Of a stretch of 64,000 nucleotides of DNA, positions 1 through 64,000 are shown one piece after another. Position 1 is the stretch's first letter; each line of letters opens with the position of its first letter. The stretch spans positions 1 through 64,000 of the forward strand of contig NZ_LMIW01000011.1 of the NCBI RefSeq assembly GCF_001429185.1, read 5' to 3'. The notes below the pieces were generated by a model that was given only the letters and a program-made list of their open reading frames with translations, ran no database searches and had not been told where the DNA came from. This DNA is from Terrabacter sp. Root85. Lineage in GTDB: Bacteria; Actinomycetota; Actinomycetes; Actinomycetales; Dermatophilaceae. A program made the translations under genes and the position numbers.

Positions 1-49
1 GTTCGATCAGCTCCCACTGAGCATCGGTCAGCACGGCAGAACGCGACAT
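1..49 (-). CDS. Transposase N-terminus, IS5-type (partial, runs off left edge)
   Basis: Only the first 16 codons are inside the window, read leftwards from an ATG at 49: MSRSAVLTDAQWELIE. This opening (DAQWELIEPLLP in complete proteins) is typical of IS5-family DDE transposases that begin with a DUF4096-type segment. The catalytic part lies outside the window. The ATG is about 47 nt inside the presumed element end, normal spacing for a compact insertion sequence. Family assignment rests on a short stretch, so it is good but not certain. Confidence 0.7.
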   Translation of the reverse strand, partial: MSRSAVLTDAQWELIE

Positions 50-98
50 GCATCAACCATCACAGCCGACCGTGCCCACATTCAGGAGACACGCCCTA
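1..98 (-). mobile_element. Terminal part of an IS5-type insertion sequence
   Basis: The transposase start at 49 and the non-coding stretch to about 95-98 form the promoter-side end of an insertion sequence continuing to the left. Read on the minus strand, the end begins about GGCGTGTCTCCTGAATGTGG, a plausible terminal inverted repeat; its partner is outside the window. The boundary falls on CTAG (96-99), which also supplies the stop codon of the neighbouring regulator. IS5 relatives often target TA-containing sites. The exact boundary and target duplication are inferred. Confidence 0.6.
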
Positions 99-737
99 GG
101 TGCGGAACTCCTCACTGCGAGTGGAGAGCTCGCCGACGAGGTCCGTCAGACCGCGGTCGTACGGCGTGTGGCCCGCCTGCAGGCGCAGGGACGCGACGAC
201 GTCCTTGGCGACCCTGGTCCAGTCGGCGTAGAAGTCCCTCGAGCGGTCGTCGAGGAACAGGTAGCGCGCCAGGTTGGGGTGTGTCGTGCCGCCGTCGTAG
301 AGGTCGGTCAGCAGGGCTCGCCCGAGTGCGTTGACACCGAGCAGGTCGAGGCGGTTGTTGCGGACGTAGGCCGGCGCTGACAGGGAGTCGAGAATGCGTT
401 GTATGCCGGGTCGCAGCTGCTCCTTGACCGGTGTCCGTCGCCGTCGGTTGCCGGCGTTGGCTGCCCGGGCGAGGTCGAAGAGATGGACCCGCTCGGACTC
501 GTCGAGCTGGAGCGCCGTCGCCAGTGATTCCAGGACCGACTCGGACACCCCGGAGAGGTTGCCGCGTTCGAGGCGCGTGTAGTAGTCGGTGCTGACGTCG
601 GCCAGGACCGCGACCTCCTCGCGTCGCAGGCCCTTGACCCGACGGTTGCTCCCGTAGAGCGTCAGACCCGCGTGCTCCGGGGTGAGCCGCGCGCGGCGGG
701 AGGTCAGGAAGTCGCGCACCTCGGCCCTGTTGTCCAT
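96..737 (-). CDS. XRE-family regulator with MmyB-like ligand-binding domain, C-terminally truncated
   Basis: The 213-residue protein has an N-terminal helix-turn-helix: the stretch GLRREEVAVLADVSTDYYTRLERG (residues about 37-60) is the classic XRE fold of this family. An MmyB-like ligand-binding domain follows (PAYVRNNRLDLLGVNALGRAL). The family normally runs to about 270-290 residues, and SEEFR is usually followed by a further 50-70 residues. Here the frame ends SEEFRT at a TAG formed exactly at the border of the adjacent insertion sequence, so the C-terminus has probably been removed. The -10 TACGGT (744-749, minus strand) sits 6 nt before the ATG, suggesting a leaderless mRNA. It is divergent from an aldo/keto reductase, a common target of such regulators. 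Confidence 0.85.
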   Translation of the reverse strand: MDNRAEVRDFLTSRRARLTPEHAGLTLYGSNRRVKGLRREEVAVLADVSTDYYTRLERGNLSGVSESVLESLATALQLDESERVHLFDLARAANAGNRRRRTPVKEQLRPGIQRILDSLSAPAYVRNNRLDLLGVNALGRALLTDLYDGGTTHPNLARYLFLDDRSRDFYADWTRVAKDVVASLRLQAGHTPYDRGLTDLVGELSTRSEEFRT

Positions 738-743
738 GCCCCG

Positions 744-749
744 ACCGTA
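744..749 (-). promoter_or_regulatory. -10 element, leaderless start of the XRE regulator
   Basis: On the minus strand TACGGT lies 6 nt upstream of the ATG at 737. The hexamer overlaps a GTATGCC motif. With the reductase promoter at 826-831 it places two divergent leaderless promoters in a 101-bp gap, where the regulator may act. Confidence 0.5.
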
Positions 750-825
750 TGCCGTGGGCTCGGGCCCAGGGAGGGGCTGGCGTTACCGGTCAAGGCCGTC
801 ACTGCCACCGGCACGGGCCCCCGCC

Positions 826-831
826 TACGGT
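826..831 (+). promoter_or_regulatory. -10 element, leaderless start of the first aldo/keto reductase
   Basis: TACGGT is followed by 7 nt and the ATG at 839, so transcription probably begins at or next to the start codon. This supports 839 over the in-frame upstream start at 749, which would lie upstream of the promoter. Confidence 0.5.
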
Positions 832-838
832 CGAGGAC

Positions 839-1717
839 ATGACGACACTGCAGCTGAACAACGAGGTCGAGATGCCGGCCATCGGACTCGGGGTGTTCCA
901 GACCCCTCCGGAGGAGACGCGCGCCGCCGTCGAGGCCGCGCTCGCGACCGGGTACCGGCACATCGATACGGCCGCCGCCTACGGCAACGAGCGCGAGGTC
1001 GGTGAGGCCGTTCGCAGCTCCGGCGTGCCCCGTGACGAGGTCTTCCTCGAGACGAAGATCTGGATCAGCGACTACGGCTACGACGAGACCCTGCACGGCT
1101 TCGACAAGAGCGCCGGCAAGCTCGGCGTCGAGCAGATCGACCTGCTGATCCTGCACCAGGCCCTCCCGTCCGCTTTCGACACGACGCTCGAGGCGTACCG
1201 GGCGCTGGAGTCGCTCCTCGCGGACGGCAAGGTGCGCGCCATCGGCGTCAGCAACTTCATGGTCGACCACCTCACCGCCCTGCTCGATGCGGCGACGGTC
1301 GTGCCCTCGGTCAACCAGATCGAGTTGCACCCCTACTTCCAGCAGAAGCCAGTCCAGGAGCTCGGAGCCCAGCACGGGATCCTGACGCAGGCGTGGTCCC
1401 CGATCGGTGGCATCACCTTCTACCGCGACGGCAGCCACGGCAGCACCCTCCAGGACCCGGTCATCGGCGGGATCGCCGACGCCCACGGGAAGACGCCCGC
1501 CCAGGTGATGCTGCGCTGGCACCTCCAGCAGGGACGCTCCGCGATCCCCAAGTCGACCAAGGCGCACCGCATCGCGGAGAACTTCGACGTCTTCGACTTC
1601 GTCCTGACCCAGGACGAGCTGAGCGCGATCGACGCCCTCGACACCGGCACGCGCGGTGGCCCCGAGCCGGCCGACATCACGCTCGAGACCTTCGGACGCG
1701 CCATCCCCGAGGCCTGA
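839..1717 (+). CDS. Aldo/keto reductase (2,5-diketo-D-gluconate reductase type)
   Basis: A 292-residue cytosolic NADPH-dependent carbonyl reductase of the AKR superfamily, a single (beta/alpha)8 barrel. The catalytic tetrad is visible: D43 and Y48 (HIDTAAAYGN), K73 (ETKIW) and H106 (LILHQ). The NADP-binding end appears as IPKSTKAHRIAENFDVFDF near residue 240-260. Length is normal for the 2,5-diketo-D-gluconate reductase group; the natural substrate cannot be read from sequence. It is divergent from the truncated XRE regulator, which probably controlled it, and is followed by a dehydrogenase remnant and a second reductase on the same strand. Confidence 0.92.
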   Translation: MTTLQLNNEVEMPAIGLGVFQTPPEETRAAVEAALATGYRHIDTAAAYGNEREVGEAVRSSGVPRDEVFLETKIWISDYGYDETLHGFDKSAGKLGVEQIDLLILHQALPSAFDTTLEAYRALESLLADGKVRAIGVSNFMVDHLTALLDAATVVPSVNQIELHPYFQQKPVQELGAQHGILTQAWSPIGGITFYRDGSHGSTLQDPVIGGIADAHGKTPAQVMLRWHLQQGRSAIPKSTKAHRIAENFDVFDFVLTQDELSAIDALDTGTRGGPEPADITLETFGRAIPEA

Positions 1718-2914
<1,197 letters not shown>

Positions 2915-2935
2915 GTGCGTCGCCGAGCCGCAGCC

Positions 2936-3676
2936 TCAGAGCTGGGCCTTGAGCACGTCGATCTCGCACCCGGGCGCGGCCGGGTCGAAGCCGTGCTCGA
3001 CGAGCCAGCGGATCGCCGTCAGGCTCCGCAGGGACCACCACGCTCGGACAACGTCGAGGTCGACGGCATCCGCGCCGTAGCCGTCGACGACGTCTGCGAC
3101 GTGCTCGGGGTGCCCGAGGGTCAGGCTCGAGAGGTCGTACATCGCTGAGCCCCGACCCGCCTCGGACCAGTCGAGGATGCCGGTGATCTCGTCTCCCTCG
3201 ACGAAGACGTGGGCCACCTGCAGGTCGCCGTGCATGAACACCGGCGTCCACGGTCGCAGCGCGGACTCGGCGAGCTCACGGTTGCGCGTCACGAGCTCGG
3301 CCGGGAGGACGTCGTTCGTCAGGAGCCACGTGCACTCGGCGTCGAGGCTCGCGGCCTTCTCGTCGAGGCTGGCCCCGGACCACGGCGGCAGCGGCGCGTC
3401 GTGCAGGACGCGCAGGACCGCACCCGCCGCGGCCCACGCCGCGGCCGAGGCGGTCGACGGCTCGCCGAGGCGACCGAGCGCCACCCCGGGCAGAGCAGCG
3501 AGCGCGAGCACGGACGGCCTGCACCACAGGACCTCCGGGGTCGGGACCGGCGCCAGCGTCATCGCCTCGAGCTCGGCCTCGGTGCGGGCCGGATCGGCGT
3601 CGACCTTGAGGAACACGTCACCCACCCGCAGCGTCGCGCGTTCCTGATGGGCGACCACCACCTCGACCTCGTCCAC
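2936..3676 (-). CDS. Aminoglycoside-phosphotransferase-family (APH/choline-kinase-like) protein
   Basis: A 246-residue kinase-like protein. The signature is MHGDLQVAHVFVEGDEITGI followed by LDWSEAG: the HGD catalytic loop and the metal-binding D in LDW are present, as is the N-terminal VFLKVDAD nucleotide-binding lysine region. The usual Asn five residues after the catalytic Asp (HGDxxxxN) reads His here, so activity or metal geometry may differ. Such proteins phosphorylate small hydroxylated molecules; a resistance function should not be assumed. The chosen start is GTG at 3676. It converges on the aldo/keto reductase with only about 20 bp between stops. Confidence 0.8.
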   Translation of the reverse strand: MDEVEVVVAHQERATLRVGDVFLKVDADPARTEAELEAMTLAPVPTPEVLWCRPSVLALAALPGVALGRLGEPSTASAAAWAAAGAVLRVLHDAPLPPWSGASLDEKAASLDAECTWLLTNDVLPAELVTRNRELAESALRPWTPVFMHGDLQVAHVFVEGDEITGILDWSEAGRGSAMYDLSSLTLGHPEHVADVVDGYGADAVDLDVVRAWWSLRSLTAIRWLVEHGFDPAAPGCEIDVLKAQL

Positions 3677-3745
3677 GTCGGCCAGTCTGGCGCAGGGCGA
3701 GGGCGCCCCCCACCCATTTGTCGGACGGCCGTGCGTCGGCGAGGG

Positions 3746-5098
3746 TCAGGCCTTGGCGGCGAACATCCCGAGACGGTCGGCAGCGAGCAGCGGGAAGACC
3801 GTCGACGACGACAGCTGCGCCCGCTTCTCCAGCGCCTCGGCGAGGATCGTCCGGTAGTCGGTCGTCCCGGCGAGGTCACCGTTGTCGAGGTTGGCCGCCG
3901 CGAGGCCGGGCCAGCGCCCGTAGACCTGCCCGCCGCGCACCCCGCCACCCATGACGAGCGAGACGTTGCCGTGGCCGTGGTCGAGTCCACCGGAGCCGTT
4001 CTGCGCGACGCGGCGACCGAACTCGCTGAGCGTCACGAGGGTCACCTCGCTCATCTGCGCGCCGAGGTCCTGGTTGAGGGCCGCGAGCGCCTGGCCGAGC
4101 TCGGTGAGCTGGCGGAACATCCAGCCCGAGTCGCTGGACCCGAGGCCGGAGTGCATGTCCCAGTTGCCGACGTCGACCGTCGCCGCCCGCAGGCCGATCC
4201 GTGCCTTGATGAGGCGAGCGAGGTCGCGCAGGGCGTCGCCGACGGCACCCTTGGGGTATGCCGCCCCGTTGGCCGGGGTGTAGCCGGCGGCCTTGAGCGG
4301 TGACATCGTCGAGAGCGCCCCGAGCGTCGCCTTCGCGGGTGCCGCGAGCGCGGCGGGCGCCCCGGCATACAAGGCGTTGAGGGCGGTCGTCCAGCGGGTC
4401 TGCTCATCCGGGGTGCTGGCGCCGCTGAGGCTGAAGCTGTCGACGGTGCGGATCGCGACCTCGGGGTTCGGGCCGATCATCGACTGCGGTGTCGTCGCCG
4501 ATCCGACCGACGCGGACGCGAACGTCGAGACCGGTCCGCTCAGCCCGATCATGCGGTCGAGCCAGCCGGTGCGCAGCGTCGAGCCGGGCGCGGCGTTCTC
4601 CATCGTGGCCATGGCCTCGAAGTGCGACCGCGTCGGGTTGACCTGGCCGACCGCGTGCACGGCGGCGAGTCCGCCGGCGTCCCAGATCGGCTTGAGCGGC
4701 GCGAGGGCAGGGTGCAGCCCGAACATGCTGTCGAGCCTGATCGCCCGCGACGCGGGGATCGCGATCGCGGGCCGCGCCGCGAAGTACGCAGGGTCCCCGA
4801 CGGGGGCCACCGCGGACAGACCGTCGAAGCCGCCGCGGAGGCTGAGGATGACGATCGTGTCGCCGGTGTAGGCCGTCCCGGCGAAGGCGAGCTGCGTGGC
4901 GGCACTGGGGCCGGCGGTGCCGATGACGGCGCCGAGCGCTCCCAGGGCCGACGCGCCCGCGAGCAACGTGCGGCGGGAGACCTGCGAGGTCAGGGCCTGC
5001 CCCTGCGGGCAGCCGCAGCCCTCCGGGGGGACGCCGGACTCGGCCGGGTACTGGGTCAGGGACGGGGCTGTGGACGCGGTCGCGGGATGGGTCGTCAT
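3746..5098 (-). CDS. DUF1501 protein, Tat-exported
   Basis: A 450-residue secreted protein of the DUF1501 family (sulfatase/alkaline-phosphatase-like fold). A twin-arginine signal is seen at residues 41-66 (SRRTLLAGASALGALGAVIG), after a Cys-containing leader. Family hallmarks follow: LSLRGGFDGLSAV, NPTRSHFEAMATMEN, GNWDMHSG, TLSEFGRR and NGSGGLDHGHGNVSLVMGGGV near the C-terminus. The ATG at 5098 is 8 nt downstream of the stop of the DUF1800 gene, so the two are surely one operon. The pair is widespread as co-exported proteins of unknown biochemical role; the DUF1501 part resembles phosphohydrolases. Confidence 0.92.
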   Translation of the reverse strand: MTTHPATASTAPSLTQYPAESGVPPEGCGCPQGQALTSQVSRRTLLAGASALGALGAVIGTAGPSAATQLAFAGTAYTGDTIVILSLRGGFDGLSAVAPVGDPAYFAARPAIAIPASRAIRLDSMFGLHPALAPLKPIWDAGGLAAVHAVGQVNPTRSHFEAMATMENAAPGSTLRTGWLDRMIGLSGPVSTFASASVGSATTPQSMIGPNPEVAIRTVDSFSLSGASTPDEQTRWTTALNALYAGAPAALAAPAKATLGALSTMSPLKAAGYTPANGAAYPKGAVGDALRDLARLIKARIGLRAATVDVGNWDMHSGLGSSDSGWMFRQLTELGQALAALNQDLGAQMSEVTLVTLSEFGRRVAQNGSGGLDHGHGNVSLVMGGGVRGGQVYGRWPGLAAANLDNGDLAGTTDYRTILAEALEKRAQLSSSTVFPLLAADRLGMFAAKA

Positions 5099-5106
5099 GG
5101 TCGTCC

Positions 5107-6720
5107 TCAGCGGGTCGCGAAGTTGGGGGAGTCGAGCAGGAGCGCGACGATCGACGGGAGCCGCCACGTCACGGCCGCAGCACCCGCCTTGAGGGCGTCG
5201 CCGGGGGCGTGGTCGACGAACCGGCAGATCGCGTCGCGTTGCGCGGTCGTCAGCGTGATGAGCAGCTTCGCGGCGAGCGCGTCGACGAGGGCGGCATACG
5301 TCGTCGGCAGCGGGGTCGGCACGAGCGTCGTGACGTCGGGGCGCTTCATCGCCTTGAGCGTCCAGTTGCCCGCGAGGCCGAGATGGAAGTTCCAGCGGTT
5401 GAGCGTGCTCGACGCGCCGTTCCAGGCGGCGGCGACGTCGGGATAGCCGTTCGGAGCCGGCCACCCCATCGGTGCCTGCCCGAAGGTGCCCATCTGCCAG
5501 AAGAGGCCGCGCAGGTCGCTCGTCACCCCGGCCGCCGGGACCGGCTCGGGGGTCAGGCCGAGGATGCGGCACGACGCGAGGGCGTCCTCGTAGGGGGTGC
5601 GGATCTTCTGGCCGGCCGAGGCGACGAACTCGGGGGAGAGGAAGAGGGCTCGCAGCACCGGAGCGATGGCAGTGCCGTTCGCGAGGTAGACCTGTGCGAG
5701 CTTGGTGACGAGAGTGGCCGGCGGCGTGTCGGAGACGTAGCGCGTCACGAGCTTCGTGGCGATGCGATTCGCCGTCGCCGGGTGGTTCGCCAGGTAGTTG
5801 AGGTAGAGCGTCGCGACGGCGCTGCCGTTCTCGGGCGTCGCGTTCGGGTCGCTCCAGCCGAGCACCTTGACGGTCCCGACGTGACGACGGTTGGGCCGGT
5901 AGTAGTAGAGACCCGACTCGGAGTCGACGCTGAGACCGGTCAGCGCCAGTGCCGACATCTTGACGTCGGCCTCGGTGAACTTCCCGACGCCGACGGTGTG
6001 CAGCTCGAGCAGCTCGCGGCCGTAGTTCTCATTCGGCGCCTTCTTCGTGCTGTCGGCGTTGTCGAGGACCTTGAGCATCGACGGGTGCCGCGCTGCCGCG
6101 TTGAGCATGTCGGAGTACTTGCCGAGCGCGTGCTTGCGGATGACGTCGCGCTGGAAGAGGTGCGAGCTGTCCCAGACCTCGCTGCTCGGGACCGTGACGA
6201 CGAGGTGGTTGGTCCAGAAGTCGACGACGGTCTCGAGGAGCTGCCTGCGGGAGAAGAGGGCCCGGGCCAGGTGCGCCTCGACGAGGTCCATCATGACGGT
6301 CCACGTGTCGCCGCCCTCGAGGCGCTCGCGCACCTCCCACGTCTTCCAGCCCAGGCGGGTCCAGCGCCCCAGCATCGTGTCCATGGCGGTGTCGGGCACC
6401 TTGGTCAACGGGGCGAGCTGGGCGTCGAGCCAGGCCGTCGTCCCGGTCGTGCGCACTTCGGCGACCAGCGCCGGCGTCGGGCCGAACGTCGCGCGTCGCA
6501 GCAGGTGCAGCACGGGGTCGGTCGTGACGGCTGCGGCCATGACCGCGGGGGTGGCCGTCGCGGGCGCCCCTGCCGCGGACGTGGGTGCCGCGGACGCGGT
6601 CGTCGCGGTGGCCACAGCGAGGGCTGCGCCGCCCCCGAGCCCGGAGAGCACGCGTCGGCGCGCCGGCGCTGCGGCCGACGGCCGGGCGGGCGACGGCGAC
6701 TCGGGGGAGTGAGCGGTCAT
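5107..6720 (-). CDS. DUF1800 protein, exported
   Basis: A 537-residue protein of the DUF1800 family. The N-terminus carries an arginine-rich signal with a Tat-like look (ARRRVLSGLGGGAALAVATA, residues 20-39). Family motifs include LLRRATFGPTPALVAEV, FWTNHLVV, MLKVLDNADSTKKAPNENYG, RELLELHTVGVG and GWPAPNGYPDV. It is first in a two-gene operon with the DUF1501 gene. A -10 TACCGT (6728-6733, minus strand) lies 7 nt before the ATG, so the operon mRNA is probably leaderless. Function unknown; such pairs often sit together in secreted complexes. Confidence 0.9.
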   Translation of the reverse strand: MTAHSPESPSPARPSAAAPARRRVLSGLGGGAALAVATATTASAAPTSAAGAPATATPAVMAAAVTTDPVLHLLRRATFGPTPALVAEVRTTGTTAWLDAQLAPLTKVPDTAMDTMLGRWTRLGWKTWEVRERLEGGDTWTVMMDLVEAHLARALFSRRQLLETVVDFWTNHLVVTVPSSEVWDSSHLFQRDVIRKHALGKYSDMLNAAARHPSMLKVLDNADSTKKAPNENYGRELLELHTVGVGKFTEADVKMSALALTGLSVDSESGLYYYRPNRRHVGTVKVLGWSDPNATPENGSAVATLYLNYLANHPATANRIATKLVTRYVSDTPPATLVTKLAQVYLANGTAIAPVLRALFLSPEFVASAGQKIRTPYEDALASCRILGLTPEPVPAAGVTSDLRGLFWQMGTFGQAPMGWPAPNGYPDVAAAWNGASSTLNRWNFHLGLAGNWTLKAMKRPDVTTLVPTPLPTTYAALVDALAAKLLITLTTAQRDAICRFVDHAPGDALKAGAAAVTWRLPSIVALLLDSPNFATR

Positions 6721-6727
6721 GCGAGGG

Positions 6728-6733
6728 ACGGTA
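6728..6733 (-). promoter_or_regulatory. -10 element, leaderless start of the DUF1800-DUF1501 operon
   Basis: TACCGT on the minus strand, 7 nt before the ATG at 6720, in the 122-bp divergent gap with the nucleotidyltransferase gene. Confidence 0.5.
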
Positions 6734-6811
6734 CATACCAGACCGGGCGTTGACTCCGTTATCGGACATTTCGGTCAGGCTCCCCGATCCGGCCGTCGGG
6801 ACGAGGCTCCG

Positions 6812-6846
6812 GTAGCGTCCGGCCCATGCCGAGGACCGCCCGATGA
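6812..6846 (+). promoter_or_regulatory. Leaderless six-codon upstream frame coupled to the nucleotidyltransferase start
   Basis: A -10 TAGCGT (6813-6818) is followed by 7 nt and an ATG at 6826. That ATG opens a six-codon frame (MPRTAR) whose TGA at 6844-6846 overlaps the ATG of the nucleotidyltransferase at 6843 (ATGA overlap). The arrangement suggests a leaderless upstream peptide that delivers ribosomes to the main start by re-initiation. Inference from sequence only. Confidence 0.4.
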
Positions 6847-7667
6847 TCACCGACGAGACGTTGCGCCGGATGGTCGACGAGCTGACCGGCGTGCACGGGG
6901 TGCTCGGCGTCGTGCTCGGCGGCAGTCGCGCCCGCGGCGACGCGCTGCCCACCTCCGACGTCGACCTCGGCGTCTACTACCAGGGTGTGCCCGACACCGC
7001 CGAGCTGACACGTCTCGCGAGCCGGTGGTCAGGGCGCGACGTCGCGGTGGGGGAGCCCGGCACGTGGGGTCCGTGGGTCGACGCCGGTGGCTGGCTCGAG
7101 GTCGAGGGCACCGCCGTCGACTGGATCCTGCGCGACGTCGATCGGGTTGCAGCACAGGCGGATCGAGCGATTCGTGGTGAGTTCGCCTTCCACTCCCAGG
7201 CAGGTCACCCGCTCGGCTTCCTCGACGTGGCGTATGCCGCCGAGCTGGCCACCGGGGTCGTTCTGGCCGACCCGGCCGGTCGGCTCGCGTCCCTGCGAAC
7301 GGCCGTGACGGCATACCCCCTCGCCCTGCGCGACGCGATGGTCGGCGCCCTCTGGGAGGCCGACTTCCTCGTCGGCGCGGCCGAGAAGGGAGCCCGGCGC
7401 GCGGACACGACGTACGTGTCGCTGGCGCTCGCCCGAGCGGTCCTGCTGTGTGCCCACGCGCTGCACTCGGACGCCGGACGCTGGGTGACGAACGAGAAGG
7501 GGCTCGTGCCTGCGGTCGCGACGCTGCCCGCGGCGCCGGAAGGGTTCTCGCGGGACGCCGCCCTCGCCCTGGGCGCGCTGGGCGCCACCGAGGAGTCCCT
7601 CACGGCTGCCGTCGCTGCCGTGGCCCGCCTCGTCGGCGAGACCCGCGCCGTGCTCGGCGACCGCTGA
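6843..7667 (+). CDS. Nucleotidyltransferase-domain protein
   Basis: A 274-residue protein with an N-terminal Pol-beta-like nucleotidyltransferase core: G26-G27-S28 (VVLGGSRARGD) and the metal-binding D39-x-D41 (PTSDVDLGVYY). The C-terminal half is helical and Ala-rich, as in DUF4037-type or kanamycin-nucleotidyltransferase-like proteins. Its substrate is unknown; it may be a small molecule, since no toxin-antitoxin partner is adjacent. The ATG at 6843 overlaps the stop of a tiny upstream frame and has no clear Shine-Dalgarno of its own. Confidence 0.82.
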   Translation: MITDETLRRMVDELTGVHGVLGVVLGGSRARGDALPTSDVDLGVYYQGVPDTAELTRLASRWSGRDVAVGEPGTWGPWVDAGGWLEVEGTAVDWILRDVDRVAAQADRAIRGEFAFHSQAGHPLGFLDVAYAAELATGVVLADPAGRLASLRTAVTAYPLALRDAMVGALWEADFLVGAAEKGARRADTTYVSLALARAVLLCAHALHSDAGRWVTNEKGLVPAVATLPAAPEGFSRDAALALGALGATEESLTAAVAAVARLVGETRAVLGDR

Positions 7668-7751
7668 CGAGAGCGCACGTCACCGGCCGCCGCAGCACGG
7701 ATTCCTCTGCGCGGTGGTCTGTCGGTGGCGGGTACGCGAAGGTTCGTTCGT

Positions 7752-7757
7752 TAGCCT
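7752..7757 (+). promoter_or_regulatory. -10 element, leaderless start of the DUF4011 helicase gene
   Basis: TAGCCT is followed by 6 nt and the ATG at 7764. No ribosome-binding site is needed or seen. Confidence 0.5.
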
Positions 7758-7763
7758 GCTGGA

Positions 7764-10700
7764 ATGACCGACGCCCTCAGGACCGACCCTGCCCCCAAGG
7801 CCGAGTCGCCCTCGGGCGATCCACGCGCCGACCGCGTCAGGGCCGCCGTCAGGACGTGGCAGCGCACGCTCGTCGACCTCGGCGGGCGCAACACGCTCCT
7901 CTGGTACCGCGACCTGCCCTCCGGCACCCTCGACCTGACGACCGCGCACCCCGGCGGCGTCGCGATGTTGCTCGCCGGTCGTCGCACGCGACTGTCGGAC
8001 CTCGTGCGCGAGCCCGCGGCCTTCGAGGAGGCCCGCCGCCGCGCGCGCGCCATCCGGTCCAAGGCCCTCGAGCTGCACGAGGAGCGCGGCATCGCGGCCG
8101 GCTTCATCGCCATCGGCATGGCGACGTGGTCCGTGCCGCGCGCCGCCCGCCCGCCGGCCTCGCCGGTGCTGCTGCGCTCGTGCGTGCTGCGTCCGACGGG
8201 CGCCGCCCAGGAGGACTTCGAGATCGACCTCGGCCCCGAGGCCGAGCTCAACCCCGTCCTGCGCGAGTACCTCCGCTCCGAGCAGGGCATCGAGATCGAC
8301 GGGGACGCTCTCGCCGACCTCGCCACGGCGGGCAACGGCTTCGACCCGTACCCGGTGTATGCCGCTCTCGGCCACGCGTGCGAGCGCGTGCCCGAGTTCG
8401 AGATCACCCCGCGGCTCGTCCTCGGGACCTTCTCCTACGCCAAGCTGCCGATGGTCGCCGACCTCGCCCTCCAGGGCGACACCCTGGCCAACCACGACGT
8501 CGTCGCGGCGCTCGCGGGCGACGAGTCGGCGCTCGCGGCGGTGCGGCTGCGCCTGCCGGAGAGTGACCCGGACCCCGACCCGGAGCACGAATACCTCGTC
8601 CTCGACGCGGACTCCTCGCAGCACGCGGCCATCGACGCCGTACGCGCGGGCGCCCACCTCGTCGTCAAGGGACCTCCCGGCACGGGCAAGTCGCAGACCA
8701 TCGTCAACCTCATCGCCTCGCTCGCGGCCGAGGGCAAGTCGACCCTCTTCGTCGCCGAGAAGCGCGCCGCCATCGACGCCGTCCTCAGCCGCCTCGACCG
8801 TCTCGGGCTCGGCGACCTCGTGCTCGACGCCTACGACGGGCCGACGAACAAGCGCGCGACCGCCCAGCAGTTCGCCAAGAGCCTGGACGCCGCGGTCGAG
8901 AACGACACTCCCGAGACCGATCGCACGACCGCGACGCTGCGCGACCGCCGAGCTCGCCTGCAGAAGCACGTCGAGGCGCTCCACGCCGTGCGCGACCCGT
9001 GGGGTGTGTCCGCGCACGAGGCGCAGCAGGCACTCGTCGAGCTCGGCACGCGCACGCCTCCGCCGACGTGTCACGTCCGACTCGGCAGCCGCGACCTCGC
9101 CGGACTGAGCCGCCCGAGGGTCGTCGAGCTCGGCCGCCGGCTGCGCGACGCCGCGGGGCTCGGGGCGTGGACGCGGGACGGTGACGACCCGTGGTTCGGC
9201 GCCCGCATCCTCACGGCCGACGACGCGGCCCGCGCCCTCGACGTCACGACCCGCCACAGCACGAGCGGGCTCGACGACGCGGCCCGCCAGCTCAACGGCA
9301 TACTGTCGGAATCCCATGTGCCCGAGGCGAACTCGCTGGAGGACTGGAAATCGGCCTTCGCCACGATGTCGAGCGTCCGCGAGACCCTCGAGGTGTTCCG
9401 GCCCGAGGTCTTCGACATCCCGCTCAAGGAGCACATCGCCGCCACGGCGACGCGTGACTGGCGTGAGGCCCGCGACGTCGACATGGGCTGGCTCGACCGC
9501 TGGAAGATCCGGCAGCAGACCAAGCGGCTCCTGCGCCCCGGTCGACCGCCGGCCAACCTCCACGAGGAGCTCGTGTCGGCCAGCGAGCAGCGTGAGCACT
9601 GGTTCGAGCTCGTCGGCGGAGGCGGCCGTCCGGAGATCTCGCCCCGCCTCGACGAGGGGCTGTCGCTGCTGGCCGGACTCACGGCGGACCTCGAGTGGCT
9701 CGACGACCGCCTCCAGGTCGGGCCCGACGGGCGCACGCTGACGTCCCTGCCGCTGCGCGACCTGCGGGACCGGCTCGCCGGGCTCGCGAGCCGACCCGAC
9801 CGGATCGCCGTGCTGCCCCAGGTCATCTCGGCGCTCGACGAGCTGCGCTCGACCGGGCTCGGCCCGGTCGTCGACGACCTCGCGGCCCGCGGGATCCCCA
9901 CCGACCAGGTCACGGCCGAGGTCGAGCACGTGTGGTGGGCCTCCCTCGCCCAGGAGATCACCGTCCGCGACCCGGCGTACGGCGCCCACGACGGAGCGGG
10001 ACTGCGCCGCGACGTCGCGGAGTTCGCCGAGGCCGACCGTGCCCACCAGTCGGCGACCGTCGACCGGGTGCGCGCCGCGGTCGCCCGCAACATCCGCGAG
10101 GTCCTCGCCGACCACCCGGCCCACGAGGCGCTCGTGCGCGCAGAGGCCGGCAAGGCCCGCCGCCACAAGCCGCTGCGCGACCTGATGCCGCAGGCCTCGT
10201 CCACGCTGACGGCGATCAAGCCGTGCTGGGCGATGAGCCCGCTCGTCGTCGCGTCGACGCTGCCGCCGGGCCGCTGGTTCGACGTGGTCATCTTCGACGA
10301 GGCCTCGCAGGTCCAGCCCGCCCAGGCGATCTCGGCCATCTCGCGCGCCCGCCAGGTCGTCGTCGCCGGCGACGAGCGACAGCTCCCGCCGACGAACTTC
10401 TTCACCGTCGTCTCCGACGACGAGTCCGATGCCGCCGCCCCCGCCGACGAGACCCTGACCGAGGGCTTCGAGTCGGTGCTCGACGTGCTCGCCGCGGCCC
10501 TGCCGACCCGCAACCTCACGTGGCACTACCGCAGCCGCGACGAGCGCCTCATCGCCTTCGCCAACGACACGATGTACGACGGTCGACTCACGACCTTCCC
10601 CGGCACGTCGCTCGACTCGGCCGTCACGTTCGAGCCGGTCGACGGCCAGGCTGTCGTGCAGCCGGGCGTCGACACCATCGAGACGACCGACGGCGAGGTG

Positions 10701-11897
10701 GCCCGCGTCGTCGAGCTCGTCCTCGATCATGCCCGCACCCGTCCCACGGAGTCGCTCGGCGTCATCGCCCTCGGCATGAAGCACGCCGACCGCCTCGAGG
10801 AGGCGATCACCGAGGCGCTGCGCACCGCGCCCGACGTCGCCGCCTTCTTCGACGACTCCCGCGACGAGCGCTTCTTCGTCAAGAACCTCGAGCGCGTCCA
10901 GGGCGACGAGCGCGACGCCATCATCCTGTCGATCGGCTACGGCAAGACGCCGCACGGCCGGGTCCTGCACCGCTTCGGCCCGCTCAACATCGAGGGCGGT
11001 GAGCGAAGGCTCAACGTGGCCATCACCCGAGCCCGCGCACGGATGACCGTCGTGTCGGCGCTGCGCGCGATCGACCTCGACCCCGAGCGGCTCAAGGCCC
11101 GGGGCGCGCTCATGCTCCGCGACTTCCTCGCATACGCCGAGCGGCGCGGTGGCGTCGGCGACGACGACACCCTCTTCGCCTCCGCTCCCACGACCGTCGA
11201 CCCGCTGCGGCACGACCTCGCCGAGCGCCTGCGCCGCCAGGGCCTCACCGTCCACGAGGACTACGGCACGGCCACCCACCGCATCGACATCGCGGTCGAG
11301 GATCCCTACCACCGGGGCCGCGCGCTCATCGCCGTCGAGACCGACGGGAGCAGGTATGCCGCCCTGCGCAGCACGCGTGACCGTGACCGCCTGCGCCCCG
11401 AGCAGCTCGCCCGCCTCGGCTGGGTGCACGAGCGGGTCTGGAGCACCGACGTGTTCCGCGACCCAGCGAGGGAGCTCGCCCGCATCGTGACGCTCGCCCG
11501 CACGTCGTCGCCGCCCCGCGAGGTCGAGCCGACCGACGGGGCCGCGTCGACGCCCGACGACGGCGCCGGTTCGACGAGCGCGGCGGACGGCGACCGGACC
11601 ACCGAGCGTGCCGACGCGGCCTCCGGAGCGTCCCGCCCGGCGACGGACCCGGCCTCCTCCGACGGAGCCGACGCGTCGACGACGGACTCTGCTGCTCGCC
11701 CGAAGCGCAAGCGGCGCAGGGTCTTCCGCAAGGGCACCGGAGACGCGGACGGCACGCCCGACGCCGATGCGAGCGAGCCCGGTGCGGCGCTCGGCCGCAG
11801 CAGCGACGAGCTCGACCTCGGCTGGGGCGAGCGCCCCGCGGGCTCAGGTCTGGGTGACCGCTGGCTCGAGGAGCAGCGACCCCCGCACTACGAGTGA
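7764..11897 (+). CDS. DUF4011-SF1 helicase with C-terminal PD-(D/E)XK/Vsr-like nuclease domain
   Basis: A 1377-residue cytosolic protein. The DUF4011 domain comes first (residues about 30-230: WQRTLVDLGGRNTLLWYR, ELNPVLREYL, LGTFSYAKLPMVADL). Then comes a split superfamily-1 helicase core: Walker A GPPGTGKS at 303-310, Walker B VIFDEAS with D845-E846, VVVAGDERQLPPT, TWHYRSRDERLIAF, and motif V/VI region GGERRLNVAITRARARM. Near residues 1150-1260 is an MTES_1575/Vsr-like nuclease fold (RIDIAVED, ALIAVETDGSRYAALRSTRD, GWVHERVWSTD). A low-complexity acidic tail with a basic patch (PKRKRRRVFRKG) ends it. Related DUF4011-helicase-Vsr proteins have been reported as single-gene phage defence candidates. 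Its role here is not known; it stands alone and leaderless. Confidence 0.85.
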   Translation: MTDALRTDPAPKAESPSGDPRADRVRAAVRTWQRTLVDLGGRNTLLWYRDLPSGTLDLTTAHPGGVAMLLAGRRTRLSDLVREPAAFEEARRRARAIRSKALELHEERGIAAGFIAIGMATWSVPRAARPPASPVLLRSCVLRPTGAAQEDFEIDLGPEAELNPVLREYLRSEQGIEIDGDALADLATAGNGFDPYPVYAALGHACERVPEFEITPRLVLGTFSYAKLPMVADLALQGDTLANHDVVAALAGDESALAAVRLRLPESDPDPDPEHEYLVLDADSSQHAAIDAVRAGAHLVVKGPPGTGKSQTIVNLIASLAAEGKSTLFVAEKRAAIDAVLSRLDRLGLGDLVLDAYDGPTNKRATAQQFAKSLDAAVENDTPETDRTTATLRDRRARLQKHVEALHAVRDPWGVSAHEAQQALVELGTRTPPPTCHVRLGSRDLAGLSRPRVVELGRRLRDAAGLGAWTRDGDDPWFGARILTADDAARALDVTTRHSTSGLDDAARQLNGILSESHVPEANSLEDWKSAFATMSSVRETLEVFRPEVFDIPLKEHIAATATRDWREARDVDMGWLDRWKIRQQTKRLLRPGRPPANLHEELVSASEQREHWFELVGGGGRPEISPRLDEGLSLLAGLTADLEWLDDRLQVGPDGRTLTSLPLRDLRDRLAGLASRPDRIAVLPQVISALDELRSTGLGPVVDDLAARGIPTDQVTAEVEHVWWASLAQEITVRDPAYGAHDGAGLRRDVAEFAEADRAHQSATVDRVRAAVARNIREVLADHPAHEALVRAEAGKARRHKPLRDLMPQASSTLTAIKPCWAMSPLVVASTLPPGRWFDVVIFDEASQVQPAQAISAISRARQVVVAGDERQLPPTNFFTVVSDDESDAAAPADETLTEGFESVLDVLAAALPTRNLTWHYRSRDERLIAFANDTMYDGRLTTFPGTSLDSAVTFEPVDGQAVVQPGVDTIETTDGEVARVVELVLDHARTRPTESLGVIALGMKHADRLEEAITEALRTAPDVAAFFDDSRDERFFVKNLERVQGDERDAIILSIGYGKTPHGRVLHRFGPLNIEGGERRLNVAITRARARMTVVSALRAIDLDPERLKARGALMLRDFLAYAERRGGVGDDDTLFASAPTTVDPLRHDLAERLRRQGLTVHEDYGTATHRIDIAVEDPYHRGRALIAVETDGSRYAALRSTRDRDRLRPEQLARLGWVHERVWSTDVFRDPARELARIVTLARTSSPPREVEPTDGAASTPDDGAGSTSAADGDRTTERADAASGASRPATDPASSDGADASTTDSAARPKRKRRRVFRKGTGDADGTPDADASEPGAALGRSSDELDLGWGERPAGSGLGDRWLEEQRPPHYE

Positions 11898-11963
11898 GCT
11901 GACGCGGGCGACGGCGGCGCGACGTGCCGGAATGCCGGCACCTCGTAGGGCGTTGTGGGCCTC

Positions 11964-12407
11964 ATGAACACGACGACACCGTTCTCGCTGCGCCTCTCCT
12001 GGGCCCAGGGTCTCTTCGAGCGAGGTGACCACGTGGCTGCCGCGACCGCCCTGGCCGAGCTCGTCGACGAGGTCGAGTCGTCGCGCACGGCCGGGACCGC
12101 GGACGACGCGGTGCTGCACTCCGTCACGGACCTGCGGCTCATGCTCGCCCGCGCCTACTTCCAGTCGGCGCAGCTCGGCCGGGCCGAGGCGACCCTCAAC
12201 GAGGTCATCGAGCAGTCGCCGACGGACCCCTACGCGCACCTGCTGCTCGGTCGCACCCTCCAGCGCGCCGGCCGGCACGCCGAGGCCGCCCGCCCGCTCG
12301 CCCTCGCCGAGATCCTCGGCGACTACGAGCGCCCCGAGGCCTACGGCACCACCGCCACCACCGCCACCACCGACACCGCCCCCGTCGACACCGCTGGGCC
12401 CGCCTGA
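11964..12407 (+). CDS. Tetratricopeptide-repeat protein
   Basis: A 147-residue small TPR protein starting MNTTTPFSLRLSWAQGLFER. Repeats of helix-turn-helix character are visible: LSWAQGLFERGDHVAAATALAEL, LMLARAYFQSAQLGRAEATL and AHLLLGRTLQRAGRHAEAAR. The C-terminus is a low-complexity tail of Thr/Ala (TTATTATTDTAPVDTAGPA). ATG at 11964 is chosen over the in-frame GTG at 11955. It probably acts as a protein-protein adaptor; no partner can be named. It follows the helicase gene on the same strand after 66 nt and converges on mscL across a repeat array. Confidence 0.8.
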   Translation: MNTTTPFSLRLSWAQGLFERGDHVAAATALAELVDEVESSRTAGTADDAVLHSVTDLRLMLARAYFQSAQLGRAEATLNEVIEQSPTDPYAHLLLGRTLQRAGRHAEAARPLALAEILGDYERPEAYGTTATTATTDTAPVDTAGPA

Positions 12408-12533
12408 CCCGACAACCCGTCGAGTGGCCCCGTCGCCACACGTGACGGGTGCACCCACACTCGAGTGGCCCCGTCGTCACACGTGACGGGTGGGGCCGGG
12501 CGGCCACTCGAGGTGACGGCTGGGACTGACGAA
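12408..12533. repeat. Convergent-gap repeat array 1
   Basis: Between the convergent TPR and mscL genes lie two direct copies of a 30-bp unit at 12421-12450 and 12462-12491, identical at 29 of 30 positions. Each begins CGAGTGGCCCCGTCG and continues with CACACGTGACGGGT. A partial inverted copy (GGCCACTCGA) is at 12502-12511. The unit contains an internal GTCAC-AC-GTGAC inverted repeat. The same CGAGTGGCCCC core recurs at 26086 and a variant at 49573. Confidence 0.8.
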
Positions 12534-12558
12534 GGGCGGGAGCCATCGGCTCCCGCCC
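12534..12558. terminator. Hairpin terminator between TPR gene and mscL
   Basis: GGGCGGGAGCC (12534-12544), a 3-nt loop, then GGCTCCCGCCC (12548-12558): a perfect 11-bp GC-rich stem just beyond the mscL stop. A U-tract is weak on either strand, as usual in actinobacteria. It may serve both convergent genes. Confidence 0.7.
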
Positions 12559-12585
12559 CTTCGACGTGCGTTCGTGTGGTCCGAC

Positions 12586-12951
12586 TCAGCGGGCGCGGAG
12601 GCTGTCGCGGATCTCGGTGAGCAGGATGACCTCCTCCGAGGGGGCCTCGGGCTCGGGCTCGACGCCGGCCTTGCGGCGCTCGGCGAGGTGGTTCATCGGC
12701 ACGACGACGATGAAGTAGACGGCTGCCGCCACGACCACGAAGCCGACCAGAGCCGTGAGGAAGGCACCCACCGCCACCCCGCCCGGCTTGAACGACGAGA
12801 AGTCCGGCTTGCCACCGAGCTTGCCGATGAGGTCCATGATGACGGTGACGAAGGCGTCGACCACCTTGGCGAACGCGGTGCCGATGACGACCGCGACCGC
12901 GAGGTCGACGACGTTGCCTCGCATCAGGAAATCCTTGAAACCCTTGATCAT
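12586..12951 (-). CDS. mscL: Large-conductance mechanosensitive channel MscL
   Basis: A 121-residue homopentameric inner-membrane channel that opens under membrane tension to relieve hypo-osmotic shock. The start MIKGFKDFLMRGNVVDLAVAV is the family's N-terminal helix and gate region. TM1 spans about residues 13-38 and TM2 about 62-88 (GAFLTALVGFVVVAAAVYFI). The C-terminal cytoplasmic helix is VILLTEIRDSL. Translation probably begins at the ATG at 12951, since the in-frame upstream extension has no family support. Mycobacterium tuberculosis also has mscL upstream of the ruc-galU-moeA1 region. Confidence 0.97.
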   Translation of the reverse strand: MIKGFKDFLMRGNVVDLAVAVVIGTAFAKVVDAFVTVIMDLIGKLGGKPDFSSFKPGGVAVGAFLTALVGFVVVAAAVYFIVVVPMNHLAERRKAGVEPEPEAPSEEVILLTEIRDSLRAR

Positions 12952-13109
12952 GCGCGTCCCTTTCTGTGCCCCTGGACTGGGTGATCTCGATGCCACGGGG
13001 GTTGTTTGCGACCCGTCCCTGTGGGTCCTGCTGTCTGCTGGGCCTGTGACCCGTGTGCGACGCTGCGACGAGAGTGACGTGTGAGGCGGACTCTCCGGGC
13101 ATGCCGAGC

Positions 13110-13811
13110 CTACTGCGCAGCCCCGGACCCGTGCCGGACGGCGACGACCAGACTCTGGCCGGCTTGGAGCGCGCTGAGACCGCGCGTCACCTCGGCGGCC
13201 TGCGTCGGGTCGAGCGCGAGGGTCACACGGGCCGGCGCCCCCGCCCCGAGACCGGTCGACTCCTCGGCCGCGCGGACCGCGAGGACGACGACATCGGTCG
13301 CGGCCCGGGTGCCGGAGCCGGTGGCGTAGAGGTCGACGTGGTCACCCGGCCGCGCCCCGACCGAGGCGGCGTCGAGGACGGGGACGCTGAGGGCCACTTG
13401 ATCGTCGGGCTGGCCGGCCAGCAGGTCGCGGCCGACGAGGCGCTCGGGCGTCACGACCTCGTGGACGACCAGGGGAGCGGCGGCGACGCGACCCACCACG
13501 GCTTGGACCGTCGACAGAGCTGTCACGGGTCGCTGACCACCAGGTCGGACCGAGACGGTGACGTCGTCGGCGCCGATCGTCTGTCCGGCCGCGACGTCCC
13601 GGGCCATGACGACCGTCGGCACGCCCGCGCCTCCGGCCGGCGCCGGGCGCAGGGCGGCGACCGTCACGAGCACGGCCAGGGCGGCGAGCCCCGCCGCGGC
13701 CCACCGCCGCCAGCGCGCGCGCCTGGCCCGGCGTCGGCGCGGACCGTCGGGCCACGCCGCCCGCCGGCCCTCGCGACGCCAGCGGGAGCCCGAGCGCACG
13801 CCGGCCGTCAT
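13110..13811 (-). CDS. SAF-domain protein (CpaB/RcpC-like)
   Basis: A 233-residue protein with a basic N-terminus (RRRRARRARWRRW), one transmembrane anchor (WAAAGLAALAVLVTVAALRP, about residues 33-52) and an external SAF domain (VPTVVMARDVAAGQTIGADD, residues about 62-125). A second beta-rich part follows (GDHVDLYATG). SAF/CpaB-like proteins help Flp pilus assembly or bind glycans, but no pilus genes are nearby. Its ATG shares the A of the TGA stop of the MTA phosphorylase gene (TGATG), so translation of the two is coupled. Confidence 0.8.
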   Translation of the reverse strand: MTAGVRSGSRWRREGRRAAWPDGPRRRRARRARWRRWAAAGLAALAVLVTVAALRPAPAGGAGVPTVVMARDVAAGQTIGADDVTVSVRPGGQRPVTALSTVQAVVGRVAAAPLVVHEVVTPERLVGRDLLAGQPDDQVALSVPVLDAASVGARPGDHVDLYATGSGTRAATDVVVLAVRAAEESTGLGAGAPARVTLALDPTQAAEVTRGLSALQAGQSLVVAVRHGSGAAQ

Positions 13812-14689
13812 CAGGGGAGCGGGAAGGGCAGCTCGAGACCGTCGAGGCTGCGTCGGCACGGGCAGGTGGCCGTCTCGTCGGGCTCGTGCGCGGGCATCTG
13901 GCCGATGGCGTCGCGCAGGATCGAGGTGAGGTGCTCGACGTTGGTCGCGAAGACGCGCAGGACCTCGTCGTGCGTGACGGCGTCGCCACCCTCGACGCCG
14001 GCGTCGTGGTCGGTGACCATGGCGATCGTCGTGAAGCACATGGCGAGCTCGCGGGCCAGGGCCGCTTCGGGCATCGTCGTCATGCCGACGATGCCGAAGC
14101 CGGCCTGCTGGTGCATGAGCGACTCGGCGCGGGAGGAGAACCGTGGCCCGTTGACGACCACGAGGGTCCCGTCCGTCACGACCTCGAGCTCCGAGAGCCG
14201 GGCCGCGGCCACCGCGACCTGACGGCCGTTGGGGCAGTAGGGATCGGCGAAACCGACGTGGACGACGGGACCCTCGGTCTCGTAGATGGTGTGGGCTCGC
14301 CCCCACGTGCGGTCGACGACCTGGTCGGGCACGACGATGGTGCCCGGCCCGTGCTCGGGCTTGAGCGAGCCGACGGCGCAGGGGGAGAGGATCTGGCGGA
14401 CGCCGGCCGCGCGCAGGGCCCAGAGGTTCGCGCGGTAGTTGACGCGGTGCGGCGCGAAGCGATGGCCCTTGCCGTGCCGCGCGACGAAGGCGACGCTGCG
14501 GCCCTCGACCTCACCGATGACGAGTGGGTCGCTCGGGCGCCCGAACGGGGTCTCGACGTCGACGGTCTCGTAGTCGTCGAGGAACTCGTAGAGGCCGGAC
14601 CCACCGATGACACCGATCTCGGCGCGCGGACCCGGAGCGGGAACTCCCGGGACGGCGGGGTCGGACACGGTCGTCTGCTCAGTCGTCAT
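13811..14689 (-). CDS. S-methyl-5'-thioadenosine phosphorylase (or related purine nucleoside phosphorylase)
   Basis: A 292-residue enzyme of the PNP/MTAP family, cleaving methylthioadenosine (or methylthioinosine) with phosphate to release the base and methylthioribose-1-phosphate for methionine salvage. Seen: IGVIGGSGLYEF (phosphate loop), RHGKGHRFAPHRVNYRAN, ILSPCAVGSL, GPRFSSRAESLM, and MTTMPEAALARELAMC followed by MVTDHDAG, the substrate segment. The last 30 residues extend past the usual family end. A TAGGCT -10 lies 6 nt before the ATG, so the gene is probably leaderless. It is first in a two-gene unit with the SAF-domain protein. Confidence 0.9.
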   Translation of the reverse strand: MTTEQTTVSDPAVPGVPAPGPRAEIGVIGGSGLYEFLDDYETVDVETPFGRPSDPLVIGEVEGRSVAFVARHGKGHRFAPHRVNYRANLWALRAAGVRQILSPCAVGSLKPEHGPGTIVVPDQVVDRTWGRAHTIYETEGPVVHVGFADPYCPNGRQVAVAAARLSELEVVTDGTLVVVNGPRFSSRAESLMHQQAGFGIVGMTTMPEAALARELAMCFTTIAMVTDHDAGVEGGDAVTHDEVLRVFATNVEHLTSILRDAIGQMPAHEPDETATCPCRRSLDGLELPFPLP

Positions 14690-14695
14690 GCGAGG

Positions 14696-14701
14696 AGCCT
14701 A
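14696..14701 (-). promoter_or_regulatory. -10 element, leaderless start of the MTA phosphorylase gene
   Basis: TAGGCT on the minus strand, 6 nt before the ATG at 14689. Confidence 0.45.
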
Positions 14702-14762
14702 GGGCGGGCACCGGGCCGGCCGGACGGCATACGCCCTCGGGTGGGGACAACGTCCCCCGGGC

Positions 14763-15152
14763 TCAGCCGGCTGTGGACGACGACCCGGGCGACGACGACC
14801 CGGACGACGACGACCCCGAGGACGTGGACGCGGTCTTCGACGGCGTCGACGTGCTCGAGCCGCTCGACGACTCGGAGGACGTCGAGGTGGACGACGATCC
14901 GCCGTCCTTCTTCTTCGTGTCACCCGAGCCCGCGCCGTCGGAAGCCGCCGGGGTCGAGGCGCTCTTGGACGCGGCGCGCGAGTCGGTCTTGTAGAAGCCC
15001 GAGCCCTTGAACGCGATGCCGACCGGGTGGATCACCTTGCGCAGGCGCGGCTCGCCGCACTCCGGGCACACCGTCAGGGAGTCGTCGGTGAACGACTGGC
15101 GGATGTCGAAGGCGTGGCCGCACTCTTGGCACGCGTAGGAGTAGGTGGGCAC
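14763..15152 (-). CDS. FmdB-family zinc ribbon protein, Ruc-like redox chaperone
   Basis: A 129-residue protein with an N-terminal zinc ribbon: MPTYSYACQECGHAFDIRQS then VCPECGEPRLRK, giving C8, C11, C29 and C32. These positions match those described for Mycobacterium tuberculosis Ruc (Rv0991c), a redox-activated holding chaperone with a disordered tail. The tail here is Ser/Gly/Thr-rich low complexity, consistent with that. The start is GTG at 15152 with a GAGG upstream. Rv0991c lies beside the 5-FTHF ligase and galU genes; in this window an antiporter and an acylase gene separate them. Chaperone function is inferred. Confidence 0.82.
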   Translation of the reverse strand: MPTYSYACQECGHAFDIRQSFTDDSLTVCPECGEPRLRKVIHPVGIAFKGSGFYKTDSRAASKSASTPAASDGAGSGDTKKKDGGSSSTSTSSESSSGSSTSTPSKTASTSSGSSSSGSSSPGSSSTAG

Positions 15153-15197
15153 AGGTGAACCTCGGACGTCGGGAGCGGAAGATGACCGAGGGTCAGT

Positions 15198-16718
15198 CTA
15201 CGGCCAGCCGGCGAGGCGCCCGCCCCGGCTGATCTCGCGGATGCGGCGCTCGGTGCGCTGCTTGACCTTCGAGGTCGTGACGACGAGCAGCTGGTCCCCG
15301 TGCCGGATCGTCGTGTGCCGCTCGGGCACGAACCCCTCGCCGCCTCGCACGACGAGCGTCACGTTGGCGCCCTTGGGCAGGCGCAGCTCGAAGACGGCGA
15401 CCCCGTGCAGCCGTGACTCGGCCCCGACGGTCACCTGGATGACGTCGGCGCTGATCTCCATGAGGGAGGTCGACTCGAGGTCGACGTCGACGGAGTGCAC
15501 GTGCTCGGTGAGCCCCAGCCGCTTGGCCACCCACGGCAGCGTCGGCGCCTGCACGATGGTGAAGATGACGACGAGCATGAAGACGAGGTCGAAGATCCAC
15601 TTCGTGTCGGGCGTCCCGACGACGAGCGGCACCGTGGCGAGGACGACGGGCACGGCGCCGCGCAGCCCCGCCCACGACAGGAAGACCTGGTCGCGCCAGG
15701 GCACCTTGAACCACGAGACCGATGCGAAGACCGACAGGGGACGGGCCACGAGGAGCAGGGCGAGGCCGATGGTGATCGCCGGGACGAGCTGCTCGTCGAG
15801 GCGCCTCGGGTCCGCGAGCAGGCCGAGCAGCACGAAGAGCCCGATCTGCGCGATCCAGCCGAGCGCGTTGGCGAAGCTCTGGAACGCCACCCGGTTGGGC
15901 AGGCCCATGTTGCCGAGCACGAGGGCCGAGAGGTAGGTGGCGAGGAAGCCGGAGACGTGCAGGGCCGCGCCGACGGCATACGCGAGGACGGTGAGCGCGA
16001 CGACGCCGATGGAGAAGAGGGCGGACGACGCGCCCGCGACGCGGTGCAGCAGCTGTCCACCGAGCCAGCCCACGGCGCCCCCGACGAGCGCGCCGCCGGC
16101 GAGCTCCAGCGCCGCGTGCAGGAGCAGCACCCACCACGGGTCGGCGGATCCGCCCGGCACCCCCTGGGCGGAGAAGGCGACGACGAGGATGACGACGGGC
16201 GCGTCGTTGAAGCCCGACTCCGCCTCGAGCATCCCCGAGAGGCGCTTGGGCAGCGGCACGTTGCGCAGCACCGCGAAGACCGCGGCGGCGTCGGTCGAGC
16301 TGACGATGGCGCCGATGAGGAGCGAGATCGTCCACGACAGCGGGAGGAAGGCGTGCGCGGCCACCGCGACGACGAGCACCGACACGACGACCCCGACCGT
16401 CGAGAGCACCGCGGCGGGGGCCACCGAGTCCTTGATGTTGGACCACGACGTCGTCAGGCCGCCCTCGGCGAGGATGAGCACGAGGGCGGCGTAGCCGAGC
16501 ACGCGGGTGATCGACGCGTCGTCGAACTGGATGCCGGCGCCGGCGTTGCCGAGGGCGAGGCCGATCCCGAGGTAGATGAGCAGCGACGGCAGGCCCGAGC
16601 GGACCGACAGGCGCACGGCCGCGACGGCCACGAGGAGCACGAGCGACCCGATCAGGAGCACGCGCGTCAGGTCGTCGAGGTCCATGGTCGACGACGTGAT
16701 GCTCGCGAGTGCGGTCAA
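15198..16718 (-). CDS. Potassium/proton antiporter, CPA1 family with C-terminal TrkA-C domain
   Basis: A 506-residue cation/proton antiporter of NhaP2/CvrA type. About twelve membrane segments occupy residues 20-400. Family motifs are seen: GLALGNAGAGIQF, LILAEGGL, and the ion-site region IVSSTDAAAVFAVLR..AESGFNDAP with the conserved ND pair. A cytosolic TrkA-C-like domain follows (VAVFELRLPKGANVTLVVRG), usually a nucleotide or ion sensor. The start chosen is TTG at 16718, which has GAGGAG 6 nt upstream; ATG at 16685 lacks a ribosome-binding site. It exports K+ (or Na+) in exchange for H+. Divergent from the penicillin acylase gene. Confidence 0.88.
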   Translation of the reverse strand: MTALASITSSTMDLDDLTRVLLIGSLVLLVAVAAVRLSVRSGLPSLLIYLGIGLALGNAGAGIQFDDASITRVLGYAALVLILAEGGLTTSWSNIKDSVAPAAVLSTVGVVVSVLVVAVAAHAFLPLSWTISLLIGAIVSSTDAAAVFAVLRNVPLPKRLSGMLEAESGFNDAPVVILVVAFSAQGVPGGSADPWWVLLLHAALELAGGALVGGAVGWLGGQLLHRVAGASSALFSIGVVALTVLAYAVGAALHVSGFLATYLSALVLGNMGLPNRVAFQSFANALGWIAQIGLFVLLGLLADPRRLDEQLVPAITIGLALLLVARPLSVFASVSWFKVPWRDQVFLSWAGLRGAVPVVLATVPLVVGTPDTKWIFDLVFMLVVIFTIVQAPTLPWVAKRLGLTEHVHSVDVDLESTSLMEISADVIQVTVGAESRLHGVAVFELRLPKGANVTLVVRGGEGFVPERHTTIRHGDQLLVVTTSKVKQRTERRIREISRGGRLAGWP

Positions 16719-16877
16719 CGGCAGCTCCTCAGGTGTGGGCCAATCCAACCATCCCGGCGGCCGCGCCCGTGGAGTGGTCCGCGGGCGTCGCGCACGGGTC
16801 GGGAGCGTTTGTCGTCGGTTCGGCAACGATGTCGCGCGGCGCCCCGCGGGCTGCGAGCTGCACCGTCCGCGGTGGCC

Positions 16878-16883
16878 TAGGCT
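16878..16883 (+). promoter_or_regulatory. -10 element, leaderless start of the penicillin acylase-family gene
   Basis: TAGGCT is followed by 6 nt and the GTG at 16890. Confidence 0.45.
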
Positions 16884-16889
16884 CGTCGC

Positions 16890-19478
16890 GTGTCACGGTT
16901 GAAGCGCGCCCGTCGGATCGTCCTGCTCGTCGCCGTCCTCGTCGTCATGGCGGTGGTCGGGGTCGGGATCCTGGCGATCGGGGTGGTGCGGCAGTCGTTC
17001 CCGGAGACCTCGGGCCAGCTCGAGATCGAGGGCCTGACGAGCTCGGTGTCGGTGCACCGCGACGCCCAGGGCGTCCCCACGATCTACGCCGACAACGCGA
17101 GCGACCTCTTCCGGGCGCAGGGCTTCGTCAGCGCCCAGGACCGCTTCTTCGAGATGGACCTGCGTCGCCACGTCACGGCCGGCCGCCTCTCCGAGCTCGT
17201 CGGCAGCGCCGGCCTCGACAAGGACAAGGTCATCCGCACGATGGGCTGGCGCCGCATCGCGGAGCAGGAGCTGCCCAAGCTCGCGCCCGAGACGCGGCAG
17301 TACCTCCAGGCGTACGCCGACGGCGTCAACGCGTACATCAAGAAGGCCGAGACGCCCGAGAAGATGTCGCTCGAGTACACCGTGCTCGCCCGCCGCAACC
17401 CCGGCTACCGGGTCGAGCCGTGGACGCCCGTCGACTCGCTCTCGTGGCTCAAGGCGATGGCGTGGGACCTGCGGGGCGACTACAACGACGAGCTCGCCCG
17501 GGCCCGCCTGTCGCGCACGACGCGCTCCCTCAAGCAGATCAACCTGCTCTACCCGCCCTACCCCGTCGACCGCAACCAGCCGATCCTCTCGGAGCAGGAC
17601 TGGCAGCCGGCGTCGGCGAGCGACCAGGCGGCGAGCCCGGCGCCCGCGGCCCTCACGGCCATGCGCTCCGAGGACGGCAACGCCGCCATCGACTCGGCGC
17701 TGGCGTCGGTCAACGCGGTCCCGTCGAGCCTCGGCCGCGGCGACGGCATCGGCTCGAACTCGTGGGTCGTCTCGGGCTCGCGCACGACGACGGGCAAGCC
17801 CCTGCTCGCCAACGACCCGCACCTCGCCCTGTCGATCCCCGGCATCTGGGGTCAGGTCAACCTCCAGTGCCGCACCCTGAGCGCGGCGTGCCCCTTCCAG
17901 GTGTCGGGCTTCACCTTCTCGGGCCTGCCCGGCGTCGTCATCGGCCACAACGACAAGGTCGCCTGGGGCATGACGAACCTCGGCCCCGACGTCACGGACT
18001 TCTACCTCGAGCAGGTCTCGGGCGACGGCTACCTCCGTGACGGGCTGACCAAGCCGCTCGAGACGCGCCAGGAGGTCATCAAGGTCGCCGGCGGCGCCGA
18101 CGTGCCGCTGACCGTGCGCTCGACGGTGCACGGCCCGATCATGTCCGACGTCGTCCCGGCCATCGACGCGGCCGGCGACCGCAGCGTCGTGCGCGGCGCT
18201 CCCCAGTCCAACCGGTATGCCGTGTCGCTCGCGTGGACGGCGCTGACCCCGGGCACGACGGCCGACGCGATCTTCGCCCTCAACCGGGCCACGAACTGGT
18301 CGGACTTCCGCAAGGCCGCGGCCCTCTTCTCGGTGCCGTCGCAGAACCTCGTCTACGCCGACACGGCCGGCCACATCGGCTACCAGGCTCCCGGCAAGAT
18401 CCCGGTGCGACGCTCGGCGACGCCCGGCGCGCCCCCCGGCTTCTGGCCGTCGCCCGGCTGGGACTCGCAGTGGGACTGGAAGGGCTACGTGCCCTTCGAC
18501 GACATGCCCAACACCTTCGACCCCGCCGAGGGCTTCATCGTCACGGCCAACCAGGCCGTCACCGCGAGCCCGACGCCGTTCCTCACCTCGGAGTGGGACT
18601 ACGGCTTCCGGGCGCAGCGCATCCGCACCCTGCTCGCCGCGACCCCCAAGGTCTCGCCCGAGACGATGTCGCAGATCCAGGGCGACACCCGCAACACGTA
18701 CGCGCCGGGCCTCGTCGAGCGACTCCTCGCGGTGCAGGTCGACGACTTCACCGCGCAGGCCCAGCGACTGCTGCGCGACTGGGACGGCAACCAGCCCAAC
18801 GACAAGACGCGCGACGCGGCCTCGGCGGCGTACTACAACGCCGTGTGGAAGCACCTGCTCGAATACACCTTCGACGAGCTCCCGCCCGACATCGCGCCCG
18901 ACGGCGGCAGCCGGTGGATGGTCGTCATGGAGCAGCTGCTCAAGGACCCCAAGAACGACTGGTGGGACGACAAGACGACGCCCGGCGTCACCGAGGGCTC
19001 CGGCGAGATCCTCAAGCGCGCGCTCGTCGAGGCCCGCCTCGACCTCGCCCGCGAGCTCGGCAAGGTGCCCGCGACGTGGCGCTGGGGACGCCTGCACTCG
19101 CTCGACCTGACGCACCAGGTCATGGGCGCCGACGGCGTGCCCGAGCTCGTCCAGAACCTCTTCAACCGCGACGACATCGAGCTCGGCGGTGGCAACTCCA
19201 TCGTCAACGCCAACGCGTGGAACGCCTCGAAGCCCGGCTACGACGTCACGAGCGGCCCGTCGATGCGCATGGTCGTCGACCTCGGCAACCTCGACGCGTC
19301 GCGCTGGGTCAACTCGACCGGCCAGTCGGGGCACGCCTACGACGACCACTACTCCGACCAGGTCGACGCCTGGGTGGCCAACGAGACCTTCGTGTGGCCG
19401 TTCAGCCCGACCGCGGTGCGCGAGGCCACCGACGACGAGCTGACGCTCGTGCCGCCGACGCCGACGTCGAACCCGTAG
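16890..19478 (+). CDS. Penicillin acylase family protein (Ntn hydrolase)
   Basis: An 862-residue secreted or membrane-tethered amidohydrolase. Residues 1-30 hold a basic start and one hydrophobic segment (IVLLVAVLVVMAVVGVGILA), a signal anchor. The alpha-chain region follows (GVPTIYADNASDLFRAQGFV, QDRFFEMDLRRH). The autocatalytic cut and catalytic Ser lie in GSNSWVVSGSRTTTGKPLLA, with NDPHLAL downstream. Length matches the precursor of these alpha/beta heterodimers. They cleave acyl-amides such as quorum-sensing acyl-homoserine lactones or beta-lactams; the substrate cannot be told. GTG start with a leaderless-type -10. Confidence 0.9.
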   Translation: MSRLKRARRIVLLVAVLVVMAVVGVGILAIGVVRQSFPETSGQLEIEGLTSSVSVHRDAQGVPTIYADNASDLFRAQGFVSAQDRFFEMDLRRHVTAGRLSELVGSAGLDKDKVIRTMGWRRIAEQELPKLAPETRQYLQAYADGVNAYIKKAETPEKMSLEYTVLARRNPGYRVEPWTPVDSLSWLKAMAWDLRGDYNDELARARLSRTTRSLKQINLLYPPYPVDRNQPILSEQDWQPASASDQAASPAPAALTAMRSEDGNAAIDSALASVNAVPSSLGRGDGIGSNSWVVSGSRTTTGKPLLANDPHLALSIPGIWGQVNLQCRTLSAACPFQVSGFTFSGLPGVVIGHNDKVAWGMTNLGPDVTDFYLEQVSGDGYLRDGLTKPLETRQEVIKVAGGADVPLTVRSTVHGPIMSDVVPAIDAAGDRSVVRGAPQSNRYAVSLAWTALTPGTTADAIFALNRATNWSDFRKAAALFSVPSQNLVYADTAGHIGYQAPGKIPVRRSATPGAPPGFWPSPGWDSQWDWKGYVPFDDMPNTFDPAEGFIVTANQAVTASPTPFLTSEWDYGFRAQRIRTLLAATPKVSPETMSQIQGDTRNTYAPGLVERLLAVQVDDFTAQAQRLLRDWDGNQPNDKTRDAASAAYYNAVWKHLLEYTFDELPPDIAPDGGSRWMVVMEQLLKDPKNDWWDDKTTPGVTEGSGEILKRALVEARLDLARELGKVPATWRWGRLHSLDLTHQVMGADGVPELVQNLFNRDDIELGGGNSIVNANAWNASKPGYDVTSGPSMRMVVDLGNLDASRWVNSTGQSGHAYDDHYSDQVDAWVANETFVWPFSPTAVREATDDELTLVPPTPTSNP

Positions 19479-19569
19479 GCCGCCGCGTCACCCGCGCGGC
19501 TGCGCCTCGGCCCCCGATGGCGTATGCGGTGGGCTCGGGTCTCGCGGTCGGCTCGGCGACGTGCGCGCC

Positions 19570-20217
19570 TCAGCGAAGCCGCACGACGCGTCCGGTCGTC
19601 GTGACGTAGCCGTCGACCGGTAGGTCGTGCGCGTCGGCCGGCAGGTCGGTGTCGCTCTGCTCGCCTTCGTGGAGCAGGGTCACGACGGGTGTGGCCGGGT
19701 CGCGGTGGAGCAGGGCCCGGTCGTAGCAGCCGCCGCCCTGGCCGAGGCGCGTGCCGTGCTCGTCGACGGAGAGCCCGGGTGTGACGACGAGGTCGCACCT
19801 GGCGAGGGCGTCGGTGCCGAGCCAGCCCTGTCGCTCGTCGGCGTCCGGTGCGTGGCCGCCGTGGCCGGGGCGGCGCACGGTCGCGTCGTCGCCCGAGGCG
19901 CCCGGGACGGCATACCTCCACTCGAGCGAGAAGTCGCCCTGCACGACGGGCACGATGACCTCGTGGCCGGCCGCGAGGAGCGCCTCGACGAGGCGGCCGG
20001 TCGGCGGCTCGTCCGGGAGGGACTCGTAGACCGCCACCCGGGACGGGTCGGGCACGAAACGGAGCACCGCCCCGGCGATCGCCGCCGCGGCGGCGTCACG
20101 CTCGTCCCGGGTCAGGCGCGACGCGATCTCGCGCCGCCGGGCCCGCGCGGCGTGACGCAGGTCACGCTTGCCCAGGCCGCTCACGGGGAGCACATTCCGC
20201 GCACTCGGGTGACGCAC
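19570..20217 (-). CDS. 5-formyltetrahydrofolate cyclo-ligase
   Basis: A roughly 215-residue cytosolic enzyme converting 5-formyl-THF and ATP to 5,10-methenyl-THF. Seen: GLGKRDLRHAARARRREIAS (N-terminal helix with the substrate Lys/Arg), VAVYESLPDEPPTGRLVEAL, DLVVTPGLSVDEHGTRLGQG and GGCYDRALL, the family's ATP-binding signature. GTG at 20217 is preferred because TACGAT (minus strand, 20227-20232) lies 9 nt upstream as a leaderless promoter; GTG at 20184 is an alternative. Divergent from the UGPase-Glp gene with overlapping promoters. Mycobacteria have the same pair (Rv0992c and galU). Confidence 0.9.
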   Translation of the reverse strand: MRHPSARNVLPVSGLGKRDLRHAARARRREIASRLTRDERDAAAAAIAGAVLRFVPDPSRVAVYESLPDEPPTGRLVEALLAAGHEVIVPVVQGDFSLEWRYAVPGASGDDATVRRPGHGGHAPDADERQGWLGTDALARCDLVVTPGLSVDEHGTRLGQGGGCYDRALLHRDPATPVVTLLHEGEQSDTDLPADAHDLPVDGYVTTTGRVVRLR

Positions 20218-20226
20218 ATGCGGCCC

Positions 20227-20236
20227 ATCGTAAGGT
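20227..20236. promoter_or_regulatory. Overlapping divergent leaderless promoters, cyclo-ligase / UGPase-Glp
   Basis: TAAGGT (20231-20236, plus strand) precedes the ATG at 20244 by 7 nt. TACGAT (20227-20232, minus strand) precedes the GTG at 20217 by 9 nt. The two -10 hexamers overlap, so the divergent genes may compete for polymerase. Confidence 0.45.
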
Positions 20237-20243
20237 GATGCCC

Positions 20244-22886
20244 ATGAGTGACCAGGGGCTCCACGCGTCCGTCGCACTGATGCGCGACCGGGGCCTCGGT
20301 CCTGAGGCGATCAGGGTGTTCGAGCACTACTACGAGCAGCTGCAGGCCGGGGCGCTCGGCACGATCCCCGAGGAGTCGATCGAGCCCCTCGGCGAGGTGC
20401 AGACCCTCCGTGAGGTCCAGGTGTCCGACGAGGAGGCGCGCGAGGCGCTGTCGCGCACCGCCGTCATCAAGCTCAACGGCGGCCTCGGCACCGGGATGGG
20501 CATGACCGGCGCCAAGTCCGCGCTCGAGGTCAAGGACGGCCTGACCTTCCTCGACATCATCGCCCTGCAAGTGCTGGCCCTGCGTGAGCGCTGGGGCGTC
20601 GAGCTCCCGCTCGTGCTCATGAACTCCTTCCGCACCTCGGAGGAGTCGCTCAAGATCCTCGCGAAGTACCCCGACCTGCCGGTCGACGGGCTGCCGCTCG
20701 ACTTCATCCAGAACGCCGAGCCCAAGCTGCGCCCCGACGACCTCATGCCGGTGCAGTGGCCCGACGACCCCGAGCTCGAGTGGTGCCCGCCGGGCCACGG
20801 CGACATCTACGTCTCGCTCGTCACGTCCGGCGTGCTCGACTCCCTGCTGGAGAAGGGGATCCGCTACGCGTTCCTCTCCAACTCCGACAACCTCGGCGCG
20901 ACGTGCGACCCCGACGTCGCGGCGTGGATGGTCGAGCACGGCCTGCCCTACGTCGCCGAGGTGTGCAAGCGCACGAAGAGCGACCGCAAGGGCGGCCACC
21001 TCGCGGTGCGCAAGTCCGACGGCCGGATCGTGCTGCGCGACACGGCGATGGTGGCCGAGGGGGAGGAGCGCTACTTCCGCGACATCAAGCGGCACAACAC
21101 CTTCAACGCCAACAACGTGTGGATCAACCTCGAGGTCCTGCGCGAGCGGATGACGGCCAAGCAGGGCGTCCTCGGCCTGCCGATCATCGTCAACCACAAG
21201 AACGTCGACCCCGCCGACCCGGGCTCGCCCGAGGTCATCCAGATGGAGTCGGCGATGGGCACGGCGATCGAGGTGTTCGAGGGCTCGGAGGCGATCCTCG
21301 TGCCGCGCACCCGCTTCCGTCCGGTCAAGACGACGAACGACCTGCTCGTCATCCGGTCCGACTTCTTCACCCTCGACGAGGGCTACCACGTCGTCGCGAC
21401 CGTCGACGGGCCCGAGCCCTACGTCGACCTCGACTCGGCCTACCGCTTCGTGTCGGGCTTCGAGCAGCGCTTCCCCAAGGGGGTGCCCTCGATGCGCGAC
21501 TGCACGAGCCTGCGCGTCATCGGTGACCCCGTCTTCGGCCGCAACGTCCGTTGCGTCGGCGAGGTGCTCATCGACGGCTACCGCCGGGTCCTCGACGACG
21601 CCGTGCTCGGCGAGCTGCCGACGCCGACGCCGGCGCCCGTCACGACACCCGGCGACGTGCGTACGGTCGACGAGCACCTCAAGGCCATCCTCTCGACGCT
21701 CGAGCCGTCCCCGACCGAGTGGACGCCGCTCACCGAGGCCCTCGGCCTCGTCGTGGCCCGCGACGTCCGGGCCAAGGTCAACCTGCCGCACTTCGACAAC
21801 TCGTCGATGGACGGGTATGCCGTCCGCGCCGAGTCGCTCGCGTCCGCCGGTGAGTCCCCGGTGCGGCTGCGCATCGTCGGCGAGGTCGCCGCGGGTGCCG
21901 ACCCGACCTTCTCGGTGGGCGTGGGGGAGGCGGCCAGGATCATGACGGGCGCCCCGATCCCCGAGGGTGCCGACGCCGTCATCGCCGTCGAGGACACCGA
22001 CGCGGCCGCAACGGGCGACGTGGAGTGCCGCGTGGCGGTCCCGCCGGGTCGCTTCATCCGTCCGCAGGGCGAGGACGTGTCGTCCGGCGAGGTCATCGTC
22101 TCGGCGGGCGAGGTCGTCGGCGCCCGCACCATCGCGCTGCTCGCGGCCTGCGGTCATGCCGAGGTCGAGGTCCACCGCCGGCCGCACGTCGTCGTGCTGT
22201 CGACCGGCGCCGAGCTCGTCGAGCCCGGAAAACCCTTGCAGCCCGGTCAGATCCACGACTCCAACTCCTCCATGCTCTGGGCGGCCGCCATCGGCGCCGG
22301 GGCGTCGGCCGAGATCCGGGCGGCGGTCGGCGACTCCGACGAGGAGCTGCTCGCCGTGCTCGACGAGGTCGTCGCCGAGGCCGACGTCGTCATCACGAGC
22401 GGCGGAGTCTCGATGGGCGCCTACGACGTCGTCAAGAGCGCCCTGCGCGGCGAGGGCATCGACTTCGTCAAGGTCGCGATGCAGCCCGGCAAGCCGCAGG
22501 GCTACGGGCTGCTGACCGGGCCGGGTGGCAAGCAGGTGCCGCTCTTCGCCCTGCCCGGCAACCCGGTGTCGTCGTTCGTGTCGTTCGAGGTCTTCGTGCG
22601 CCCGGCGCTGCGCCGGCTCATGCGCCTGACCCCCGAGAAGCGCCGGTTGCGGCCGGCCACGCTCATCTCCGGCGTCGAGTCCTTCGGCGGGCGGCGCCAG
22701 TTCGGTCGTGCCGTCGTGTCGCGGTCGGCGGAAGGCACGCTCGTCGCCGTCCCCGTGGCAGGGCAGGGCTCGCACTTCGTCGCCGACCTCTCCCGGGCCA
22801 ACGCCCTCTTCGTCGTGCCCGAGGACGTCACCGAGCTCGTCGCCGGTGAGGTCGTCGACGTCCTCGTCCTCGACAAGGAGGCGTGA
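20244..22886 (+). CDS. Fusion protein: UDP-glucose pyrophosphorylase (eukaryote-type) + MoeA/Glp molybdotransferase
   Basis: An 880-residue protein in one uninterrupted frame. Residues about 1-455 form a UDPGP-family UTP-glucose-1-phosphate uridylyltransferase: KLNGGLGTGMGMTGAKSA (from K76), SNSDNLGATCDPDVAAWM, KSDRKGGHLA, FNANNVWINLE and RFRPVKTTNDLLV. A Pro/Thr linker (GELPTPTPAPVTTPGD) follows. From V472 (a GTG that could once have been a start) comes complete MoeA/Glp: RTVDEHLKAIL, HFDNSSMDGYAV (H516 on), SGGVSMGAYD (719-728), KVAMQPGKPQGYG and LFALPGNPVSS. These are normally separate genes (galU, moeA1/glp). A leaderless-type -10 precedes the ATG. Glp in Corynebacterium also binds FtsZ. 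A lost stop codon through sequencing error is possible, but the linker argues for a real fusion. Confidence 0.9.
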   Translation: MSDQGLHASVALMRDRGLGPEAIRVFEHYYEQLQAGALGTIPEESIEPLGEVQTLREVQVSDEEAREALSRTAVIKLNGGLGTGMGMTGAKSALEVKDGLTFLDIIALQVLALRERWGVELPLVLMNSFRTSEESLKILAKYPDLPVDGLPLDFIQNAEPKLRPDDLMPVQWPDDPELEWCPPGHGDIYVSLVTSGVLDSLLEKGIRYAFLSNSDNLGATCDPDVAAWMVEHGLPYVAEVCKRTKSDRKGGHLAVRKSDGRIVLRDTAMVAEGEERYFRDIKRHNTFNANNVWINLEVLRERMTAKQGVLGLPIIVNHKNVDPADPGSPEVIQMESAMGTAIEVFEGSEAILVPRTRFRPVKTTNDLLVIRSDFFTLDEGYHVVATVDGPEPYVDLDSAYRFVSGFEQRFPKGVPSMRDCTSLRVIGDPVFGRNVRCVGEVLIDGYRRVLDDAVLGELPTPTPAPVTTPGDVRTVDEHLKAILSTLEPSPTEWTPLTEALGLVVARDVRAKVNLPHFDNSSMDGYAVRAESLASAGESPVRLRIVGEVAAGADPTFSVGVGEAARIMTGAPIPEGADAVIAVEDTDAAATGDVECRVAVPPGRFIRPQGEDVSSGEVIVSAGEVVGARTIALLAACGHAEVEVHRRPHVVVLSTGAELVEPGKPLQPGQIHDSNSSMLWAAAIGAGASAEIRAAVGDSDEELLAVLDEVVAEADVVITSGGVSMGAYDVVKSALRGEGIDFVKVAMQPGKPQGYGLLTGPGGKQVPLFALPGNPVSSFVSFEVFVRPALRRLMRLTPEKRRLRPATLISGVESFGGRRQFGRAVVSRSAEGTLVAVPVAGQGSHFVADLSRANALFVVPEDVTELVAGEVVDVLVLDKEA

Positions 22887-23461
22887 TGAGCGACCGACCG
22901 GAGGCACAGCCAGATCCGAGCGACCCGTGGGTGACGCCCCCGGAGCAGGGCGGGGCCGAGGCCTCCCCGGCAGAAGCCGCGGCGACTGCCGAGGCGCCGG
23001 GCCTCACCCACGTGCGCGCCGACGGCAGTGCCCACATGGTCGACGTGTCGGCCAAGGCCGTGACCGCCCGCGAGGCCAGCGCGGCGGGACGCGTCCTGCT
23101 CAGCGCCGACGCCGTCGCGGCGTTGCGCTCGGGGAACGTCCCCAAGGGCGACGCCCTGGCGGTCGCCCGCATCGCCGGCATCCAGGCCGTCAAGCGCACA
23201 CCCGAGCTCATCCCGCTCGCGCACCCGATCGCCGTGCACGGCGTCGAGGTCGACGTGACCGTTGCCGACGACGGCGCCGACATCACGGCGACGGTGCGCA
23301 CCGCCGACCGGACGGGCATCGAGATGGAGGCGCTGACCGCGGTGTCGGTCGCCGCGCTCGCCCTCATCGACATGGTCAAGGCCGTCGACAAGCACGGCCG
23401 GATCACCGACGTCCGCGTCACGGCGAAGTCCGGTGGCCGGTCGGGAGACTGGCATGAGTGA
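22886..23461 (+). CDS. moaC: Cyclic pyranopterin monophosphate synthase MoaC
   Basis: A 191-residue protein; the catalytic MoaC domain covers about residues 40-190, converting the MoaA product to cyclic pyranopterin monophosphate in molybdenum cofactor synthesis. Seen: HMVDVSAKAVTAREASAAGR, GNVPKGDALAVARIAGIQA, LIPLAHPIAVHGVEVDV, EMEALTAVSVAALALIDMVK and KSGGRSGDW. A 35-residue acidic, Ala-rich N-terminal extension precedes it. The ATG overlaps the stop of the fusion gene (TGATG) with a good AAGGAGG upstream, so the two are translationally coupled. Confidence 0.96.
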   Translation: MSDRPEAQPDPSDPWVTPPEQGGAEASPAEAAATAEAPGLTHVRADGSAHMVDVSAKAVTAREASAAGRVLLSADAVAALRSGNVPKGDALAVARIAGIQAVKRTPELIPLAHPIAVHGVEVDVTVADDGADITATVRTADRTGIEMEALTAVSVAALALIDMVKAVDKHGRITDVRVTAKSGGRSGDWHE

Positions 23462-23948
23462 GGGTCCGGGCGTGGGCCGCCGGGCCGTCGTCGTCACGTC
23501 CTCGACCCGAGCGGCGGCTGGCGTCTACGCCGACAGGTCCGGCCCGGTCATCGTCGAGCGGCTCCGCGCCTGGGGCTTCGAGGTGGGCGATCCGGTCGTC
23601 GTGGCCGACGGCGACGAGTTCGGCCTGGCGCTCCGCGAGGTCCTCGCGAGCGAACCGGAGCTCGTCATCACGACCGGAGGGACCGGCCTCACCCCGACCG
23701 ACGTGACCCCCGAGCAGACCGCACCCATGCTCGACCGGCTCGTGCCCGGCGTCGCCGAGGCGATCCGTGCCGCCGGCGTCGCCAAGGGGGTCCCGACGGC
23801 GATGCTCTCGCGCGGTCTCGTCGGCCTGGCCGGGCGCACCTTCGTCGCCAACCTTCCCGGATCGCGCGGGGGCGTTGCCGACGCGCTCGACGTGCTCGAG
23901 CCGGTCCTGGGCCACGCCCTCGACCAGATCCCCGGCAGTGACCACTGA
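23454..23948 (+). CDS. mog: Molybdopterin adenylyltransferase (MogA/MoaB family)
   Basis: A 164-residue protein that adenylylates molybdopterin before molybdate insertion. Seen: AVVVTSSTRAAAGVYADRSG, ITTGGTGLTPTDVTPEQTAP (the MPT-binding GGTG motif), AMLSRGLVGLAGRTFVANLP and GSRGGVADAL. Its ATG lies 8 nt inside the end of moaC. The reading MSEGPGVG is preferred over an upstream in-frame Met. With MoaC and the MoeA domain upstream, late steps of cofactor synthesis are grouped; moaA, moaD and moaE are not in the window. Confidence 0.93.
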   Translation: MSEGPGVGRRAVVVTSSTRAAAGVYADRSGPVIVERLRAWGFEVGDPVVVADGDEFGLALREVLASEPELVITTGGTGLTPTDVTPEQTAPMLDRLVPGVAEAIRAAGVAKGVPTAMLSRGLVGLAGRTFVANLPGSRGGVADALDVLEPVLGHALDQIPGSDH

Positions 23949-24017
23949 CGTGAGGACGCGGATCCGCTTGCGGCACTCCGTGATCCGACGTCGGCCGATC
24001 CCGCAGGGATCGGTCGG

Positions 24018-24656
24018 ATGAGGATGCCGTGGCGCCCACACCGGGACGGTCAGGCCCGCTGGCCCGTGGTCCTGCGTGATGCCTCGTCCGAGCCCGCGAT
24101 CGTGCTGCGGCCCCTGCGCCTGGACGACGAGCGTGACTGGCAGCGCGTGCGGCGCGACAACGCGGCATACGTCCAGCCGTGGGAGCCGACCCTCCCGCCG
24201 GGCTCGCCCGCGCGGACCCCGGTCTCGTTCCGGCAGTTCGTCCGCGACCTCGACACCGAGGCGCGCGCCGACCGCGCCATGCCGTGGTGCATCGAGGTCG
24301 GCGGTCGCATCGTGGGTCAGGTCCACCTCTTCGGGATCGTCCGCGCCGCGCAGCAGTCGGGTGCGGCCGGCTATTGGCTCGACGAGTCCGTCACCGGACA
24401 GGGCATCGCGACCCGCGCCCTCGCGCTGGCGGTCGACCACGCGCTCGGCGCGGGTGGGCTGCACCGGGTCGAGGTCAACATCCGGCTCGACAACGTGCCC
24501 TCGCTGCGCGTCGTCGAGCGGCTCGGCCTGCGTGACGAGGGAGTGCGCGAGCGCTTCCTCCACATCGACGGCGCGTGGCGCGACCACCGCTCCTTCGCCG
24601 TCACGACCGAGGACCTGTGCGGATCGACTCTCACGGCTCGCCTGTCACAGGTGTAA
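24018..24656 (+). CDS. rimJ: GNAT acetyltransferase (RimJ/RimL type)
   Basis: A 212-residue N-acetyltransferase of the RimJ group. Seen: IVLRPLRLDDERDWQRVRRD, YVQPWEPTLPPG, the acetyl-CoA region QSGAAGYWLDESVTGQGIAT and HRVEVNIRLDNVPSLRVVER. Related proteins acetylate ribosomal protein N-termini or other peptides; the target here is not known. It lies between the Moco genes and the GlpR-like gene, matching the galU-moeA1-rimJ-Rv0996 order of M. tuberculosis, but here moaC and mog are inserted before it. Confidence 0.88.
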   Translation: MRMPWRPHRDGQARWPVVLRDASSEPAIVLRPLRLDDERDWQRVRRDNAAYVQPWEPTLPPGSPARTPVSFRQFVRDLDTEARADRAMPWCIEVGGRIVGQVHLFGIVRAAQQSGAAGYWLDESVTGQGIATRALALAVDHALGAGGLHRVEVNIRLDNVPSLRVVERLGLRDEGVRERFLHIDGAWRDHRSFAVTTEDLCGSTLTARLSQV

Positions 24657-24713
24657 CACCAGCCTCTTGCGCGACACGCCTCGAATGTGCGGGGCCGTTA
24701 CCGAACCGCGTCC

Positions 24714-24719
24714 TACCGT
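24714..24719 (+). promoter_or_regulatory. -10 element, leaderless start of the GlpR/SepX-like gene
   Basis: TACCGT is followed by 7 nt and the GTG at 24727. It gives the membrane protein its own promoter, separate from the upstream genes. Confidence 0.45.
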
Positions 24720-24726
24720 GGGTCAC

Positions 24727-25833
24727 GTGCCAGTCAGCAGCCTCATCTTCGTCGTCATCGTGGCGATCTGGGCTGCCTATCTCGTGCAGCACTGGGCCCG
24801 CCGCCGCGAGGACGCCGCCGCGACCCGGTCGGTCGAGGGCTTCTCCGAGGCCATGCGCGTCCTCGAGAAGCGACCGGCCCTGCCGACTCCGGCACTGAGC
24901 ACCCCGCGCCCGCACTCGTATGCCGTCAAGCCCGCGAGCACCGGCCGTCCCACCGTCGACGTGAAGCGGGCCGTCCCCGCCGGCACGTCACGCCGCCACT
25001 CTCCGCTCGTCGCACGTCGATCCGACGAGCGGGTGCTTGCGAGCTCGACTGACGCATCGGGCTCCTCGTCAGATCTGAGCCAGAACGACCACGACATCGC
25101 CCCCTACTCCGCCGAGGTGGACCGCATGCCCGAGTCAGCGCGACCGACGAGCCACGCGGACCGGAGGCCGGCTCGACCCACGGCCCCTGCGCGGGTTCCG
25201 CTGGCACAGCGCCGCCTTCGCGCGGCGCTGCTCCTCGTCGCGGTCGCCTGGCTGCCGGTGTCCGTCGTGCTGACGGTGACCGACGTGCTCATGTGGATCT
25301 CCATCCCGTTCGCCGTGCTCACCGTCGCCGCCGTCCTCGTGTGGCTGCGGGCCGAGGCCCAGGCCGACCGCCTGCGCAGCAGCTCGGAGGCGGGGGACCA
25401 GCGCGCTCGAGGTGGCCGGCGAGGTCGTCGCCACAGCAGGTCCTACGACGCGCAGCACCGCGTGCCGCTCCTCTCGAGTGACGACACGCAGGTCATCCGT
25501 AGCACCGCCACGGCGGCCCCGTCGGAGGTCGTGGCGGTCTCGCACGAGTCGCAGACCGTCGTCGCCCAGCACGTCGAGCCCGGCGTCTTCGACGTCCAGG
25601 CGCCGATCACCGGTGAGGTGCCCGTCGCCGTGGCCGCCGTCGAGCAGCCGGCCGAGGGCAGCTGGAGCCCTGTTCCGGTGCCGCGCCCGACCTACTCGCT
25701 CAAGGCCAAGGCCGAGCCGCGCTACACCGAGTCCGGCATCCCGGCCGACGTCTTCGACACGCCTGAGTTCGCCGAGGAGGCCGAGGAGCTCGACGACCGG
25801 GCCCTCTTCGCCCGCCGCGCCGTCTCCCAGTAG
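24727..25833 (+). CDS. GlpR/SepX-like divisome membrane protein
   Basis: A 368-residue membrane protein. An N-terminal segment (SSLIFVVIVAIWAAYLV, residues 4-20) is followed by the family signature QHWARRREDAAATRSVEGFS and EAMRVLEKR. A disordered Pro/Ser-rich stretch leads to two more membrane segments near 167-187 and 190-210 (LLLVAVAWLPVSVVL, IPFAVLTVAAVLVW), then a long cytosolic tail. Order and topology match Streptomyces SepX and Corynebacterium GlpR, the membrane receptor of Glp at the division site. Gene order (Glp, RimJ, GlpR) also matches. Function is by family and context. Confidence 0.8.
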   Translation: MPVSSLIFVVIVAIWAAYLVQHWARRREDAAATRSVEGFSEAMRVLEKRPALPTPALSTPRPHSYAVKPASTGRPTVDVKRAVPAGTSRRHSPLVARRSDERVLASSTDASGSSSDLSQNDHDIAPYSAEVDRMPESARPTSHADRRPARPTAPARVPLAQRRLRAALLLVAVAWLPVSVVLTVTDVLMWISIPFAVLTVAAVLVWLRAEAQADRLRSSSEAGDQRARGGRRGRRHSRSYDAQHRVPLLSSDDTQVIRSTATAAPSEVVAVSHESQTVVAQHVEPGVFDVQAPITGEVPVAVAAVEQPAEGSWSPVPVPRPTYSLKAKAEPRYTESGIPADVFDTPEFAEEAEELDDRALFARRAVSQ

Positions 25834-26141
25834 GACCGTCGTTCCAGCCACACCTGGCTCGAACGCATCACCTCGCCCCACGAAACCGCGCCATGGCGCA
25901 CTCATGGGTGGCAACCGGTCCCGGACCACCACCCAACGGCGCCATGGCGCACTCTCTGATGGCGCCCGGTCCCGGACCACCACCAAACCGCGCCACGGCG
26001 CGCTTCGGATGGCCGCCGCCCCGAGGGGGAGGGCGCAGCGACGGGGCGCGTGGTGCGCAGGTGGAAGCGGGGCCACTCGAGGGTTCGAGTGGCCCCATCG
26101 GTCACGGACGTCCGTCGTTCCGGGACGGCATACGGCGCCCG
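25834..26141. repeat. Convergent-gap repeat array 2 (51-bp tandem units plus hairpin)
   Basis: No gene is seen. Tandem 51-bp units begin at 25885 and 25936, with a degenerate third at 25987-26014. Each starts with a GCGCCATGGCGC palindrome (GCGCCACGGCGC in the third), and the first two contain GGTCC-C-GGACC. Then a perfect hairpin: GGGGCCACTCGA (26069-26080), a 4-nt loop, TCGAGTGGCCCC (26085-26096). A 12-nt palindrome ACGGACGTCCGT follows at 26104-26115. The hairpin arm carries the CGAGTGGCCCC core found in array 1. Confidence 0.8.
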
Positions 26142-27362
26142 TCAGGCGTTGGCTGGGGCTCCGCCGTCGTCGGCCGAGGCTGCCATCTCCCGGTCGAGCT
26201 CGCCCTCCGACTCGTCGCTGAAGAGGTGCTTGCCCACGGCGTTGAGCACCGCGGCGAAGGGGACGGCGACGAGCGCACCGACGATGCCGGCGATGATCGA
26301 GCCGGTCGCGATGGCGAGGATGACGGCGAGCGGGTGGACGCTGACGGCCTTGCCGAGCAGGAACGGCTGGAGCACGTGCGACTCGAGCTGCTGCACGCCG
26401 ATGACGACGGCGAGCATGATGAGGGCGACGCCCGGGCCGTGCGCGACGAGCGCGAGCAGCACGGCGACGGCCCCCGAGAGCAGCGCTCCGACGATCGGGA
26501 TGAACGCCAGGATGAAGACGAGGATGCCGATCGCGAACGCGAAGGGGACCTTGAGGATCGCGGCGCCGACCGAGATGCCGACCGCGTCGACGAAGGCCAC
26601 GATCATCGTCGCGCGCACGAACGCCGACAGCTGGTGCCAGGCGATGATGCCCGAGGAGTTGACGCGGGGGCGGGTTGCGCGCGGGAAGAGCCGCACGATC
26701 CAGCTCCAGATGCGCGGGCCCTCGTAGAGGAAGAAGAAGAGGGAGAAGAGGGCGATGAACAGGCCCGCGATGAAGTGCGTCGCCGTGAGCCCGACCGAGG
26801 TCGCGGTGTCGCCGAGGTTGCCAGACTCGCTCACCTTGTCGCGGATGGTGTTGAAGTACTCGTCGAACTGCGCGTCGGTGATGTTGAACGACGTGCGCAC
26901 CCAGTCGCGGATGCGCTCGAGACCGGTGGCGACCTGGCTCGTCAGGTCGGAGAAGCCGCTGCTGAACTGGGTCCCGACGAGGGTGAAGAGCGCCCCGATG
27001 AGCAGGATCGTGCCGAGCAGCGTGATGCCGGCGGCCGCCCCCGGCTTCATCCGGTGGTGCAGCCAGGTCGCGACGGGCCGCAGCAGCGCGGTCAGGAGGA
27101 TGGCGATCGCAACCGGCACGACGATCTCGGAGACCGAGCGCACCGCGAGCGACAGCAGGTAGATGGCCGCGCCGATGAGCAGCAGGCGCCACGCCCACTC
27201 GCTCGCGACCCGGACGCCGGGCGGGACGGCCGCGGCCTCGATGCCGGGCAGTTCCGGGGCGAAGGGGGGATCGGCCTGCAGGGTGTCGCTGCCGTCGTGG
27301 GTGCGGACGGGCACGGTCGCGTCGGAGGGCGTGCCAGAGGGCTCGGCATGGTTGTCGGTCAC
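26142..27362 (-). CDS. AI-2E/PerM family transporter
   Basis: A 406-residue membrane protein with about eight transmembrane segments. Typical family features: an N-terminal pair (LLLIGAAIYLLSLAVRSV, IVVPVAIAILLTALLRPV), a central soluble stretch with GFSDLTSQVATGLERIRDWV, the run FIALFSLFFFLYEGPRIWSW, and the C-terminal VQQLESHVLQPFLLGKAVSV HPLAVILAI region. Members export small molecules or act as Na+/H+ antiporters; AI-2 transport should not be assumed. GTG at 27362 is chosen because TACGGT on the minus strand (27369-27374) lies 6 nt upstream, a leaderless arrangement; GTG at 27368 is less likely. Confidence 0.88.
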   Translation of the reverse strand: MTDNHAEPSGTPSDATVPVRTHDGSDTLQADPPFAPELPGIEAAAVPPGVRVASEWAWRLLLIGAAIYLLSLAVRSVSEIVVPVAIAILLTALLRPVATWLHHRMKPGAAAGITLLGTILLIGALFTLVGTQFSSGFSDLTSQVATGLERIRDWVRTSFNITDAQFDEYFNTIRDKVSESGNLGDTATSVGLTATHFIAGLFIALFSLFFFLYEGPRIWSWIVRLFPRATRPRVNSSGIIAWHQLSAFVRATMIVAFVDAVGISVGAAILKVPFAFAIGILVFILAFIPIVGALLSGAVAVLLALVAHGPGVALIMLAVVIGVQQLESHVLQPFLLGKAVSVHPLAVILAIATGSIIAGIVGALVAVPFAAVLNAVGKHLFSDESEGELDREMAASADDGGAPANA

Positions 27363-27368
27363 GACCAC

Positions 27369-27374
27369 ACCGTA
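27369..27374 (-). promoter_or_regulatory. -10 element, leaderless start of the PerM-type gene
   Basis: TACGGT on the minus strand, 6 nt before the GTG at 27362. It overlaps a GTATGCC motif, as at the XRE regulator. Confidence 0.45.
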
Positions 27375-27500
27375 TGCCGCGTGGCCGTCCCGCGGTGCAT
27401 CACCCGCCGCTGATCGGACAGCCCGTGCCGGTCGTCACGATCGGGCATCAGTGCACATCGCCGACCGTCGTCCTCGCCTGACGGCGGCGACACTGCCGTC

Positions 27501-28052
27501 ATGACGACGTACTGGGAGCGGATGCCCCCACTGCGGGAGACGGGGCGCCGTCGCCCGTCGAGGGGAGTGGGCATCGCCGTCACCGTCGTGACGCTGGTCG
27601 TGCTCGGCCTCCTCGTCCTGGCCGGGTTCGCGCTCTGGGCGTACGCCGACCACGACCGGATCGAGCTCATCGACCGACCCGACGTGGTCGCCGCCGTCGA
27701 CGCCGGCTGCACCCGGCTCCGGGCCGGCCTGGCGGCCAGTCCCGTCGACGTGGGGTCACCGGCCTCGGTGAGGGCGGCGGCGATCGCGGCCCAGGACGAG
27801 GCGATCCGCGCGTTCGTCGCCGAGGTCCGCAGGCTCGACCCGGTCGCCAGAGCCGACGACCTCCCGGTCGACGACTGGCTGGCGGACTGGGAGTCGCTCG
27901 CCGTCGCTCGCGACGACGTGGCCGACGCGCTGCGGCGGGGAGGCCGTGCCTCGTTGGTCGTGCCCCGTGACGGGGGCGAGCCGATCACGCGGCGCATGGA
28001 CGCGGTCGGCGTCGCCTGTGTCGACCTGTCGCGCCTCGTGCGCCGGACCTGA
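27501..28052 (+). CDS. Hypothetical single-pass membrane protein
   Basis: A 183-residue protein of unrecognised family. A basic N-terminus (RETGRRRPSRG) precedes one membrane segment (VGIAVTVVTLVVLGLLVLAG, residues about 23-46); the rest is predicted outside. The external part is helical and charged (DEAIRAFVAEVRRLDPVARA, DDWLADWESLAVARDDVADA) with two cysteines (GCTRLRAGL and GVACVDL) that could form a disulphide. No catalytic motif is seen. The next gene starts 33 nt downstream but has its own leaderless promoter. Confidence 0.75.
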   Translation: MTTYWERMPPLRETGRRRPSRGVGIAVTVVTLVVLGLLVLAGFALWAYADHDRIELIDRPDVVAAVDAGCTRLRAGLAASPVDVGSPASVRAAAIAAQDEAIRAFVAEVRRLDPVARADDLPVDDWLADWESLAVARDDVADALRRGGRASLVVPRDGGEPITRRMDAVGVACVDLSRLVRRT

Positions 28053-28073
28053 CGTCGACACCGGTCCCGTGCG

Positions 28074-28079
28074 TACGCT
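28074..28079 (+). promoter_or_regulatory. -10 element, leaderless start of the NmrA-type gene
   Basis: TACGCT is followed by 6 nt and the ATG at 28086. Confidence 0.45.
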
Positions 28080-28085
28080 CGGGGG

Positions 28086-28958
28086 ATGAGCGCAGACGCC
28101 ACCAGTCCCCGTCCGACCCTCGCCGTCACCGGCTCGACCGGGTGGCTTGGTGGGCTCGTCGCCAAGGATCTCGCCGGCCGTGGAGTCGCCCAGCGGCTCC
28201 TCGTCCGTGACGCCAGTCGGGCGCCGGAACTGCAGGGTTCCGTTGCGGCTCAGTGCAGCTACCGCGACGCCGACGCCGCCCGAGCGGCTCTCGAGGGGGT
28301 CGAGACCCTCTTCATGGTCTCGGCGGCCGAGAACGAGGACCGGCTCGCCGAGCACCGAGCCTTCGTCGATGCCGCCGCGGCTGCCGGGGTCGGACACGTC
28401 GTCTACGTCTCGTTCTTCGGAGCAGCGCCGGATGCGACGTTCACCCTGGCTCGTGACCACGCGGCCACGGAGCAGCACCTCCGCGACTCGGGCATGGCGT
28501 GGACGTTCCTGCGCGACAACCTCTACCTCGAGTTCATGGACCACATGGTCGGCGAGGACGGTGTGGTCCGCGGCCCCGCCGGCGACGGCCGGGCTGCCGT
28601 CGTCGCGCACGACGACATCGCACGCGTCGCGGTCACCGTCCTGCTCGACCCCACGTCGCACGTAGGCGCGACGTACGCACTGACCGGGCCCGAGGCGCTG
28701 ACGTTCGCCGAGATGGCGCAGGTCATCACCGAGGTGACGGGCCGCGAGGTGCGCTTCCACGACGAGACGGTCGAGGAGGCGTACGCGTCCCGCGCGGTCT
28801 ACGGGGCCCCGGACTGGCAGGTGGACGCCTGGGTGTCGACGTACACCGCCGTGGCCGCGGGTGAGCTCGACGGCGTCAGCGGCGACGTCGAGCGGCTGAC
28901 GGGTCGCCGGCCCACGTCCCTGCGCGAGTACCTCGAGGCCCAGCGCCCGTCGAGGTGA
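28086..28958 (+). CDS. NmrA/SDR-type NAD(P)H-binding protein
   Basis: A 290-residue atypical short-chain dehydrogenase. The N-terminal Rossmann motif is modified: LAVTGSTGWLGGLVAKDLAG. Segments LLVRDASRAPE, VETLFMVSAAENEDRLAEHR and VGHVVYVSFFGAAPDATFTL then DHAATEQHLRDSGMAWTFLR are typical of NmrA/QOR2-like proteins, where the canonical YxxxK is absent. Such proteins sense NAD(P) redox state or reduce quinones. The C-terminal part binds substrate (LTGPEALTFAEMAQVITEVT). It converges on ackA. Confidence 0.87.
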   Translation: MSADATSPRPTLAVTGSTGWLGGLVAKDLAGRGVAQRLLVRDASRAPELQGSVAAQCSYRDADAARAALEGVETLFMVSAAENEDRLAEHRAFVDAAAAAGVGHVVYVSFFGAAPDATFTLARDHAATEQHLRDSGMAWTFLRDNLYLEFMDHMVGEDGVVRGPAGDGRAAVVAHDDIARVAVTVLLDPTSHVGATYALTGPEALTFAEMAQVITEVTGREVRFHDETVEEAYASRAVYGAPDWQVDAWVSTYTAVAAGELDGVSGDVERLTGRRPTSLREYLEAQRPSR

Positions 28959-29012
28959 TCGCGGCATCCACGGGGGTGCCGACATCACCACGAACCGGCG
29001 TGAGGTGGGCGG

Positions 29013-30170
29013 TCAGCCGACGAGGTCGGCCGTCTGTCGGGCGATGGCGAGCTCCTCGTTGGTCGGCACGACCGCGACGACGACGCGTGACCCGTCAGGA
29101 GAGATGACGCGTGCCGCGCTCGAGCCCGACGCGTTGAGGTCCGCGTCGACCGTGATGCCCAGCTCGGCGAGCCCGTCGGCGACCGCGGCCCGGACAGGGG
29201 CGCTGTGCTGTCCGATGCCCGCCGTGAAGACGAGCACGTCGGCCCCGCCGAGGATCGCGAGGTAGGCGCCGACGTAGTGCTTGAGCCGGTGGACGAAGAC
29301 GTCGAACGCGAGACGCGCATCCGCGTCCCCGGCATCGACTCGCTGCACGAGCTCGCGGAAGTCGTTGACACCGCTCAGCCCGAGGACCCCGGACTTCTTG
29401 TTGAGGAGCGTGTCGATCTCGCCGAGCGTCATCCCTGCCTCTCGGGCGAGGTAGGCGTGGAGCCCGGGATCGACGTCGCCAGAGCGGGTGCCCATGACGA
29501 GACCCTGCAGGGGGGTCAGGCCCATCGACGTCTCGACGGCCTGGCCACCGCGCACCGCGGACGCCGAGCACCCGTTGCCGAGGTGGAGGATCACCTGGCG
29601 CAGATCAGCGAGGGGGCGACCCAGCAGGTCGGCCGTCGCCTGCGCGACGAACTGGTGCGAGGTGCCGTGGAAGCCGTAGCGGCGGATGGAGTGCTTCGCG
29701 GCGAGGTCGCGGGGCACCGCATACGTCGACGCCGCGGCCGGAAGGGATGAGAAGAAGGCGGTGTCGAAGACGGCGACGTGGGGCACGTCGTAGTGCTGCC
29801 GAGCGGCCTCGATGCCGATGACGGCAGCCGGGTTGTGCAGTGGCGCAAGGGCGCTCAGCGCCCTGATGCGGTCGAGCACGGCGTCGTCGATGACGACCGG
29901 CTCCGAGAAGTCGGGGCCGCCGTGGACGACGCGGTGACCGACGGCGCGGAGCGGCACCTCGTCGAGGTCGACTCCGTCGGCGTGCAGCTGGGTCGTCATC
30001 GCCTCGAGCGCGGCCGAATGGTCGGTGACGTCGCTGCCCGCCTCGCCGATGCGCTCGACGATCCCACCGGCGCGGACCTCGCCCGACTCCGCCACGACGA
30101 GCTGGTACTTGAGCGATGACGAGCCGGCGTTGAGGACGAGGACGGGCCTGTCGTGGGTGGACTCCGTCAC
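29013..30170 (-). CDS. ackA: Acetate kinase
   Basis: A 385-residue cytosolic enzyme interconverting acetate plus ATP and acetyl phosphate plus ADP. Family signatures are complete: VLNAGSSSLKYQLV (phosphate 1), HRVVHGG, AVFDTAFFSSLP, RRYGFHGTSHQFV, HLGNGCSASAV, TSMGLTPLQGLVMGTRSGDV and VFTAGIGQHSAPVR. The GTG start overlaps the stop of pta (GTGA), so the two are translationally coupled. Together with Pta it forms the overflow and acetate assimilation route. Confidence 0.97.
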   Translation of the reverse strand: MTESTHDRPVLVLNAGSSSLKYQLVVAESGEVRAGGIVERIGEAGSDVTDHSAALEAMTTQLHADGVDLDEVPLRAVGHRVVHGGPDFSEPVVIDDAVLDRIRALSALAPLHNPAAVIGIEAARQHYDVPHVAVFDTAFFSSLPAAASTYAVPRDLAAKHSIRRYGFHGTSHQFVAQATADLLGRPLADLRQVILHLGNGCSASAVRGGQAVETSMGLTPLQGLVMGTRSGDVDPGLHAYLAREAGMTLGEIDTLLNKKSGVLGLSGVNDFRELVQRVDAGDADARLAFDVFVHRLKHYVGAYLAILGGADVLVFTAGIGQHSAPVRAAVADGLAELGITVDADLNASGSSAARVISPDGSRVVVAVVPTNEELAIARQTADLVG

Positions 30171-32272
30171 TGGCCGGCTCCCTGCTGCTCGGTCGAGACG
30201 CCCTGCGCCTGGACGGCGGTGATGGCGACGGTGTTGACGATGTCGTCGACGAGGGCGCCGCGGGAGAGGTCGTTGACCGGCTTGCGCAGACCCTGGAGCA
30301 CCGGGCCCACCGCGACGGCGTGCGCGCTGCGCTGCACGGCCTTGTACGTGTTGTTGCCGGTGTTGAGGTCGGGGAAGACGAAGACCGTGGCGTGGCCGGC
30401 GACGTCGGAGTCAGGCATCTTGGCCCGACCCACGACGGGGTCGATGGCGGCGTCGTACTGGATCGGCCCGGCCAGCGCGAGATCCGGTGCCCGCTGGGCG
30501 ATGAGCTCCGTTGCGGCACGGACCTTCTCGACCTCGGCGCCGGAGCCGCTCGTGCCGGTCGAGTAGGAGAGCATCGCGACCCGCGGCTCGATCCCGAACT
30601 GCTGCGCGGTCTGCGCCGAGGAGATCGCGATGTCGGCGAGCTGCTCGGCCGTCGGGTCGGGGATCACCGCGCAGTCGCCGTAGACGAGCACCCGGTCGGC
30701 GAGACACATGAGGAAGACGCTCGAGACCGTCTTGACCCCGTCGGCGGTCTTGACGAACTCGAGCGCCGGACGGATCGTGTGCGCCGTCGTGTTGACGGCG
30801 CCGGACACCATGCCGTCGGCGAGGCCGAGGTGCACCATCATCGTGCCGAAGAACGAGATGTCGGTGACGACCTCCCGGGCGCGCTCGACGGTCATGCCCT
30901 TGTGGGCCCGCGCCACGGCATACTCCTGCGCGAAGCGCTCGACGAGGTCGGCGTCGGTGGGGGAGACGACGGTCGCGGCGTCGAGGTCGAGCCCGAGCGC
31001 CGACCCGCGGGCCCGCACCTTCGTCTCGTCGCCGAGCAGCGTCAGGTCGGCGACGCCTCGTCGAAGCAGCACGTCAGCGGCCTCGAGGATGCGGTCGTCC
31101 TGGCTCTCGGGGAGCACGATGTGCTTGCGGTCGGAGCGAGCCCGCTCCATGAGCTGGAACTCGAACATCAGCGGCGTGCGCACCTCGGAGGCCGAGACGT
31201 CGATGGCGGTGAGCAGGGCGGCCTGGTCGACGCTCTCGGAGAAGAGCCGGCGTGCCGTCTCGATCTTGTTGCGCGATCCCTTCGTCATCGGCCCGCGCAC
31301 CTGCATGAGCCGCTCGGCCGTGCGGAAGGTGCCGTCGTCGGTGAGGGCGATCGGCAGGTCCTGCTGAACGCCGGCCGACAGGCGCGAGATCGTCTCGGGG
31401 ATCGGGTAGCCGCCGGTGAGGATGATCCCCGCCAGGGTCGGGAAGGTGCCGGACTGGTGGGCGAGCAGGAGGCCCGGGATGAGGTCGGTGCGGTCGCTCG
31501 GCGCGATGACGGTGACGTCCGGGCCGAGCCGGGCGAGCACGTTGGGCAGGCTCATCGCCGCGACGACGAGCCCGAGACTGTCGCGGTCCATCCACGACTC
31601 GCTGCCGAGGACGAGCCGCGCCCCGATCGCGTCGGCGAGAGCCCGGAAGCTCGGCGCGGAGAGGAGCGGGTTCTCGGGGATCGCGGCGGTGACCGGGAAG
31701 GGCAGGGTGCCGAGCACGGCCCGCACCTCGTCGAGGTCGGCCGGGTCGACGCGGTTGGCGACGACGGCGACGGTCTGGGCGTGGTTGGCGCGCAGCTCGG
31801 TGATGGCACTGTCGGCGGCGACGCGGATCTGGTCGGGCGTGCGGTCGCGGCCGTGCACGACGAGCACGACGGCCGAGCCGAGGTTGGCGGCCACCCGCGC
31901 GTTGAAGGACAGCTCCGTGCCCGTCGAGACGTCGGTGTAGTCGGAGCCGAGCACGATGATGACCTCGAAGCGCGCGCTCAGCGCGCCGAACCGCTCGACG
32001 ATGACGTGCAGCGCCTCGTCGGGGTCGTCGTGCGCCTGGGCGTAGGTGACTCCGAGTGCCTCCTCGTAGGTCTGCTCGACGCCGGGCTGGCTGACGAGCA
32101 TCTCGACGATGTGGTCGACCTCGTCGTCGGGACCGGTGCCCCCGAGGGTCGTCAGCGGGCGGTAGACACCGACCGACCCGACCTCGCGCAACAGGGCGTC
32201 GAGCAGGCCGAGGGCCACGGCGGACTTGCCCGTCAGGCCCTCGGGCGAGGCGACGTAGACGCTTCGGCTCAC
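30167..32272 (-). CDS. pta: Phosphate acetyltransferase (long, regulatory-domain type)
   Basis: A 701-residue class II enzyme converting acetyl-CoA and phosphate to acetyl phosphate. Three parts are visible: an N-terminal P-loop, dethiobiotin-synthetase-like domain (SPEGLTGKSAVALGLLDALL), a central DRTGG-type domain (about residues 215-330) and the C-terminal catalytic PTA domain (IVLPESQDDRILEAADVLLR, MVHLGLADGMVSGAVNTTAH, MLSYSTGTSGSG, ALAGPIQYDAAIDP). Length matches the long type regulated by NADH and pyruvate. GTG start with TAGGTT 6 nt upstream, so probably leaderless. Confidence 0.97.
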   Translation of the reverse strand: MSRSVYVASPEGLTGKSAVALGLLDALLREVGSVGVYRPLTTLGGTGPDDEVDHIVEMLVSQPGVEQTYEEALGVTYAQAHDDPDEALHVIVERFGALSARFEVIIVLGSDYTDVSTGTELSFNARVAANLGSAVVLVVHGRDRTPDQIRVAADSAITELRANHAQTVAVVANRVDPADLDEVRAVLGTLPFPVTAAIPENPLLSAPSFRALADAIGARLVLGSESWMDRDSLGLVVAAMSLPNVLARLGPDVTVIAPSDRTDLIPGLLLAHQSGTFPTLAGIILTGGYPIPETISRLSAGVQQDLPIALTDDGTFRTAERLMQVRGPMTKGSRNKIETARRLFSESVDQAALLTAIDVSASEVRTPLMFEFQLMERARSDRKHIVLPESQDDRILEAADVLLRRGVADLTLLGDETKVRARGSALGLDLDAATVVSPTDADLVERFAQEYAVARAHKGMTVERAREVVTDISFFGTMMVHLGLADGMVSGAVNTTAHTIRPALEFVKTADGVKTVSSVFLMCLADRVLVYGDCAVIPDPTAEQLADIAISSAQTAQQFGIEPRVAMLSYSTGTSGSGAEVEKVRAATELIAQRAPDLALAGPIQYDAAIDPVVGRAKMPDSDVAGHATVFVFPDLNTGNNTYKAVQRSAHAVAVGPVLQGLRKPVNDLSRGALVDDIVNTVAITAVQAQGVSTEQQGAGQ

Positions 32273-32278
32273 GCGACG

Positions 32279-32284
32279 AACCTA
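32279..32284 (-). promoter_or_regulatory. -10 element, leaderless start of pta-ackA
   Basis: TAGGTT on the minus strand, 6 nt before the GTG at 32272. It sits at the 3' end of the OsmC gene, so pta-ackA has its own promoter. Confidence 0.45.
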
Positions 32285-32797
32285 TCGGTCCCGCGGCGCC
32301 CGGCGCCGCACCTCGATCGTCGGTGGCTCCCGGAGCGACTGGCCGACGACGCAGTAGCGCTCCGTGGCGGTCGCGAGGCGTTGCAGGGTGGTGTCGTCGG
32401 CGTCCGTCGTGACCTCGGCGACGACCCTCGGGCCGAGGACCCCGACCGGTGCCGTCCGGTCGACACCGAGCGTGCCGCGCGCGTCGAACGTCGCCTCCGC
32501 CCGAACCTCCACCTCGCGCAGGTCGACGCCGAACGCGACCGACACGGCGTGCAGCGTCACCCCGGCGCACGCGACGAGCGCCTCCATGAGCATGTCGCCC
32601 GAGCACGCATCGGACCCGTCGCCGCCCGCGGCCGGGTGCAGCCCGGCGCGGACCGCCCCGGCGGCGGTGCGCACCTCGACCGTGACCGGTTCGCCGAAGA
32701 CGGCGCTCGCCGACACCGGGTGCAGGGCCGCGCACGGGTCCTCGCGGTAGCGGGCCTTGAGGGGCTCCTGCGCGGCCCGGAGCTCGTCGCGGTTCAC
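32282..32797 (-). CDS. OsmC family protein
   Basis: A 171-residue protein of the OsmC/Ohr fold, starting with GTG (MNRDELRAAQEPLKARYREDP). The family's two redox Cys sites appear: C64-type in DGSDACSGDMLMEALVACAG and the helix VACAGVTLHAVSVAFGVDLR. The last third (TTLQRLATATERYCVVGQSL) carries the second Cys. Such proteins detoxify organic peroxides, although this subgroup is less studied. It is upstream of pta on the same strand with a short gap. Confidence 0.83.
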   Translation of the reverse strand: MNRDELRAAQEPLKARYREDPCAALHPVSASAVFGEPVTVEVRTAAGAVRAGLHPAAGGDGSDACSGDMLMEALVACAGVTLHAVSVAFGVDLREVEVRAEATFDARGTLGVDRTAPVGVLGPRVVAEVTTDADDTTLQRLATATERYCVVGQSLREPPTIEVRRRAPRDR

Positions 32798-32912
32798 GGC
32801 GCCTCACCCGCGTGCTGCTCGGTCATGACTGTCTCCCGTCGTCCGAGGACTCTCGTGACGACACCGTATGCCGCGTGGTCTCCGCGCGGACGCATCGACC
32901 TACGTTCACGGC

Positions 32913-33743
32913 TCAGGCGACCGTGGACAGCCCGAGCCGCCGGACGAGGCCCACCGCGTCGTGCGGCGCGTGACCTCTCGCGTCGTTGTCGAAGTAGAGG
33001 TGGACGTCGTGCCCCTGCTCCATCCAGTGGTGGCAGGTTCGCGCCCACCGGTCGAGGGACTCGTCCGTGTAGCCGCTGGCGTAGAGCTCGGTCTCGCCGT
33101 GCAGCCGCACGTAGCGGAAGTCGCTCGTCGCGTCGTCCATGACGGGCCACGTGCCTGCGCTGTCGGCGATCACCATGGCGACGCCGTACTCAGCGCAGAG
33201 CGCCCGGGCCTCCTCGGTGTCGAAGCTGTCGTGACGCGGCTCGAGGGCGTGCCGCATCGGGACGTCGACCTCGCACGTCGTCAGGATGCGGTCCTCCTTG
33301 AGCTTGTCGTCGTGCTTCTCGGCCAGCCGCGCGGCCTCGCCCGTCGAGCGTGGCAGCAGCTGGAGGAAGCTCCGGACGCGGTTCGGGTCGAACTCGATGC
33401 GGGCCGGCAGCTGCCACAGCACCGGGCCGAGCTGGGGGCCGAGCGCGAGGACCCCGCTCGCGAAGAAGTTGGCCAGCGGGGTCTCGACGTCGCGCAACGC
33501 CTTCATGTGAGTGATGAAGCGCCCACCCTTGACCGCGAAGTTGACGTCGTCGGGCACGGCAGCCCGCCACGCGGCATACGAGCTCGGACGCTGGAGGGAG
33601 TAGAAGGAGCCGTTCACCTCGATCGACGTCATCCGCTCGGCGGCATACGTCAGCTCGAGCCGCTGGGGAAGACCCTTCGGGTAGAAATCACCGCGCCACG
33701 ACGGGTAGCGCCAGCCGGAGACGCCGATCCTTGCGTGGGGCAT
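32913..33743 (-). CDS. DUF72 (YecE-like) protein
   Basis: A 276-residue TIM-barrel-like protein of the DUF72 family. Signatures: ARIGVSGWRYPSWRGDFYPK at the N-terminus, ERMTSIEVNGSFYSLQRPSS, FAVKGGRFITHMKALRDVET, LGPVLWQLPARIEFDPNRVR, and YVRLHGETELYASGYTDESL then VHLYFDNDARGHAPHDA at the C-terminus. Function is unknown; a metal-dependent hydrolase-like role has been suggested for the fold. It stands alone between OsmC and the DyP-containing unit. Confidence 0.9.
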   Translation of the reverse strand: MPHARIGVSGWRYPSWRGDFYPKGLPQRLELTYAAERMTSIEVNGSFYSLQRPSSYAAWRAAVPDDVNFAVKGGRFITHMKALRDVETPLANFFASGVLALGPQLGPVLWQLPARIEFDPNRVRSFLQLLPRSTGEAARLAEKHDDKLKEDRILTTCEVDVPMRHALEPRHDSFDTEEARALCAEYGVAMVIADSAGTWPVMDDATSDFRYVRLHGETELYASGYTDESLDRWARTCHHWMEQGHDVHLYFDNDARGHAPHDAVGLVRRLGLSTVA

Positions 33744-33781
33744 GTCCGTCCCTTACCCACGAGGCGGCCGCGGGTGCGCGG

Positions 33782-34861
33782 TCAGCGCACGTCGACGTAG
33801 GACACCTCGACGGCGTTGTTCCCGTATCCGAGCCGGTTCCACGGTGGGACGTCCGGCTGCTCGTTGCCTGCGGCGTCGGTCGCCTTGGCGCGGATGCTGT
33901 ACCGCCCCGGCAGGGCGACGTCCCACTCGTAGGCCCAGCTCTGCCACTGGTGCGGCCCTTGGGGGGCCTCGACCACGGCAGGGCTCCAGTCACCTTCGCC
34001 GGTGAAGCTGAGGTCGACGTTCGTGACCGGCCCGGTGCCCGACCAGGCCTTCCCGCGGATCACGTGGGTGCCCGGCGTGAGGACCGCCCCCGGCGCCGGG
34101 TCGGTGACGCGTGCCCGCACGCGCATCGTCGTCACCCGCTCGTGGGGACGATCCGGCCACTCGTACACGTAGTGCCCGGTCTGGAACTCGCCCTCGAACG
34201 GCTCCGTGACGACGTCGATCCTCTTGAGCCACTTGACCGATGCGACGGCGAACCAGCCTGGTACGACGATCCGGAACGGCGCCCCGTGGTCGCGACCGAG
34301 CGGGCGTCCGTTCATCTCGTAGGCGATGAGGATCTCCGCCGCCGGGTCGAGAGCGTGCTCGAGGGTCAGCGAACGGACGAACGTCAGGTCGGACTTCACG
34401 GTCTGGGCGAGCACCGGGTTGAGGAGGTAGGAGCCGCTGTCGGCGCCCTCGAAACGGACCTCCACGCCGGCGGGATCGGGCTGCGTCCGCTCGAGCACGT
34501 CGCGCAGCCAGGTGCCCGTCCACACGGCGGTGGAGACGGCATACGCCCCCCATGGCTCTCCCGCGGGCAGCGGCCGCGTCTCGAGCCGCCCGTTTCCCGC
34601 GCACTCGAGCGTGACGGCCCGCTCGACGGACGGCAGGGCGCGCAGGTCGTCCAGCGTGAGGGTCGTGGGAGAGCCCACGGCGCCACCGATCTCGAGCGTG
34701 CCGTCGTGCTCCGGCAGTGCGAAGTTGCTGCGGACGTAGTGCTGCTCCGTCGGGGTGGTGTCGCCCGTCAGCCCTTCGGGTGGGGCCTCGGCGTTGAACG
34801 GCTGTTGGTGGATCATCGTCAGCGCGGACCGGGCTCGTCGGAGACTGTCGTTAACCAGCAT
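33782..34861 (-). CDS. Sulfite-oxidase-like molybdopterin oxidoreductase (no signal peptide)
   Basis: A 359-residue molybdenum enzyme of the sulfite oxidase family. The catalytic Mo-binding Cys is C87 in RAVTLECAGNGR. Further family marks: WGAYAVSTAVWTGTWLRDVL, NGRPLGRDHGAPFRIVVPGW, VKWLKRIDVVTEPFEGEFQT, and a C-terminal Ig-like dimerisation domain (HVIRGKAWSGTGPVTNVDLS). No Tat or Sec signal is seen, so it appears cytosolic, unlike many relatives. GAGGAG lies just before the ATG. It is last in a five-gene minus-strand unit and preceded by 12-bp tandem repeats. Its cofactor would come from the moaC/mog/moeA genes. Confidence 0.88.
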   Translation of the reverse strand: MLVNDSLRRARSALTMIHQQPFNAEAPPEGLTGDTTPTEQHYVRSNFALPEHDGTLEIGGAVGSPTTLTLDDLRALPSVERAVTLECAGNGRLETRPLPAGEPWGAYAVSTAVWTGTWLRDVLERTQPDPAGVEVRFEGADSGSYLLNPVLAQTVKSDLTFVRSLTLEHALDPAAEILIAYEMNGRPLGRDHGAPFRIVVPGWFAVASVKWLKRIDVVTEPFEGEFQTGHYVYEWPDRPHERVTTMRVRARVTDPAPGAVLTPGTHVIRGKAWSGTGPVTNVDLSFTGEGDWSPAVVEAPQGPHQWQSWAYEWDVALPGRYSIRAKATDAAGNEQPDVPPWNRLGYGNNAVEVSYVDVR

Positions 34862-34874
34862 GGTGGGCTCCTCG

Positions 34875-34921
34875 TCGATCAGGGGGTCGATCAGGGGGTC
34901 GATCAGGGGGTCGAGCAGGGG
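34875..34921. repeat. 12-bp tandem repeat upstream of the sulfite-oxidase-like gene
   Basis: Three exact copies of TCGATCAGGGGG (34875-34910) are followed by a degenerate fourth. They fill the gap between the crotonase stop and the sulfite-oxidase-like start. Copy number could vary by slippage and alter spacing or mRNA structure in this intercistronic leader. Confidence 0.85.
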
Positions 34922-34938
34922 TGTCGATCACGGCTCGG

Positions 34939-35802
34939 TCAGTAGTCCGAGTCCTGGAAGTGGGGGTCTCGGTTCTCGTTGAAGGCGCCGATCCCTTCGA
35001 CCCGATCGGGGTGCACGGCCGAGCGCCAGTGGGCGTCCATCATGATGGCGACGGCTTGCTCGATCGGCTGTCCCTCACCCAGGTGAACCGCACGTTTGAC
35101 GGCCTGGACGGCGGTCGGCGAGTTGCTCGCGATCTTCTCCGCGATGGCCAGCGCGCGGGACATGAGGTCCGCCTGCGGGTGCAGCTCGTTGACCATCCCG
35201 ATCCGGTGGGCCTCGTGCGCCGTGACGGGGTCTCCGGTCAGGAGCATCTGCAGGGCCCGTCCCCGTGGCAGGAGGCGGGGGAGCAGCGCCGGTGAGCCGC
35301 CTCCGGCCGAGAGCCCGATCATGGCCTCGGGTTGGCCGAAGGTGGCGTTCTCCGATGCGATGATGAAGTCCGTGCTCTGGGCGATCTCGGACCCGCCGCC
35401 GTACGCGATCCCGTTGACGACGGCGAAGATCGGCTTGCGGAGCTGGCGGAGTGTGTAGAGGGTGCGGTCGAAGTCCTGCCGCTGCCGCAGCCACTGCTCC
35501 TTCGTCATGCTCCGGCGCTGGCGCAGGTCGCTGCCGACCGAGAAGGCCCGCTCACCGGCGCCGGTGATCATGGCGACGCGGATGGAAGGCCGCACGGCGA
35601 TCGTCTCGAGCACCTCGGTCAGGCGTGCGCCCATCTCGGTCGTGATGGCGTTGTCGGCGAGCGGCCTGTTCAGGGTGATCACGGCGACGGTGTCCCCGGC
35701 CACGTACTCGACGAGCACGGAGGGCTCGGCTGCGTCCTCGTCGGGGGGAGGCGGCGCGAAGTCAAGGGCCTTCCAGCGGTCGGTGCCGGTCGTGTCGGAC
35801 AT
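34939..35802 (-). CDS. Crotonase/enoyl-CoA hydratase family protein
   Basis: A 287-residue crotonase-fold protein. Seen: AVITLNRPLADNAITTEMGA (CoA-binding), VAMITGAGERAFSVGSDLRQ (first oxyanion loop), KPIFAVVNGIAYGGGSEIAQ then STDFIIASENATFGQPEAMIGL (second oxyanion hole), and a C-terminal helical tail. The glutamates of a true hydratase are not clearly both present, so it could be a hydratase, isomerase or decarboxylase. It lies inside the DyP-DUF4331 unit; its substrate is unknown. GAGGAG before the ATG. Confidence 0.88.
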   Translation of the reverse strand: MSDTTGTDRWKALDFAPPPPDEDAAEPSVLVEYVAGDTVAVITLNRPLADNAITTEMGARLTEVLETIAVRPSIRVAMITGAGERAFSVGSDLRQRRSMTKEQWLRQRQDFDRTLYTLRQLRKPIFAVVNGIAYGGGSEIAQSTDFIIASENATFGQPEAMIGLSAGGGSPALLPRLLPRGRALQMLLTGDPVTAHEAHRIGMVNELHPQADLMSRALAIAEKIASNSPTAVQAVKRAVHLGEGQPIEQAVAIMMDAHWRSAVHPDRVEGIGAFNENRDPHFQDSDY

Positions 35803-35823
35803 GCGCTCTCCTCGTTCGGTTGA

Positions 35824-37233
35824 TCAGTCTTCAGGGAGCTCGGCGAGCCACCGCAGCGCTCGCAGCCCCGGGGCGAAGCAGTACTCGCCGCCCCGGGTGA
35901 CCACGAAGGGCGGGACGTCCGGCAACCTGCGACGGATGGGGTGCTGCGGGATGGTGAAGGCGCCGGACCCGTCGGTCGCCCCGACGAGGGGGTCCTTCTC
36001 GGCGGGCGCGCCGATGAAGATCCCGTCGTTGAGCCACTGCGTCTTGACGAACTCGAACTGGCGCTTGAGGTGCGCCCCCGCGAAGACGAAGATGATGCCC
36101 CGGTCCTCGCCGTCGTCCTCGAGCACACCGTCGGGCAGCATCGGACCGTAGCTCGTACCCCGGCGGATCATGCGGTGCAGCCGCACGTCGACGCTCATCT
36201 CGTGGTCGAGCGAGTCCCTCGGGTTGGCGCGTCGGGCATGGGCTCCGGCGGGGCACTTGAAGCCGCGCAGGTCAGAGGTGTAGCCGAAGTCGTTGTTGCG
36301 GCCGGCGTCGCTGCCGAGCTCGGGGTCGTCCTCGTCGGGGGAGAGGACGAGCGGCGCTCCGCTCTGCCACCGCCCGACCATCTTGGCTCCGAGCAGGGCC
36401 TCCTCCTCACGGGTCCTCGCCTTGTCGCGGAGGTACTGGCGGAAGGCGGCGACGCGGGTGTGCAGCTTCCTGAAGACGATGTACGTGCCGTTGCGGCCAA
36501 GGACCTCAGGGGTCGGCATGGGCGCCAGGCCGCCGGTCTCGTCGGGGTAGCCGAGGATGAACTCGCCCGCCTTGATGGGCGGCTCCCCGCGGTTCGTGGT
36601 CGGCGTCCCCACCCCTTCCACGGCGGGCTGTCCGATCCCGTCCTTGAAGCCGAACGACGTGCGTCCGGTGGGCAGCTGGTAGCAGTCCTGGCGCCAGATC
36701 ACCTCGACGCCCGGGATCTCCTCCTGCGCGTGGCGGGCTCGAGCCACCACCGACTCGAGGTCGGCGGCATCGGGGGCGAGCGCGGCCAGCGCGACGTGCA
36801 CGTCACGGGTGCCCAGGGGCTTCTCCCAGAGCTCGGGGCTGCTCGCGCCGACGTCACCGAGCTCGGCCGCGCGGGCCGCCATCCCCTCCCGGAACTCCGG
36901 GGCGAAGCTGTCCAGCGACTCCTCCGGGACACCGAGCACCCTGAGGCCCTCGTAGGTGAACGCCACGGTCAACCAGGCGCCGGACCGCGGTGCTGCGGAG
37001 GCCGGCCCCGGCTCCAGGAGAGGGAGCAGCCGTCGGATGAGCTCCCGCCCGTCGGCGGGGTCATGGATCTGGAGGAGCAGGTAGGTGCCGACGTACGGCG
37101 AGGGCCGCTCGTAGAGCGCGCCGCCCTGGATGTCGTCGATCTCGAGCGGGGGCCCCGCAGGCGCTCCGGTCGTCTCGGCGGTCCCGGCCCCCGGGGAGGC
37201 GCTCGTGGTGGAGGCGGGCGTCGGCGGGTTCAC
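35824..37233 (-). CDS. DyP-type haem peroxidase, long form
   Basis: A 469-residue dye-decolorising-peroxidase-family protein. The family GXXDG motif is G195-F-K-D198-G199, where D198 is the distal catalytic acid; the proximal haem ligand is H332 in PAGAHARRANPR. The C-terminus holds IIFVFAGAHLKRQFEFVKTQ, the second ferredoxin-like half. It is longer than classic short DyPs. The Ala/Thr-rich first 30 residues (TTSASPGAGTAETTGAPA) are not a clear signal peptide, so location is uncertain. The GTG is 8 nt after the DUF4331 stop, so the two are one operon. Confidence 0.88.
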   Translation of the reverse strand: MNPPTPASTTSASPGAGTAETTGAPAGPPLEIDDIQGGALYERPSPYVGTYLLLQIHDPADGRELIRRLLPLLEPGPASAAPRSGAWLTVAFTYEGLRVLGVPEESLDSFAPEFREGMAARAAELGDVGASSPELWEKPLGTRDVHVALAALAPDAADLESVVARARHAQEEIPGVEVIWRQDCYQLPTGRTSFGFKDGIGQPAVEGVGTPTTNRGEPPIKAGEFILGYPDETGGLAPMPTPEVLGRNGTYIVFRKLHTRVAAFRQYLRDKARTREEEALLGAKMVGRWQSGAPLVLSPDEDDPELGSDAGRNNDFGYTSDLRGFKCPAGAHARRANPRDSLDHEMSVDVRLHRMIRRGTSYGPMLPDGVLEDDGEDRGIIFVFAGAHLKRQFEFVKTQWLNDGIFIGAPAEKDPLVGATDGSGAFTIPQHPIRRRLPDVPPFVVTRGGEYCFAPGLRALRWLAELPED

Positions 37234-37241
37234 GGCCCGAC

Positions 37242-38372
37242 CTAGATGTGCGCCGGCGGCACAGGTGGCTCCGGGTTCGGGTCGGCGAGATACGGAAAGG
37301 ATGTCGAGGCAGGCATGCTCGCCCCATCGACGCCGTCGCTGATGGCGGGCCCGAGGCCGGCGGTGACGAGCAGGGTGAAGATCGTGTCCATCACGTCGTC
37401 GTTGAGGGCGCGCCCACCGCAGGTGCGGTGCGCCTCCCCGTTCATGAGTGCTCGCTCGATCTCGAAGAAGGAGCCACGCTCCGCGTACGGCTTGCTGACG
37501 TCGACGACGAGGAAGTCGTCGAGCATGACCCCGCGGAGGGCATGCGCTCCGCTCTCGTCGACCGACCAGTCCGCCTTGCCGTCGAGGCCGTCCCAGAAGG
37601 CGAGGTTGGCGTCCAGTCGAGCCCGGTAGGCGCCCTTGTACCCCTCGGCGAGGTGGAAACCGTCCTCCATGTTGTAGAGGTCGCGGATCTCGAGGTCGCG
37701 GTTGACCTGGTCGAACTGCTTCGGTGCGAGCATGAGGTTCTTGACCTCGGGCCGGCCGACGCGCTCGATGCGGACGTTCAACCTGCCGCGGGTCAGGGTC
37801 TCCGCGATGACGCCCACGAGAGCGACATCCGCGCCCAGGAGGGTAGCCACGTCGAGCTCGACGACGATGCTGAGGACGTTCTTGCCGTCGAGGAAGATGG
37901 TCCCGGGCTGCGCGAAGCTGAGCTCCCCGGTGGCGATGGTCTTCAACGCGGCAGGAGCGTCCATGAAGAACGGGTCCCAGCGGACGCCGGCGAAGACGCG
38001 CAACGGGTCGGTGGAGCCGCCGCTCCGCTCCCCGGCACGGAACGACTGGCTGACGCCGCCCGAGGTGCGGACCACGCCGTCCTGCGCGTGCGGACCCTCC
38101 GCGTCCGGCTCGTCGAAGACGACGTCGACCGTGACCTCGCGCTCGGCGATGTCGAACAGTCTGGGGCCGCCGCCGGCGCGGGCCGTGAGCTGGCGCAGGC
38201 GGAACCGGTAGATGAGCCCGTCCGAGAAGTGATCGCCGGGCTGGGCGAACGGCAGCGTGTTCATGACGAGCACCAGACGTCCGGGCCGCTGCGGGCTCGG
38301 GAAGGCGTACACGTCGGTGATGTCGGCGATCGGCTCGGCCAGCGCGCGCGGGCCGGAGATGTGGTCGGACAT
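37242..38372 (-). CDS. DUF4331 family protein
   Basis: A 376-residue protein of the DUF4331 family. Seen: HISGPRALAEPIADITDVYA, then FPSPQRPGRLVLVMNTLPFA, SDGLIYRFRLRQL, FAGVRWDPFFMDAPAAL, FLDGKNVLSIVVELDVATLL, RIERVGRPEVKNLMLAPKQF and DDVMDTIFTLLVTAGLGP. The family is beta-rich and mostly extracellular elsewhere, but no signal peptide is visible here. GGGAGCG lies upstream of the ATG. The biochemical role is unknown; its tight linkage with a DyP peroxidase suggests a shared oxidative process. Confidence 0.85.
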   Translation of the reverse strand: MSDHISGPRALAEPIADITDVYAFPSPQRPGRLVLVMNTLPFAQPGDHFSDGLIYRFRLRQLTARAGGGPRLFDIAEREVTVDVVFDEPDAEGPHAQDGVVRTSGGVSQSFRAGERSGGSTDPLRVFAGVRWDPFFMDAPAALKTIATGELSFAQPGTIFLDGKNVLSIVVELDVATLLGADVALVGVIAETLTRGRLNVRIERVGRPEVKNLMLAPKQFDQVNRDLEIRDLYNMEDGFHLAEGYKGAYRARLDANLAFWDGLDGKADWSVDESGAHALRGVMLDDFLVVDVSKPYAERGSFFEIERALMNGEAHRTCGGRALNDDVMDTIFTLLVTAGLGPAISDGVDGASMPASTSFPYLADPNPEPPVPPAHI

Positions 38373-38400
38373 GCATTCGCTCCCGAGGTAGGGCTGTCGA

Positions 38401-38937
38401 CTAGTCCGCGGCCACGTCGAGCAGCGGTCGCAGCGCTGGGTGCTGCAAGGCGTCGGCTGCCCCGGGGTCGTCGAGGACCTCCTGGAACGCGTCGTTGACC
38501 GTGATGGCCTTCCGGATCTGCTTCACCGTGCCGCCGTAGTTGCGGGCGTAGCCACCGGCGGTCTGCTGGGCATTGAGGATGAAGTCCTTGACCGCCTGCA
38601 ACGACGGGAGCCCCTCGTAGCCCACGACGTGCTGGAAGATCGAGTCGAAGAGCTTGAGCGGCTTCGACGCGAAGTCCTCCATGTACGCGTCCCAGGGCCC
38701 GTCGAAGCTCGTGGCGAAGAGAAGCCGCGTGTCGTCGTCGAAGGGGACGAAGCGTGCCTCGTGGATGGAGGCGATCGGCATCTCGTAGTCGCCGGGCCGG
38801 TAGCCGGGCGCGTCCTGCAGGTCCCGAAGGGCCTGGTGGAGAGCCTCACCGTGTCCCGGCTTGACGTGGAAGAACAAGCTGAACTCGCTGGTGGGACCGA
38901 CGCTGACGCCCGGCCTGGAACTTGTGTCGGAACCCAT
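38401..38937 (-). CDS. Conserved hypothetical, probable dimeric alpha/beta-barrel protein
   Basis: A 178-residue protein, first gene of the DyP unit. FSLFFHVKPGHGEALHQALR and IASIHEARFVPFDDDTRLLF then ATSFDGPWDAYMEDF look like a ferredoxin-like dimeric alpha/beta barrel, the fold also shared by DyP and EthD proteins. The C-terminal half is helical (GGTVKQIRKAITVNDAFQEV). No metal or haem ligand can be named. It may be a small partner or a haem or substrate-handling protein for the peroxidase. ATG at 38937 is chosen; the upstream extension looks non-coding. Confidence 0.7.
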   Translation of the reverse strand: MGSDTSSRPGVSVGPTSEFSLFFHVKPGHGEALHQALRDLQDAPGYRPGDYEMPIASIHEARFVPFDDDTRLLFATSFDGPWDAYMEDFASKPLKLFDSIFQHVVGYEGLPSLQAVKDFILNAQQTAGGYARNYGGTVKQIRKAITVNDAFQEVLDDPGAADALQHPALRPLLDVAAD

Positions 38938-39304
38938 CACCGATGCCCTGTCTCTCGTGTGGCTTCTGTCCGGTGTCGTGCTGCCCCGAGCGAACGGTGT
39001 CATTCGGTCCACTCGCCGCCCGGGGCCCCACGAGAGCCCTCCCACCGATCCCACCGTCACGGTTGAGCGCGGGGTGAACATCACCCCCAAAGTATGAAAG
39101 AGCACGTGAGATGGCAGCCCCGGACAGCACGTCGGGGGGAACGTGAGGCCGGGCACGCTGGGGGAGGCCGGCAGTTCCAGCCGGTTTTCGTCGGAACGGT
39201 TCACCCTCAGCGGTTGAGGCACCTCGCCGGCTCCGTGGGCAGGCTGAGGTCAACGGCGCACGTCAGCGCCCTGATCACCGCTACACCGCACCGAGGGGAC
39301 TGAC
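38938..39304. promoter_or_regulatory. Divergent control region of the DyP unit and SHOCT gene
   Basis: No gene is seen in these 367 bases. A perfect inverted repeat GGGGTGA-ACA-TCACCCC at 39071-39087 is a good operator candidate. On the minus strand a CATACT hexamer lies just upstream of it and could be a -10 for the DyP operon, so the repeat would sit near the start of transcription. GAGGGG precedes the plus-strand ATG at 39305. Confidence 0.45.
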
Positions 39305-39706
39305 ATGGACAACATCACGAACAACTTCTGGGACGTCTTGCTGTGGAGCTTCTGGTTCTTCATCTGGATCGCCGCGATCACCGTGTGGTTCCGGTGCATC
39401 TTCGACCTGTTCCGTGACCGCGAGCTCAGCGGCTGGGGCAAGGCGGGCTGGGCCGTTCTGCTCATCCTCGTGCCCTGGTTGGGCGCGCTGATCTACCTCA
39501 TCGCCCGTGGGCGCAGCATGACCGAGCGTCAGATGACGGAGATGGCCCAGATGAAGGCCCAGCAGGACGAGTACATCCGTCAGGCGGCCGGCTCGCAGGC
39601 GGCGGAGAGCCCGTCGGCCCAGATCGCCAGCGCGAAGGGGCTGCTCGACTCCGGGACCATCACCCAGGACGAGTTCGACGCTCTCAAGGCCAAGGCGCTG
39701 GCCTGA
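39305..39706 (+). CDS. PLDc_N/SHOCT small membrane protein
   Basis: A 133-residue protein with two membrane segments: LLWSFWFFIWIAAITVWFRC (about 12-31) and WAVLLILVPWLGALIYLIAR (about 49-69), the phospholipase-D N-terminal-type (PLDc_N) domain. A cytosolic SHOCT domain follows (QIASAKGLLDSGTITQDEFDALKAKAL). Such proteins are common in actinobacteria and of unknown role. It is followed after 15 nt by the peptidoglycan-binding lipoprotein gene, with which it is probably co-transcribed. Confidence 0.85.
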   Translation: MDNITNNFWDVLLWSFWFFIWIAAITVWFRCIFDLFRDRELSGWGKAGWAVLLILVPWLGALIYLIARGRSMTERQMTEMAQMKAQQDEYIRQAAGSQAAESPSAQIASAKGLLDSGTITQDEFDALKAKALA

Positions 39707-39721
39707 CGTGGGTGAGCCGCC

Positions 39722-40942
39722 GTGCTGCCCCTGACCGGCCCGTCCGACACCTCCGACCGCACTGGGGTCGGAGGGCGTCCGTCCGGCGCGCGTCGCCGGA
39801 GTCGGGTCCGCGTCGGGGGCTGCGCGGTGGCGATCGCGATGGCGCTTGCCGCCTGCAGCACCGGGACGGCACTGCCCGATGCGCGGGTGTCCGTCAAGGA
39901 GCAAGCGCTGGCCAGGGCACGGACGGACGCCGCGGCGGCAGCGGCGCACTTCTGCACCACGGCGGCCGACTACGTCACGGCGGTCGACCGCTACGGGGAC
40001 GTGCTGACGGCGACGGCCCCGACGGTGGGGGACGTGCAGACGGCAGGTGCCGACCTCGAGCAGCCGCGTGCGGACGCCACCGCAGCCGCCACGGCCGCGG
40101 TCGACGCCCAGGCTGCGGTGGTGACGGCAGAGCAGGAGCTGGCGGCCGCCCAGGCAGCCGCGGCCGCGGGGAACACCACGGCTGGGTCATCGTCGAGCGC
40201 CACGACCCCGGCGGCGAGCCAGAGCCCGACACCGACCGTTCCGCCGGCGACGGTGAACCGGGTCACGCAGGCAGAGACCGAGTTCACGGCAGCCCAGCAG
40301 GGCATCGGCGCTCAGACGCCCCTGCGCCAGGCCTCCCAGCAGTTCAACGCCGCCGCAGTGGCGCTCGAGATGTCGTGGCTGGCCCTGTTCGCCGACGCAG
40401 GGTGTCTGACCGACGAGGCGCAGAAGTCCGCCCAGACGGCGGTGCACGACTACACGGCCACGCTGCAGAAGTCCCTCAGCGAGGCCGGGTACTTCACCGG
40501 CAAGGTCGACGGCGTGTACGGGCCGTCGACGGTCGACGCCGTGCAGGCGCTGCAGAAGGCCCACGGACTGCCGGTCACCGGCACGGTCGACAAGGCGACG
40601 CAGGAGGCCCTCCAGTCCGACCTGCAGGCCAAGGGAGGCGCGGCCGCGCAGGAGGAGCTCGCGTCGACGGCCGCCGTGCAACAGACCCTCAAGCTCGCCG
40701 GCTTCTGGGACGGTCCCGTCGACGGACAGTGGACACCTGCCCTGACGGAGGCGCTCAAGAAGTTCCAGGCCGAGCTCGACGTCCCGGCCACCGGGACGGT
40801 CGATGCCGCGACGGTCGCCGCGCTCGAGAAGGCCATCGCCGAGGCCGGCAAGCCGACGCCCTCGCCAAGCCCTTCTGGGTCTGAGACGTCCACGGCGCCG
40901 ACGCCGTCAGCGGCGACGCCGAGGGCGTCCGCGACGTCCTAG
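39722..40942 (+). CDS. Peptidoglycan-binding lipoprotein
   Basis: A 406-residue probable lipoprotein: after a basic start, GGCAVAIAMALAACSTG ends in a lipobox with the lipidated Cys at about 45. A long Ala-rich helical middle (residues about 60-230) is followed by two PG_binding_1 domains: EAGYFTGKVDGVYGPSTVDA then VQALQKAHGLPVTGTVD, and LAGFWDGPVDGQWTPALTEA then LKKFQAELDVPATGTVD. A Ser/Thr/Pro tail ends it. It is thus surface-anchored with wall-binding ends. GTG start at 39722. Confidence 0.85.
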   Translation: MLPLTGPSDTSDRTGVGGRPSGARRRSRVRVGGCAVAIAMALAACSTGTALPDARVSVKEQALARARTDAAAAAAHFCTTAADYVTAVDRYGDVLTATAPTVGDVQTAGADLEQPRADATAAATAAVDAQAAVVTAEQELAAAQAAAAAGNTTAGSSSSATTPAASQSPTPTVPPATVNRVTQAETEFTAAQQGIGAQTPLRQASQQFNAAAVALEMSWLALFADAGCLTDEAQKSAQTAVHDYTATLQKSLSEAGYFTGKVDGVYGPSTVDAVQALQKAHGLPVTGTVDKATQEALQSDLQAKGGAAAQEELASTAAVQQTLKLAGFWDGPVDGQWTPALTEALKKFQAELDVPATGTVDAATVAALEKAIAEAGKPTPSPSPSGSETSTAPTPSAATPRASATS

Positions 40943-41028
40943 TCGCGGTGCTTTGCCGGCGCTGGATGCCGACGATCCACCACGCTCTGCGGGCGCGGGT
41001 CGATTGGGTATGCCGGTCGGCGTGGTGT

Positions 41029-41034
41029 TATCGT
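41029..41034 (+). promoter_or_regulatory. Putative -10 of the tRNA-Ala gene
   Basis: TATCGT lies 13 nt before the tRNA 5' end, with TTGGGT at 41004-41009 as a weak -35. Low confidence. Confidence 0.3.
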
Positions 41035-41047
41035 TCCTTCGCACCAA

Positions 41048-41121
<74 letters not shown>

Positions 41122-41123
41122 AC

Positions 41124-41166
41124 ATGGCAGAAGGCCGGACATGTTCGTCGTCCGGCCTTCTGCCAT
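41124..41166 (+). terminator. Strong hairpin terminator after tRNA-Ala
   Basis: ATGGCAGAAGGCCGGAC (41124-41140), a 9-nt loop and GTCCGGCCTTCTGCCAT (41150-41166): a perfect 17-bp stem directly after the tRNA. Confidence 0.85.
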
Positions 41167-41234
41167 CTGTGGATGGGGATTCGGGAGGAGACGGAGCGAC
41201 GGCTCCCCTCGGCTTCACCCACGGAACGGGCTCG

Positions 41235-42833
41235 TCACAGGGCCTTGGGCTGACCGGTCTCCGGGTCGAGTGTGAGGCGCGGGGCGCGGGCGCCGTGGCC
41301 GTCGTCTCCGGGGGTCCGGAAGGTGAAGAGGTTGGTCAGGGGTCCGGCCTTCTCGTCGAAGGAGTAGTTGCCCACCCGCCCGGTGTTCCAGTTGTCCTCG
41401 ATGAACCTGAGGATCGAGGTCTGGTCGGTGACCGAGTGGTCGACGTAGTTGCGTTTGGCGAACGGCGAGATGACGAGCAGCGGCTGCCGTGGACCGTAGC
41501 CACACCGGTCCAGGTAGCCGCCGGCGATCCGGGCGGGGTTGGTGCCGCAGGCGCCGGGCCCGGTCAGCGCATCATTGGCCTCCCGGGACTGGTTGACGAT
41601 CGGCGACATCTGGTGGTCGTACCAGCCGTCGCTGTCGTCGTAGGCGATGACCACGGCGGTGTGCTCCCACTGGGACGACTTCTGGAGCTGGTTGAGCGTC
41701 TCGACGAGGAAGCGCTGCTCGTCGAGCGGCGTGGAGTATCCGGCGTGCCCATCCTGGTAGGCGGCCGCCTTGAGGAAGCTGACCGACGGCAGGCTGTGAG
41801 CTCGCACGGCGGACCAGAAGTCGGTCAGGTCGTACTGGTGGTTGGCGGGTCCGGCGTGTCCGATCTCGGCCGTCGACGTCGGACGCGTGTGGTCGGGGTT
41901 CGCCGTGCTGGCGTAGTACTGGAACGGTTCGTGGTGCGGGATGTAGTCCTTGCTCACGACCCCGCCGGCGTCGGTGTGCGAGGCCGCGCAGTCGGCGAAG
42001 CCTCCCTGGAACCAGCCCCAGCTGACTCCTTGGGCGTTGAGCAGGTCGCCGATGTTTCGATTGCGGGGGTCCACCGACGAGCTGGTGTCGCGGGTGTCGC
42101 AGATGTCGCCCTTCGGCTGGGGGTCGCCGATCATGGTGCCACTGGCGGCCGGCACCGCCCCGCCGTCCGGGCTGAACCCGTGGGTCTGCCCCGAGACGAG
42201 GTTGATGGCACCAGGCGTGGAGGGCCCGAAGGTGCTGCTGAAGTGGTTGTCGCTCATCGCGAAGTGCTGCGCGTAGTTCCAGAGCGCCGTGACGGTGTTG
42301 CCGTCGTAGTAGCCCATGACCAGACCCTTGCCGTGGCCGTAGTCGGCGCAGACGCCGGCACCTCGGCCGACGGTCTCGACGAATTTGTCCATCAGCCCGT
42401 GGTCGAAGGCCAGCTGCTCGTCCTTGTAGTTGTGGTCCTGGTCGCAGGTCTGTGCCTGGGATCGGGCCAGACGGAACGGCTGGACGGAGTTGGGGTTGTT
42501 GGGCGACTGCAGGGAGACGCCCAGCCCGTTGACGCTCGGCGTGCCGGGTGCCGGTCGGAACGAGGGTTCACCGGCGGTATTCACGGCCTGCGGGTAGGTG
42601 GCGAAGTAGTGGTCGAAGGAGACGTTCTCCTGGTAGATGACCACGAGGTGCTCGACCGGCGTGGCCGTGGCGGGGTGCGATCGGGCTGCGACCGGGTGCA
42701 CCTCGGACACCGCACCCGCGTCCGCGACGAGGGGATGTGAGGCCGTGGTCGGCCCCGACGCAGCGAGGAGGGCGAGGAGGCCGACCGCCGCCGCGACTGG
42801 CGCGTGAGCTCGGCCTAGGGGAGAGAACGTCAT
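41235..42833 (-). CDS. Exported phosphoesterase (acid phosphatase/phospholipase C family)
   Basis: A 532-residue secreted enzyme of the phosphoesterase family (PF04185-type). AAGGAG precedes the ATG at 42833. Residues 1-35 are a Sec signal (APVAAAVGLLALLAASGP). Family marks: VEHLVVIYQENVSFDHYFAT with the metal-site ExxSFD, the YDDSDGWYDHQM metal site, PLLVISPFAKRNYVDHSVTD and QTSILRFIEDNWNTGRVGN near the end. It cleaves phosphate esters or phospholipids outside the cell. An upstream inverted repeat suggests control, perhaps by phosphate. Confidence 0.9.
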   Translation of the reverse strand: MTFSPLGRAHAPVAAAVGLLALLAASGPTTASHPLVADAGAVSEVHPVAARSHPATATPVEHLVVIYQENVSFDHYFATYPQAVNTAGEPSFRPAPGTPSVNGLGVSLQSPNNPNSVQPFRLARSQAQTCDQDHNYKDEQLAFDHGLMDKFVETVGRGAGVCADYGHGKGLVMGYYDGNTVTALWNYAQHFAMSDNHFSSTFGPSTPGAINLVSGQTHGFSPDGGAVPAASGTMIGDPQPKGDICDTRDTSSSVDPRNRNIGDLLNAQGVSWGWFQGGFADCAASHTDAGGVVSKDYIPHHEPFQYYASTANPDHTRPTSTAEIGHAGPANHQYDLTDFWSAVRAHSLPSVSFLKAAAYQDGHAGYSTPLDEQRFLVETLNQLQKSSQWEHTAVVIAYDDSDGWYDHQMSPIVNQSREANDALTGPGACGTNPARIAGGYLDRCGYGPRQPLLVISPFAKRNYVDHSVTDQTSILRFIEDNWNTGRVGNYSFDEKAGPLTNLFTFRTPGDDGHGARAPRLTLDPETGQPKAL

Positions 42834-43113
42834 CAGGACTCCTTTGAGAAGGGACAGCGCGCTTCTGGGGAGCGGTCTTCCGCGCTCTCGTCCGCAGATG
42901 AGGGGTCTCCTCACCTGCTCCCGAAACGGGCGTGGGCGCCGGCCGTACCTCTAGCAGACGGTGGGTCCGAGGGATGGGTCAGATGAACGGTGGTGCACCG
43001 TTCAGGGTAGACCGTTCTGCCCCGAACGTCCGGATCGTGCACTGACCGGTTGCGGCCGAGGACCGGCGCCTCCGGCAGACGTCCCACCTTGGCGACGGCC
43101 GGCCCGCGCGGGT
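42834..43113. promoter_or_regulatory. Upstream region of the phosphoesterase gene
   Basis: No convincing gene is seen in these 280 bases. A perfect inverted repeat GAACGGT-5 nt-ACCGTTC (42985-43003) could be a regulator site; a second ACCGTTC-like half (GACCGTTC) follows at about 43010. The region also lies downstream of the pmt stop. Confidence 0.4.
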
Positions 43114-44709
43114 TCAGACCCAGCTGGGGAACCACATCCGAGCCTGCCACTCCGACAACGGGATGACGTCGGCGACGTAGATCGGGTGGAAGAACGCGAA
43201 GAGGCCGATGGTGACGAGCACGAACGCACCCACGAGCCCGTAGCCGACACGGCGGCGTGTCAGGGAGGCGTCGCGGCCGCCGACGACGAGCCCGAGGACG
43301 TAGACGCAGGCGAGCACGGCGTAGGGGACGAACGCGACCTCGTAGAAGGAGTAGATCGTCCGGTCACCGAGGAAGAACCACGGCAGGTAGCCGGCGAAGA
43401 GGGCGCAGAGGATCGCGCCGGCGCGCCAGTCGCGGTGCAGCGCCCACATGAAGAGCAGGACGAAGATCGCGAGCGTCGCGCCCCACCAGATCGAGACGGT
43501 GCCGATCGAGGTGATCGCCTTGCTGCACTGGTCGACGATGCAGCCGTCGGCGCCCTTCTTCGGGCCCTCGTAGAAGAACGAGGTGGGCCGCCCCTGGATG
43601 AGCCAGGACCACGGGTTGGTCTGGTACGGGTGCGAGCTCGTGATCGCCTGCGTCGAGGCGTACATCTGCTGGTGGTAGGCCCAGAGGGAGCGCCACCAGT
43701 CGGGCAGCCAGCCGTAGTCGGTGTCGGGGTTGTTCTGCGCCCACGTGCGGAACGAGCCGCCCTTGGTGAGGATCCAGCCGGTCCAGCTCGCGACGTACGT
43801 GACGACGGCGGCGACGACGAGCTGCACGAACGCGTACGGCCCGTCCTTGACGATGCCGCCGGCCGACCAGCCGCGCACGCCGGCGGCCCGGCGGGCCCCG
43901 ACGTCCCAGAGCACGGTGAGCACCCCGAAGAAGACGAGGAAGTAGAGGCCCGACCACTTCACGCCGGCCGAGAGCCCGAGCATGATGCCGGCGACCCACC
44001 GCCACGGACGCCAGCCGAGCCACGGCCCCATCCACGAGGTCGCGGCCCGGGCGCGGTCACCGACCGTGCGGGCCAGCACCTCCCGCGCCATGTCGCGGTC
44101 GATGAGCAGCGCGCCGAAAGCTGCGAGCCCGAAGAACATGACGAAGATGTCGAGCAGGCCGGTGCGCGAGTGGACGAAGTGATGGCCCTCGAAGGCGAGG
44201 AGCGCGGCCGCGACGGTGCCGAGGAGGTCGGAGCGGAAGAGCCGACGAGCGATGCGACCGAGCATGAAGATCGAGATCGTGCCGGCGAGCGCGACGGCGA
44301 AGCGCCAGCCGAAGGAGTTGAGGATGCCGAACGGCGCCTCGCCCCAGCCGATGAGCCACTTGCCGACGGGTGGGTGGACGACGAAGTCGCCCTCGGTGCC
44401 GTAGACCATCGGGTCGTTGGCGGTGAAGTGCTGGTCGACCTGTTTGGCCTCCTGCAGCACGTCGTCGTTCTTCATCTCGAACCAGTACAGGACCATCGAC
44501 CAGCCCTGCTTGACGTAGTACGTCTCGTCGAAGATCAGCTGGTGCGGGGCGCCGATGTGCCAGAAGCGCATGAAGCCACCGACGAGCATGAAGAAGAGCG
44601 GCCCGGCCCAGCCGAGCCACGCGATGCGTCCGGCGGTGCGGCGGGTCAGCCGGTAGTCGTCGGCCGGGTCCCCGAGCAGGCGAGCGCGCACCTGTCTGGC
44701 CGAGTTCAT
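43114..44709 (-). CDS. pmt: Protein O-mannosyltransferase
   Basis: A 531-residue integral membrane glycosyltransferase of the GT39 family that transfers mannose from polyprenyl-phosphate-mannose to Ser/Thr of exported proteins. About 11 membrane segments are seen. The catalytic DE is in LIFDETYYVKQGW in the first external loop; ENYD-type features follow in DEGDFVVHPPVGKWLIGWGE. The C-terminal FHPIYVADVIPLSEWQARMWF is the PMT_4TMC end. ATG at 44709 is chosen over 44718 because TACGAT (minus strand, 44717-44722) lies 7 nt upstream. In many actinobacteria pmt is divergent from rsmI; here rsmI is 8 kb away. Confidence 0.94.
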   Translation of the reverse strand: MNSARQVRARLLGDPADDYRLTRRTAGRIAWLGWAGPLFFMLVGGFMRFWHIGAPHQLIFDETYYVKQGWSMVLYWFEMKNDDVLQEAKQVDQHFTANDPMVYGTEGDFVVHPPVGKWLIGWGEAPFGILNSFGWRFAVALAGTISIFMLGRIARRLFRSDLLGTVAAALLAFEGHHFVHSRTGLLDIFVMFFGLAAFGALLIDRDMAREVLARTVGDRARAATSWMGPWLGWRPWRWVAGIMLGLSAGVKWSGLYFLVFFGVLTVLWDVGARRAAGVRGWSAGGIVKDGPYAFVQLVVAAVVTYVASWTGWILTKGGSFRTWAQNNPDTDYGWLPDWWRSLWAYHQQMYASTQAITSSHPYQTNPWSWLIQGRPTSFFYEGPKKGADGCIVDQCSKAITSIGTVSIWWGATLAIFVLLFMWALHRDWRAGAILCALFAGYLPWFFLGDRTIYSFYEVAFVPYAVLACVYVLGLVVGGRDASLTRRRVGYGLVGAFVLVTIGLFAFFHPIYVADVIPLSEWQARMWFPSWV

Positions 44710-44716
44710 GGGCGAC

Positions 44717-44722
44717 ATCGTA
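44717..44722 (-). promoter_or_regulatory. -10 element, leaderless start of pmt
   Basis: TACGAT on the minus strand, 7 nt before the ATG at 44709. Confidence 0.45.
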
Positions 44723-44776
44723 TGCAGTGGGGCTGGGTGGGCCGCGCGGCGCTCCGACGGCGGCCGGCGGGGGCGG

Positions 44777-45652
44777 TCAGATCGAGACCCCGCGCGACCG
44801 CAGCACGGAGTAGCCGACGAAGGCCACGGTGTCGAGCACGGCATGGCACACGACGAGCGGCATGACGCGCCGGGTGCGCACGAAGACGAGGCCGAGGACG
44901 AGCCCCATGACGATGTTGCCGGCGAAGCCGCCGAAGCCCTGGTAGAGGTGGTAGCTGCCACGGATCAGCGCCGAGAGCCCGATGACGAGCGGCCACGACC
45001 ATCCGGTCTGGCGCCACCGCGTGAAGAGGTAGCCGACCATGATGACCTCCTCGAGGAGGGCGTTCTCGACGGCCGCGAGGACGAGCACGGGAGCCGACCA
45101 CCACACCGCCTCGAGGTTGGCGGCCGAGACCTGGGTGTTGATGCCGATCGCCTTGGCGAGGAAGTAGAAGCCGAGCCCCGGGATGCCGATGACGGCGGCG
45201 AGCCCGAGCCCGCGGAGGAGGTCACGGCCGGGCTCGCGGCGGTCGAGGCCGACGAAGTGGCCGGCGCGCACGTCGACGGCCGGCCTCCGGACGTGGTTGA
45301 GCAGGTATAGCGCCAGGGCGACGGCGACGAGGGGCAGGACGATGCCGGCGAGCTGGTAGGCGAGGTCGAGCCACGGACGTCCCGGCGTGGCCGACTGGTT
45401 CATCGCCGTCGTCTGCTGTGACAGCGGGACCGGGCGGGTCAGCTTCTCGATGATGCTGAGGACGGCGTAGACGGCCGATGACCCGAGGCTGACCCCGAGC
45501 ACGAGGACCGTCTCCCAGCGGAGACCGCGCCGCTCGGCCGGGTCGGTGACGGGGGCCGGGTCCCGTGGCGACGGCCGGGACAGGAACCGCGGGAGGGCGC
45601 TGCCGCCGTGGGCGGGGGCCTCGGTCGGTGCCGCACCGGCGTCGCTCGACAT
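44777..45652 (-). CDS. CPBP family intramembrane metalloprotease
   Basis: A 291-residue membrane protein of the CPBP (Rce1/Abi) family with about seven membrane segments. Metal-site motifs: EE in NALLEEVIMVGYLFTRWRQT, H in GSYHLYQGFGG and H in VVCHAVLD. The Arg of the usual EExxxR is a Val-Gly here, so proteolytic activity is less sure. The first 50 residues are cytosolic and disordered (PSPRDPAPVTDPAERRG). Family members cleave prenylated or membrane peptides and give bacteriocin immunity. Leaderless: TACAGT lies 6 nt upstream. Confidence 0.83.
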   Translation of the reverse strand: MSSDAGAAPTEAPAHGGSALPRFLSRPSPRDPAPVTDPAERRGLRWETVLVLGVSLGSSAVYAVLSIIEKLTRPVPLSQQTTAMNQSATPGRPWLDLAYQLAGIVLPLVAVALALYLLNHVRRPAVDVRAGHFVGLDRREPGRDLLRGLGLAAVIGIPGLGFYFLAKAIGINTQVSAANLEAVWWSAPVLVLAAVENALLEEVIMVGYLFTRWRQTGWSWPLVIGLSALIRGSYHLYQGFGGFAGNIVMGLVLGLVFVRTRRVMPLVVCHAVLDTVAFVGYSVLRSRGVSI

Positions 45653-45658
45653 GGCGTC

Positions 45659-45710
45659 ACTGTAGTCGCGCGGTGGACTCGGCCCACGGGAGCGCCGACC
45701 GCCGTAGGGT
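45659..45710. promoter_or_regulatory. Divergent leaderless promoters, CPBP protease / dienelactone hydrolase
   Basis: In a 64-bp gap, TACAGT (minus strand, 45659-45664) precedes the CPBP ATG (45652) by 6 nt. TAGGGT (plus strand, 45705-45710) precedes the hydrolase ATG (45717) by 6 nt. Confidence 0.5.
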
Positions 45711-45716
45711 CCTTGC

Positions 45717-46454
45717 ATGTCGTTGCTGGCGGGCTGGGCAGGCGGGGAGTTCACCGCGGACGGCTTCGCCTACCCCGTCTACGAACGTGGCGAGGGGCCC
45801 GGGATCGTCGTCGTGCACGAGAGCCCGGGCCTGACCCCGGAGGTCATCGAGCTGGGTGACGAGCTCGTCGAGGACGGCTTCACCGTGACGATGCCGCACC
45901 TGTTCGGCTCGTCGCACGCGCCACCGCACACGTGGGAGGCCCTGCGAGTCGTGCCGCGGCTCTGCGTCACCCGCGAGTTCACGATGTTCGCGACGGGTCG
46001 CACGGCACCGCTTGCCGGGTGGCTGCGTGCCCTGGCGCGGGACCTGCACCTCCGCGCGGGCGGCCCGGGAGTGGGGGCGATCGGCATGTGCGTGACCGGT
46101 GGTTTCGCGCTCGCGATGATGGTCGACCCCGTCGTGGTGGCGCCCGTCGTCGCCCAGCCGGCGACACCGCTGCCGCTCGGACGGCGGCGGGCCGCAGACA
46201 TCAACCTGGCGGCTGCGGACCTCGAGGTGGTGCGACGCCGCGTCGCGCAGGGGTGTCCGGTGCTCGGTGTCCGCTACCGCGGGGACTGGGCCACGGGGAC
46301 GCGGTTCGAGACGCTGCGTCGTGAGCTCGGCGACGGCTTCATCGCGGTCGAGCTCGACGGCCACGACCATGCGACGCTCACGGACCACAAGCACCCGGAG
46401 GCCGTCGCGGCTGTCCGCGACTTCTTCCGAGAGCGCCTTCGTGCGCCGGGCTGA
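45717..46454 (+). CDS. Dienelactone hydrolase family protein
   Basis: A 245-residue alpha/beta hydrolase of dienelactone-hydrolase type. The nucleophile is Cys rather than Ser: C125 in AIGMCVTGGFALAMM, as in true dienelactone hydrolases. The acid is in VRYRGDWATG and the His in VELDGHDHATLTDHKHP. VVHESPGLTPEVIELGDEL near residue 30 forms the oxyanion side. It hydrolyses lactones or esters; no aromatic-degradation genes are adjacent, so the pathway is unknown. Confidence 0.88.
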   Translation: MSLLAGWAGGEFTADGFAYPVYERGEGPGIVVVHESPGLTPEVIELGDELVEDGFTVTMPHLFGSSHAPPHTWEALRVVPRLCVTREFTMFATGRTAPLAGWLRALARDLHLRAGGPGVGAIGMCVTGGFALAMMVDPVVVAPVVAQPATPLPLGRRRAADINLAAADLEVVRRRVAQGCPVLGVRYRGDWATGTRFETLRRELGDGFIAVELDGHDHATLTDHKHPEAVAAVRDFFRERLRAPG

Positions 46455-46500
46455 GCTCATTCGGGGCGAAACTCCTTGGCGCACAGGGTAGGCAGCGGCA

Positions 46501-46506
46501 TACCGT
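46501..46506 (+). promoter_or_regulatory. -10 element, leaderless start of the YqeY-like gene
   Basis: TACCGT is followed by 6 nt and the ATG at 46513; it overlaps a GGCATAC motif. Confidence 0.45.
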
Positions 46507-46512
46507 CTCGGC

Positions 46513-46893
46513 ATGTCATCGGCACTCCGCACCGTCCTGCGCTCCCGTCTGACGACGGCCATGCGCGAGCGCGACCGGGCAGCCGCCAGCGTGCTGCGCA
46601 CCGCCGTGGCCGCGATCGAGAACGCCGAGGCCGTGCCCGTCGACGACGGCCACACCGTCGCGACGTCGGCCGACGTGGCCGGTGCGGCTGTCGGGCTCGG
46701 GGTGACGGAGGCCGAGCGTCGTCGGCTCGACGACGCCACCGAGCGCTCGCTCGTGGTCGCCGAGGTGCGGTCGCTCGTCGAGGCGGAGGCCGCGTACGCC
46801 GCCGCCGGGGACCGCGAGCGGGCCCGGGACGCGGCGGCGGGGGTGGCTCTCCTGCGGGCCGTTCTCGACGAGTCGGCCGGGGCCGGCGACTGA
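46513..46893 (+). CDS. GatB/YqeY-domain protein
   Basis: A 126-residue protein of the YqeY family (the tail domain of GatB). It starts LRTVLRSRLTTAMRERDRAA then ASVLRTAVAAIENAEAV. Its helices RRLDDATERSLVVAEVRSLV and AEAAYAAAGDRERARDAAAG fit the two-bundle fold. YqeY proteins are linked to tRNA-dependent amidation by similarity only; a direct role is unproven. Leaderless start. Directly downstream lies a probable structured RNA on the same strand. Confidence 0.85.
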   Translation: MSSALRTVLRSRLTTAMRERDRAAASVLRTAVAAIENAEAVPVDDGHTVATSADVAGAAVGLGVTEAERRRLDDATERSLVVAEVRSLVEAEAAYAAAGDRERARDAAAGVALLRAVLDESAGAGD

Positions 46894-47020
46894 GCCCCCG
46901 CCGTCCACAGGGGTGGTGCACAAGCTGTGCACCGACGCGTACAACCGGTGGAGAAACGGGGCCTTCCTGTGGACGACACGCCGCCCGCCTGTGGACCGCC
47001 GAAATGTTTCGCGAAAGCCC
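46894..47020. other. Intergenic stretch upstream of the candidate RNA
   Basis: No gene is seen. The stretch holds GTGCAC-5 nt-GTGCAC (inverted, near 46916-46932), CTGTGGAC twice (46967 and 46989 areas) and the palindrome TTTCGCGAAA (47007-47016), 5 nt before the -35. These may be regulator sites for the downstream promoter. Confidence 0.4.
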
Positions 47021-47049
47021 TTGCGGACCCCGTCGCTGCGGGATAGAAA
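47021..47049 (+). promoter_or_regulatory. Promoter of the candidate ncRNA
   Basis: TTGCGG (47021-47026), exactly 17 nt, then TAGAAA (47044-47049). This is the best housekeeping-type promoter seen in the window. No plus-strand gene follows it. Confidence 0.5.
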
Positions 47050-47055
47050 TCTCTC

Positions 47056-47245
47056 ACGCCCTCCCCTCGGGGAGAGCGGGACGACTCGGAGACGAGGGTC
47101 CACACGGTGGGGCAACCCACTGCGGCAGCCGGGTGACGAGGCGGCCGGGACCGGAGACGACGAGAAGTCGATCGGGAGCGTCATCATCGACCGATCAACC
47201 AGAAGGGCCCTTGAGACTCATACTCCCAAGGGCCCTTCGCCTTTG
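47056..47245 (+). ncRNA. Candidate structured non-coding RNA, unrecognised family
   Basis: About 190 nt between a good promoter and a terminator, without a coding frame of note. Hairpins seen: CTCCC-CTCG-GGGAG (47061-47074); CTCG-GAGA-CGAG (47085-47096), extended by GGAC/GTCC; CGGTGGG-GCAA-CCCACTG (47105-47122) with a GNRA loop; CGAC-GAGAA-GTCG (47158-47170); and GATCGG/CCGATC (47170-47196), which overlaps the previous one by a base. It ends with the 47202-47238 stem. Two GNRA tetraloops and repeated stems speak for real RNA structure. It does not look like tmRNA, RNase P or SRP RNA. A 6S-like or Ms1-like RNA is one guess only. Confidence 0.45.
47202..47238 (+). terminator. Hairpin terminator of the candidate ncRNA
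   Basis: GAAGGGCCCTTG (47202-47213), a 13-nt loop, CAAGGGCCCTTC (47227-47238): a perfect 12-bp stem followed by GCCTTTGT. It could also end the minus-strand DinB gene. Confidence 0.7.
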
Positions 47246-47278
47246 TGCTGCAAGCGTTGTGCTGCAACGGAACTCGCG

Positions 47279-47887
47279 TCAGGCGCTGCTCCGCTCGGCC
47301 GGCCTCCACGGTGTGAGCCACGGCGTCTCGGGCCAGCCCTCCCGGGCGGCCACGAGCTCGTACGTCGTCGCGCCGTCGATCGACTCGCGGACGATGTCTG
47401 CGTGCCCGGCGTGCCGGGCGAGCTCCTCGACGAGGTGCATCGCGACCCAACGCACCGACCACGCGTCGACGTCCTGGGGGAACCACGGGGCGTCGCGCGG
47501 CACCGGCACGGCGGCTCCGAGGTCGGCCCGGCGGAGCACCTCGCGGGTCGTGTCGCCCTGGGCGGCGAGCGCGGCCAGGAGCGACTCGAGTGAGTCACCG
47601 TCGGTGACGCGGAAGTCGTCGCCCCAGGCGGTGGCCTGCTCCTCGAGGGACCGGTCCGGCGGGGCCGGCGCCTCGGGCGCCGCAGCCATGCGCTCGGTCC
47701 AGCCGCGCTCGCACGTGGTGACGTGCTTGACGAGGCCGCCGATGCTGAGGGTGCCGGCGGTCGGTGCGAGTCGGATCTGCTCCTCGGTCAGGCCGAAGGC
47801 GACGGTGGCGAAGGCGTCGCGCTGCTGGTCGAGGTAGGCGATGAGACTCTCGCGCTCGTCGGCGACGGGTGGGACGTGGGCTGCCAT
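47279..47887 (-). CDS. DinB family protein
   Basis: A 202-residue four-helix-bundle protein of the DinB/DUF664 type. Seen: ERESLIAYLDQQRDAFATVA, TLSIGGLVKHVTTCERGWTE (metal His in KHV) and RWVAMHLVEELARHAGHADI with H in MHLVEELARHAGH. The three His fit the metal site of mycothiol- or bacillithiol-dependent enzymes. AGAAGGAC precedes the ATG. A second DinB gene lies 14 nt upstream, so they form a pair. Confidence 0.87.
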   Translation of the reverse strand: MAAHVPPVADERESLIAYLDQQRDAFATVAFGLTEEQIRLAPTAGTLSIGGLVKHVTTCERGWTERMAAAPEAPAPPDRSLEEQATAWGDDFRVTDGDSLESLLAALAAQGDTTREVLRRADLGAAVPVPRDAPWFPQDVDAWSVRWVAMHLVEELARHAGHADIVRESIDGATTYELVAAREGWPETPWLTPWRPAERSSA

Positions 47888-47901
47888 GTCTGGTCCTTCT
47901 C

Positions 47902-48477
47902 TCAGTCGTTGCGGTGGGCGTAGAGGTCACGGAGCAGCGCGATCTCTGCGCCGTGGTGGATGAGCTCACGGTTGATGTGGAGGACGAGCTCGACGCGCGG
48001 GTGCTCGGCCCAGGGGCCCTCGCTCGGTCCGCACGGCTCGGCGAGCGCGGCCTCGTCCCAGCCCCGGGCGCCTGCGGTCCAGGCGGCGAAGGCCGCGTCG
48101 ACCTGGGCCAGGGCCTCGTCGGCGGTGCCGGCGTAGTCGAAGGTGAGGTAGTCGACCTCGGGGCCGCCGAAATGGCTGTGCACCCGGGCGCCGAGGACGC
48201 CGACGACGATGTGCGCGAGCCGCCAGGCGATGGTCGTGACGGGTGCGGGGACGGGCTCGGGGTGGGCGAAGTCGATGGTGAGCGCACCGCTGCCGCCCTG
48301 GATCTCGGTCGTGCCCTGTCCGCGCGGGTGGACGTTCCACGCGCCGGGAGTCGGCTCCCAGAGGTACTCCTCGTCGGTCAGTCCCTCGAGGCGGGGGCGC
48401 AGCTGGTTGGTCCAGTGCCGGGCGGCTTGGTCGACGAGGGCCGAGGTCCAGTCGATGGAGGTCTGTGTCGTGGTCAT
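47902..48477 (-). CDS. DinB family protein
   Basis: A 191-residue DinB-fold protein starting MTTTQTSIDWTSALVDQAAR. Seen: HWTNQLRPRLEGLTDEEYLW, VTTIAWRLAHIVVGVLGARV (metal His) and RVELVLHINRELIHHGAEIA then LLRDLYAHRND, the C-terminal metal site. It is similar in fold but not in detail to the downstream DinB gene. It is divergent from a WYL regulator, with an inverted repeat between, so this pair is probably the regulator's target. Confidence 0.87.
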   Translation of the reverse strand: MTTTQTSIDWTSALVDQAARHWTNQLRPRLEGLTDEEYLWEPTPGAWNVHPRGQGTTEIQGGSGALTIDFAHPEPVPAPVTTIAWRLAHIVVGVLGARVHSHFGGPEVDYLTFDYAGTADEALAQVDAAFAAWTAGARGWDEAALAEPCGPSEGPWAEHPRVELVLHINRELIHHGAEIALLRDLYAHRND

Positions 48478-48500
48478 GGCTCGACCCTCCCAGCCATATA

Positions 48501-48515
48501 GGACAGTTCCTGTCC
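48501..48515. promoter_or_regulatory. Inverted repeat between DinB pair and WYL regulator
   Basis: GGACAG-TTC-CTGTCC, perfect 6-bp arms, in the 61-bp divergent gap. It overlaps a likely minus-strand promoter (TATATG) and is a good candidate for the WYL regulator's site. Confidence 0.55.
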
Positions 48516-48538
48516 GCAGAGGCTGTCATGCTCGAGCC

Positions 48539-49522
48539 ATGTCCACGACGTCCGACAGCGGCTCCGGCACGACGGCCCGCGTGCTGCGCCTGCTCGACCT
48601 GCTCCAGAGCCGACCCGTCTGGAGCGGCACCGAGCTCGCCGACCGCCTGGGCGTCACGACCCGGAGCGTGCGCCGCGACGTCGAGCGGCTGCGCGACCTC
48701 GGCTACCCCGTCAACGCCGCCCACGGAGCCGGTGGCGGCTACCAGCTCGGCGCCGGGCGACGCCTGCCACCGCTCCTGCTCGACGACACCGAGGCCGTCG
48801 CCGTCGCCGTCTGCCTCCGGCTCGCGGCCGGTGGCACGGTCGAAGGGCTCGGGGAGGCAGCGGTGCGCACGCTCGCCAAGCTCGACCAGGTGCTGCCGGG
48901 GCGGCTACGCGCGCAGGTCGAGGCCATCCACGAGGCCACCGTGACGCTCGACGGTGGCGCCGCGCCGGTCGATGCGGCGACCCTCCTGCTGCTCGCGCGT
49001 GCCTGCCGCGAGACGGAGCGGGTCACCTTCGCGTATGCCGGCCCGCGCGGTTCGGGGGAACGCCGCGTCGAGCCCTACCGCCTCGTCGCCACCGGACGCC
49101 GCTGGTACCTGCTCGCCTACGACCTCGACCGCGAGGACTGGCGCACCTTCCGGCTCGACCGGATGGCCGATGCCGACACCCGCGGCTGGCGCTTCCGCCC
49201 GCGCGACGACGCGCCCGACGCCGCCGAGCACGTGCAGCGGGCGATCAGCCGCGACGCGTACGACCACGTCGCCCGAGTGCGCATCGAGGCGCCGAAGTCG
49301 TCGGTGGACCAGCAGGTCCCGCCATCGGTCGGCACGGTCACGGCAGACGGCCCCGACCGCTGCATCTTCGAGGCCGGCGGCAACCACCTCGGCGCGATGG
49401 CGATGCACCTGGGTGCCCTGCCGTGGGAGATGACCGTGCTCGACCCGCCGGAGCTGCGCGAGGTCATGCGCGAGCAGGCGGCCCGGATGCTCCGCGCCGT
49501 GGGAGACCCCGCCACCGGCTGA
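48539..49522 (+). CDS. WYL-domain transcriptional regulator
   Basis: A 327-residue regulator of YafY/PafC type. N-terminal HTH_11: VLRLLDLLQSRPVWSGTELA then DRLGVTTRSVRRDVERLRDL (residues about 13-55). A WYL domain follows (RVTFAYAGPRGSGERRVEPY, then VATGRRWYLLAYDLDREDWR TFRLDRM, about 165-220) and a WCX C-terminal extension ends it. WYL domains bind ligands or nucleic acid. Divergent from the DinB genes; TTG- or GTG-free ATG start at 48539. DNA-damage roles of some WYL proteins should not be assumed. Confidence 0.9.
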   Translation: MSTTSDSGSGTTARVLRLLDLLQSRPVWSGTELADRLGVTTRSVRRDVERLRDLGYPVNAAHGAGGGYQLGAGRRLPPLLLDDTEAVAVAVCLRLAAGGTVEGLGEAAVRTLAKLDQVLPGRLRAQVEAIHEATVTLDGGAAPVDAATLLLLARACRETERVTFAYAGPRGSGERRVEPYRLVATGRRWYLLAYDLDREDWRTFRLDRMADADTRGWRFRPRDDAPDAAEHVQRAISRDAYDHVARVRIEAPKSSVDQQVPPSVGTVTADGPDRCIFEAGGNHLGAMAMHLGALPWEMTVLDPPELREVMREQAARMLRAVGDPATG

Positions 49523-49715
49523 CCGGGCCGGTGCGCTCGTCGGGGCCGACGGCATACGCGACCACACGCAGTCGAGTGAGCGCCCCGTCCCACACGAGTG
49601 AGCGCCCCGTCCCACACGACATCCGTGTTGCGCAGACGATCTGAGACCGCCCGCGGAGTTGGGGTTAGGCGCTCACTCGAGTGTGGTCGGGCGCTCACTC
49701 GAGTGTGGTCGGGGG
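49523..49715. repeat. Convergent-gap repeat array 3 (two pairs of 22-bp units in opposite orientation)
   Basis: Between the convergent WYL and ppc genes. Two head-to-tail copies of a 22-bp unit (49573-49594, 49595-49616), beginning CGAGTGAGCGCCCCGTC, face two copies of GCGCTCACTCGAGTG followed by TGGTCGG (49669-49690, 49691-49712). The two pairs are near-inverted, so the 52 nt between could be looped out. The unit is a variant of the CGAGTGGCCCCGTC core in arrays 1 and 2. Confidence 0.85.
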
Positions 49716-52553
49716 TCAGCCGGTGTTGCGCAGGCCAGCGGCGATGCCGTTGATCGTCAGGAGCAGTGCGCGCTGCACGTCCGCATCCGGCTCGACGTCG
49801 TCGGGCACCGCGCGCGACCGGGCGAGGAGCGAGGTCTGCAGCGCGTGGAGCGGGGCGAGGTAGCTGTCGCGCAGGTCGAGCGTGCGCCGCAGGACGGGGG
49901 CCGCCTCGAGCAGCTCCTTCTGACCCGTGACCCGCAGCACCTCCTCGACCGTCCGCGCGTGCTCCTCGCGGATCGTGTCGAAGACCCCGGCCACGTCGTC
50001 GGGCACGAGGGCCCGCACGTAGCCGGCGGCGATGTCGAGGTCCGACTTCGCGAGCGTCATCTGGACGTTGGACAGGAACGTGCGGAAGAAGGCCCACGAG
50101 CCGTACATCTCGCGCAGCGTCTTCTCGCGGCCGTCCTCGCGAGCCGCGGCGAGACCGGAGCCGACGCCGAACCAGCCCGGCAGGATGATCCGCGACTGGG
50201 TCCAGCCGAAGACCCACGGGATGGCGCGGAGGTCTTCGAGCCCGCCCTCGCCGCCGGGTCGCTTGGAGGGCCGCGAGCCGATGTTCATCTTGCCCAGCTC
50301 GTCGACCGGCGTCGCCGACACGAAGAAGGGCACGAGCCCGGGGCCGCGCACGAGGGAGCGGTAGGCGTCCTGGCCACGACCCGCGACGAGGTCCATCGTG
50401 CCGTTCCAGCCGTCGAGGACGTCCTGGGGGAGCAGGGACCTCCGGTGCAGGACCGAGGCCTCGAGCACCGCGGCGAGGGCGACCTCGAGGTTGAATCGCG
50501 CGAGTCCGGGCAGCGTGTACTTGTCGCTGATGACCTCGCCCTGCTCGGTGATCTTGATCGGGCCGTCGAGGCTGCCGTAGGGCTGGGAGAGGATCGCCTC
50601 GCCGGTCGGGCCGCCGCCACGTCCGACCGAACCGCCTCGGCCGTGGAAGAGCCTCAGGACGACGCCGTGCTGGCGGGCGACGTCGCGCAGGGCGCGCTGG
50701 GCCCGGTGGATCTGCCACTGCGAGGCGGCGATCCCGGCGTCCTTCGAGGAGTCGGAGTAGCCGAGCATGATCTCCTGCACGTCCCCGCGGGCCGCGACGA
50801 CACGGCGGTACGACGGGTCGGACAGCAGTGCGTCGAGGAGCGGTCCGGCGGCCTCGAGCTCGGCGACGGTCTCGAAGAGCGGCGCGAATCCGATGCGCGC
50901 GCTGGCCGGCGTCGAGTCGGTGCCCGTGTCGACGAGGCCTGCCTCACGGGCCAGCACGACGACGGCGAAGAGGTCGTCGACGTCGTGGGTCATCGACACG
51001 ATGTAGGTCTCGATCGCCTCGGGGCCGTAGGTGTCGAGCGCTCTCACGATCGCCGCCATGAGTGACAGGGACGCCTGCGCGGCGTCGCCGACGTCGTGGA
51101 CGCCGACACCGGTGAGCGGACGGCGCGAGGCCATCTCGCGGGACAGCACCGTGATGCGTGCGGCGTGGTCGAGCTCGTTGTAGGGCGTGTCCAGGCCGCC
51201 GATGCGGTCGTAGAGGTCGGCGAGGGCGGCGTGGTGCTTCGCGCTGTGCTCGCGCACGTCGAGCGTCGCGAGGCCGGTGCCGGTGGCGACGGCCGCGCGG
51301 ATGAGGCGCAGGATCGCACCGTCCGCCGTCAGCGTGTCACCGGCCGCGAGCATCGAGTCGCGCATGAGGACGAGGTCGTCGAGCAGCTCGTCGAAGCCTG
51401 CGTAGTCGCGGCCGGGCTCGTGCGCGGTCCCGTGGGTGAGGCGGTCGCGCGTGCGCAGCAGCCGCACGCGCACGAAGCTGAGCTTGAGGCGGTAGGGCTC
51501 CTCCGCGTTGAGCCGGCGCACCGCGGCATACGTCACCGGCAGGGCCTCGGCGTCGCGCTCGAGGCTCTCGCGGAGGGCGTCGCTGACCTCGACGAAGCGG
51601 GTCGACGACGACAGCTCGTGAAGCATGTGGTCGAGCTTCTCGACGAGCTCGGCGAGGCCGGCGTCGTGCTGCATGCCGATGACCGCGAGGGTCACCTCGG
51701 GCGTGACGTTGGGGTTGCCGTCGCGGTCGCCGCCGGCCCAGGCGCCGAAGCGCAGCGGCCGGGCCGACGGTGGCAGCTCGACGCCGATGCCGGCGAGCGT
51801 CCGGTCGAGCTCGGCGAGCAGGTCGGGCACCACCTGGTCGGCCAGGAAGCGGAGCGTGTGCATGGCCGTGCGGGCCTCGTCGGTCGGCTCGGGCCGGACG
51901 ATCCGCAGCTCGTCGGTCTGCCACATCATGTCGACGAGCTCGGCCAGCCGGCGCTCGGCACGCGGCCCGTCGGAGACGGGTCGGCGCGGGTCCTCGAGCT
52001 CGTCGACGGTCACGGCGATCCGCCGGAGCAGGTTGAGGACGGTGCGTCGCGTCGCCTCGGTGGGGTGCGCGGTGAAGACGGGGCGGTACTCCAGTCGGGC
52101 GAGGATCGACTCGAGCTCGGCGCGCTCGAGGCTCCCGGCCTCGAGCGCGTCCCCGATCCGTCCGACCGTCGCTGCCAGCGGGGTCTGCTCGACCGCGCTC
52201 AGCTCCTGCCAGCGGTGCAGCTGCTCGGTGACGTTGACGAGCTGGAAGTAGGCCGTGAAGGCCCGGGCCAGCACGACGGCGGTCGGGGCGTCGACGCCCT
52301 CGAGGAGCGCGCGCAGCTCGTCGTCCTCGGGCTCGCGGGCCAGCCCACGCACCTTCTCGACGAGGGCGAGCAGGTCGGCTCCCTCGTGGCGTTCGAGGGC
52401 CTCGCCGAGCAGCGCGCCCAGCTGGCGCACGGACGCGCGGAGGGCGGCGTGCTGCTGCGCCGACGAGACTCCGGAGGCGAACGTCGCGGCGTTCGGCTCG
52501 CGTCGGTCGGCCTCGAGGAGCTGCTCGGTCGTGGCGGGGCCCTGGCTCGTCAT
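49716..52553 (-). CDS. ppc: Phosphoenolpyruvate carboxylase
   Basis: A 945-residue cytosolic enzyme carboxylating PEP to oxaloacetate to refill the TCA cycle. Family sites: VFTAHPTEATRRTVLN (catalytic His), FGAWAGGDRDGNPNVTPEVT, MLGYSDSSKDAGIAASQWQI and LRLFHGRGGSVGRGGGPTGE (PEP-binding glycine loop). The C-terminus ends LRNTG as expected for the family. ATG at 52553 is chosen; upstream in-frame sequence is not family-like. It lies between the WYL regulator and rsmI, converging on the former. Confidence 0.97.
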   Translation of the reverse strand: MTSQGPATTEQLLEADRREPNAATFASGVSSAQQHAALRASVRQLGALLGEALERHEGADLLALVEKVRGLAREPEDDELRALLEGVDAPTAVVLARAFTAYFQLVNVTEQLHRWQELSAVEQTPLAATVGRIGDALEAGSLERAELESILARLEYRPVFTAHPTEATRRTVLNLLRRIAVTVDELEDPRRPVSDGPRAERRLAELVDMMWQTDELRIVRPEPTDEARTAMHTLRFLADQVVPDLLAELDRTLAGIGVELPPSARPLRFGAWAGGDRDGNPNVTPEVTLAVIGMQHDAGLAELVEKLDHMLHELSSSTRFVEVSDALRESLERDAEALPVTYAAVRRLNAEEPYRLKLSFVRVRLLRTRDRLTHGTAHEPGRDYAGFDELLDDLVLMRDSMLAAGDTLTADGAILRLIRAAVATGTGLATLDVREHSAKHHAALADLYDRIGGLDTPYNELDHAARITVLSREMASRRPLTGVGVHDVGDAAQASLSLMAAIVRALDTYGPEAIETYIVSMTHDVDDLFAVVVLAREAGLVDTGTDSTPASARIGFAPLFETVAELEAAGPLLDALLSDPSYRRVVAARGDVQEIMLGYSDSSKDAGIAASQWQIHRAQRALRDVARQHGVVLRLFHGRGGSVGRGGGPTGEAILSQPYGSLDGPIKITEQGEVISDKYTLPGLARFNLEVALAAVLEASVLHRRSLLPQDVLDGWNGTMDLVAGRGQDAYRSLVRGPGLVPFFVSATPVDELGKMNIGSRPSKRPGGEGGLEDLRAIPWVFGWTQSRIILPGWFGVGSGLAAAREDGREKTLREMYGSWAFFRTFLSNVQMTLAKSDLDIAAGYVRALVPDDVAGVFDTIREEHARTVEEVLRVTGQKELLEAAPVLRRTLDLRDSYLAPLHALQTSLLARSRAVPDDVEPDADVQRALLLTINGIAAGLRNTG

Positions 52554-52749
52554 GGGTCTGTCGTACCGCGTCGAGGTTTCGTCGGCGTTTCGAGTCCACG
52601 ATGGGGACCATCTCGTGGACACCGAAGTCCACCACGTGGACGGTTGTCGGGGTCGTCCGCGGCTCGTGACCTCGACGAGCCGCCACCTGGCGGGTTGTGG
52701 TGACGCGCGGTCGTGACGGGGCGCGTCGGTGCCCTGCGAGGATGACGGC

Positions 52750-53580
52750 ATGACCACCGGCACCCTCGTCCTCGCGGCCACCCCGATCGGCGACCCACGG
52801 GACGCGGCCCCCCGACTGGGGCAGGAGCTCGCCACCGCAGACGTCGTCGCGGCCGAGGACACCCGTCGTCTGCGCCGCCTGCTCACCGACCTCGCCGTGA
52901 CCCCGACCGGGTCGGTCGTCAGCTACCACGAGCACAACGAGGCCGCCCGGACGCCCGACCTCGTCGCCCGGCTCGTCGCCGGCGAGCGCGTCGTCGTGGT
53001 CACCGACGCCGGTATGCCGTCCGTCTCCGACCCCGGCTACCGTCTCGTCGCCGCTGCGGTCGACGCGGGCGTACGCGTCACGTGCGTCCCCGGACCGAGC
53101 GCGGTCCTCATGGCGCTGGCGGTCTCGGGCCTCCCGGTCGACCGCTTCTGCTTCGACGGCTTCCTCCCGCGCAAGCCGGGCGAGAAGGCCAAGGTCCTCG
53201 CCGAGGTCGCCGACGAGCGGCGCACCATCGTCTTCTTCGAGGCGCCGCACCGGCTCCCGGAGACGCTCGCCGCGATGCGCGACGCCTTCGGTCCCGACCG
53301 GCGGGCCGCCGTGTGCCGCGAGCTGACGAAGACGTACGAGGAGGTCCGACGCGGCACGCTCGACGAGCTCGTCGCGTGGGCCGAGGGCGGCGTCAAGGGC
53401 GAGATCACCGTCGTCGTGGCCGGTGCCGAGCGGGTGGTGCCCTCCCTCGAGGAGGCCGTGGCCGGCATCCGCACGCGGGTGAAGGAGGGGGAGCGGCTCA
53501 AGGACGTCGCCGCCGACGTCGCGGCGCGCACGGGGCTGTCCAAGAAGGCGCTCTACGACGCGTCGCTCGCCGCTCGCTGA
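52750..53580 (+). CDS. rsmI: 16S rRNA 2'-O-ribose C1402 methyltransferase RsmI
   Basis: A 276-residue SAM-dependent methyltransferase of the tetrapyrrole-methylase fold. Seen: [20 protein letters not shown] (SAM loop), [55 protein letters not shown] then [27 protein letters not shown]. The C-terminus [17 protein letters not shown] is the RsmI HTH-like end. It modifies the decoding centre. In many relatives it is divergent from pmt; here it is divergent from ppc. Confidence 0.96.
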
Positions 53581-53711
53581 CCGCCCCGCCGGGCCGTCTC
53601 GACAGGCGAACCCCTTGCCTCCCGGGGAACAGCGGGCAAGGCTGCTCTCGTTCCCTCTTCGGAGGCCGGCGACCGTCCGGCCGAGTCGACAGCACAGCGA
53701 AGGAGCAAGGC

Positions 53712-54137
53712 ATGGGCACCACTCGCACCGCCAGCACGCACTGGGAGGGCTCGCTCTTCGAGGGCTCCGGCCAGGTCAGCCTCGAGAGCTCGGGCATCGG
53801 CACCTACGACGTCAACTGGCCCTCGCGGGCGGAGTCGTCGAACGGCAGGACGAGCCCCGAGGAGCTCATCGCCGCCGCGCACTCCTCGTGCTACTCGATG
53901 GCGCTGTCGAACGGTCTCGCGCAGGCCGGCACGCCCCCGACGACGCTCGACACGACCGCCAACGTCACGTTCGTCCCCGGCACGGGCATCACCGAGATCG
54001 TGATCAGCGTCGTCGGTGACGTGCCCGGCATCTCGGCCGAGGACTTCCAGGCCGCCGCCGAGGACGCCAAGGCCAACTGCCCGGTGAGCCAGGCGCTCAA
54101 GGCCGTGCCGATCTCGCTCGAGGCCCGCCTCGGCTGA
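53712..54137 (+). CDS. OsmC family peroxiredoxin
   Basis: A 141-residue OsmC-type protein, reducing organic hydroperoxides. Redox Cys are in AAAHSSCYSMALSNGLAQAG (first) and AEDAKANCPVSQALKAVPIS (second), both at family positions. AAGGAG precedes the ATG at 53712. The N-terminus TASTHWEGSLFEGSGQVSLE is typical of the OsmC subgroup rather than Ohr. A strong terminator follows. Confidence 0.92.
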   Translation: MGTTRTASTHWEGSLFEGSGQVSLESSGIGTYDVNWPSRAESSNGRTSPEELIAAAHSSCYSMALSNGLAQAGTPPTTLDTTANVTFVPGTGITEIVISVVGDVPGISAEDFQAAAEDAKANCPVSQALKAVPISLEARLG

Positions 54138-54164
54138 GCCCGCGCCGCTGCGGCCCCGCACGCC

Positions 54165-54196
54165 ATCGGCGCCGACCCCTCCGGGTCGGCGCCGAT
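54165..54196. terminator. Hairpin terminator between OsmC and SRPBCC genes
   Basis: ATCGGCGCCGACCC (54165-54178), a 4-nt loop, GGGTCGGCGCCGAT (54183-54196): a perfect 14-bp stem followed by TCCGTTGT, between convergent genes. Confidence 0.85.
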
Positions 54197-54236
54197 TCCG
54201 TTGTGGGTCAGGGCCGCTCGTAAAGGCGCGGAGCCC

Positions 54237-54668
54237 TCAGTCCGACTCGACGGTCGACTTCAGCGCCTCGAGCATGCCCTGCCAGCTCTGCGAGAACTGG
54301 TCGGCCTGCTCCTGCGAGTCGTTGCCGTCCTGCTCGAGCGCCAGCGTGGTGCGGCCGTCCCTCGTCGGGGTCAGCGTGTAGGTGACGGTGTGGTAGTTCT
54401 CGGGCCGGTCCTCCCGGCCCATGAGCGGGCTGTAGTGCGTCATCGAGAGACGGTGGCCCTCCTCGACCTCGAGCACCTCGCCCTTGTCCTCGTAGGGCTT
54501 GCCCTCCATCTCGCCCTGCCAGGTGATCGGACTGCCCACCTGCCAGTCGGTGGTGAGGGTGGTGCCGGCCATCCACGACCTCACCCGGTCCGGCTCCGTC
54601 AGGGCGCCCCAGACGGCACGCGGCGGTGCGTCGACGATGACCTCTGCCTGTGCGATGTGTCCAGTCAT
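54237..54668 (-). CDS. SRPBCC/AHSA1-family protein
   Basis: A 143-residue START/Bet v1-fold protein. Seen: [40 protein letters not shown] and [20 protein letters not shown], then [20 protein letters not shown]. This group binds hydrophobic ligands or acts as Hsp90-activator-like protein; no specific ligand can be named. It is divergent from metG with its own start region. Confidence 0.86.
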
Positions 54669-54786
54669 GCCTCTGTCGTACCGCAGGAGGGCGTCTCGCG
54701 CCAGAAGGAAGCCGCCAGCGCGACCGCGCCGGAGCGGGCGACGGGGCCGACGGCATACTCCCGCGCGGCGCCGCGCGGGGCCCGCC

Positions 54787-54792
54787 TAGGAT
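54787..54792 (+). promoter_or_regulatory. -10 element, leaderless start of metG-tatD
   Basis: TAGGAT is followed by 8 nt and the ATG at 54801. Confidence 0.45.
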
Positions 54793-54800
54793 TGCTCGCC

Positions 54801-56732
54801 ATGAGCCATGTCCTGTCTGCCGTCGCCTGGCCGTACACCAACGGCCCGCGCCACATCGGCCACGTGGCCGGTTTCGGCGTGCCCTCCGACGTCTTCAGCA
54901 GGTACATGCGGATGGCCGGGCACGACGTCCTCATGGTCTCCGGCACCGACGAGCACGGCACGCCGATCCTCGTCCTCGCCGAGGAGGAGGGGCTGACGCC
55001 GCAGGAGCTCGTCGACAAGTACAACGCCGTCATCGCCCAGGACCTCGCCGACCTCGGCCTGTCCTACGACCTCTTCACCCGCACGACGACGCGCAACCAC
55101 TACGCCGTCGTGCAGGAGATGTTCCGTCAGGTCCACGCCAACGGCTACATGATCGAGCAGACGACGCGCGGCGCCATCAGCCCGTCGACGGGCCGCACGC
55201 TGCCCGACCGCTACATCGAGGGCACGTGCCCGATCTGCTCCTTCCCCGAGGCCCGCGGCGACCAGTGCGACAACTGCGGCAACCAGCTCGACGCCGACGA
55301 GCTGATCAACCCGCGCAGCAAGATCAACGGTGAGACGCCCGAGTTCATCGAGACGCAGCACTTCTTCCTCGACCTGCCGGCCCTCGCCGGTGCGCTCGGC
55401 GAGTGGCTCGCGGGCCGTGAGGCGTCGGGCACGTGGCGGCCCAACGTCATCAAGTTCTCCGAGAACCTCCTCAAGGACGTCCGCCCCCGCGCGATGACCC
55501 GTGACATCGACTGGGGCATCCCCGTTCCGCTCGAGGGCTGGGAGGACAACCCGAGCAAGCGCCTCTACGTCTGGTTCGACGCCGTCATCGGCTACCTCTC
55601 GGCGTCGATCGAGTGGGCCCGCCGCGTCGGCGCCCCGGAGCGGTGGCGCGAGTGGTGGAACGACCCGTCGGCCGTGTCCTACTACTTCCAGGGCAAGGAC
55701 AACATCACCTTCCACAGCCAGATCTGGCCGGCCGAGCTGCTCGGCTACGCCGGCAGAGGTGACAAGGGCGGCGAGCCGGGGGAGTACGGCGTGCTCAACC
55801 TGCCCACCGAGGTCGTGGCCTCCGAGTTCCTCACCCTCGAGGGCAAGCAGTTCTCGACGAGCCGCAAGCACGTCATCTACGTCCAGGACATCGTCGTGCG
55901 CTACGGCCCAGACCCGATCCGCTACTTCATCTGCGCCGCCGGCCCCGAGAACCAGGACGCCGACTTCTCCTGGGCCGAGTTCGTCCAGCGCAACAACAGC
56001 GAGCTCGTCGCCGGCTGGGGCAACCTCGTCAACCGCACGGCCGCGATGATCGCCAAGAGCTTCGGCGAGATCCCGAGGGCGTATGCCGTCGAGCCCGTCG
56101 ACGAGGAGCTGCTGGCCACGGTGCGGGGCGCGTTCGCGACCGTCGGTGCCTCCCTCGAGCGGCACCGGCAGAAGGCCGCCCTCGCCGAGGTCATGCGGGT
56201 CGTGGGGGAGGCCAACGCGTACGTCTCGAAGACCGAGCCGTTCAAGCTCAAGGGCGACGACGAGCGCGAGCGCCTCTCGACGGTGCTGCACACGCTGGCC
56301 CAGGCCGTCTCAGATATCAATACGCTGATCTCACCCTTCCTGCCCCACGCGGCGAACCGCGTCCACGCCGTCCTCGGCGGCGAGGGCGAGTTCATGCCGA
56401 TGCCTCGTCTGGAGGTCGTCGCCGACCTCGACGACGACGCCCGGAGCTACCCGGTCATCACCGGCGAGTACTCCGCGACGCCCCGGTGGGAGTCGCGTCC
56501 GGTCGTCGTCGGGACGCCCGTCGCCAAGCCGTCCGGCGTCTTCGTCAAGCTCGACGCCGAGCAGGTCGTCGAGGACGAGCGCGCCCGCCTCGGCGACAGC
56601 GCGCCGGGCGGCACGCGGCACCACACCGACCCGCTCGCGGCGCCGAAGATGAGTGCGCCGAAGGGCGCCCGTCGGGGTGCCGGGAGCGCCACCGGGAGCG
56701 CCACCGTCGCCGACGCGGCACCGACCGCATGA
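54801..56732 (+). CDS. metG: Methionyl-tRNA synthetase
   Basis: A 643-residue class I synthetase charging tRNA-Met. HIGH is in [13 protein letters not shown]; the zinc knuckle is [20 protein letters not shown]; the KMSKS loop is the variant FSTSRKH, normal in this branch. The anticodon-binding domain follows ([20 protein letters not shown]). The last 50 residues ([20 protein letters not shown]) are a low-complexity tail and no tRNA-binding EMAP domain is attached. Stop overlaps the tatD ATG. Confidence 0.97.
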
Positions 56733-57610
56733 CCTCGCACGCGTCGGGGCAGCGGGGCCTGCCGGAGACGGCGCCGGACCCGCTGCCCATCGACGTCGTC
56801 GACAACCACGTCCACCTCGACATCACGCGCGAGGGTGACGAGCCGTTCGACGTCGCCGACGCGATCAAGGCCGCCCGCGCCGTCGGTGTGACCCGTCTCG
56901 TCCAGGTCGGGTGCGATCTCGACGGGATCCGCTTCACCATGGACGCCATCGACGCCCATGACGAGCTGGTCGGCGGAATCGCCTTGCACCCCAACGAGGT
57001 TCCACGCCTCGCGGCGGACGGTCGGCTCGAGGAGGCGTACGCCGAGGTGGAGCGCTGCGCGGCCCACGACCGCATCCGCGTCATCGGTGAGACCGGTCTC
57101 GACTACTTCCGCACCGGCCCCGAGGGGGTGCCGGTGCAGCAGGACGGCTTCCGCTGGCACATCGACCTCGCCAAGCGGCTCGGCAAGGCCCTGCAGATCC
57201 ACGACCGCGACGCCCATGCCGACGTGCTCCGGATCCTCGGGGAGGAGGGGGCGCCCGAGCACACGGTGCTGCACTGTTTCTCCGGCGACCTGACGATGGC
57301 GCGCGAGTGCGTCGACCGGGGCTACTACCTCAGCTTCGCGGGCACCGTGACCTTCAAGAACGCGCGCGGCCTGCGTGATGCGCTGACCGCGATCCCGCTC
57401 GACCGGATCCTCGTCGAGACCGACGCGCCCTACCTCGCTCCGGCCCCGCACCGGGGTGCCACGAACGCCTCGTTCCTCGTGCCCGTGACGGTCCGGGCGA
57501 TGGCCGCGGTGCTCAACATCGACGTCCCCGCGCTGTGTCGAGCGGTCTCGGAGAACAGCGAGCGGGTCTACGGCCCGTGGGGTGCGGAGCGAAGCGGGCA
57601 AACCGCCTAG
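56729..57610 (+). CDS. tatD: TatD family metal-dependent hydrolase
   Basis: A 293-residue TIM-barrel DNase/hydrolase. Metal residues: [20 protein letters not shown] (HxH), ETGLDYFR (Glu), [13 protein letters not shown] (His) and [20 protein letters not shown] (His). [20 protein letters not shown] is the signature Asp. It degrades DNA 3' ends or fragmented DNA. The ATG overlaps the metG stop (ATGA), so it is coupled. metG-tatD-rpf-rsmA-ispE order is typical of actinobacteria. Confidence 0.95.
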
Positions 57611-57795
57611 CGCACTGCAGAACGTCGCGTCCACCGACACCGGTCTCCGTTACCGAAATTTGACCTTTCCGTGGTGTGTCGGTCACTGTGGACGACTGTT
57701 GGCCGGTTGCCACCCCGCATCGACCTCCTTCCGACGACGTGAGGAGGACGGATCGAGAGCGCGTTGCACCCGGGTCGTTCGACGTTCGGAGTGTT
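57611..57795. other. Upstream region of rpf
   Basis: 185 nt without a gene. No c-di-AMP (ydaO-type) riboswitch pattern is recognised, although that class controls rpf genes in other actinobacteria. CGGAG lies 4-5 nt before the TTG chosen as start. The sequence would code for an unlikely extension if the GTG at 57676 were used. Confidence 0.5.
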
Positions 57796-58962
57796 TTGAT
57801 TTCTCGCAACGCCAAGATCCTGGCCGCCGCTGGCGCGGCCGTCGTCCTCACCGGTGGCGCCGTCGGCGCGACCCAGCTCGACAAGGCCGTCAACCTCTCC
57901 GTGGACGGCACGGCCAGCTCGGCCCACGTCTTCGGCAGCACGGTCGGCGACGTCCTCGACAGCCAGGGGATCGCGGTCAAGCCGGGCGACGTCGTCGTCC
58001 CTGCCGCGGACGCCCCCATCAGCGACGGCGACACGATCACCGTCAAGTACGCCCGCCTGCTGACCCTCACGGTCGACGGCAAGACGCGTCAGCTGCGCAC
58101 GACCGAGACCACGGTCGACGGAGCGCTCCTCGCGCTCGGCCTCCGCGGTGAGGGTGCCCGCCTGTCGGTCTCCCGTTCGCAGACCATCGGTCGCCAGGGC
58201 CTGACCGTCAGCATCGTCACTCCCAAGGCCGTCACGGTCGTGGTCGACGGCAAGACGACGAAGAAGACGATCGCCGCGGCAACCGTCGGCGAGGCGCTGA
58301 CGCAGCTCGGCGTCCGTGTCGGCAAGGCCGACAAGGTCAACCCGCCGGTCACGACCCGCCTCACCTCGGGTGCCAAGATCGCCGTCCAGCGCGTGCAGAC
58401 CAAGGACAAGAAGGTCAACGAGTCCATCGCCTTCGGCACGACGAAGAAGAAGACGAGCGACCTCTACGCCGACCAGACCAAGGTCTCGCGTGCCGGTGTC
58501 GCCGGCGTGCGCACCGTCACGGTCCGCACCACCGTCGTCGACGGCAAGGTCGTCTCCACCAAGGAGATCTCCTCGAAGGTGACCAAGGCGCCCGTCGACC
58601 GCATCTTGCTCGTCGGCTCCAAGGGCCGCCCGGCCGCTGCCCCGCGCACGACGAGCACCGGCAGCACCGGCAGCACCGGCAGCACCGGCAGCACCGGTGG
58701 CTCCACCTCGGGTGCGGGCATCAACCTGGCCCGCGCGGCCATGTGGGACAGCATCGCCCAGTGCGAGTCGACCGGTAACTGGCACATCAACACCGGCAAC
58801 GGCTACTACGGAGGCCTGCAGTTCCTCACCTCCACGTGGCTCGCCTACGGCGGTGGCGACTTCGCCTCCCGCGCCGACCTCGCCTCGCGCGAGCAGCAGA
58901 TCACCGTGGCCAACCGCGTCTACGCCGACAACGGCACGTCGCAGTGGCAGTGCAAGGCCTGA
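57796..58962 (+). CDS. rpf: Resuscitation-promoting factor (DUF348-G5-transglycosylase)
   Basis: A 388-residue wall-acting protein. An N-terminal signal anchor ([20 protein letters not shown], residues 5-24), three DUF348 (YabE-like) repeats ([60 protein letters not shown]), a G5 domain ([20 protein letters not shown]), a Ser-Thr-Gly repeat linker, then the lysozyme-like Rpf domain with catalytic Glu at about 324 (AQCESTGNW) and C-terminal QWQCKA. It cleaves peptidoglycan during regrowth. Start is TTG at 57796, with GTG at 57676 as an alternative. Confidence 0.9.
58657..58700. repeat. AGCACCGGC codon repeats in the rpf linker
   Basis: About five 9-bp units encoding Ser-Thr-Gly form a flexible linker before the catalytic domain. 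Such repeats can change copy number. Confidence 0.8.
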
Positions 58963-58989
58963 CCTGACGCCAGGCGTTGCCCTGCACGA

Positions 58990-59020
58990 GAGGCCCCCGA
59001 CCGTCACGGTCGGGGGCCTC
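58990..59020 (+). terminator. Hairpin terminator after rpf
   Basis: GAGGCCCCCGACCG (58990-59003), loop TCA, CGGTCGGGGGCCTC (59007-59020): a perfect 14-bp stem about 30 nt after the rpf stop. Confidence 0.85.
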
Positions 59021-59098
59021 GTCCGTTCGTCGACGGGCGCGCGAGCGAGCGGGGCCGTGACACCCGCCCGGCGGCATACGCCATCGGGCACGGCCCCA

Positions 59099-59104
59099 TA
59101 GGGT
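59099..59104 (+). promoter_or_regulatory. -10 element, leaderless start of rsmA
   Basis: TAGGGT is followed by 6 nt and the ATG at 59111. Nearly the same block, CATAGGGTGxGCGCATG, precedes ispE. Confidence 0.5.
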
Positions 59105-59110
59105 GAGCGC

Positions 59111-60034
59111 ATGAGCAAGAAGGACGCGCCGGCCGTCGACGATGCCGCGCTCCTCGGGCCGGCACAGGTGCGTGAGCTCGCCGAGCGTCTCGAGGTGCGG
59201 CCGACGAAGCAGTGGGGCCAGAACTTCGTCGTCGACGCCAACACGGTGCGCAAGATCGTCCGGGTGGCCGGCGTGGGACCGCACGACGTCGTCGTCGAGG
59301 TCGGCCCCGGGCTCGGCTCGCTCACCCTCGCGCTCCTCCCGGTCGTCAAGCACGTCACGGCCGTCGAGGTCGACCCGCGGCTCGCGGGGGCGCTCGAGGA
59401 GACCGTCCGCTCGCTCCAGCCGGAGAACGCCGACAAGCTGCGCCTCGTCGCGGCCGACGCGCTGACGATCACGAAGCTCCCCGGCCCCGACCCCACCGCG
59501 CTCGTCGCCAACCTGCCCTACAACATCTCGGTCCCCGTCGTGCTCTCCTTCCTGCAGCACTTCCCGACGATCGAGCGCGTCCTCGTCATGGTGCAGCTCG
59601 AGGTCGCCGAGCGGCTCGCGGCCAAGCCGGGCAGCAAGATCTACGGCGTCCCGAGCCTCAAGGCCGCGTGGTACGCCGACGTCGAGCTGGCCGGGCGGGT
59701 CGGGCGCAACGTCTTCTGGCCGGCGCCCAACGTCGACTCGGGCCTCGTCGCGCTGCGCCGGCGCAAGCCGCCGAAGACGACCGCGAGCCGCGAGGACGTC
59801 TTCCGCTGCATCGACGCAGCGTTCCTCCAGCGACGCAAGTCCCTGCGTGGGGCGCTCGCGTCCTGGGCGGGGTCCGCAGACGCCGCCGAGCAGGCGCTCG
59901 TCACGGCCGGGGTCGACCCGCGCACCCGCGGCGAACAGCTCGACATCCTGACCTTCGCGCGCATCGCGGAGGCCCGACCGGAGGGCGTGCGTCCCGCCGA
60001 GCCGCGCGCACGCCGTCGGGGCCATACGTCCTGA
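59111..60034 (+). CDS. rsmA: 16S rRNA dimethyladenosine transferase RsmA (KsgA)
   Basis: A 307-residue SAM-dependent enzyme dimethylating A1518 and A1519 of 16S rRNA. Seen: QWGQNFVVDANTVRKIVRVA, VVEVGPGLGSLTLALL (SAM motif I), DALTITKLPG and VANLPYNISVPVVLSFL (catalytic NLPY). The C-terminal FRCIDAAFLQRRKSLRGALA is the family's helical end. Length is normal, with a basic tail. It lies after rpf and just before ispE. Confidence 0.96.
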   Translation: MSKKDAPAVDDAALLGPAQVRELAERLEVRPTKQWGQNFVVDANTVRKIVRVAGVGPHDVVVEVGPGLGSLTLALLPVVKHVTAVEVDPRLAGALEETVRSLQPENADKLRLVAADALTITKLPGPDPTALVANLPYNISVPVVLSFLQHFPTIERVLVMVQLEVAERLAAKPGSKIYGVPSLKAAWYADVELAGRVGRNVFWPAPNVDSGLVALRRRKPPKTTASREDVFRCIDAAFLQRRKSLRGALASWAGSADAAEQALVTAGVDPRTRGEQLDILTFARIAEARPEGVRPAEPRARRRGHTS

Positions 60035-60052
60035 CGCCGACGAGTCGGCCCA

Positions 60053-60058
60053 TAGGGT
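60053..60058 (+). promoter_or_regulatory. -10 element, leaderless start of ispE
   Basis: TAGGGT is followed by 6 nt and the ATG at 60065, in the same block as upstream of rsmA. Confidence 0.5.
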
Positions 60059-60064
60059 GGGCGC

Positions 60065-61009
60065 ATGACTGTCGCTCCGACCCTGCCCGGCGCGGTGACC
60101 GTGCGGGTCCCGGCCAAGGTCAACCTCGAGCTGCGCGTCGGTCCCCGGCGCGCTGACGGCTTCCACGCGCTCGCGACCGTCTACCAGGCGGTCTCGCTGC
60201 ACGACGAGGTCTCCGTCGCGCGCTGGGACGAGTGGCAGGTCGTCGCCGCGGGAGCGTATGCCGACCGCATCCCCACCGACGGAGCCAACCTCGCCGTCCG
60301 TGCCGCCCGTCTCGTCGCCGACCGCTGGGACGTCGACGAGCGCCTCTCGATCCGCATCGACAAGGACATCCCGGTCGCGGGGGGCATGGCCGGCGGGTCC
60401 GCCGACGCGGCCGCCACCCTCGTGGCGTGCGACCAGCTGTGGGGCCTCGGCCTCGACCGCGACGAGCTCGCCGAGCTCGCGGCCACCCTCGGCAGCGACG
60501 TGCCGTTCATCCTCTCCGGCGGCAACGCCATGGGCTCGGGCCGCGGCGAGCAGCTCGCGCCGGTGCTGGCCCGCGGCACCTTCCACTGGGTCTTCGCCAT
60601 CAGCGACACCGGACTGTCGACCCCGGAGGTGTATGCCGAGTGCGACCGCCTGCGCGAACGAGACGGCATCGACGTGCCCGAGCCGCAGGTCAGCTCCGGG
60701 CTCATGGCCGCCCTGCGCTCGGGTGACCCGGCCCTGCTCGGCGCGGCCCTGCACAACGACCTCGAGCCGGCCGCCTTCTCGCTCCGCCCCCAGCTGCGCG
60801 AGCTGCGTGACGCGGGCGTCGAGTTCGGCGCGCTCGGCGGCATCGTGTCGGGCTCGGGCCCGACCGTCGCCTTCCTCACCGAGAGCCACGAGGCCTCGCT
60901 CGACCTGTCGGTGTCGCTCGCGGCCTCCGACCTCTGCCGCGACCTGCGACGCGCCAAGGGCCCGGTCCACGGCGCCCACGTCGTGGCGACGCCTCGCCAC
61001 GCCGACTGA
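60065..61009 (+). CDS. ispE: 4-diphosphocytidyl-2-C-methyl-D-erythritol kinase
   Basis: A 314-residue GHMP kinase of the MEP isoprenoid pathway. Seen: VRVPAKVNLELRVGPRRADG FHALATVYQ (substrate), DIPVAGGMAGGSADAAATLV (phosphate loop), LGSDVPFILSGGNAMGSGRG and FGALGGIVSGSGPTVAFL. All family motifs are in order. It phosphorylates CDP-methylerythritol. Co-located with rsmA, as usual, but with its own leaderless promoter. Confidence 0.96.
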   Translation: MTVAPTLPGAVTVRVPAKVNLELRVGPRRADGFHALATVYQAVSLHDEVSVARWDEWQVVAAGAYADRIPTDGANLAVRAARLVADRWDVDERLSIRIDKDIPVAGGMAGGSADAAATLVACDQLWGLGLDRDELAELAATLGSDVPFILSGGNAMGSGRGEQLAPVLARGTFHWVFAISDTGLSTPEVYAECDRLRERDGIDVPEPQVSSGLMAALRSGDPALLGAALHNDLEPAAFSLRPQLRELRDAGVEFGALGGIVSGSGPTVAFLTESHEASLDLSVSLAASDLCRDLRRAKGPVHGAHVVATPRHAD

Positions 61010-61139
61010 GCCGCGGGGGCTCGACGGTGGGCTGCCGGCTCACCGACGCCGGAGCGCTGCGGCACCCCTGAGCGGGACCGGCGACGCTGCGCGTGACCGG
61101 CATCGCTGAGCGGGATTCGGCGGCCGCCCGCGCAGGCCG

Positions 61140-61145
61140 TAGGGT
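61140..61145 (+). promoter_or_regulatory. -10 element, leaderless start of the ABC-F gene
   Basis: TAGGGT is followed by 9 nt and the ATG at 61155. Confidence 0.4.
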
Positions 61146-61154
61146 CAGTCAGCG

Positions 61155-63026
61155 ATGGCAAACCTGATCTCCCTCGAGCGCGTGTCGCTCGTCTTCGGCA
61201 CGTCCCACGTCCTCGACGACGTCAGCCTCGGTGTCCTCACGGGCGACCGCATCGGCGTCGTCGGCGTCAACGGCGGTGGCAAGTCGACCCTGTTGCGCGT
61301 CATGGCCGGCTTGCAGGAGGCCGACTCGGGCCGCATCACCAAGCAGGGCGGCGCCGATGGCATCCGCATCGGCATGCTCGCCCAGGAGGACGCGCTCGAC
61401 CCCGGGTGGACGATCCGCGAAGCGGTGCTCGGCGACCTGCCCGAGCACGTCTGGGCCGGCGACCCCCGCATCCGCGACGTCCTGACGGGCCTGCTCGGCG
61501 GCATCGAGGCGCAGAACGTCGGTGGCCTCGACAGCCGCGTCGGCCCGAAGTCCGGTGGCGAGCGTCGCCGGCTCGCGCTGGCCCGCCTGCTCGTCTCGGA
61601 CCCCGAGCTGCTCCTGCTCGACGAGCCGACCAACCACCTCGACGTCGAGGGCGTCGCGTGGCTCGCGGACCACCTCGCGACGAAACGACCCCGACCCGGC
61701 AATGCGACCGTCGCGATCACCCACGACCGCTGGTTCCTCGACGCCTACGCGACGAACACGTGGGAGGTCGAGGGTGGCAAGGTCAGCGCCTTCGAGGGAG
61801 GGTATGCCGCGTACGTCCTCGCCAAGGCCGAGCGCGACCGCCTCGCCGGGGTCGTCGCCGACCGCCGCTCCAACCTCATGCGCAAGGAGCTCGCGTGGCT
61901 GCGCCGCGGGGCGCCCGCGCGCACGAGCAAGCCGAAGTTCCGCATCGACGCGGCCAACGCGCTCATCGCCGACGAGCCCGCCCCGCGCAACAGCGTCGAG
62001 CTCGCGTCGTTCGCGAGCCGACGCCTCGGCAAGGACGTGCTCGACCTCGAGGACGCCACGGTGTCCGTGGGCGAGCCGCCGCACGAGCGCCGCCTCCTCG
62101 ACCACGTGACGTGGCGGCTCGCGCCGGGGGAGCGCATCGGCATCGTCGGGGTCAACGGCGCCGGCAAGTCGACCCTCCTGCGCGCGCTGACGGGTGAGAT
62201 CCCGCTCGACGCCGGCCGCCGCAAGATCGGCAAGACCGTCGCCATCGCCCACCTCACGCAGGAGGTGCGCGAGCTCGAGCGCTTCGAGCAGTGGCGGGTC
62301 ATCGAGGCCATCGAGGACGTCAAGCAGTGGACGACTCTCGGCGACAAGGAGATCAGTGCGAGCCAGCTCGCGACGCGTCTCGGCTTCCCCGGCGGTCGCC
62401 AGCAGGCGCGGGTCGGCGACCTCAGCGGTGGCGAGCGACGCCGGCTCCAGCTGACCCGCCTGCTGCTCACGGAGCCCAACGTGCTCATCCTCGACGAACC
62501 GACCAACGACCTCGACATCGAGACACTGACCTCGCTCGAGGACGTCCTCGACGGCTGGGCCGGCACCCTCGTCGTCGTCTCGCACGACCGCTACCTGCTC
62601 GAACGGGTGGCCGACAAGCAGCTGGCCCTGCTCGGGGACGGCAAGGTGCGCGAGCTGCCGGGCGGCGTCGAGGAGTACCTCCGGTTGCGCACGGCGGACA
62701 TCGCGGCCCAGGTCGCACGCGCGGCCGCGCCCTCGGCCCCGAGCAGTGGCGCGGCTGCCCCATCGAGCTCGCCGGACGGCATACCTGCTCAGGCTGCGGC
62801 GACCGCGAGCCCGGCCGAGGTGCGCGAGGCGCGCAAGTCGATGGCGCGCATCGAGAAGCAGCTCTCGCGGTTGCAGGACCGTGAGGAGCGCCTGCACGGC
62901 GACATGGCCGAGAAGGCCACCGACCCTGCGGCCCTCGCCGACCTCAACGCGAAGCTGCAGGCCGTCGTCACCGAGCGCGAGGACCTCGAGCTCGAGTGGC
63001 TCGAGGCCGCGGAGGTCGTCGGCTGA
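61155..63026 (+). CDS. ABC-F family ATPase (Uup-like)
   Basis: A 623-residue soluble protein with two ABC domains and no membrane part. Domain 1: GVNGGGKSTLL (Walker A), KSGGERRRLALARLL (signature), LLLDEPTNHLDVEG (Walker B). Domain 2: GVNGAGKSTLL, LSGGERRRLQLTRLL, LILDEPTNDLDIET. The linker LMRKELAWLRRGAPARTSKP is basic. A C-terminal coiled coil (EVREARKSMARIEKQLSRLQ DREERLHGDM) follows. Such ABC-F proteins act on the ribosome E site or, for Uup types, on DNA/translation; resistance is not implied. ispE to ABC-F order is common in actinobacteria. Confidence 0.94.
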   Translation: MANLISLERVSLVFGTSHVLDDVSLGVLTGDRIGVVGVNGGGKSTLLRVMAGLQEADSGRITKQGGADGIRIGMLAQEDALDPGWTIREAVLGDLPEHVWAGDPRIRDVLTGLLGGIEAQNVGGLDSRVGPKSGGERRRLALARLLVSDPELLLLDEPTNHLDVEGVAWLADHLATKRPRPGNATVAITHDRWFLDAYATNTWEVEGGKVSAFEGGYAAYVLAKAERDRLAGVVADRRSNLMRKELAWLRRGAPARTSKPKFRIDAANALIADEPAPRNSVELASFASRRLGKDVLDLEDATVSVGEPPHERRLLDHVTWRLAPGERIGIVGVNGAGKSTLLRALTGEIPLDAGRRKIGKTVAIAHLTQEVRELERFEQWRVIEAIEDVKQWTTLGDKEISASQLATRLGFPGGRQQARVGDLSGGERRRLQLTRLLLTEPNVLILDEPTNDLDIETLTSLEDVLDGWAGTLVVVSHDRYLLERVADKQLALLGDGKVRELPGGVEEYLRLRTADIAAQVARAAAPSAPSSGAAAPSSSPDGIPAQAAATASPAEVREARKSMARIEKQLSRLQDREERLHGDMAEKATDPAALADLNAKLQAVVTEREDLELEWLEAAEVVG

Positions 63027-63057
63027 CTGTCCGGAGCCCGGGTCGCCGGGCTCTTGA

Positions 63058-63081
63058 AAGTATCTTGATGTCAAGATACTT
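63058..63081. promoter_or_regulatory. MarR-type operator upstream of the VOC gene
   Basis: AAGTATCTTGA-TG-TCAAGATACTT is a perfect 11-bp-arm palindrome 7 nt before the ATG at 63089. AT-rich palindromes of this TATCTTGA type are classical MarR sites, and a MarR gene lies just downstream. Confidence 0.7.
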
Positions 63082-63088
63082 TAGGGGC

Positions 63089-63451
63089 ATGGAGATGTTC
63101 CTGCACCACGTCCAGGTGTCCGGTCCGGCGGGCTGCGAGGACGCCATGCGCGACTTCTACGTCGGCGTCCTCGGGATGACCGAGGTCGACAAGCCCGAGC
63201 GGCTCCGGGCCCGCGGCGGCACGTGGTTCCGGGCCGGCTCCGCCGAGGTCCACGTCGGCATCGAGGAGGGCTTCGTCCCGGCGCGCAAGGCCCACCCCGG
63301 CATCGCGGTCGGTGACGTCGCCGCCCTCGCGCTCGTCGTCGGGCAGGCGGGGGCGCCGGTGACGTGGGACGAGAACATCCCGGGCCTGCGCCGCTTCCAC
63401 ACCACCGACCCCGTCGGCAACCGGCTGGAGTTCCAGCAGGCGCAGCGGTGA
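63089..63451 (+). CDS. VOC (glyoxalase/bleomycin-resistance-fold) protein
   Basis: A 120-residue vicinal-oxygen-chelate protein. Seen: MFLHHVQVSGPAGCEDAMRD FYVGVLGMTEV (first beta-alpha-beta unit), VHVGIEEGFVPARKAHPGIA and RFHTTDPVGNRLEFQQ (final metal Glu). A His near the N-terminus and Glu at the end fit a metal site. Substrate is unknown. Start ATG at 63089 directly after a MarR-type palindrome, so it is probably repressed by the converging MarR protein. Confidence 0.87.
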   Translation: MEMFLHHVQVSGPAGCEDAMRDFYVGVLGMTEVDKPERLRARGGTWFRAGSAEVHVGIEEGFVPARKAHPGIAVGDVAALALVVGQAGAPVTWDENIPGLRRFHTTDPVGNRLEFQQAQR

Positions 63452-63464
63452 CCGGGTGAGGACC

Positions 63465-64000
63465 TCAGCCGTGCGAGTCGCGACGCGTCTCGCGGGTCTC
63501 CCGGGTCTCGAGCGGGGCCAGCATCCGCCGCAGCAGCCCGGCCAGCTGGGTCCGGTCGGTCGCCGACAGCTCCGAGAGCAGCGACTTCTCCTGCTCGATG
63601 AGGTCGGCCATCGCCGAGTCGACGACGTCGCGACCCGCCGGGGTCAGGCGCACGAGCACGCCGCGCCGGTCACCGGGGTCGGGACGCCGCTCGACGAAGC
63701 CGCTGCGCTCGAGTCGGTCGACGCGGTTGGTCATCGTCCCCGACGTGACGAGGGTCTGCTGCACGAGCTGGCCGGGCGACAGCTCGTAGGGCTCGCCGGC
63801 CCGGCGCAGCGCCGACAGCACGTCGAACGCCCACCCGTCGAGCAGGTGTTCGGAGAACGCCGAGCCGCGGGCGAGGTCGAGCCGGCGTGCGAGCCGCGAC
63901 ACCCGCGAGAGCACCTCGAGCGGCGACACGTCGAGGTCGGGGCGCTCCCGGCGCCAGGCCGCGACGATCTCGTCGACATCGTCGGCGGGCCTGCGGTCGG
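63465..64000 (-). CDS. MarR family regulator (5' end beyond the window)
   Basis: At least 178 codons; the frame stays open through the right edge (VDEIVAAWRRERPDLDVSPL EVLSRV), so the start lies outside and the GTG at 63929 is internal. The winged helix is visible: AFDVLSALRRAGEPYELSPG QLVQQTLVTSGTMTNRVDRL and the wing DRRGVLVRLTPAGRDVVDS. It converges on the VOC gene, whose promoter holds a MarR-type palindrome, so it is the likely repressor of that gene. The Glu/Arg/Thr-rich tail (ETRETRETRRDS) is low complexity. Confidence 0.9.
   Translation of the reverse strand, partial: DRRPADDVDEIVAAWRRERPDLDVSPLEVLSRVSRLARRLDLARGSAFSEHLLDGWAFDVLSALRRAGEPYELSPGQLVQQTLVTSGTMTNRVDRLERSGFVERRPDPGDRRGVLVRLTPAGRDVVDSAMADLIEQEKSLLSELSATDRTQLAGLLRRMLAPLETRETRETRRDSHG

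Follow-up and report, generated by a model that had tools for sequence, protein, structure and literature searches.

The locus at 20244..22886 of Terrabacter sp. Root85 is predicted to encode a single 880-residue protein, in which a UDP-glucose pyrophosphorylase (UGPase) of the eukaryote/Leishmania type, a linker and a complete MoeA follow one another. In the reading favoured here, which we hold to be somewhat probable, the locus makes one bifunctional housekeeping protein that combines UGPase with MoeA. Within the window (i.e. the whole stretch of 64,000 nucleotides that was analysed), the fused gene and its surroundings comprise the following features:

19570..20277, minus strand: 5-formyltetrahydrofolate cyclo-ligase gene, divergent from the fused gene (longest frame, start uncertain)
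20233..20239, plus strand: Shine-Dalgarno sequence AGGTGAT of the fused gene, at a spacing of 4 to the ATG
20244..22886, plus strand: fused gene, 880 codons plus stop (ATG at 20244, TGA at 22884-22886)
20244..21614, plus strand: UGPase part, residues 1-457, with PF01704 at residues 25-436
21615..21653, plus strand: linker, residues 458-470 (13 residues, pLDDT under 50)
21657..21659, plus strand: codon 472, site of the former moeA start, GTG in the window
21660..22871, plus strand: MoeA part (residues 473-876), in which the active-site motifs are conserved
22886..23461, plus strand: moaC, PF01967 (frame scanned as 22883-23461)
23433..23948, plus strand: mogA/moaB-type gene, MoCF_biosynth
24018..24656, plus strand: GNAT acetyltransferase gene (Pfam), which we take from its position to be RimJ-like
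24727..25833, plus strand: SepX/GlpR homologue, NF050099 (SepX_GlpR_2), 8.9e-26, 91.3 bits, below the cut-off of 150

Translation of the frame 20244-22886 revealed no internal stop codon among its 880 codons, and the length of the fused protein across relatives was shown to range from 876 to 885 aa. The main start was preceded by a Shine-Dalgarno match of at least 5 nt in 15 of the 16 fused genes. The open frame of UGPase, linker and MoeA, as claimed by an earlier sequence-only reading of this DNA, was thus borne out by the stop-free translation and by Pfam domains above their gathering scores. The source assembly consists of 4.87 Mb in 15 contigs; an assembly or frameshift artefact was ruled out, as 16 genomes carry a stop-free, full-length frame.

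The UGPase part was found to cover positions 3-411 of the 413 positions of the PF01704 (UDPGP) profile, with a score of 414.5 bits compared with a gathering score of 22 (Pfam). Its nearest solved structures are those of trypanosome and Leishmania UGPase, and its LNGGLGTGMG, PPGHGD and PVKT motifs align with the trypanosome (3gue) and Leishmania (2oef) enzymes. Of these motifs, LNGGLGTGMG is taken here to represent the nucleotide loop and PVKT the lysine motif. The likeness to the Leishmania major and Trypanosoma brucei UGPases (2oef and 3gue, respectively) extends over the whole fold and the motifs, with 41-44% identity in the fold matches; however, those enzymes stand alone, whereas the Terrabacter UGPase is joined to MoeA. 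Profile searches of the contigs showed the UGPase half to be the single PF01704 match in the whole genome, and the GalU model returned four weak matches (24.8-37.4 bits versus a cut-off of 326.8), in frames that resemble RmlA, GlgC and a mannose-type transferase. At the sensitivity used, the PF01704 and GalU profile searches of the genome found no second UGPase. As the lone PF01704 match in a genome where no GalU match exceeds the cut-off, the UGPase half should supply the UDP-glucose of the cell.

The second half of the protein was shown to contain domains I-IV of MoeA in complete form, with MoeA_N (residues 474-637), MoCF_biosynth (651-790) and MoeA_C (809-876) all scoring over their Pfam gathering scores. 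To compare its residues, 45 rows of MoeA were aligned, and seven of the 16 fused rows are displayed. All residues that we take to constitute the E. coli MoeA active site (D59, T100, D142, E188, D228, D259, K275, LPGNP, R350 and S371, in E. coli numbering) are retained in the window, and the other six fused rows retain them as well, except for K275R in one (G041). In the same alignment, Glp of C. glutamicum is altered at D228, D259, K275 and G299, among others. Position 279 is occupied by Gln in the window and by Lys in wild-type E. coli MoeA; the Gln, which is shared by 20 of 24 displayed rows from outside E. coli, equals the E. coli K279Q mutant and was counted against the bifunctional reading. 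According to PDB titles, K279Q and S371W mutants of E. coli MoeA have been studied. Judged by these residues, the MoeA half looks catalytically intact.

Structure comparison using Foldseek recovered Leishmania UGPase for one part of the protein and gephyrin E, Cnx1E and MoeA for the other. The target TM of the MoeA part was 0.80-0.87 for gephyrin E and Cnx1E (among the rows listed), compared with 0.67-0.74 for C. glutamicum Glp, and just 0.76 for E. coli MoeA, so that the fold ranking is weak on the question of Glp identity. An AlphaFold2 model based on a 35-row alignment showed two folded parts, with a mean pLDDT of 83.3 and a pTM of 0.56; given this pTM and the low-confidence linker, the mutual placement of the domains is not interpretable from the model. 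Across 55 pairs from 11 of the 16 fused genes, the linker (residues 455-471) exhibited a dN of 0.60 and a dS of 0.73, whereas the dN values of the two domains were 0.10 and 0.14. With its dN close to its dS and well above that of either domain, the linker is, by this measure, close to unconstrained in sequence, its reading frame being kept and its sequence not. The description of the linker as Pro/Thr-rich, also made in the sequence-only reading, holds true for the closest relatives.

The in-frame ATG of moaC overlaps the TGA of the fused gene (TGATG), an arrangement that was present at the stop in eight of the 16 fused loci and that suggests translational coupling to the remaining steps of Moco synthesis. 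The SepX/GlpR-like protein displays membrane segments and a low-complexity layout that are GlpR-like by eye. The order cyclo-ligase (opposite strand), UGPase, MoeA, MoaC, MogA, GNAT and SepX/GlpR-like was observed in 22 of 23 family loci, the exception being L120, in which moeA is broken; these loci represent 20 genomes (three genomes twice) that were picked for a UGPase next to MoeA. Using tblastn, a SepX/GlpR match was detected downstream of MoeA in 19 of these 20 genomes, with some matches spanning just 51-80 aa, and moaC and mogA likewise follow in 19. The UGPase is alone at the locus in Kineosphaera (L048) and Oerskovia (L046). Four loci belong to a different family within the class; of these, L194 and L196 carry the whole order, L195 carries it from the UGPase on (contig end), and L190 is without moaC, mogA and the GlpR-like gene.

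A search of family genomes for the same fusion, which the sequence-only reading had put forward as a check, identified it in 17 of 186 genomes among the matches listed, i.e. 16 at full length and one (G174) as a contig-edge fragment across the junction. The fused genomes fall in six of 53 genus codes and include all nine of the window's own genus and all eight in five further genera; the closest public copies are located on contigs of Terrabacter, Terracoccus sp. 273MFTsu3.1, Intrasporangium flavum and Humibacillus, among others. Among the matches listed, a UGPase was present in 136 of the 186 family genomes, 119 of them unfused; MoeA adjoins the UGPase on the same strand in 47 of these 119, is located elsewhere or on another contig in ~45, and has no listed match in ~27. 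The expectation that the two genes are adjacent but separate in most actinobacteria was therefore too strong for this UGPase type. No stop-free, full-length match from outside the family was present among the matches listed for 396 order-level and 394 class-level genomes, two samples in which some members of the family are also represented, in searches that detect fusions resembling this one. Similarly, none of 29 further loci that were read (20, most of which were picked for long open frames, and nine from the class search) was fused.

Several split loci are a single codon away from fusion, as moeA lies in the UGPase frame behind one TGA in four of 13 split loci and in five of nine loci of another family of the class. 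In the MoeA tree, the fused MoeA parts form one clade (support 100/99) with split G045 as its sister (91/90); absent from this tree are G102 (MoeA match under 250 aa) and G016, G051, Kineosphaera and Oerskovia (loci without MoeA). In the UGPase tree, split G045 is nested, at low support, within the fused clade, and a constrained fused clade was not rejected (p-AU 0.088); this weak placement would allow for a split after the fusion or for two separate fusions, and was counted against the bifunctional reading. One fusion by stop loss between operon neighbours, perhaps followed by one later split, is the best-fitting and simplest history, and the most likely one on these data.

A second, stand-alone MoeA is encoded on contig C9 of the genome and was found in eight of the nine genomes of the genus, the ninth being 74% complete. 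All four rows of this second MoeA carry D259E, K275H, N300T, R350T and S371A, and its branch length in the MoeA tree is 1.41. D259E alone is no sign of lost activity, as the rows of Mycobacterium, Gordonia, Rhizohabitans and Blastococcus share it. The gene is situated ~8 kb from that of a large subunit of the xanthine/CO-dehydrogenase type; genes for CoxG, FdhD and MobA-like proteins also lie in the vicinity. Matches to PF00384 and PF20256 above cut-off indicate that molybdoenzymes are encoded in the genome, with the proviso that NuoG, a subunit of NADH dehydrogenase, falls under PF00384 as well.

For the favoured, bifunctional reading, the sequences support an ancestral operon that carried UGPase, moeA, moaC, mogA, the GNAT gene and glpR/sepX in this order. 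The stop between UGPase and moeA would then have been lost, most likely once, in a common ancestor of the genera Terrabacter and Humibacillus, Intrasporangium flavum and two further genera, after which the fusion was retained. The N-terminal domain would serve as the UDP-glucose pyrophosphorylase of the cell, and the C-terminal domain would dimerise, as solved MoeA proteins do, and act as molybdotransferase for the molybdoenzymes of the genome. Each MoeA dimer would have a pair of UGPase domains attached through short, flexible tethers, and the fusion would set a 1:1 ratio and a common location for the two enzymes, an arrangement that would not require substrate channelling.

The sequence-only reading had suggested that the fusion may place UDP-glucose synthesis at the divisome, and UDP-glucose is indeed presented as a nutrient proxy for division in excerpts of PMC3723540. 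In this alternative, which appears fairly unlikely, the MoeA half would act as a scaffold of the Glp type, binding both FtsZ and GlpR, and the fusion would put UDP-glucose synthesis at the septum. The presence of the SepX/GlpR homologue in the cluster agrees with such a role, as does the FtsZ of the genome, which ends in GDDLDVPDFLK, a canonical tail whose last ten residues (DDLDVPDFLK) keep the Leu, Val, Pro and Phe contacted by Glp (PMC10522489, in the portion available). Furthermore, the top NCBIfam match of the MoeA half is the Glp model (NF045515, cut-off 475) and no MoeA model, which was counted against the bifunctional reading; the scores were 465.7 bits for the whole protein and 468.9 for the MoeA part, and three other fused copies reached 468.6, 476.4 and 470.7, with L010 (G099; 476.4) as the single one to pass. 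Two MoeA copies per genome, as in most genomes of this genus, have also been reported for Glp-bearing species (available sections of PMC11733289). Against a Glp-type scaffold, the MoeA part sits in a moaC-mogA operon and its active site is kept, unlike that of C. glutamicum Glp (PMC11733289, as far as its available text goes). The contacts of C. glutamicum Glp to the FtsZ tail include V338, L343, L360, M361, Y369, L370 and F414 (available part of PMC10522489); the corresponding columns of the window hold R, I, V, S, L, V and V, such that M361 and Y369 are represented by Ser and Leu. The FtsZ-binding loop, which these two residues delimit in Glp, is shorter in the window, and the alignment around it is uncertain. 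Yet Met361 and Tyr369 are both absent from every other row displayed, even from two relatives that exceed the cut-off of the Glp model (L064 and L166), so that their absence says little about FtsZ binding. As L064 and L166 also retain most active-site residues, an intact active site is compatible with Glp, and both the contact-residue and the active-site tests separate Glp from MoeA poorly. The MoeA tree has an unresolved backbone and a very long C. glutamicum Glp row, and places the MoeA half neither with nor apart from that Glp. Divisome placement has the SepX/GlpR homologue and the canonical FtsZ tail in its favour, and the kept active site and Ser and Leu in place of M361 and Y369 against it; UDP-glucose synthesis at the divisome is possible, but is not the leading reading. 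A dual role, in which the MoeA half is an active molybdotransferase and at the same time a scaffold associated with GlpR and FtsZ that anchors the only recognisable UDP-glucose synthase at the septum, is unlikely; if true, it would couple nutrient state, the supply of envelope precursors and division within a single protein.

The fusion might also be neutral, the halves working independently and the join having no role but being kept since reversal is hard. Such a history, which overlaps with the bifunctional-enzyme reading, is in line with the near-neutral sequence and low model confidence of the linker, and one lost stop would suffice in several split loci; it is nevertheless quite unlikely, considering that every one of the 17 genomes sampled from six genus codes keeps the join, with G045 as the sole possible later split. 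Far less probable still is the separate production of the two halves, be it because translation starts internally at codon 472 or because the linker, which is probably exposed in the light of the structure model, is cleaved. GTG survives at codon 472 in eight of the 16 fused genes, and its presence in the window leaves internal initiation possible, a point that was counted against the bifunctional reading. However, the other eight now have a different codon at the ancestral moeA start (CTG in four, GTC in two, CTC in one and ATC in one), and a Shine-Dalgarno match of at least 4 nt in the 20 nt before codon 472 was found in five of the 16 fused genes, compared with seven of ten scanned moeA starts of split relatives that served as a control. 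Just two of those five genes have GTG at codon 472, with spacings of 1 and 14, and the window has no match of at least 4 nt within the 20 nt preceding this codon. The well-kept Shine-Dalgarno sequence of the main start likewise speaks against separate products.

Among known systems, C. glutamicum Glp (8bve, 8bvf; available sections of PMC10522489) resembles the Terrabacter protein in belonging to the MoeA family, in the GlpR-type gene of its cluster and in the best NCBIfam model. The Terrabacter copy differs from it in keeping the active site, in lacking M361 and Y369, in being fused to UGPase and in having moaC and mogA before glpR. Gephyrin and Cnx1, which are MogA-MoeA fusions, likewise have MoeA joined to another enzyme by a linker (PMC11733289, in its available portion), although their partner MogA is from the same pathway, whereas that of the Terrabacter MoeA is from sugar metabolism. 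The archaeal MoeA1-PBP fusion, described in the same portion of that source, also combines MoeA with a second domain, in that case a C-terminal binding domain as opposed to the N-terminal enzyme of Terrabacter. OpgH and UgtP, through which UDP-glucose signals to FtsZ (excerpts of PMC3723540), provide the model for the divisome reading; they are glucosyltransferases, whereas the Terrabacter enzyme makes UDP-glucose, and no homology is expected. Searches of open-licence literature on Glp, UGPase and fusions, and on UDP-glucose and FtsZ, yielded no description of this UGPase-MoeA fusion, and galU or UDP terms do not occur in the main text of PMC11733289 or PMC10522489, to the extent that these texts were available.

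The pairing of domains described here bridges two unrelated pathways, i.e. sugar-nucleotide and molybdenum cofactor synthesis, and is kept across the sampled genomes of all six genera. The locus offers a natural test of the metabolic side of the Glp-GlpR locus, as septal recruitment of the MoeA half would bring a UDP-glucose enzyme with it. Moreover, a MoeA that is encoded beside a glpR-type gene and still looks catalytic bears on the generality of the activity loss reported for Glp.

The fused UGPase-MoeA gene is preceded by a penicillin amidase-family gene, and the genome also encodes a stand-alone MoeA on contig C9 (G000):

window 16890-19478, penicillin amidase-family gene, upstream of the fused gene
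L185 13877-15043 (G000 C9:23876-25042), second, diverged MoeA

Among the family loci compared, which had been chosen for UGPase-MoeA adjacency, most carry a penicillin amidase-family gene on that same flank. Immediately downstream of the SepX/GlpR-like gene, a direct repeat array (51-nt unit, 2.7 copies, 82%) was observed at window 25878-26013; the core of this repeat, allowing up to two mismatches, was matched three times at the array and once elsewhere in the genome.

Alignment of MoeA sequences revealed several altered active-site residues in the second MoeA, which possibly serves a molybdenum hydroxylase exclusively. The neighbourhood of this MoeA holds a large-subunit gene of the xanthine/CO-dehydrogenase type, together with genes for CoxG, FdhD and a MobA-like protein.

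In one family relative (L120; G102 C1), moeA is broken, with pieces near 2.12 Mb and 3.18 Mb: the first third still adjoins the UGPase gene, while the remainder matches ~1 Mb away, reflecting either a rearrangement or an assembly join.

In five loci from another family of the class (L189-L193), UGPase and moeA are separated by one in-frame TGA, the loss or read-through of which would yield an independent UGPase-MoeA fusion.
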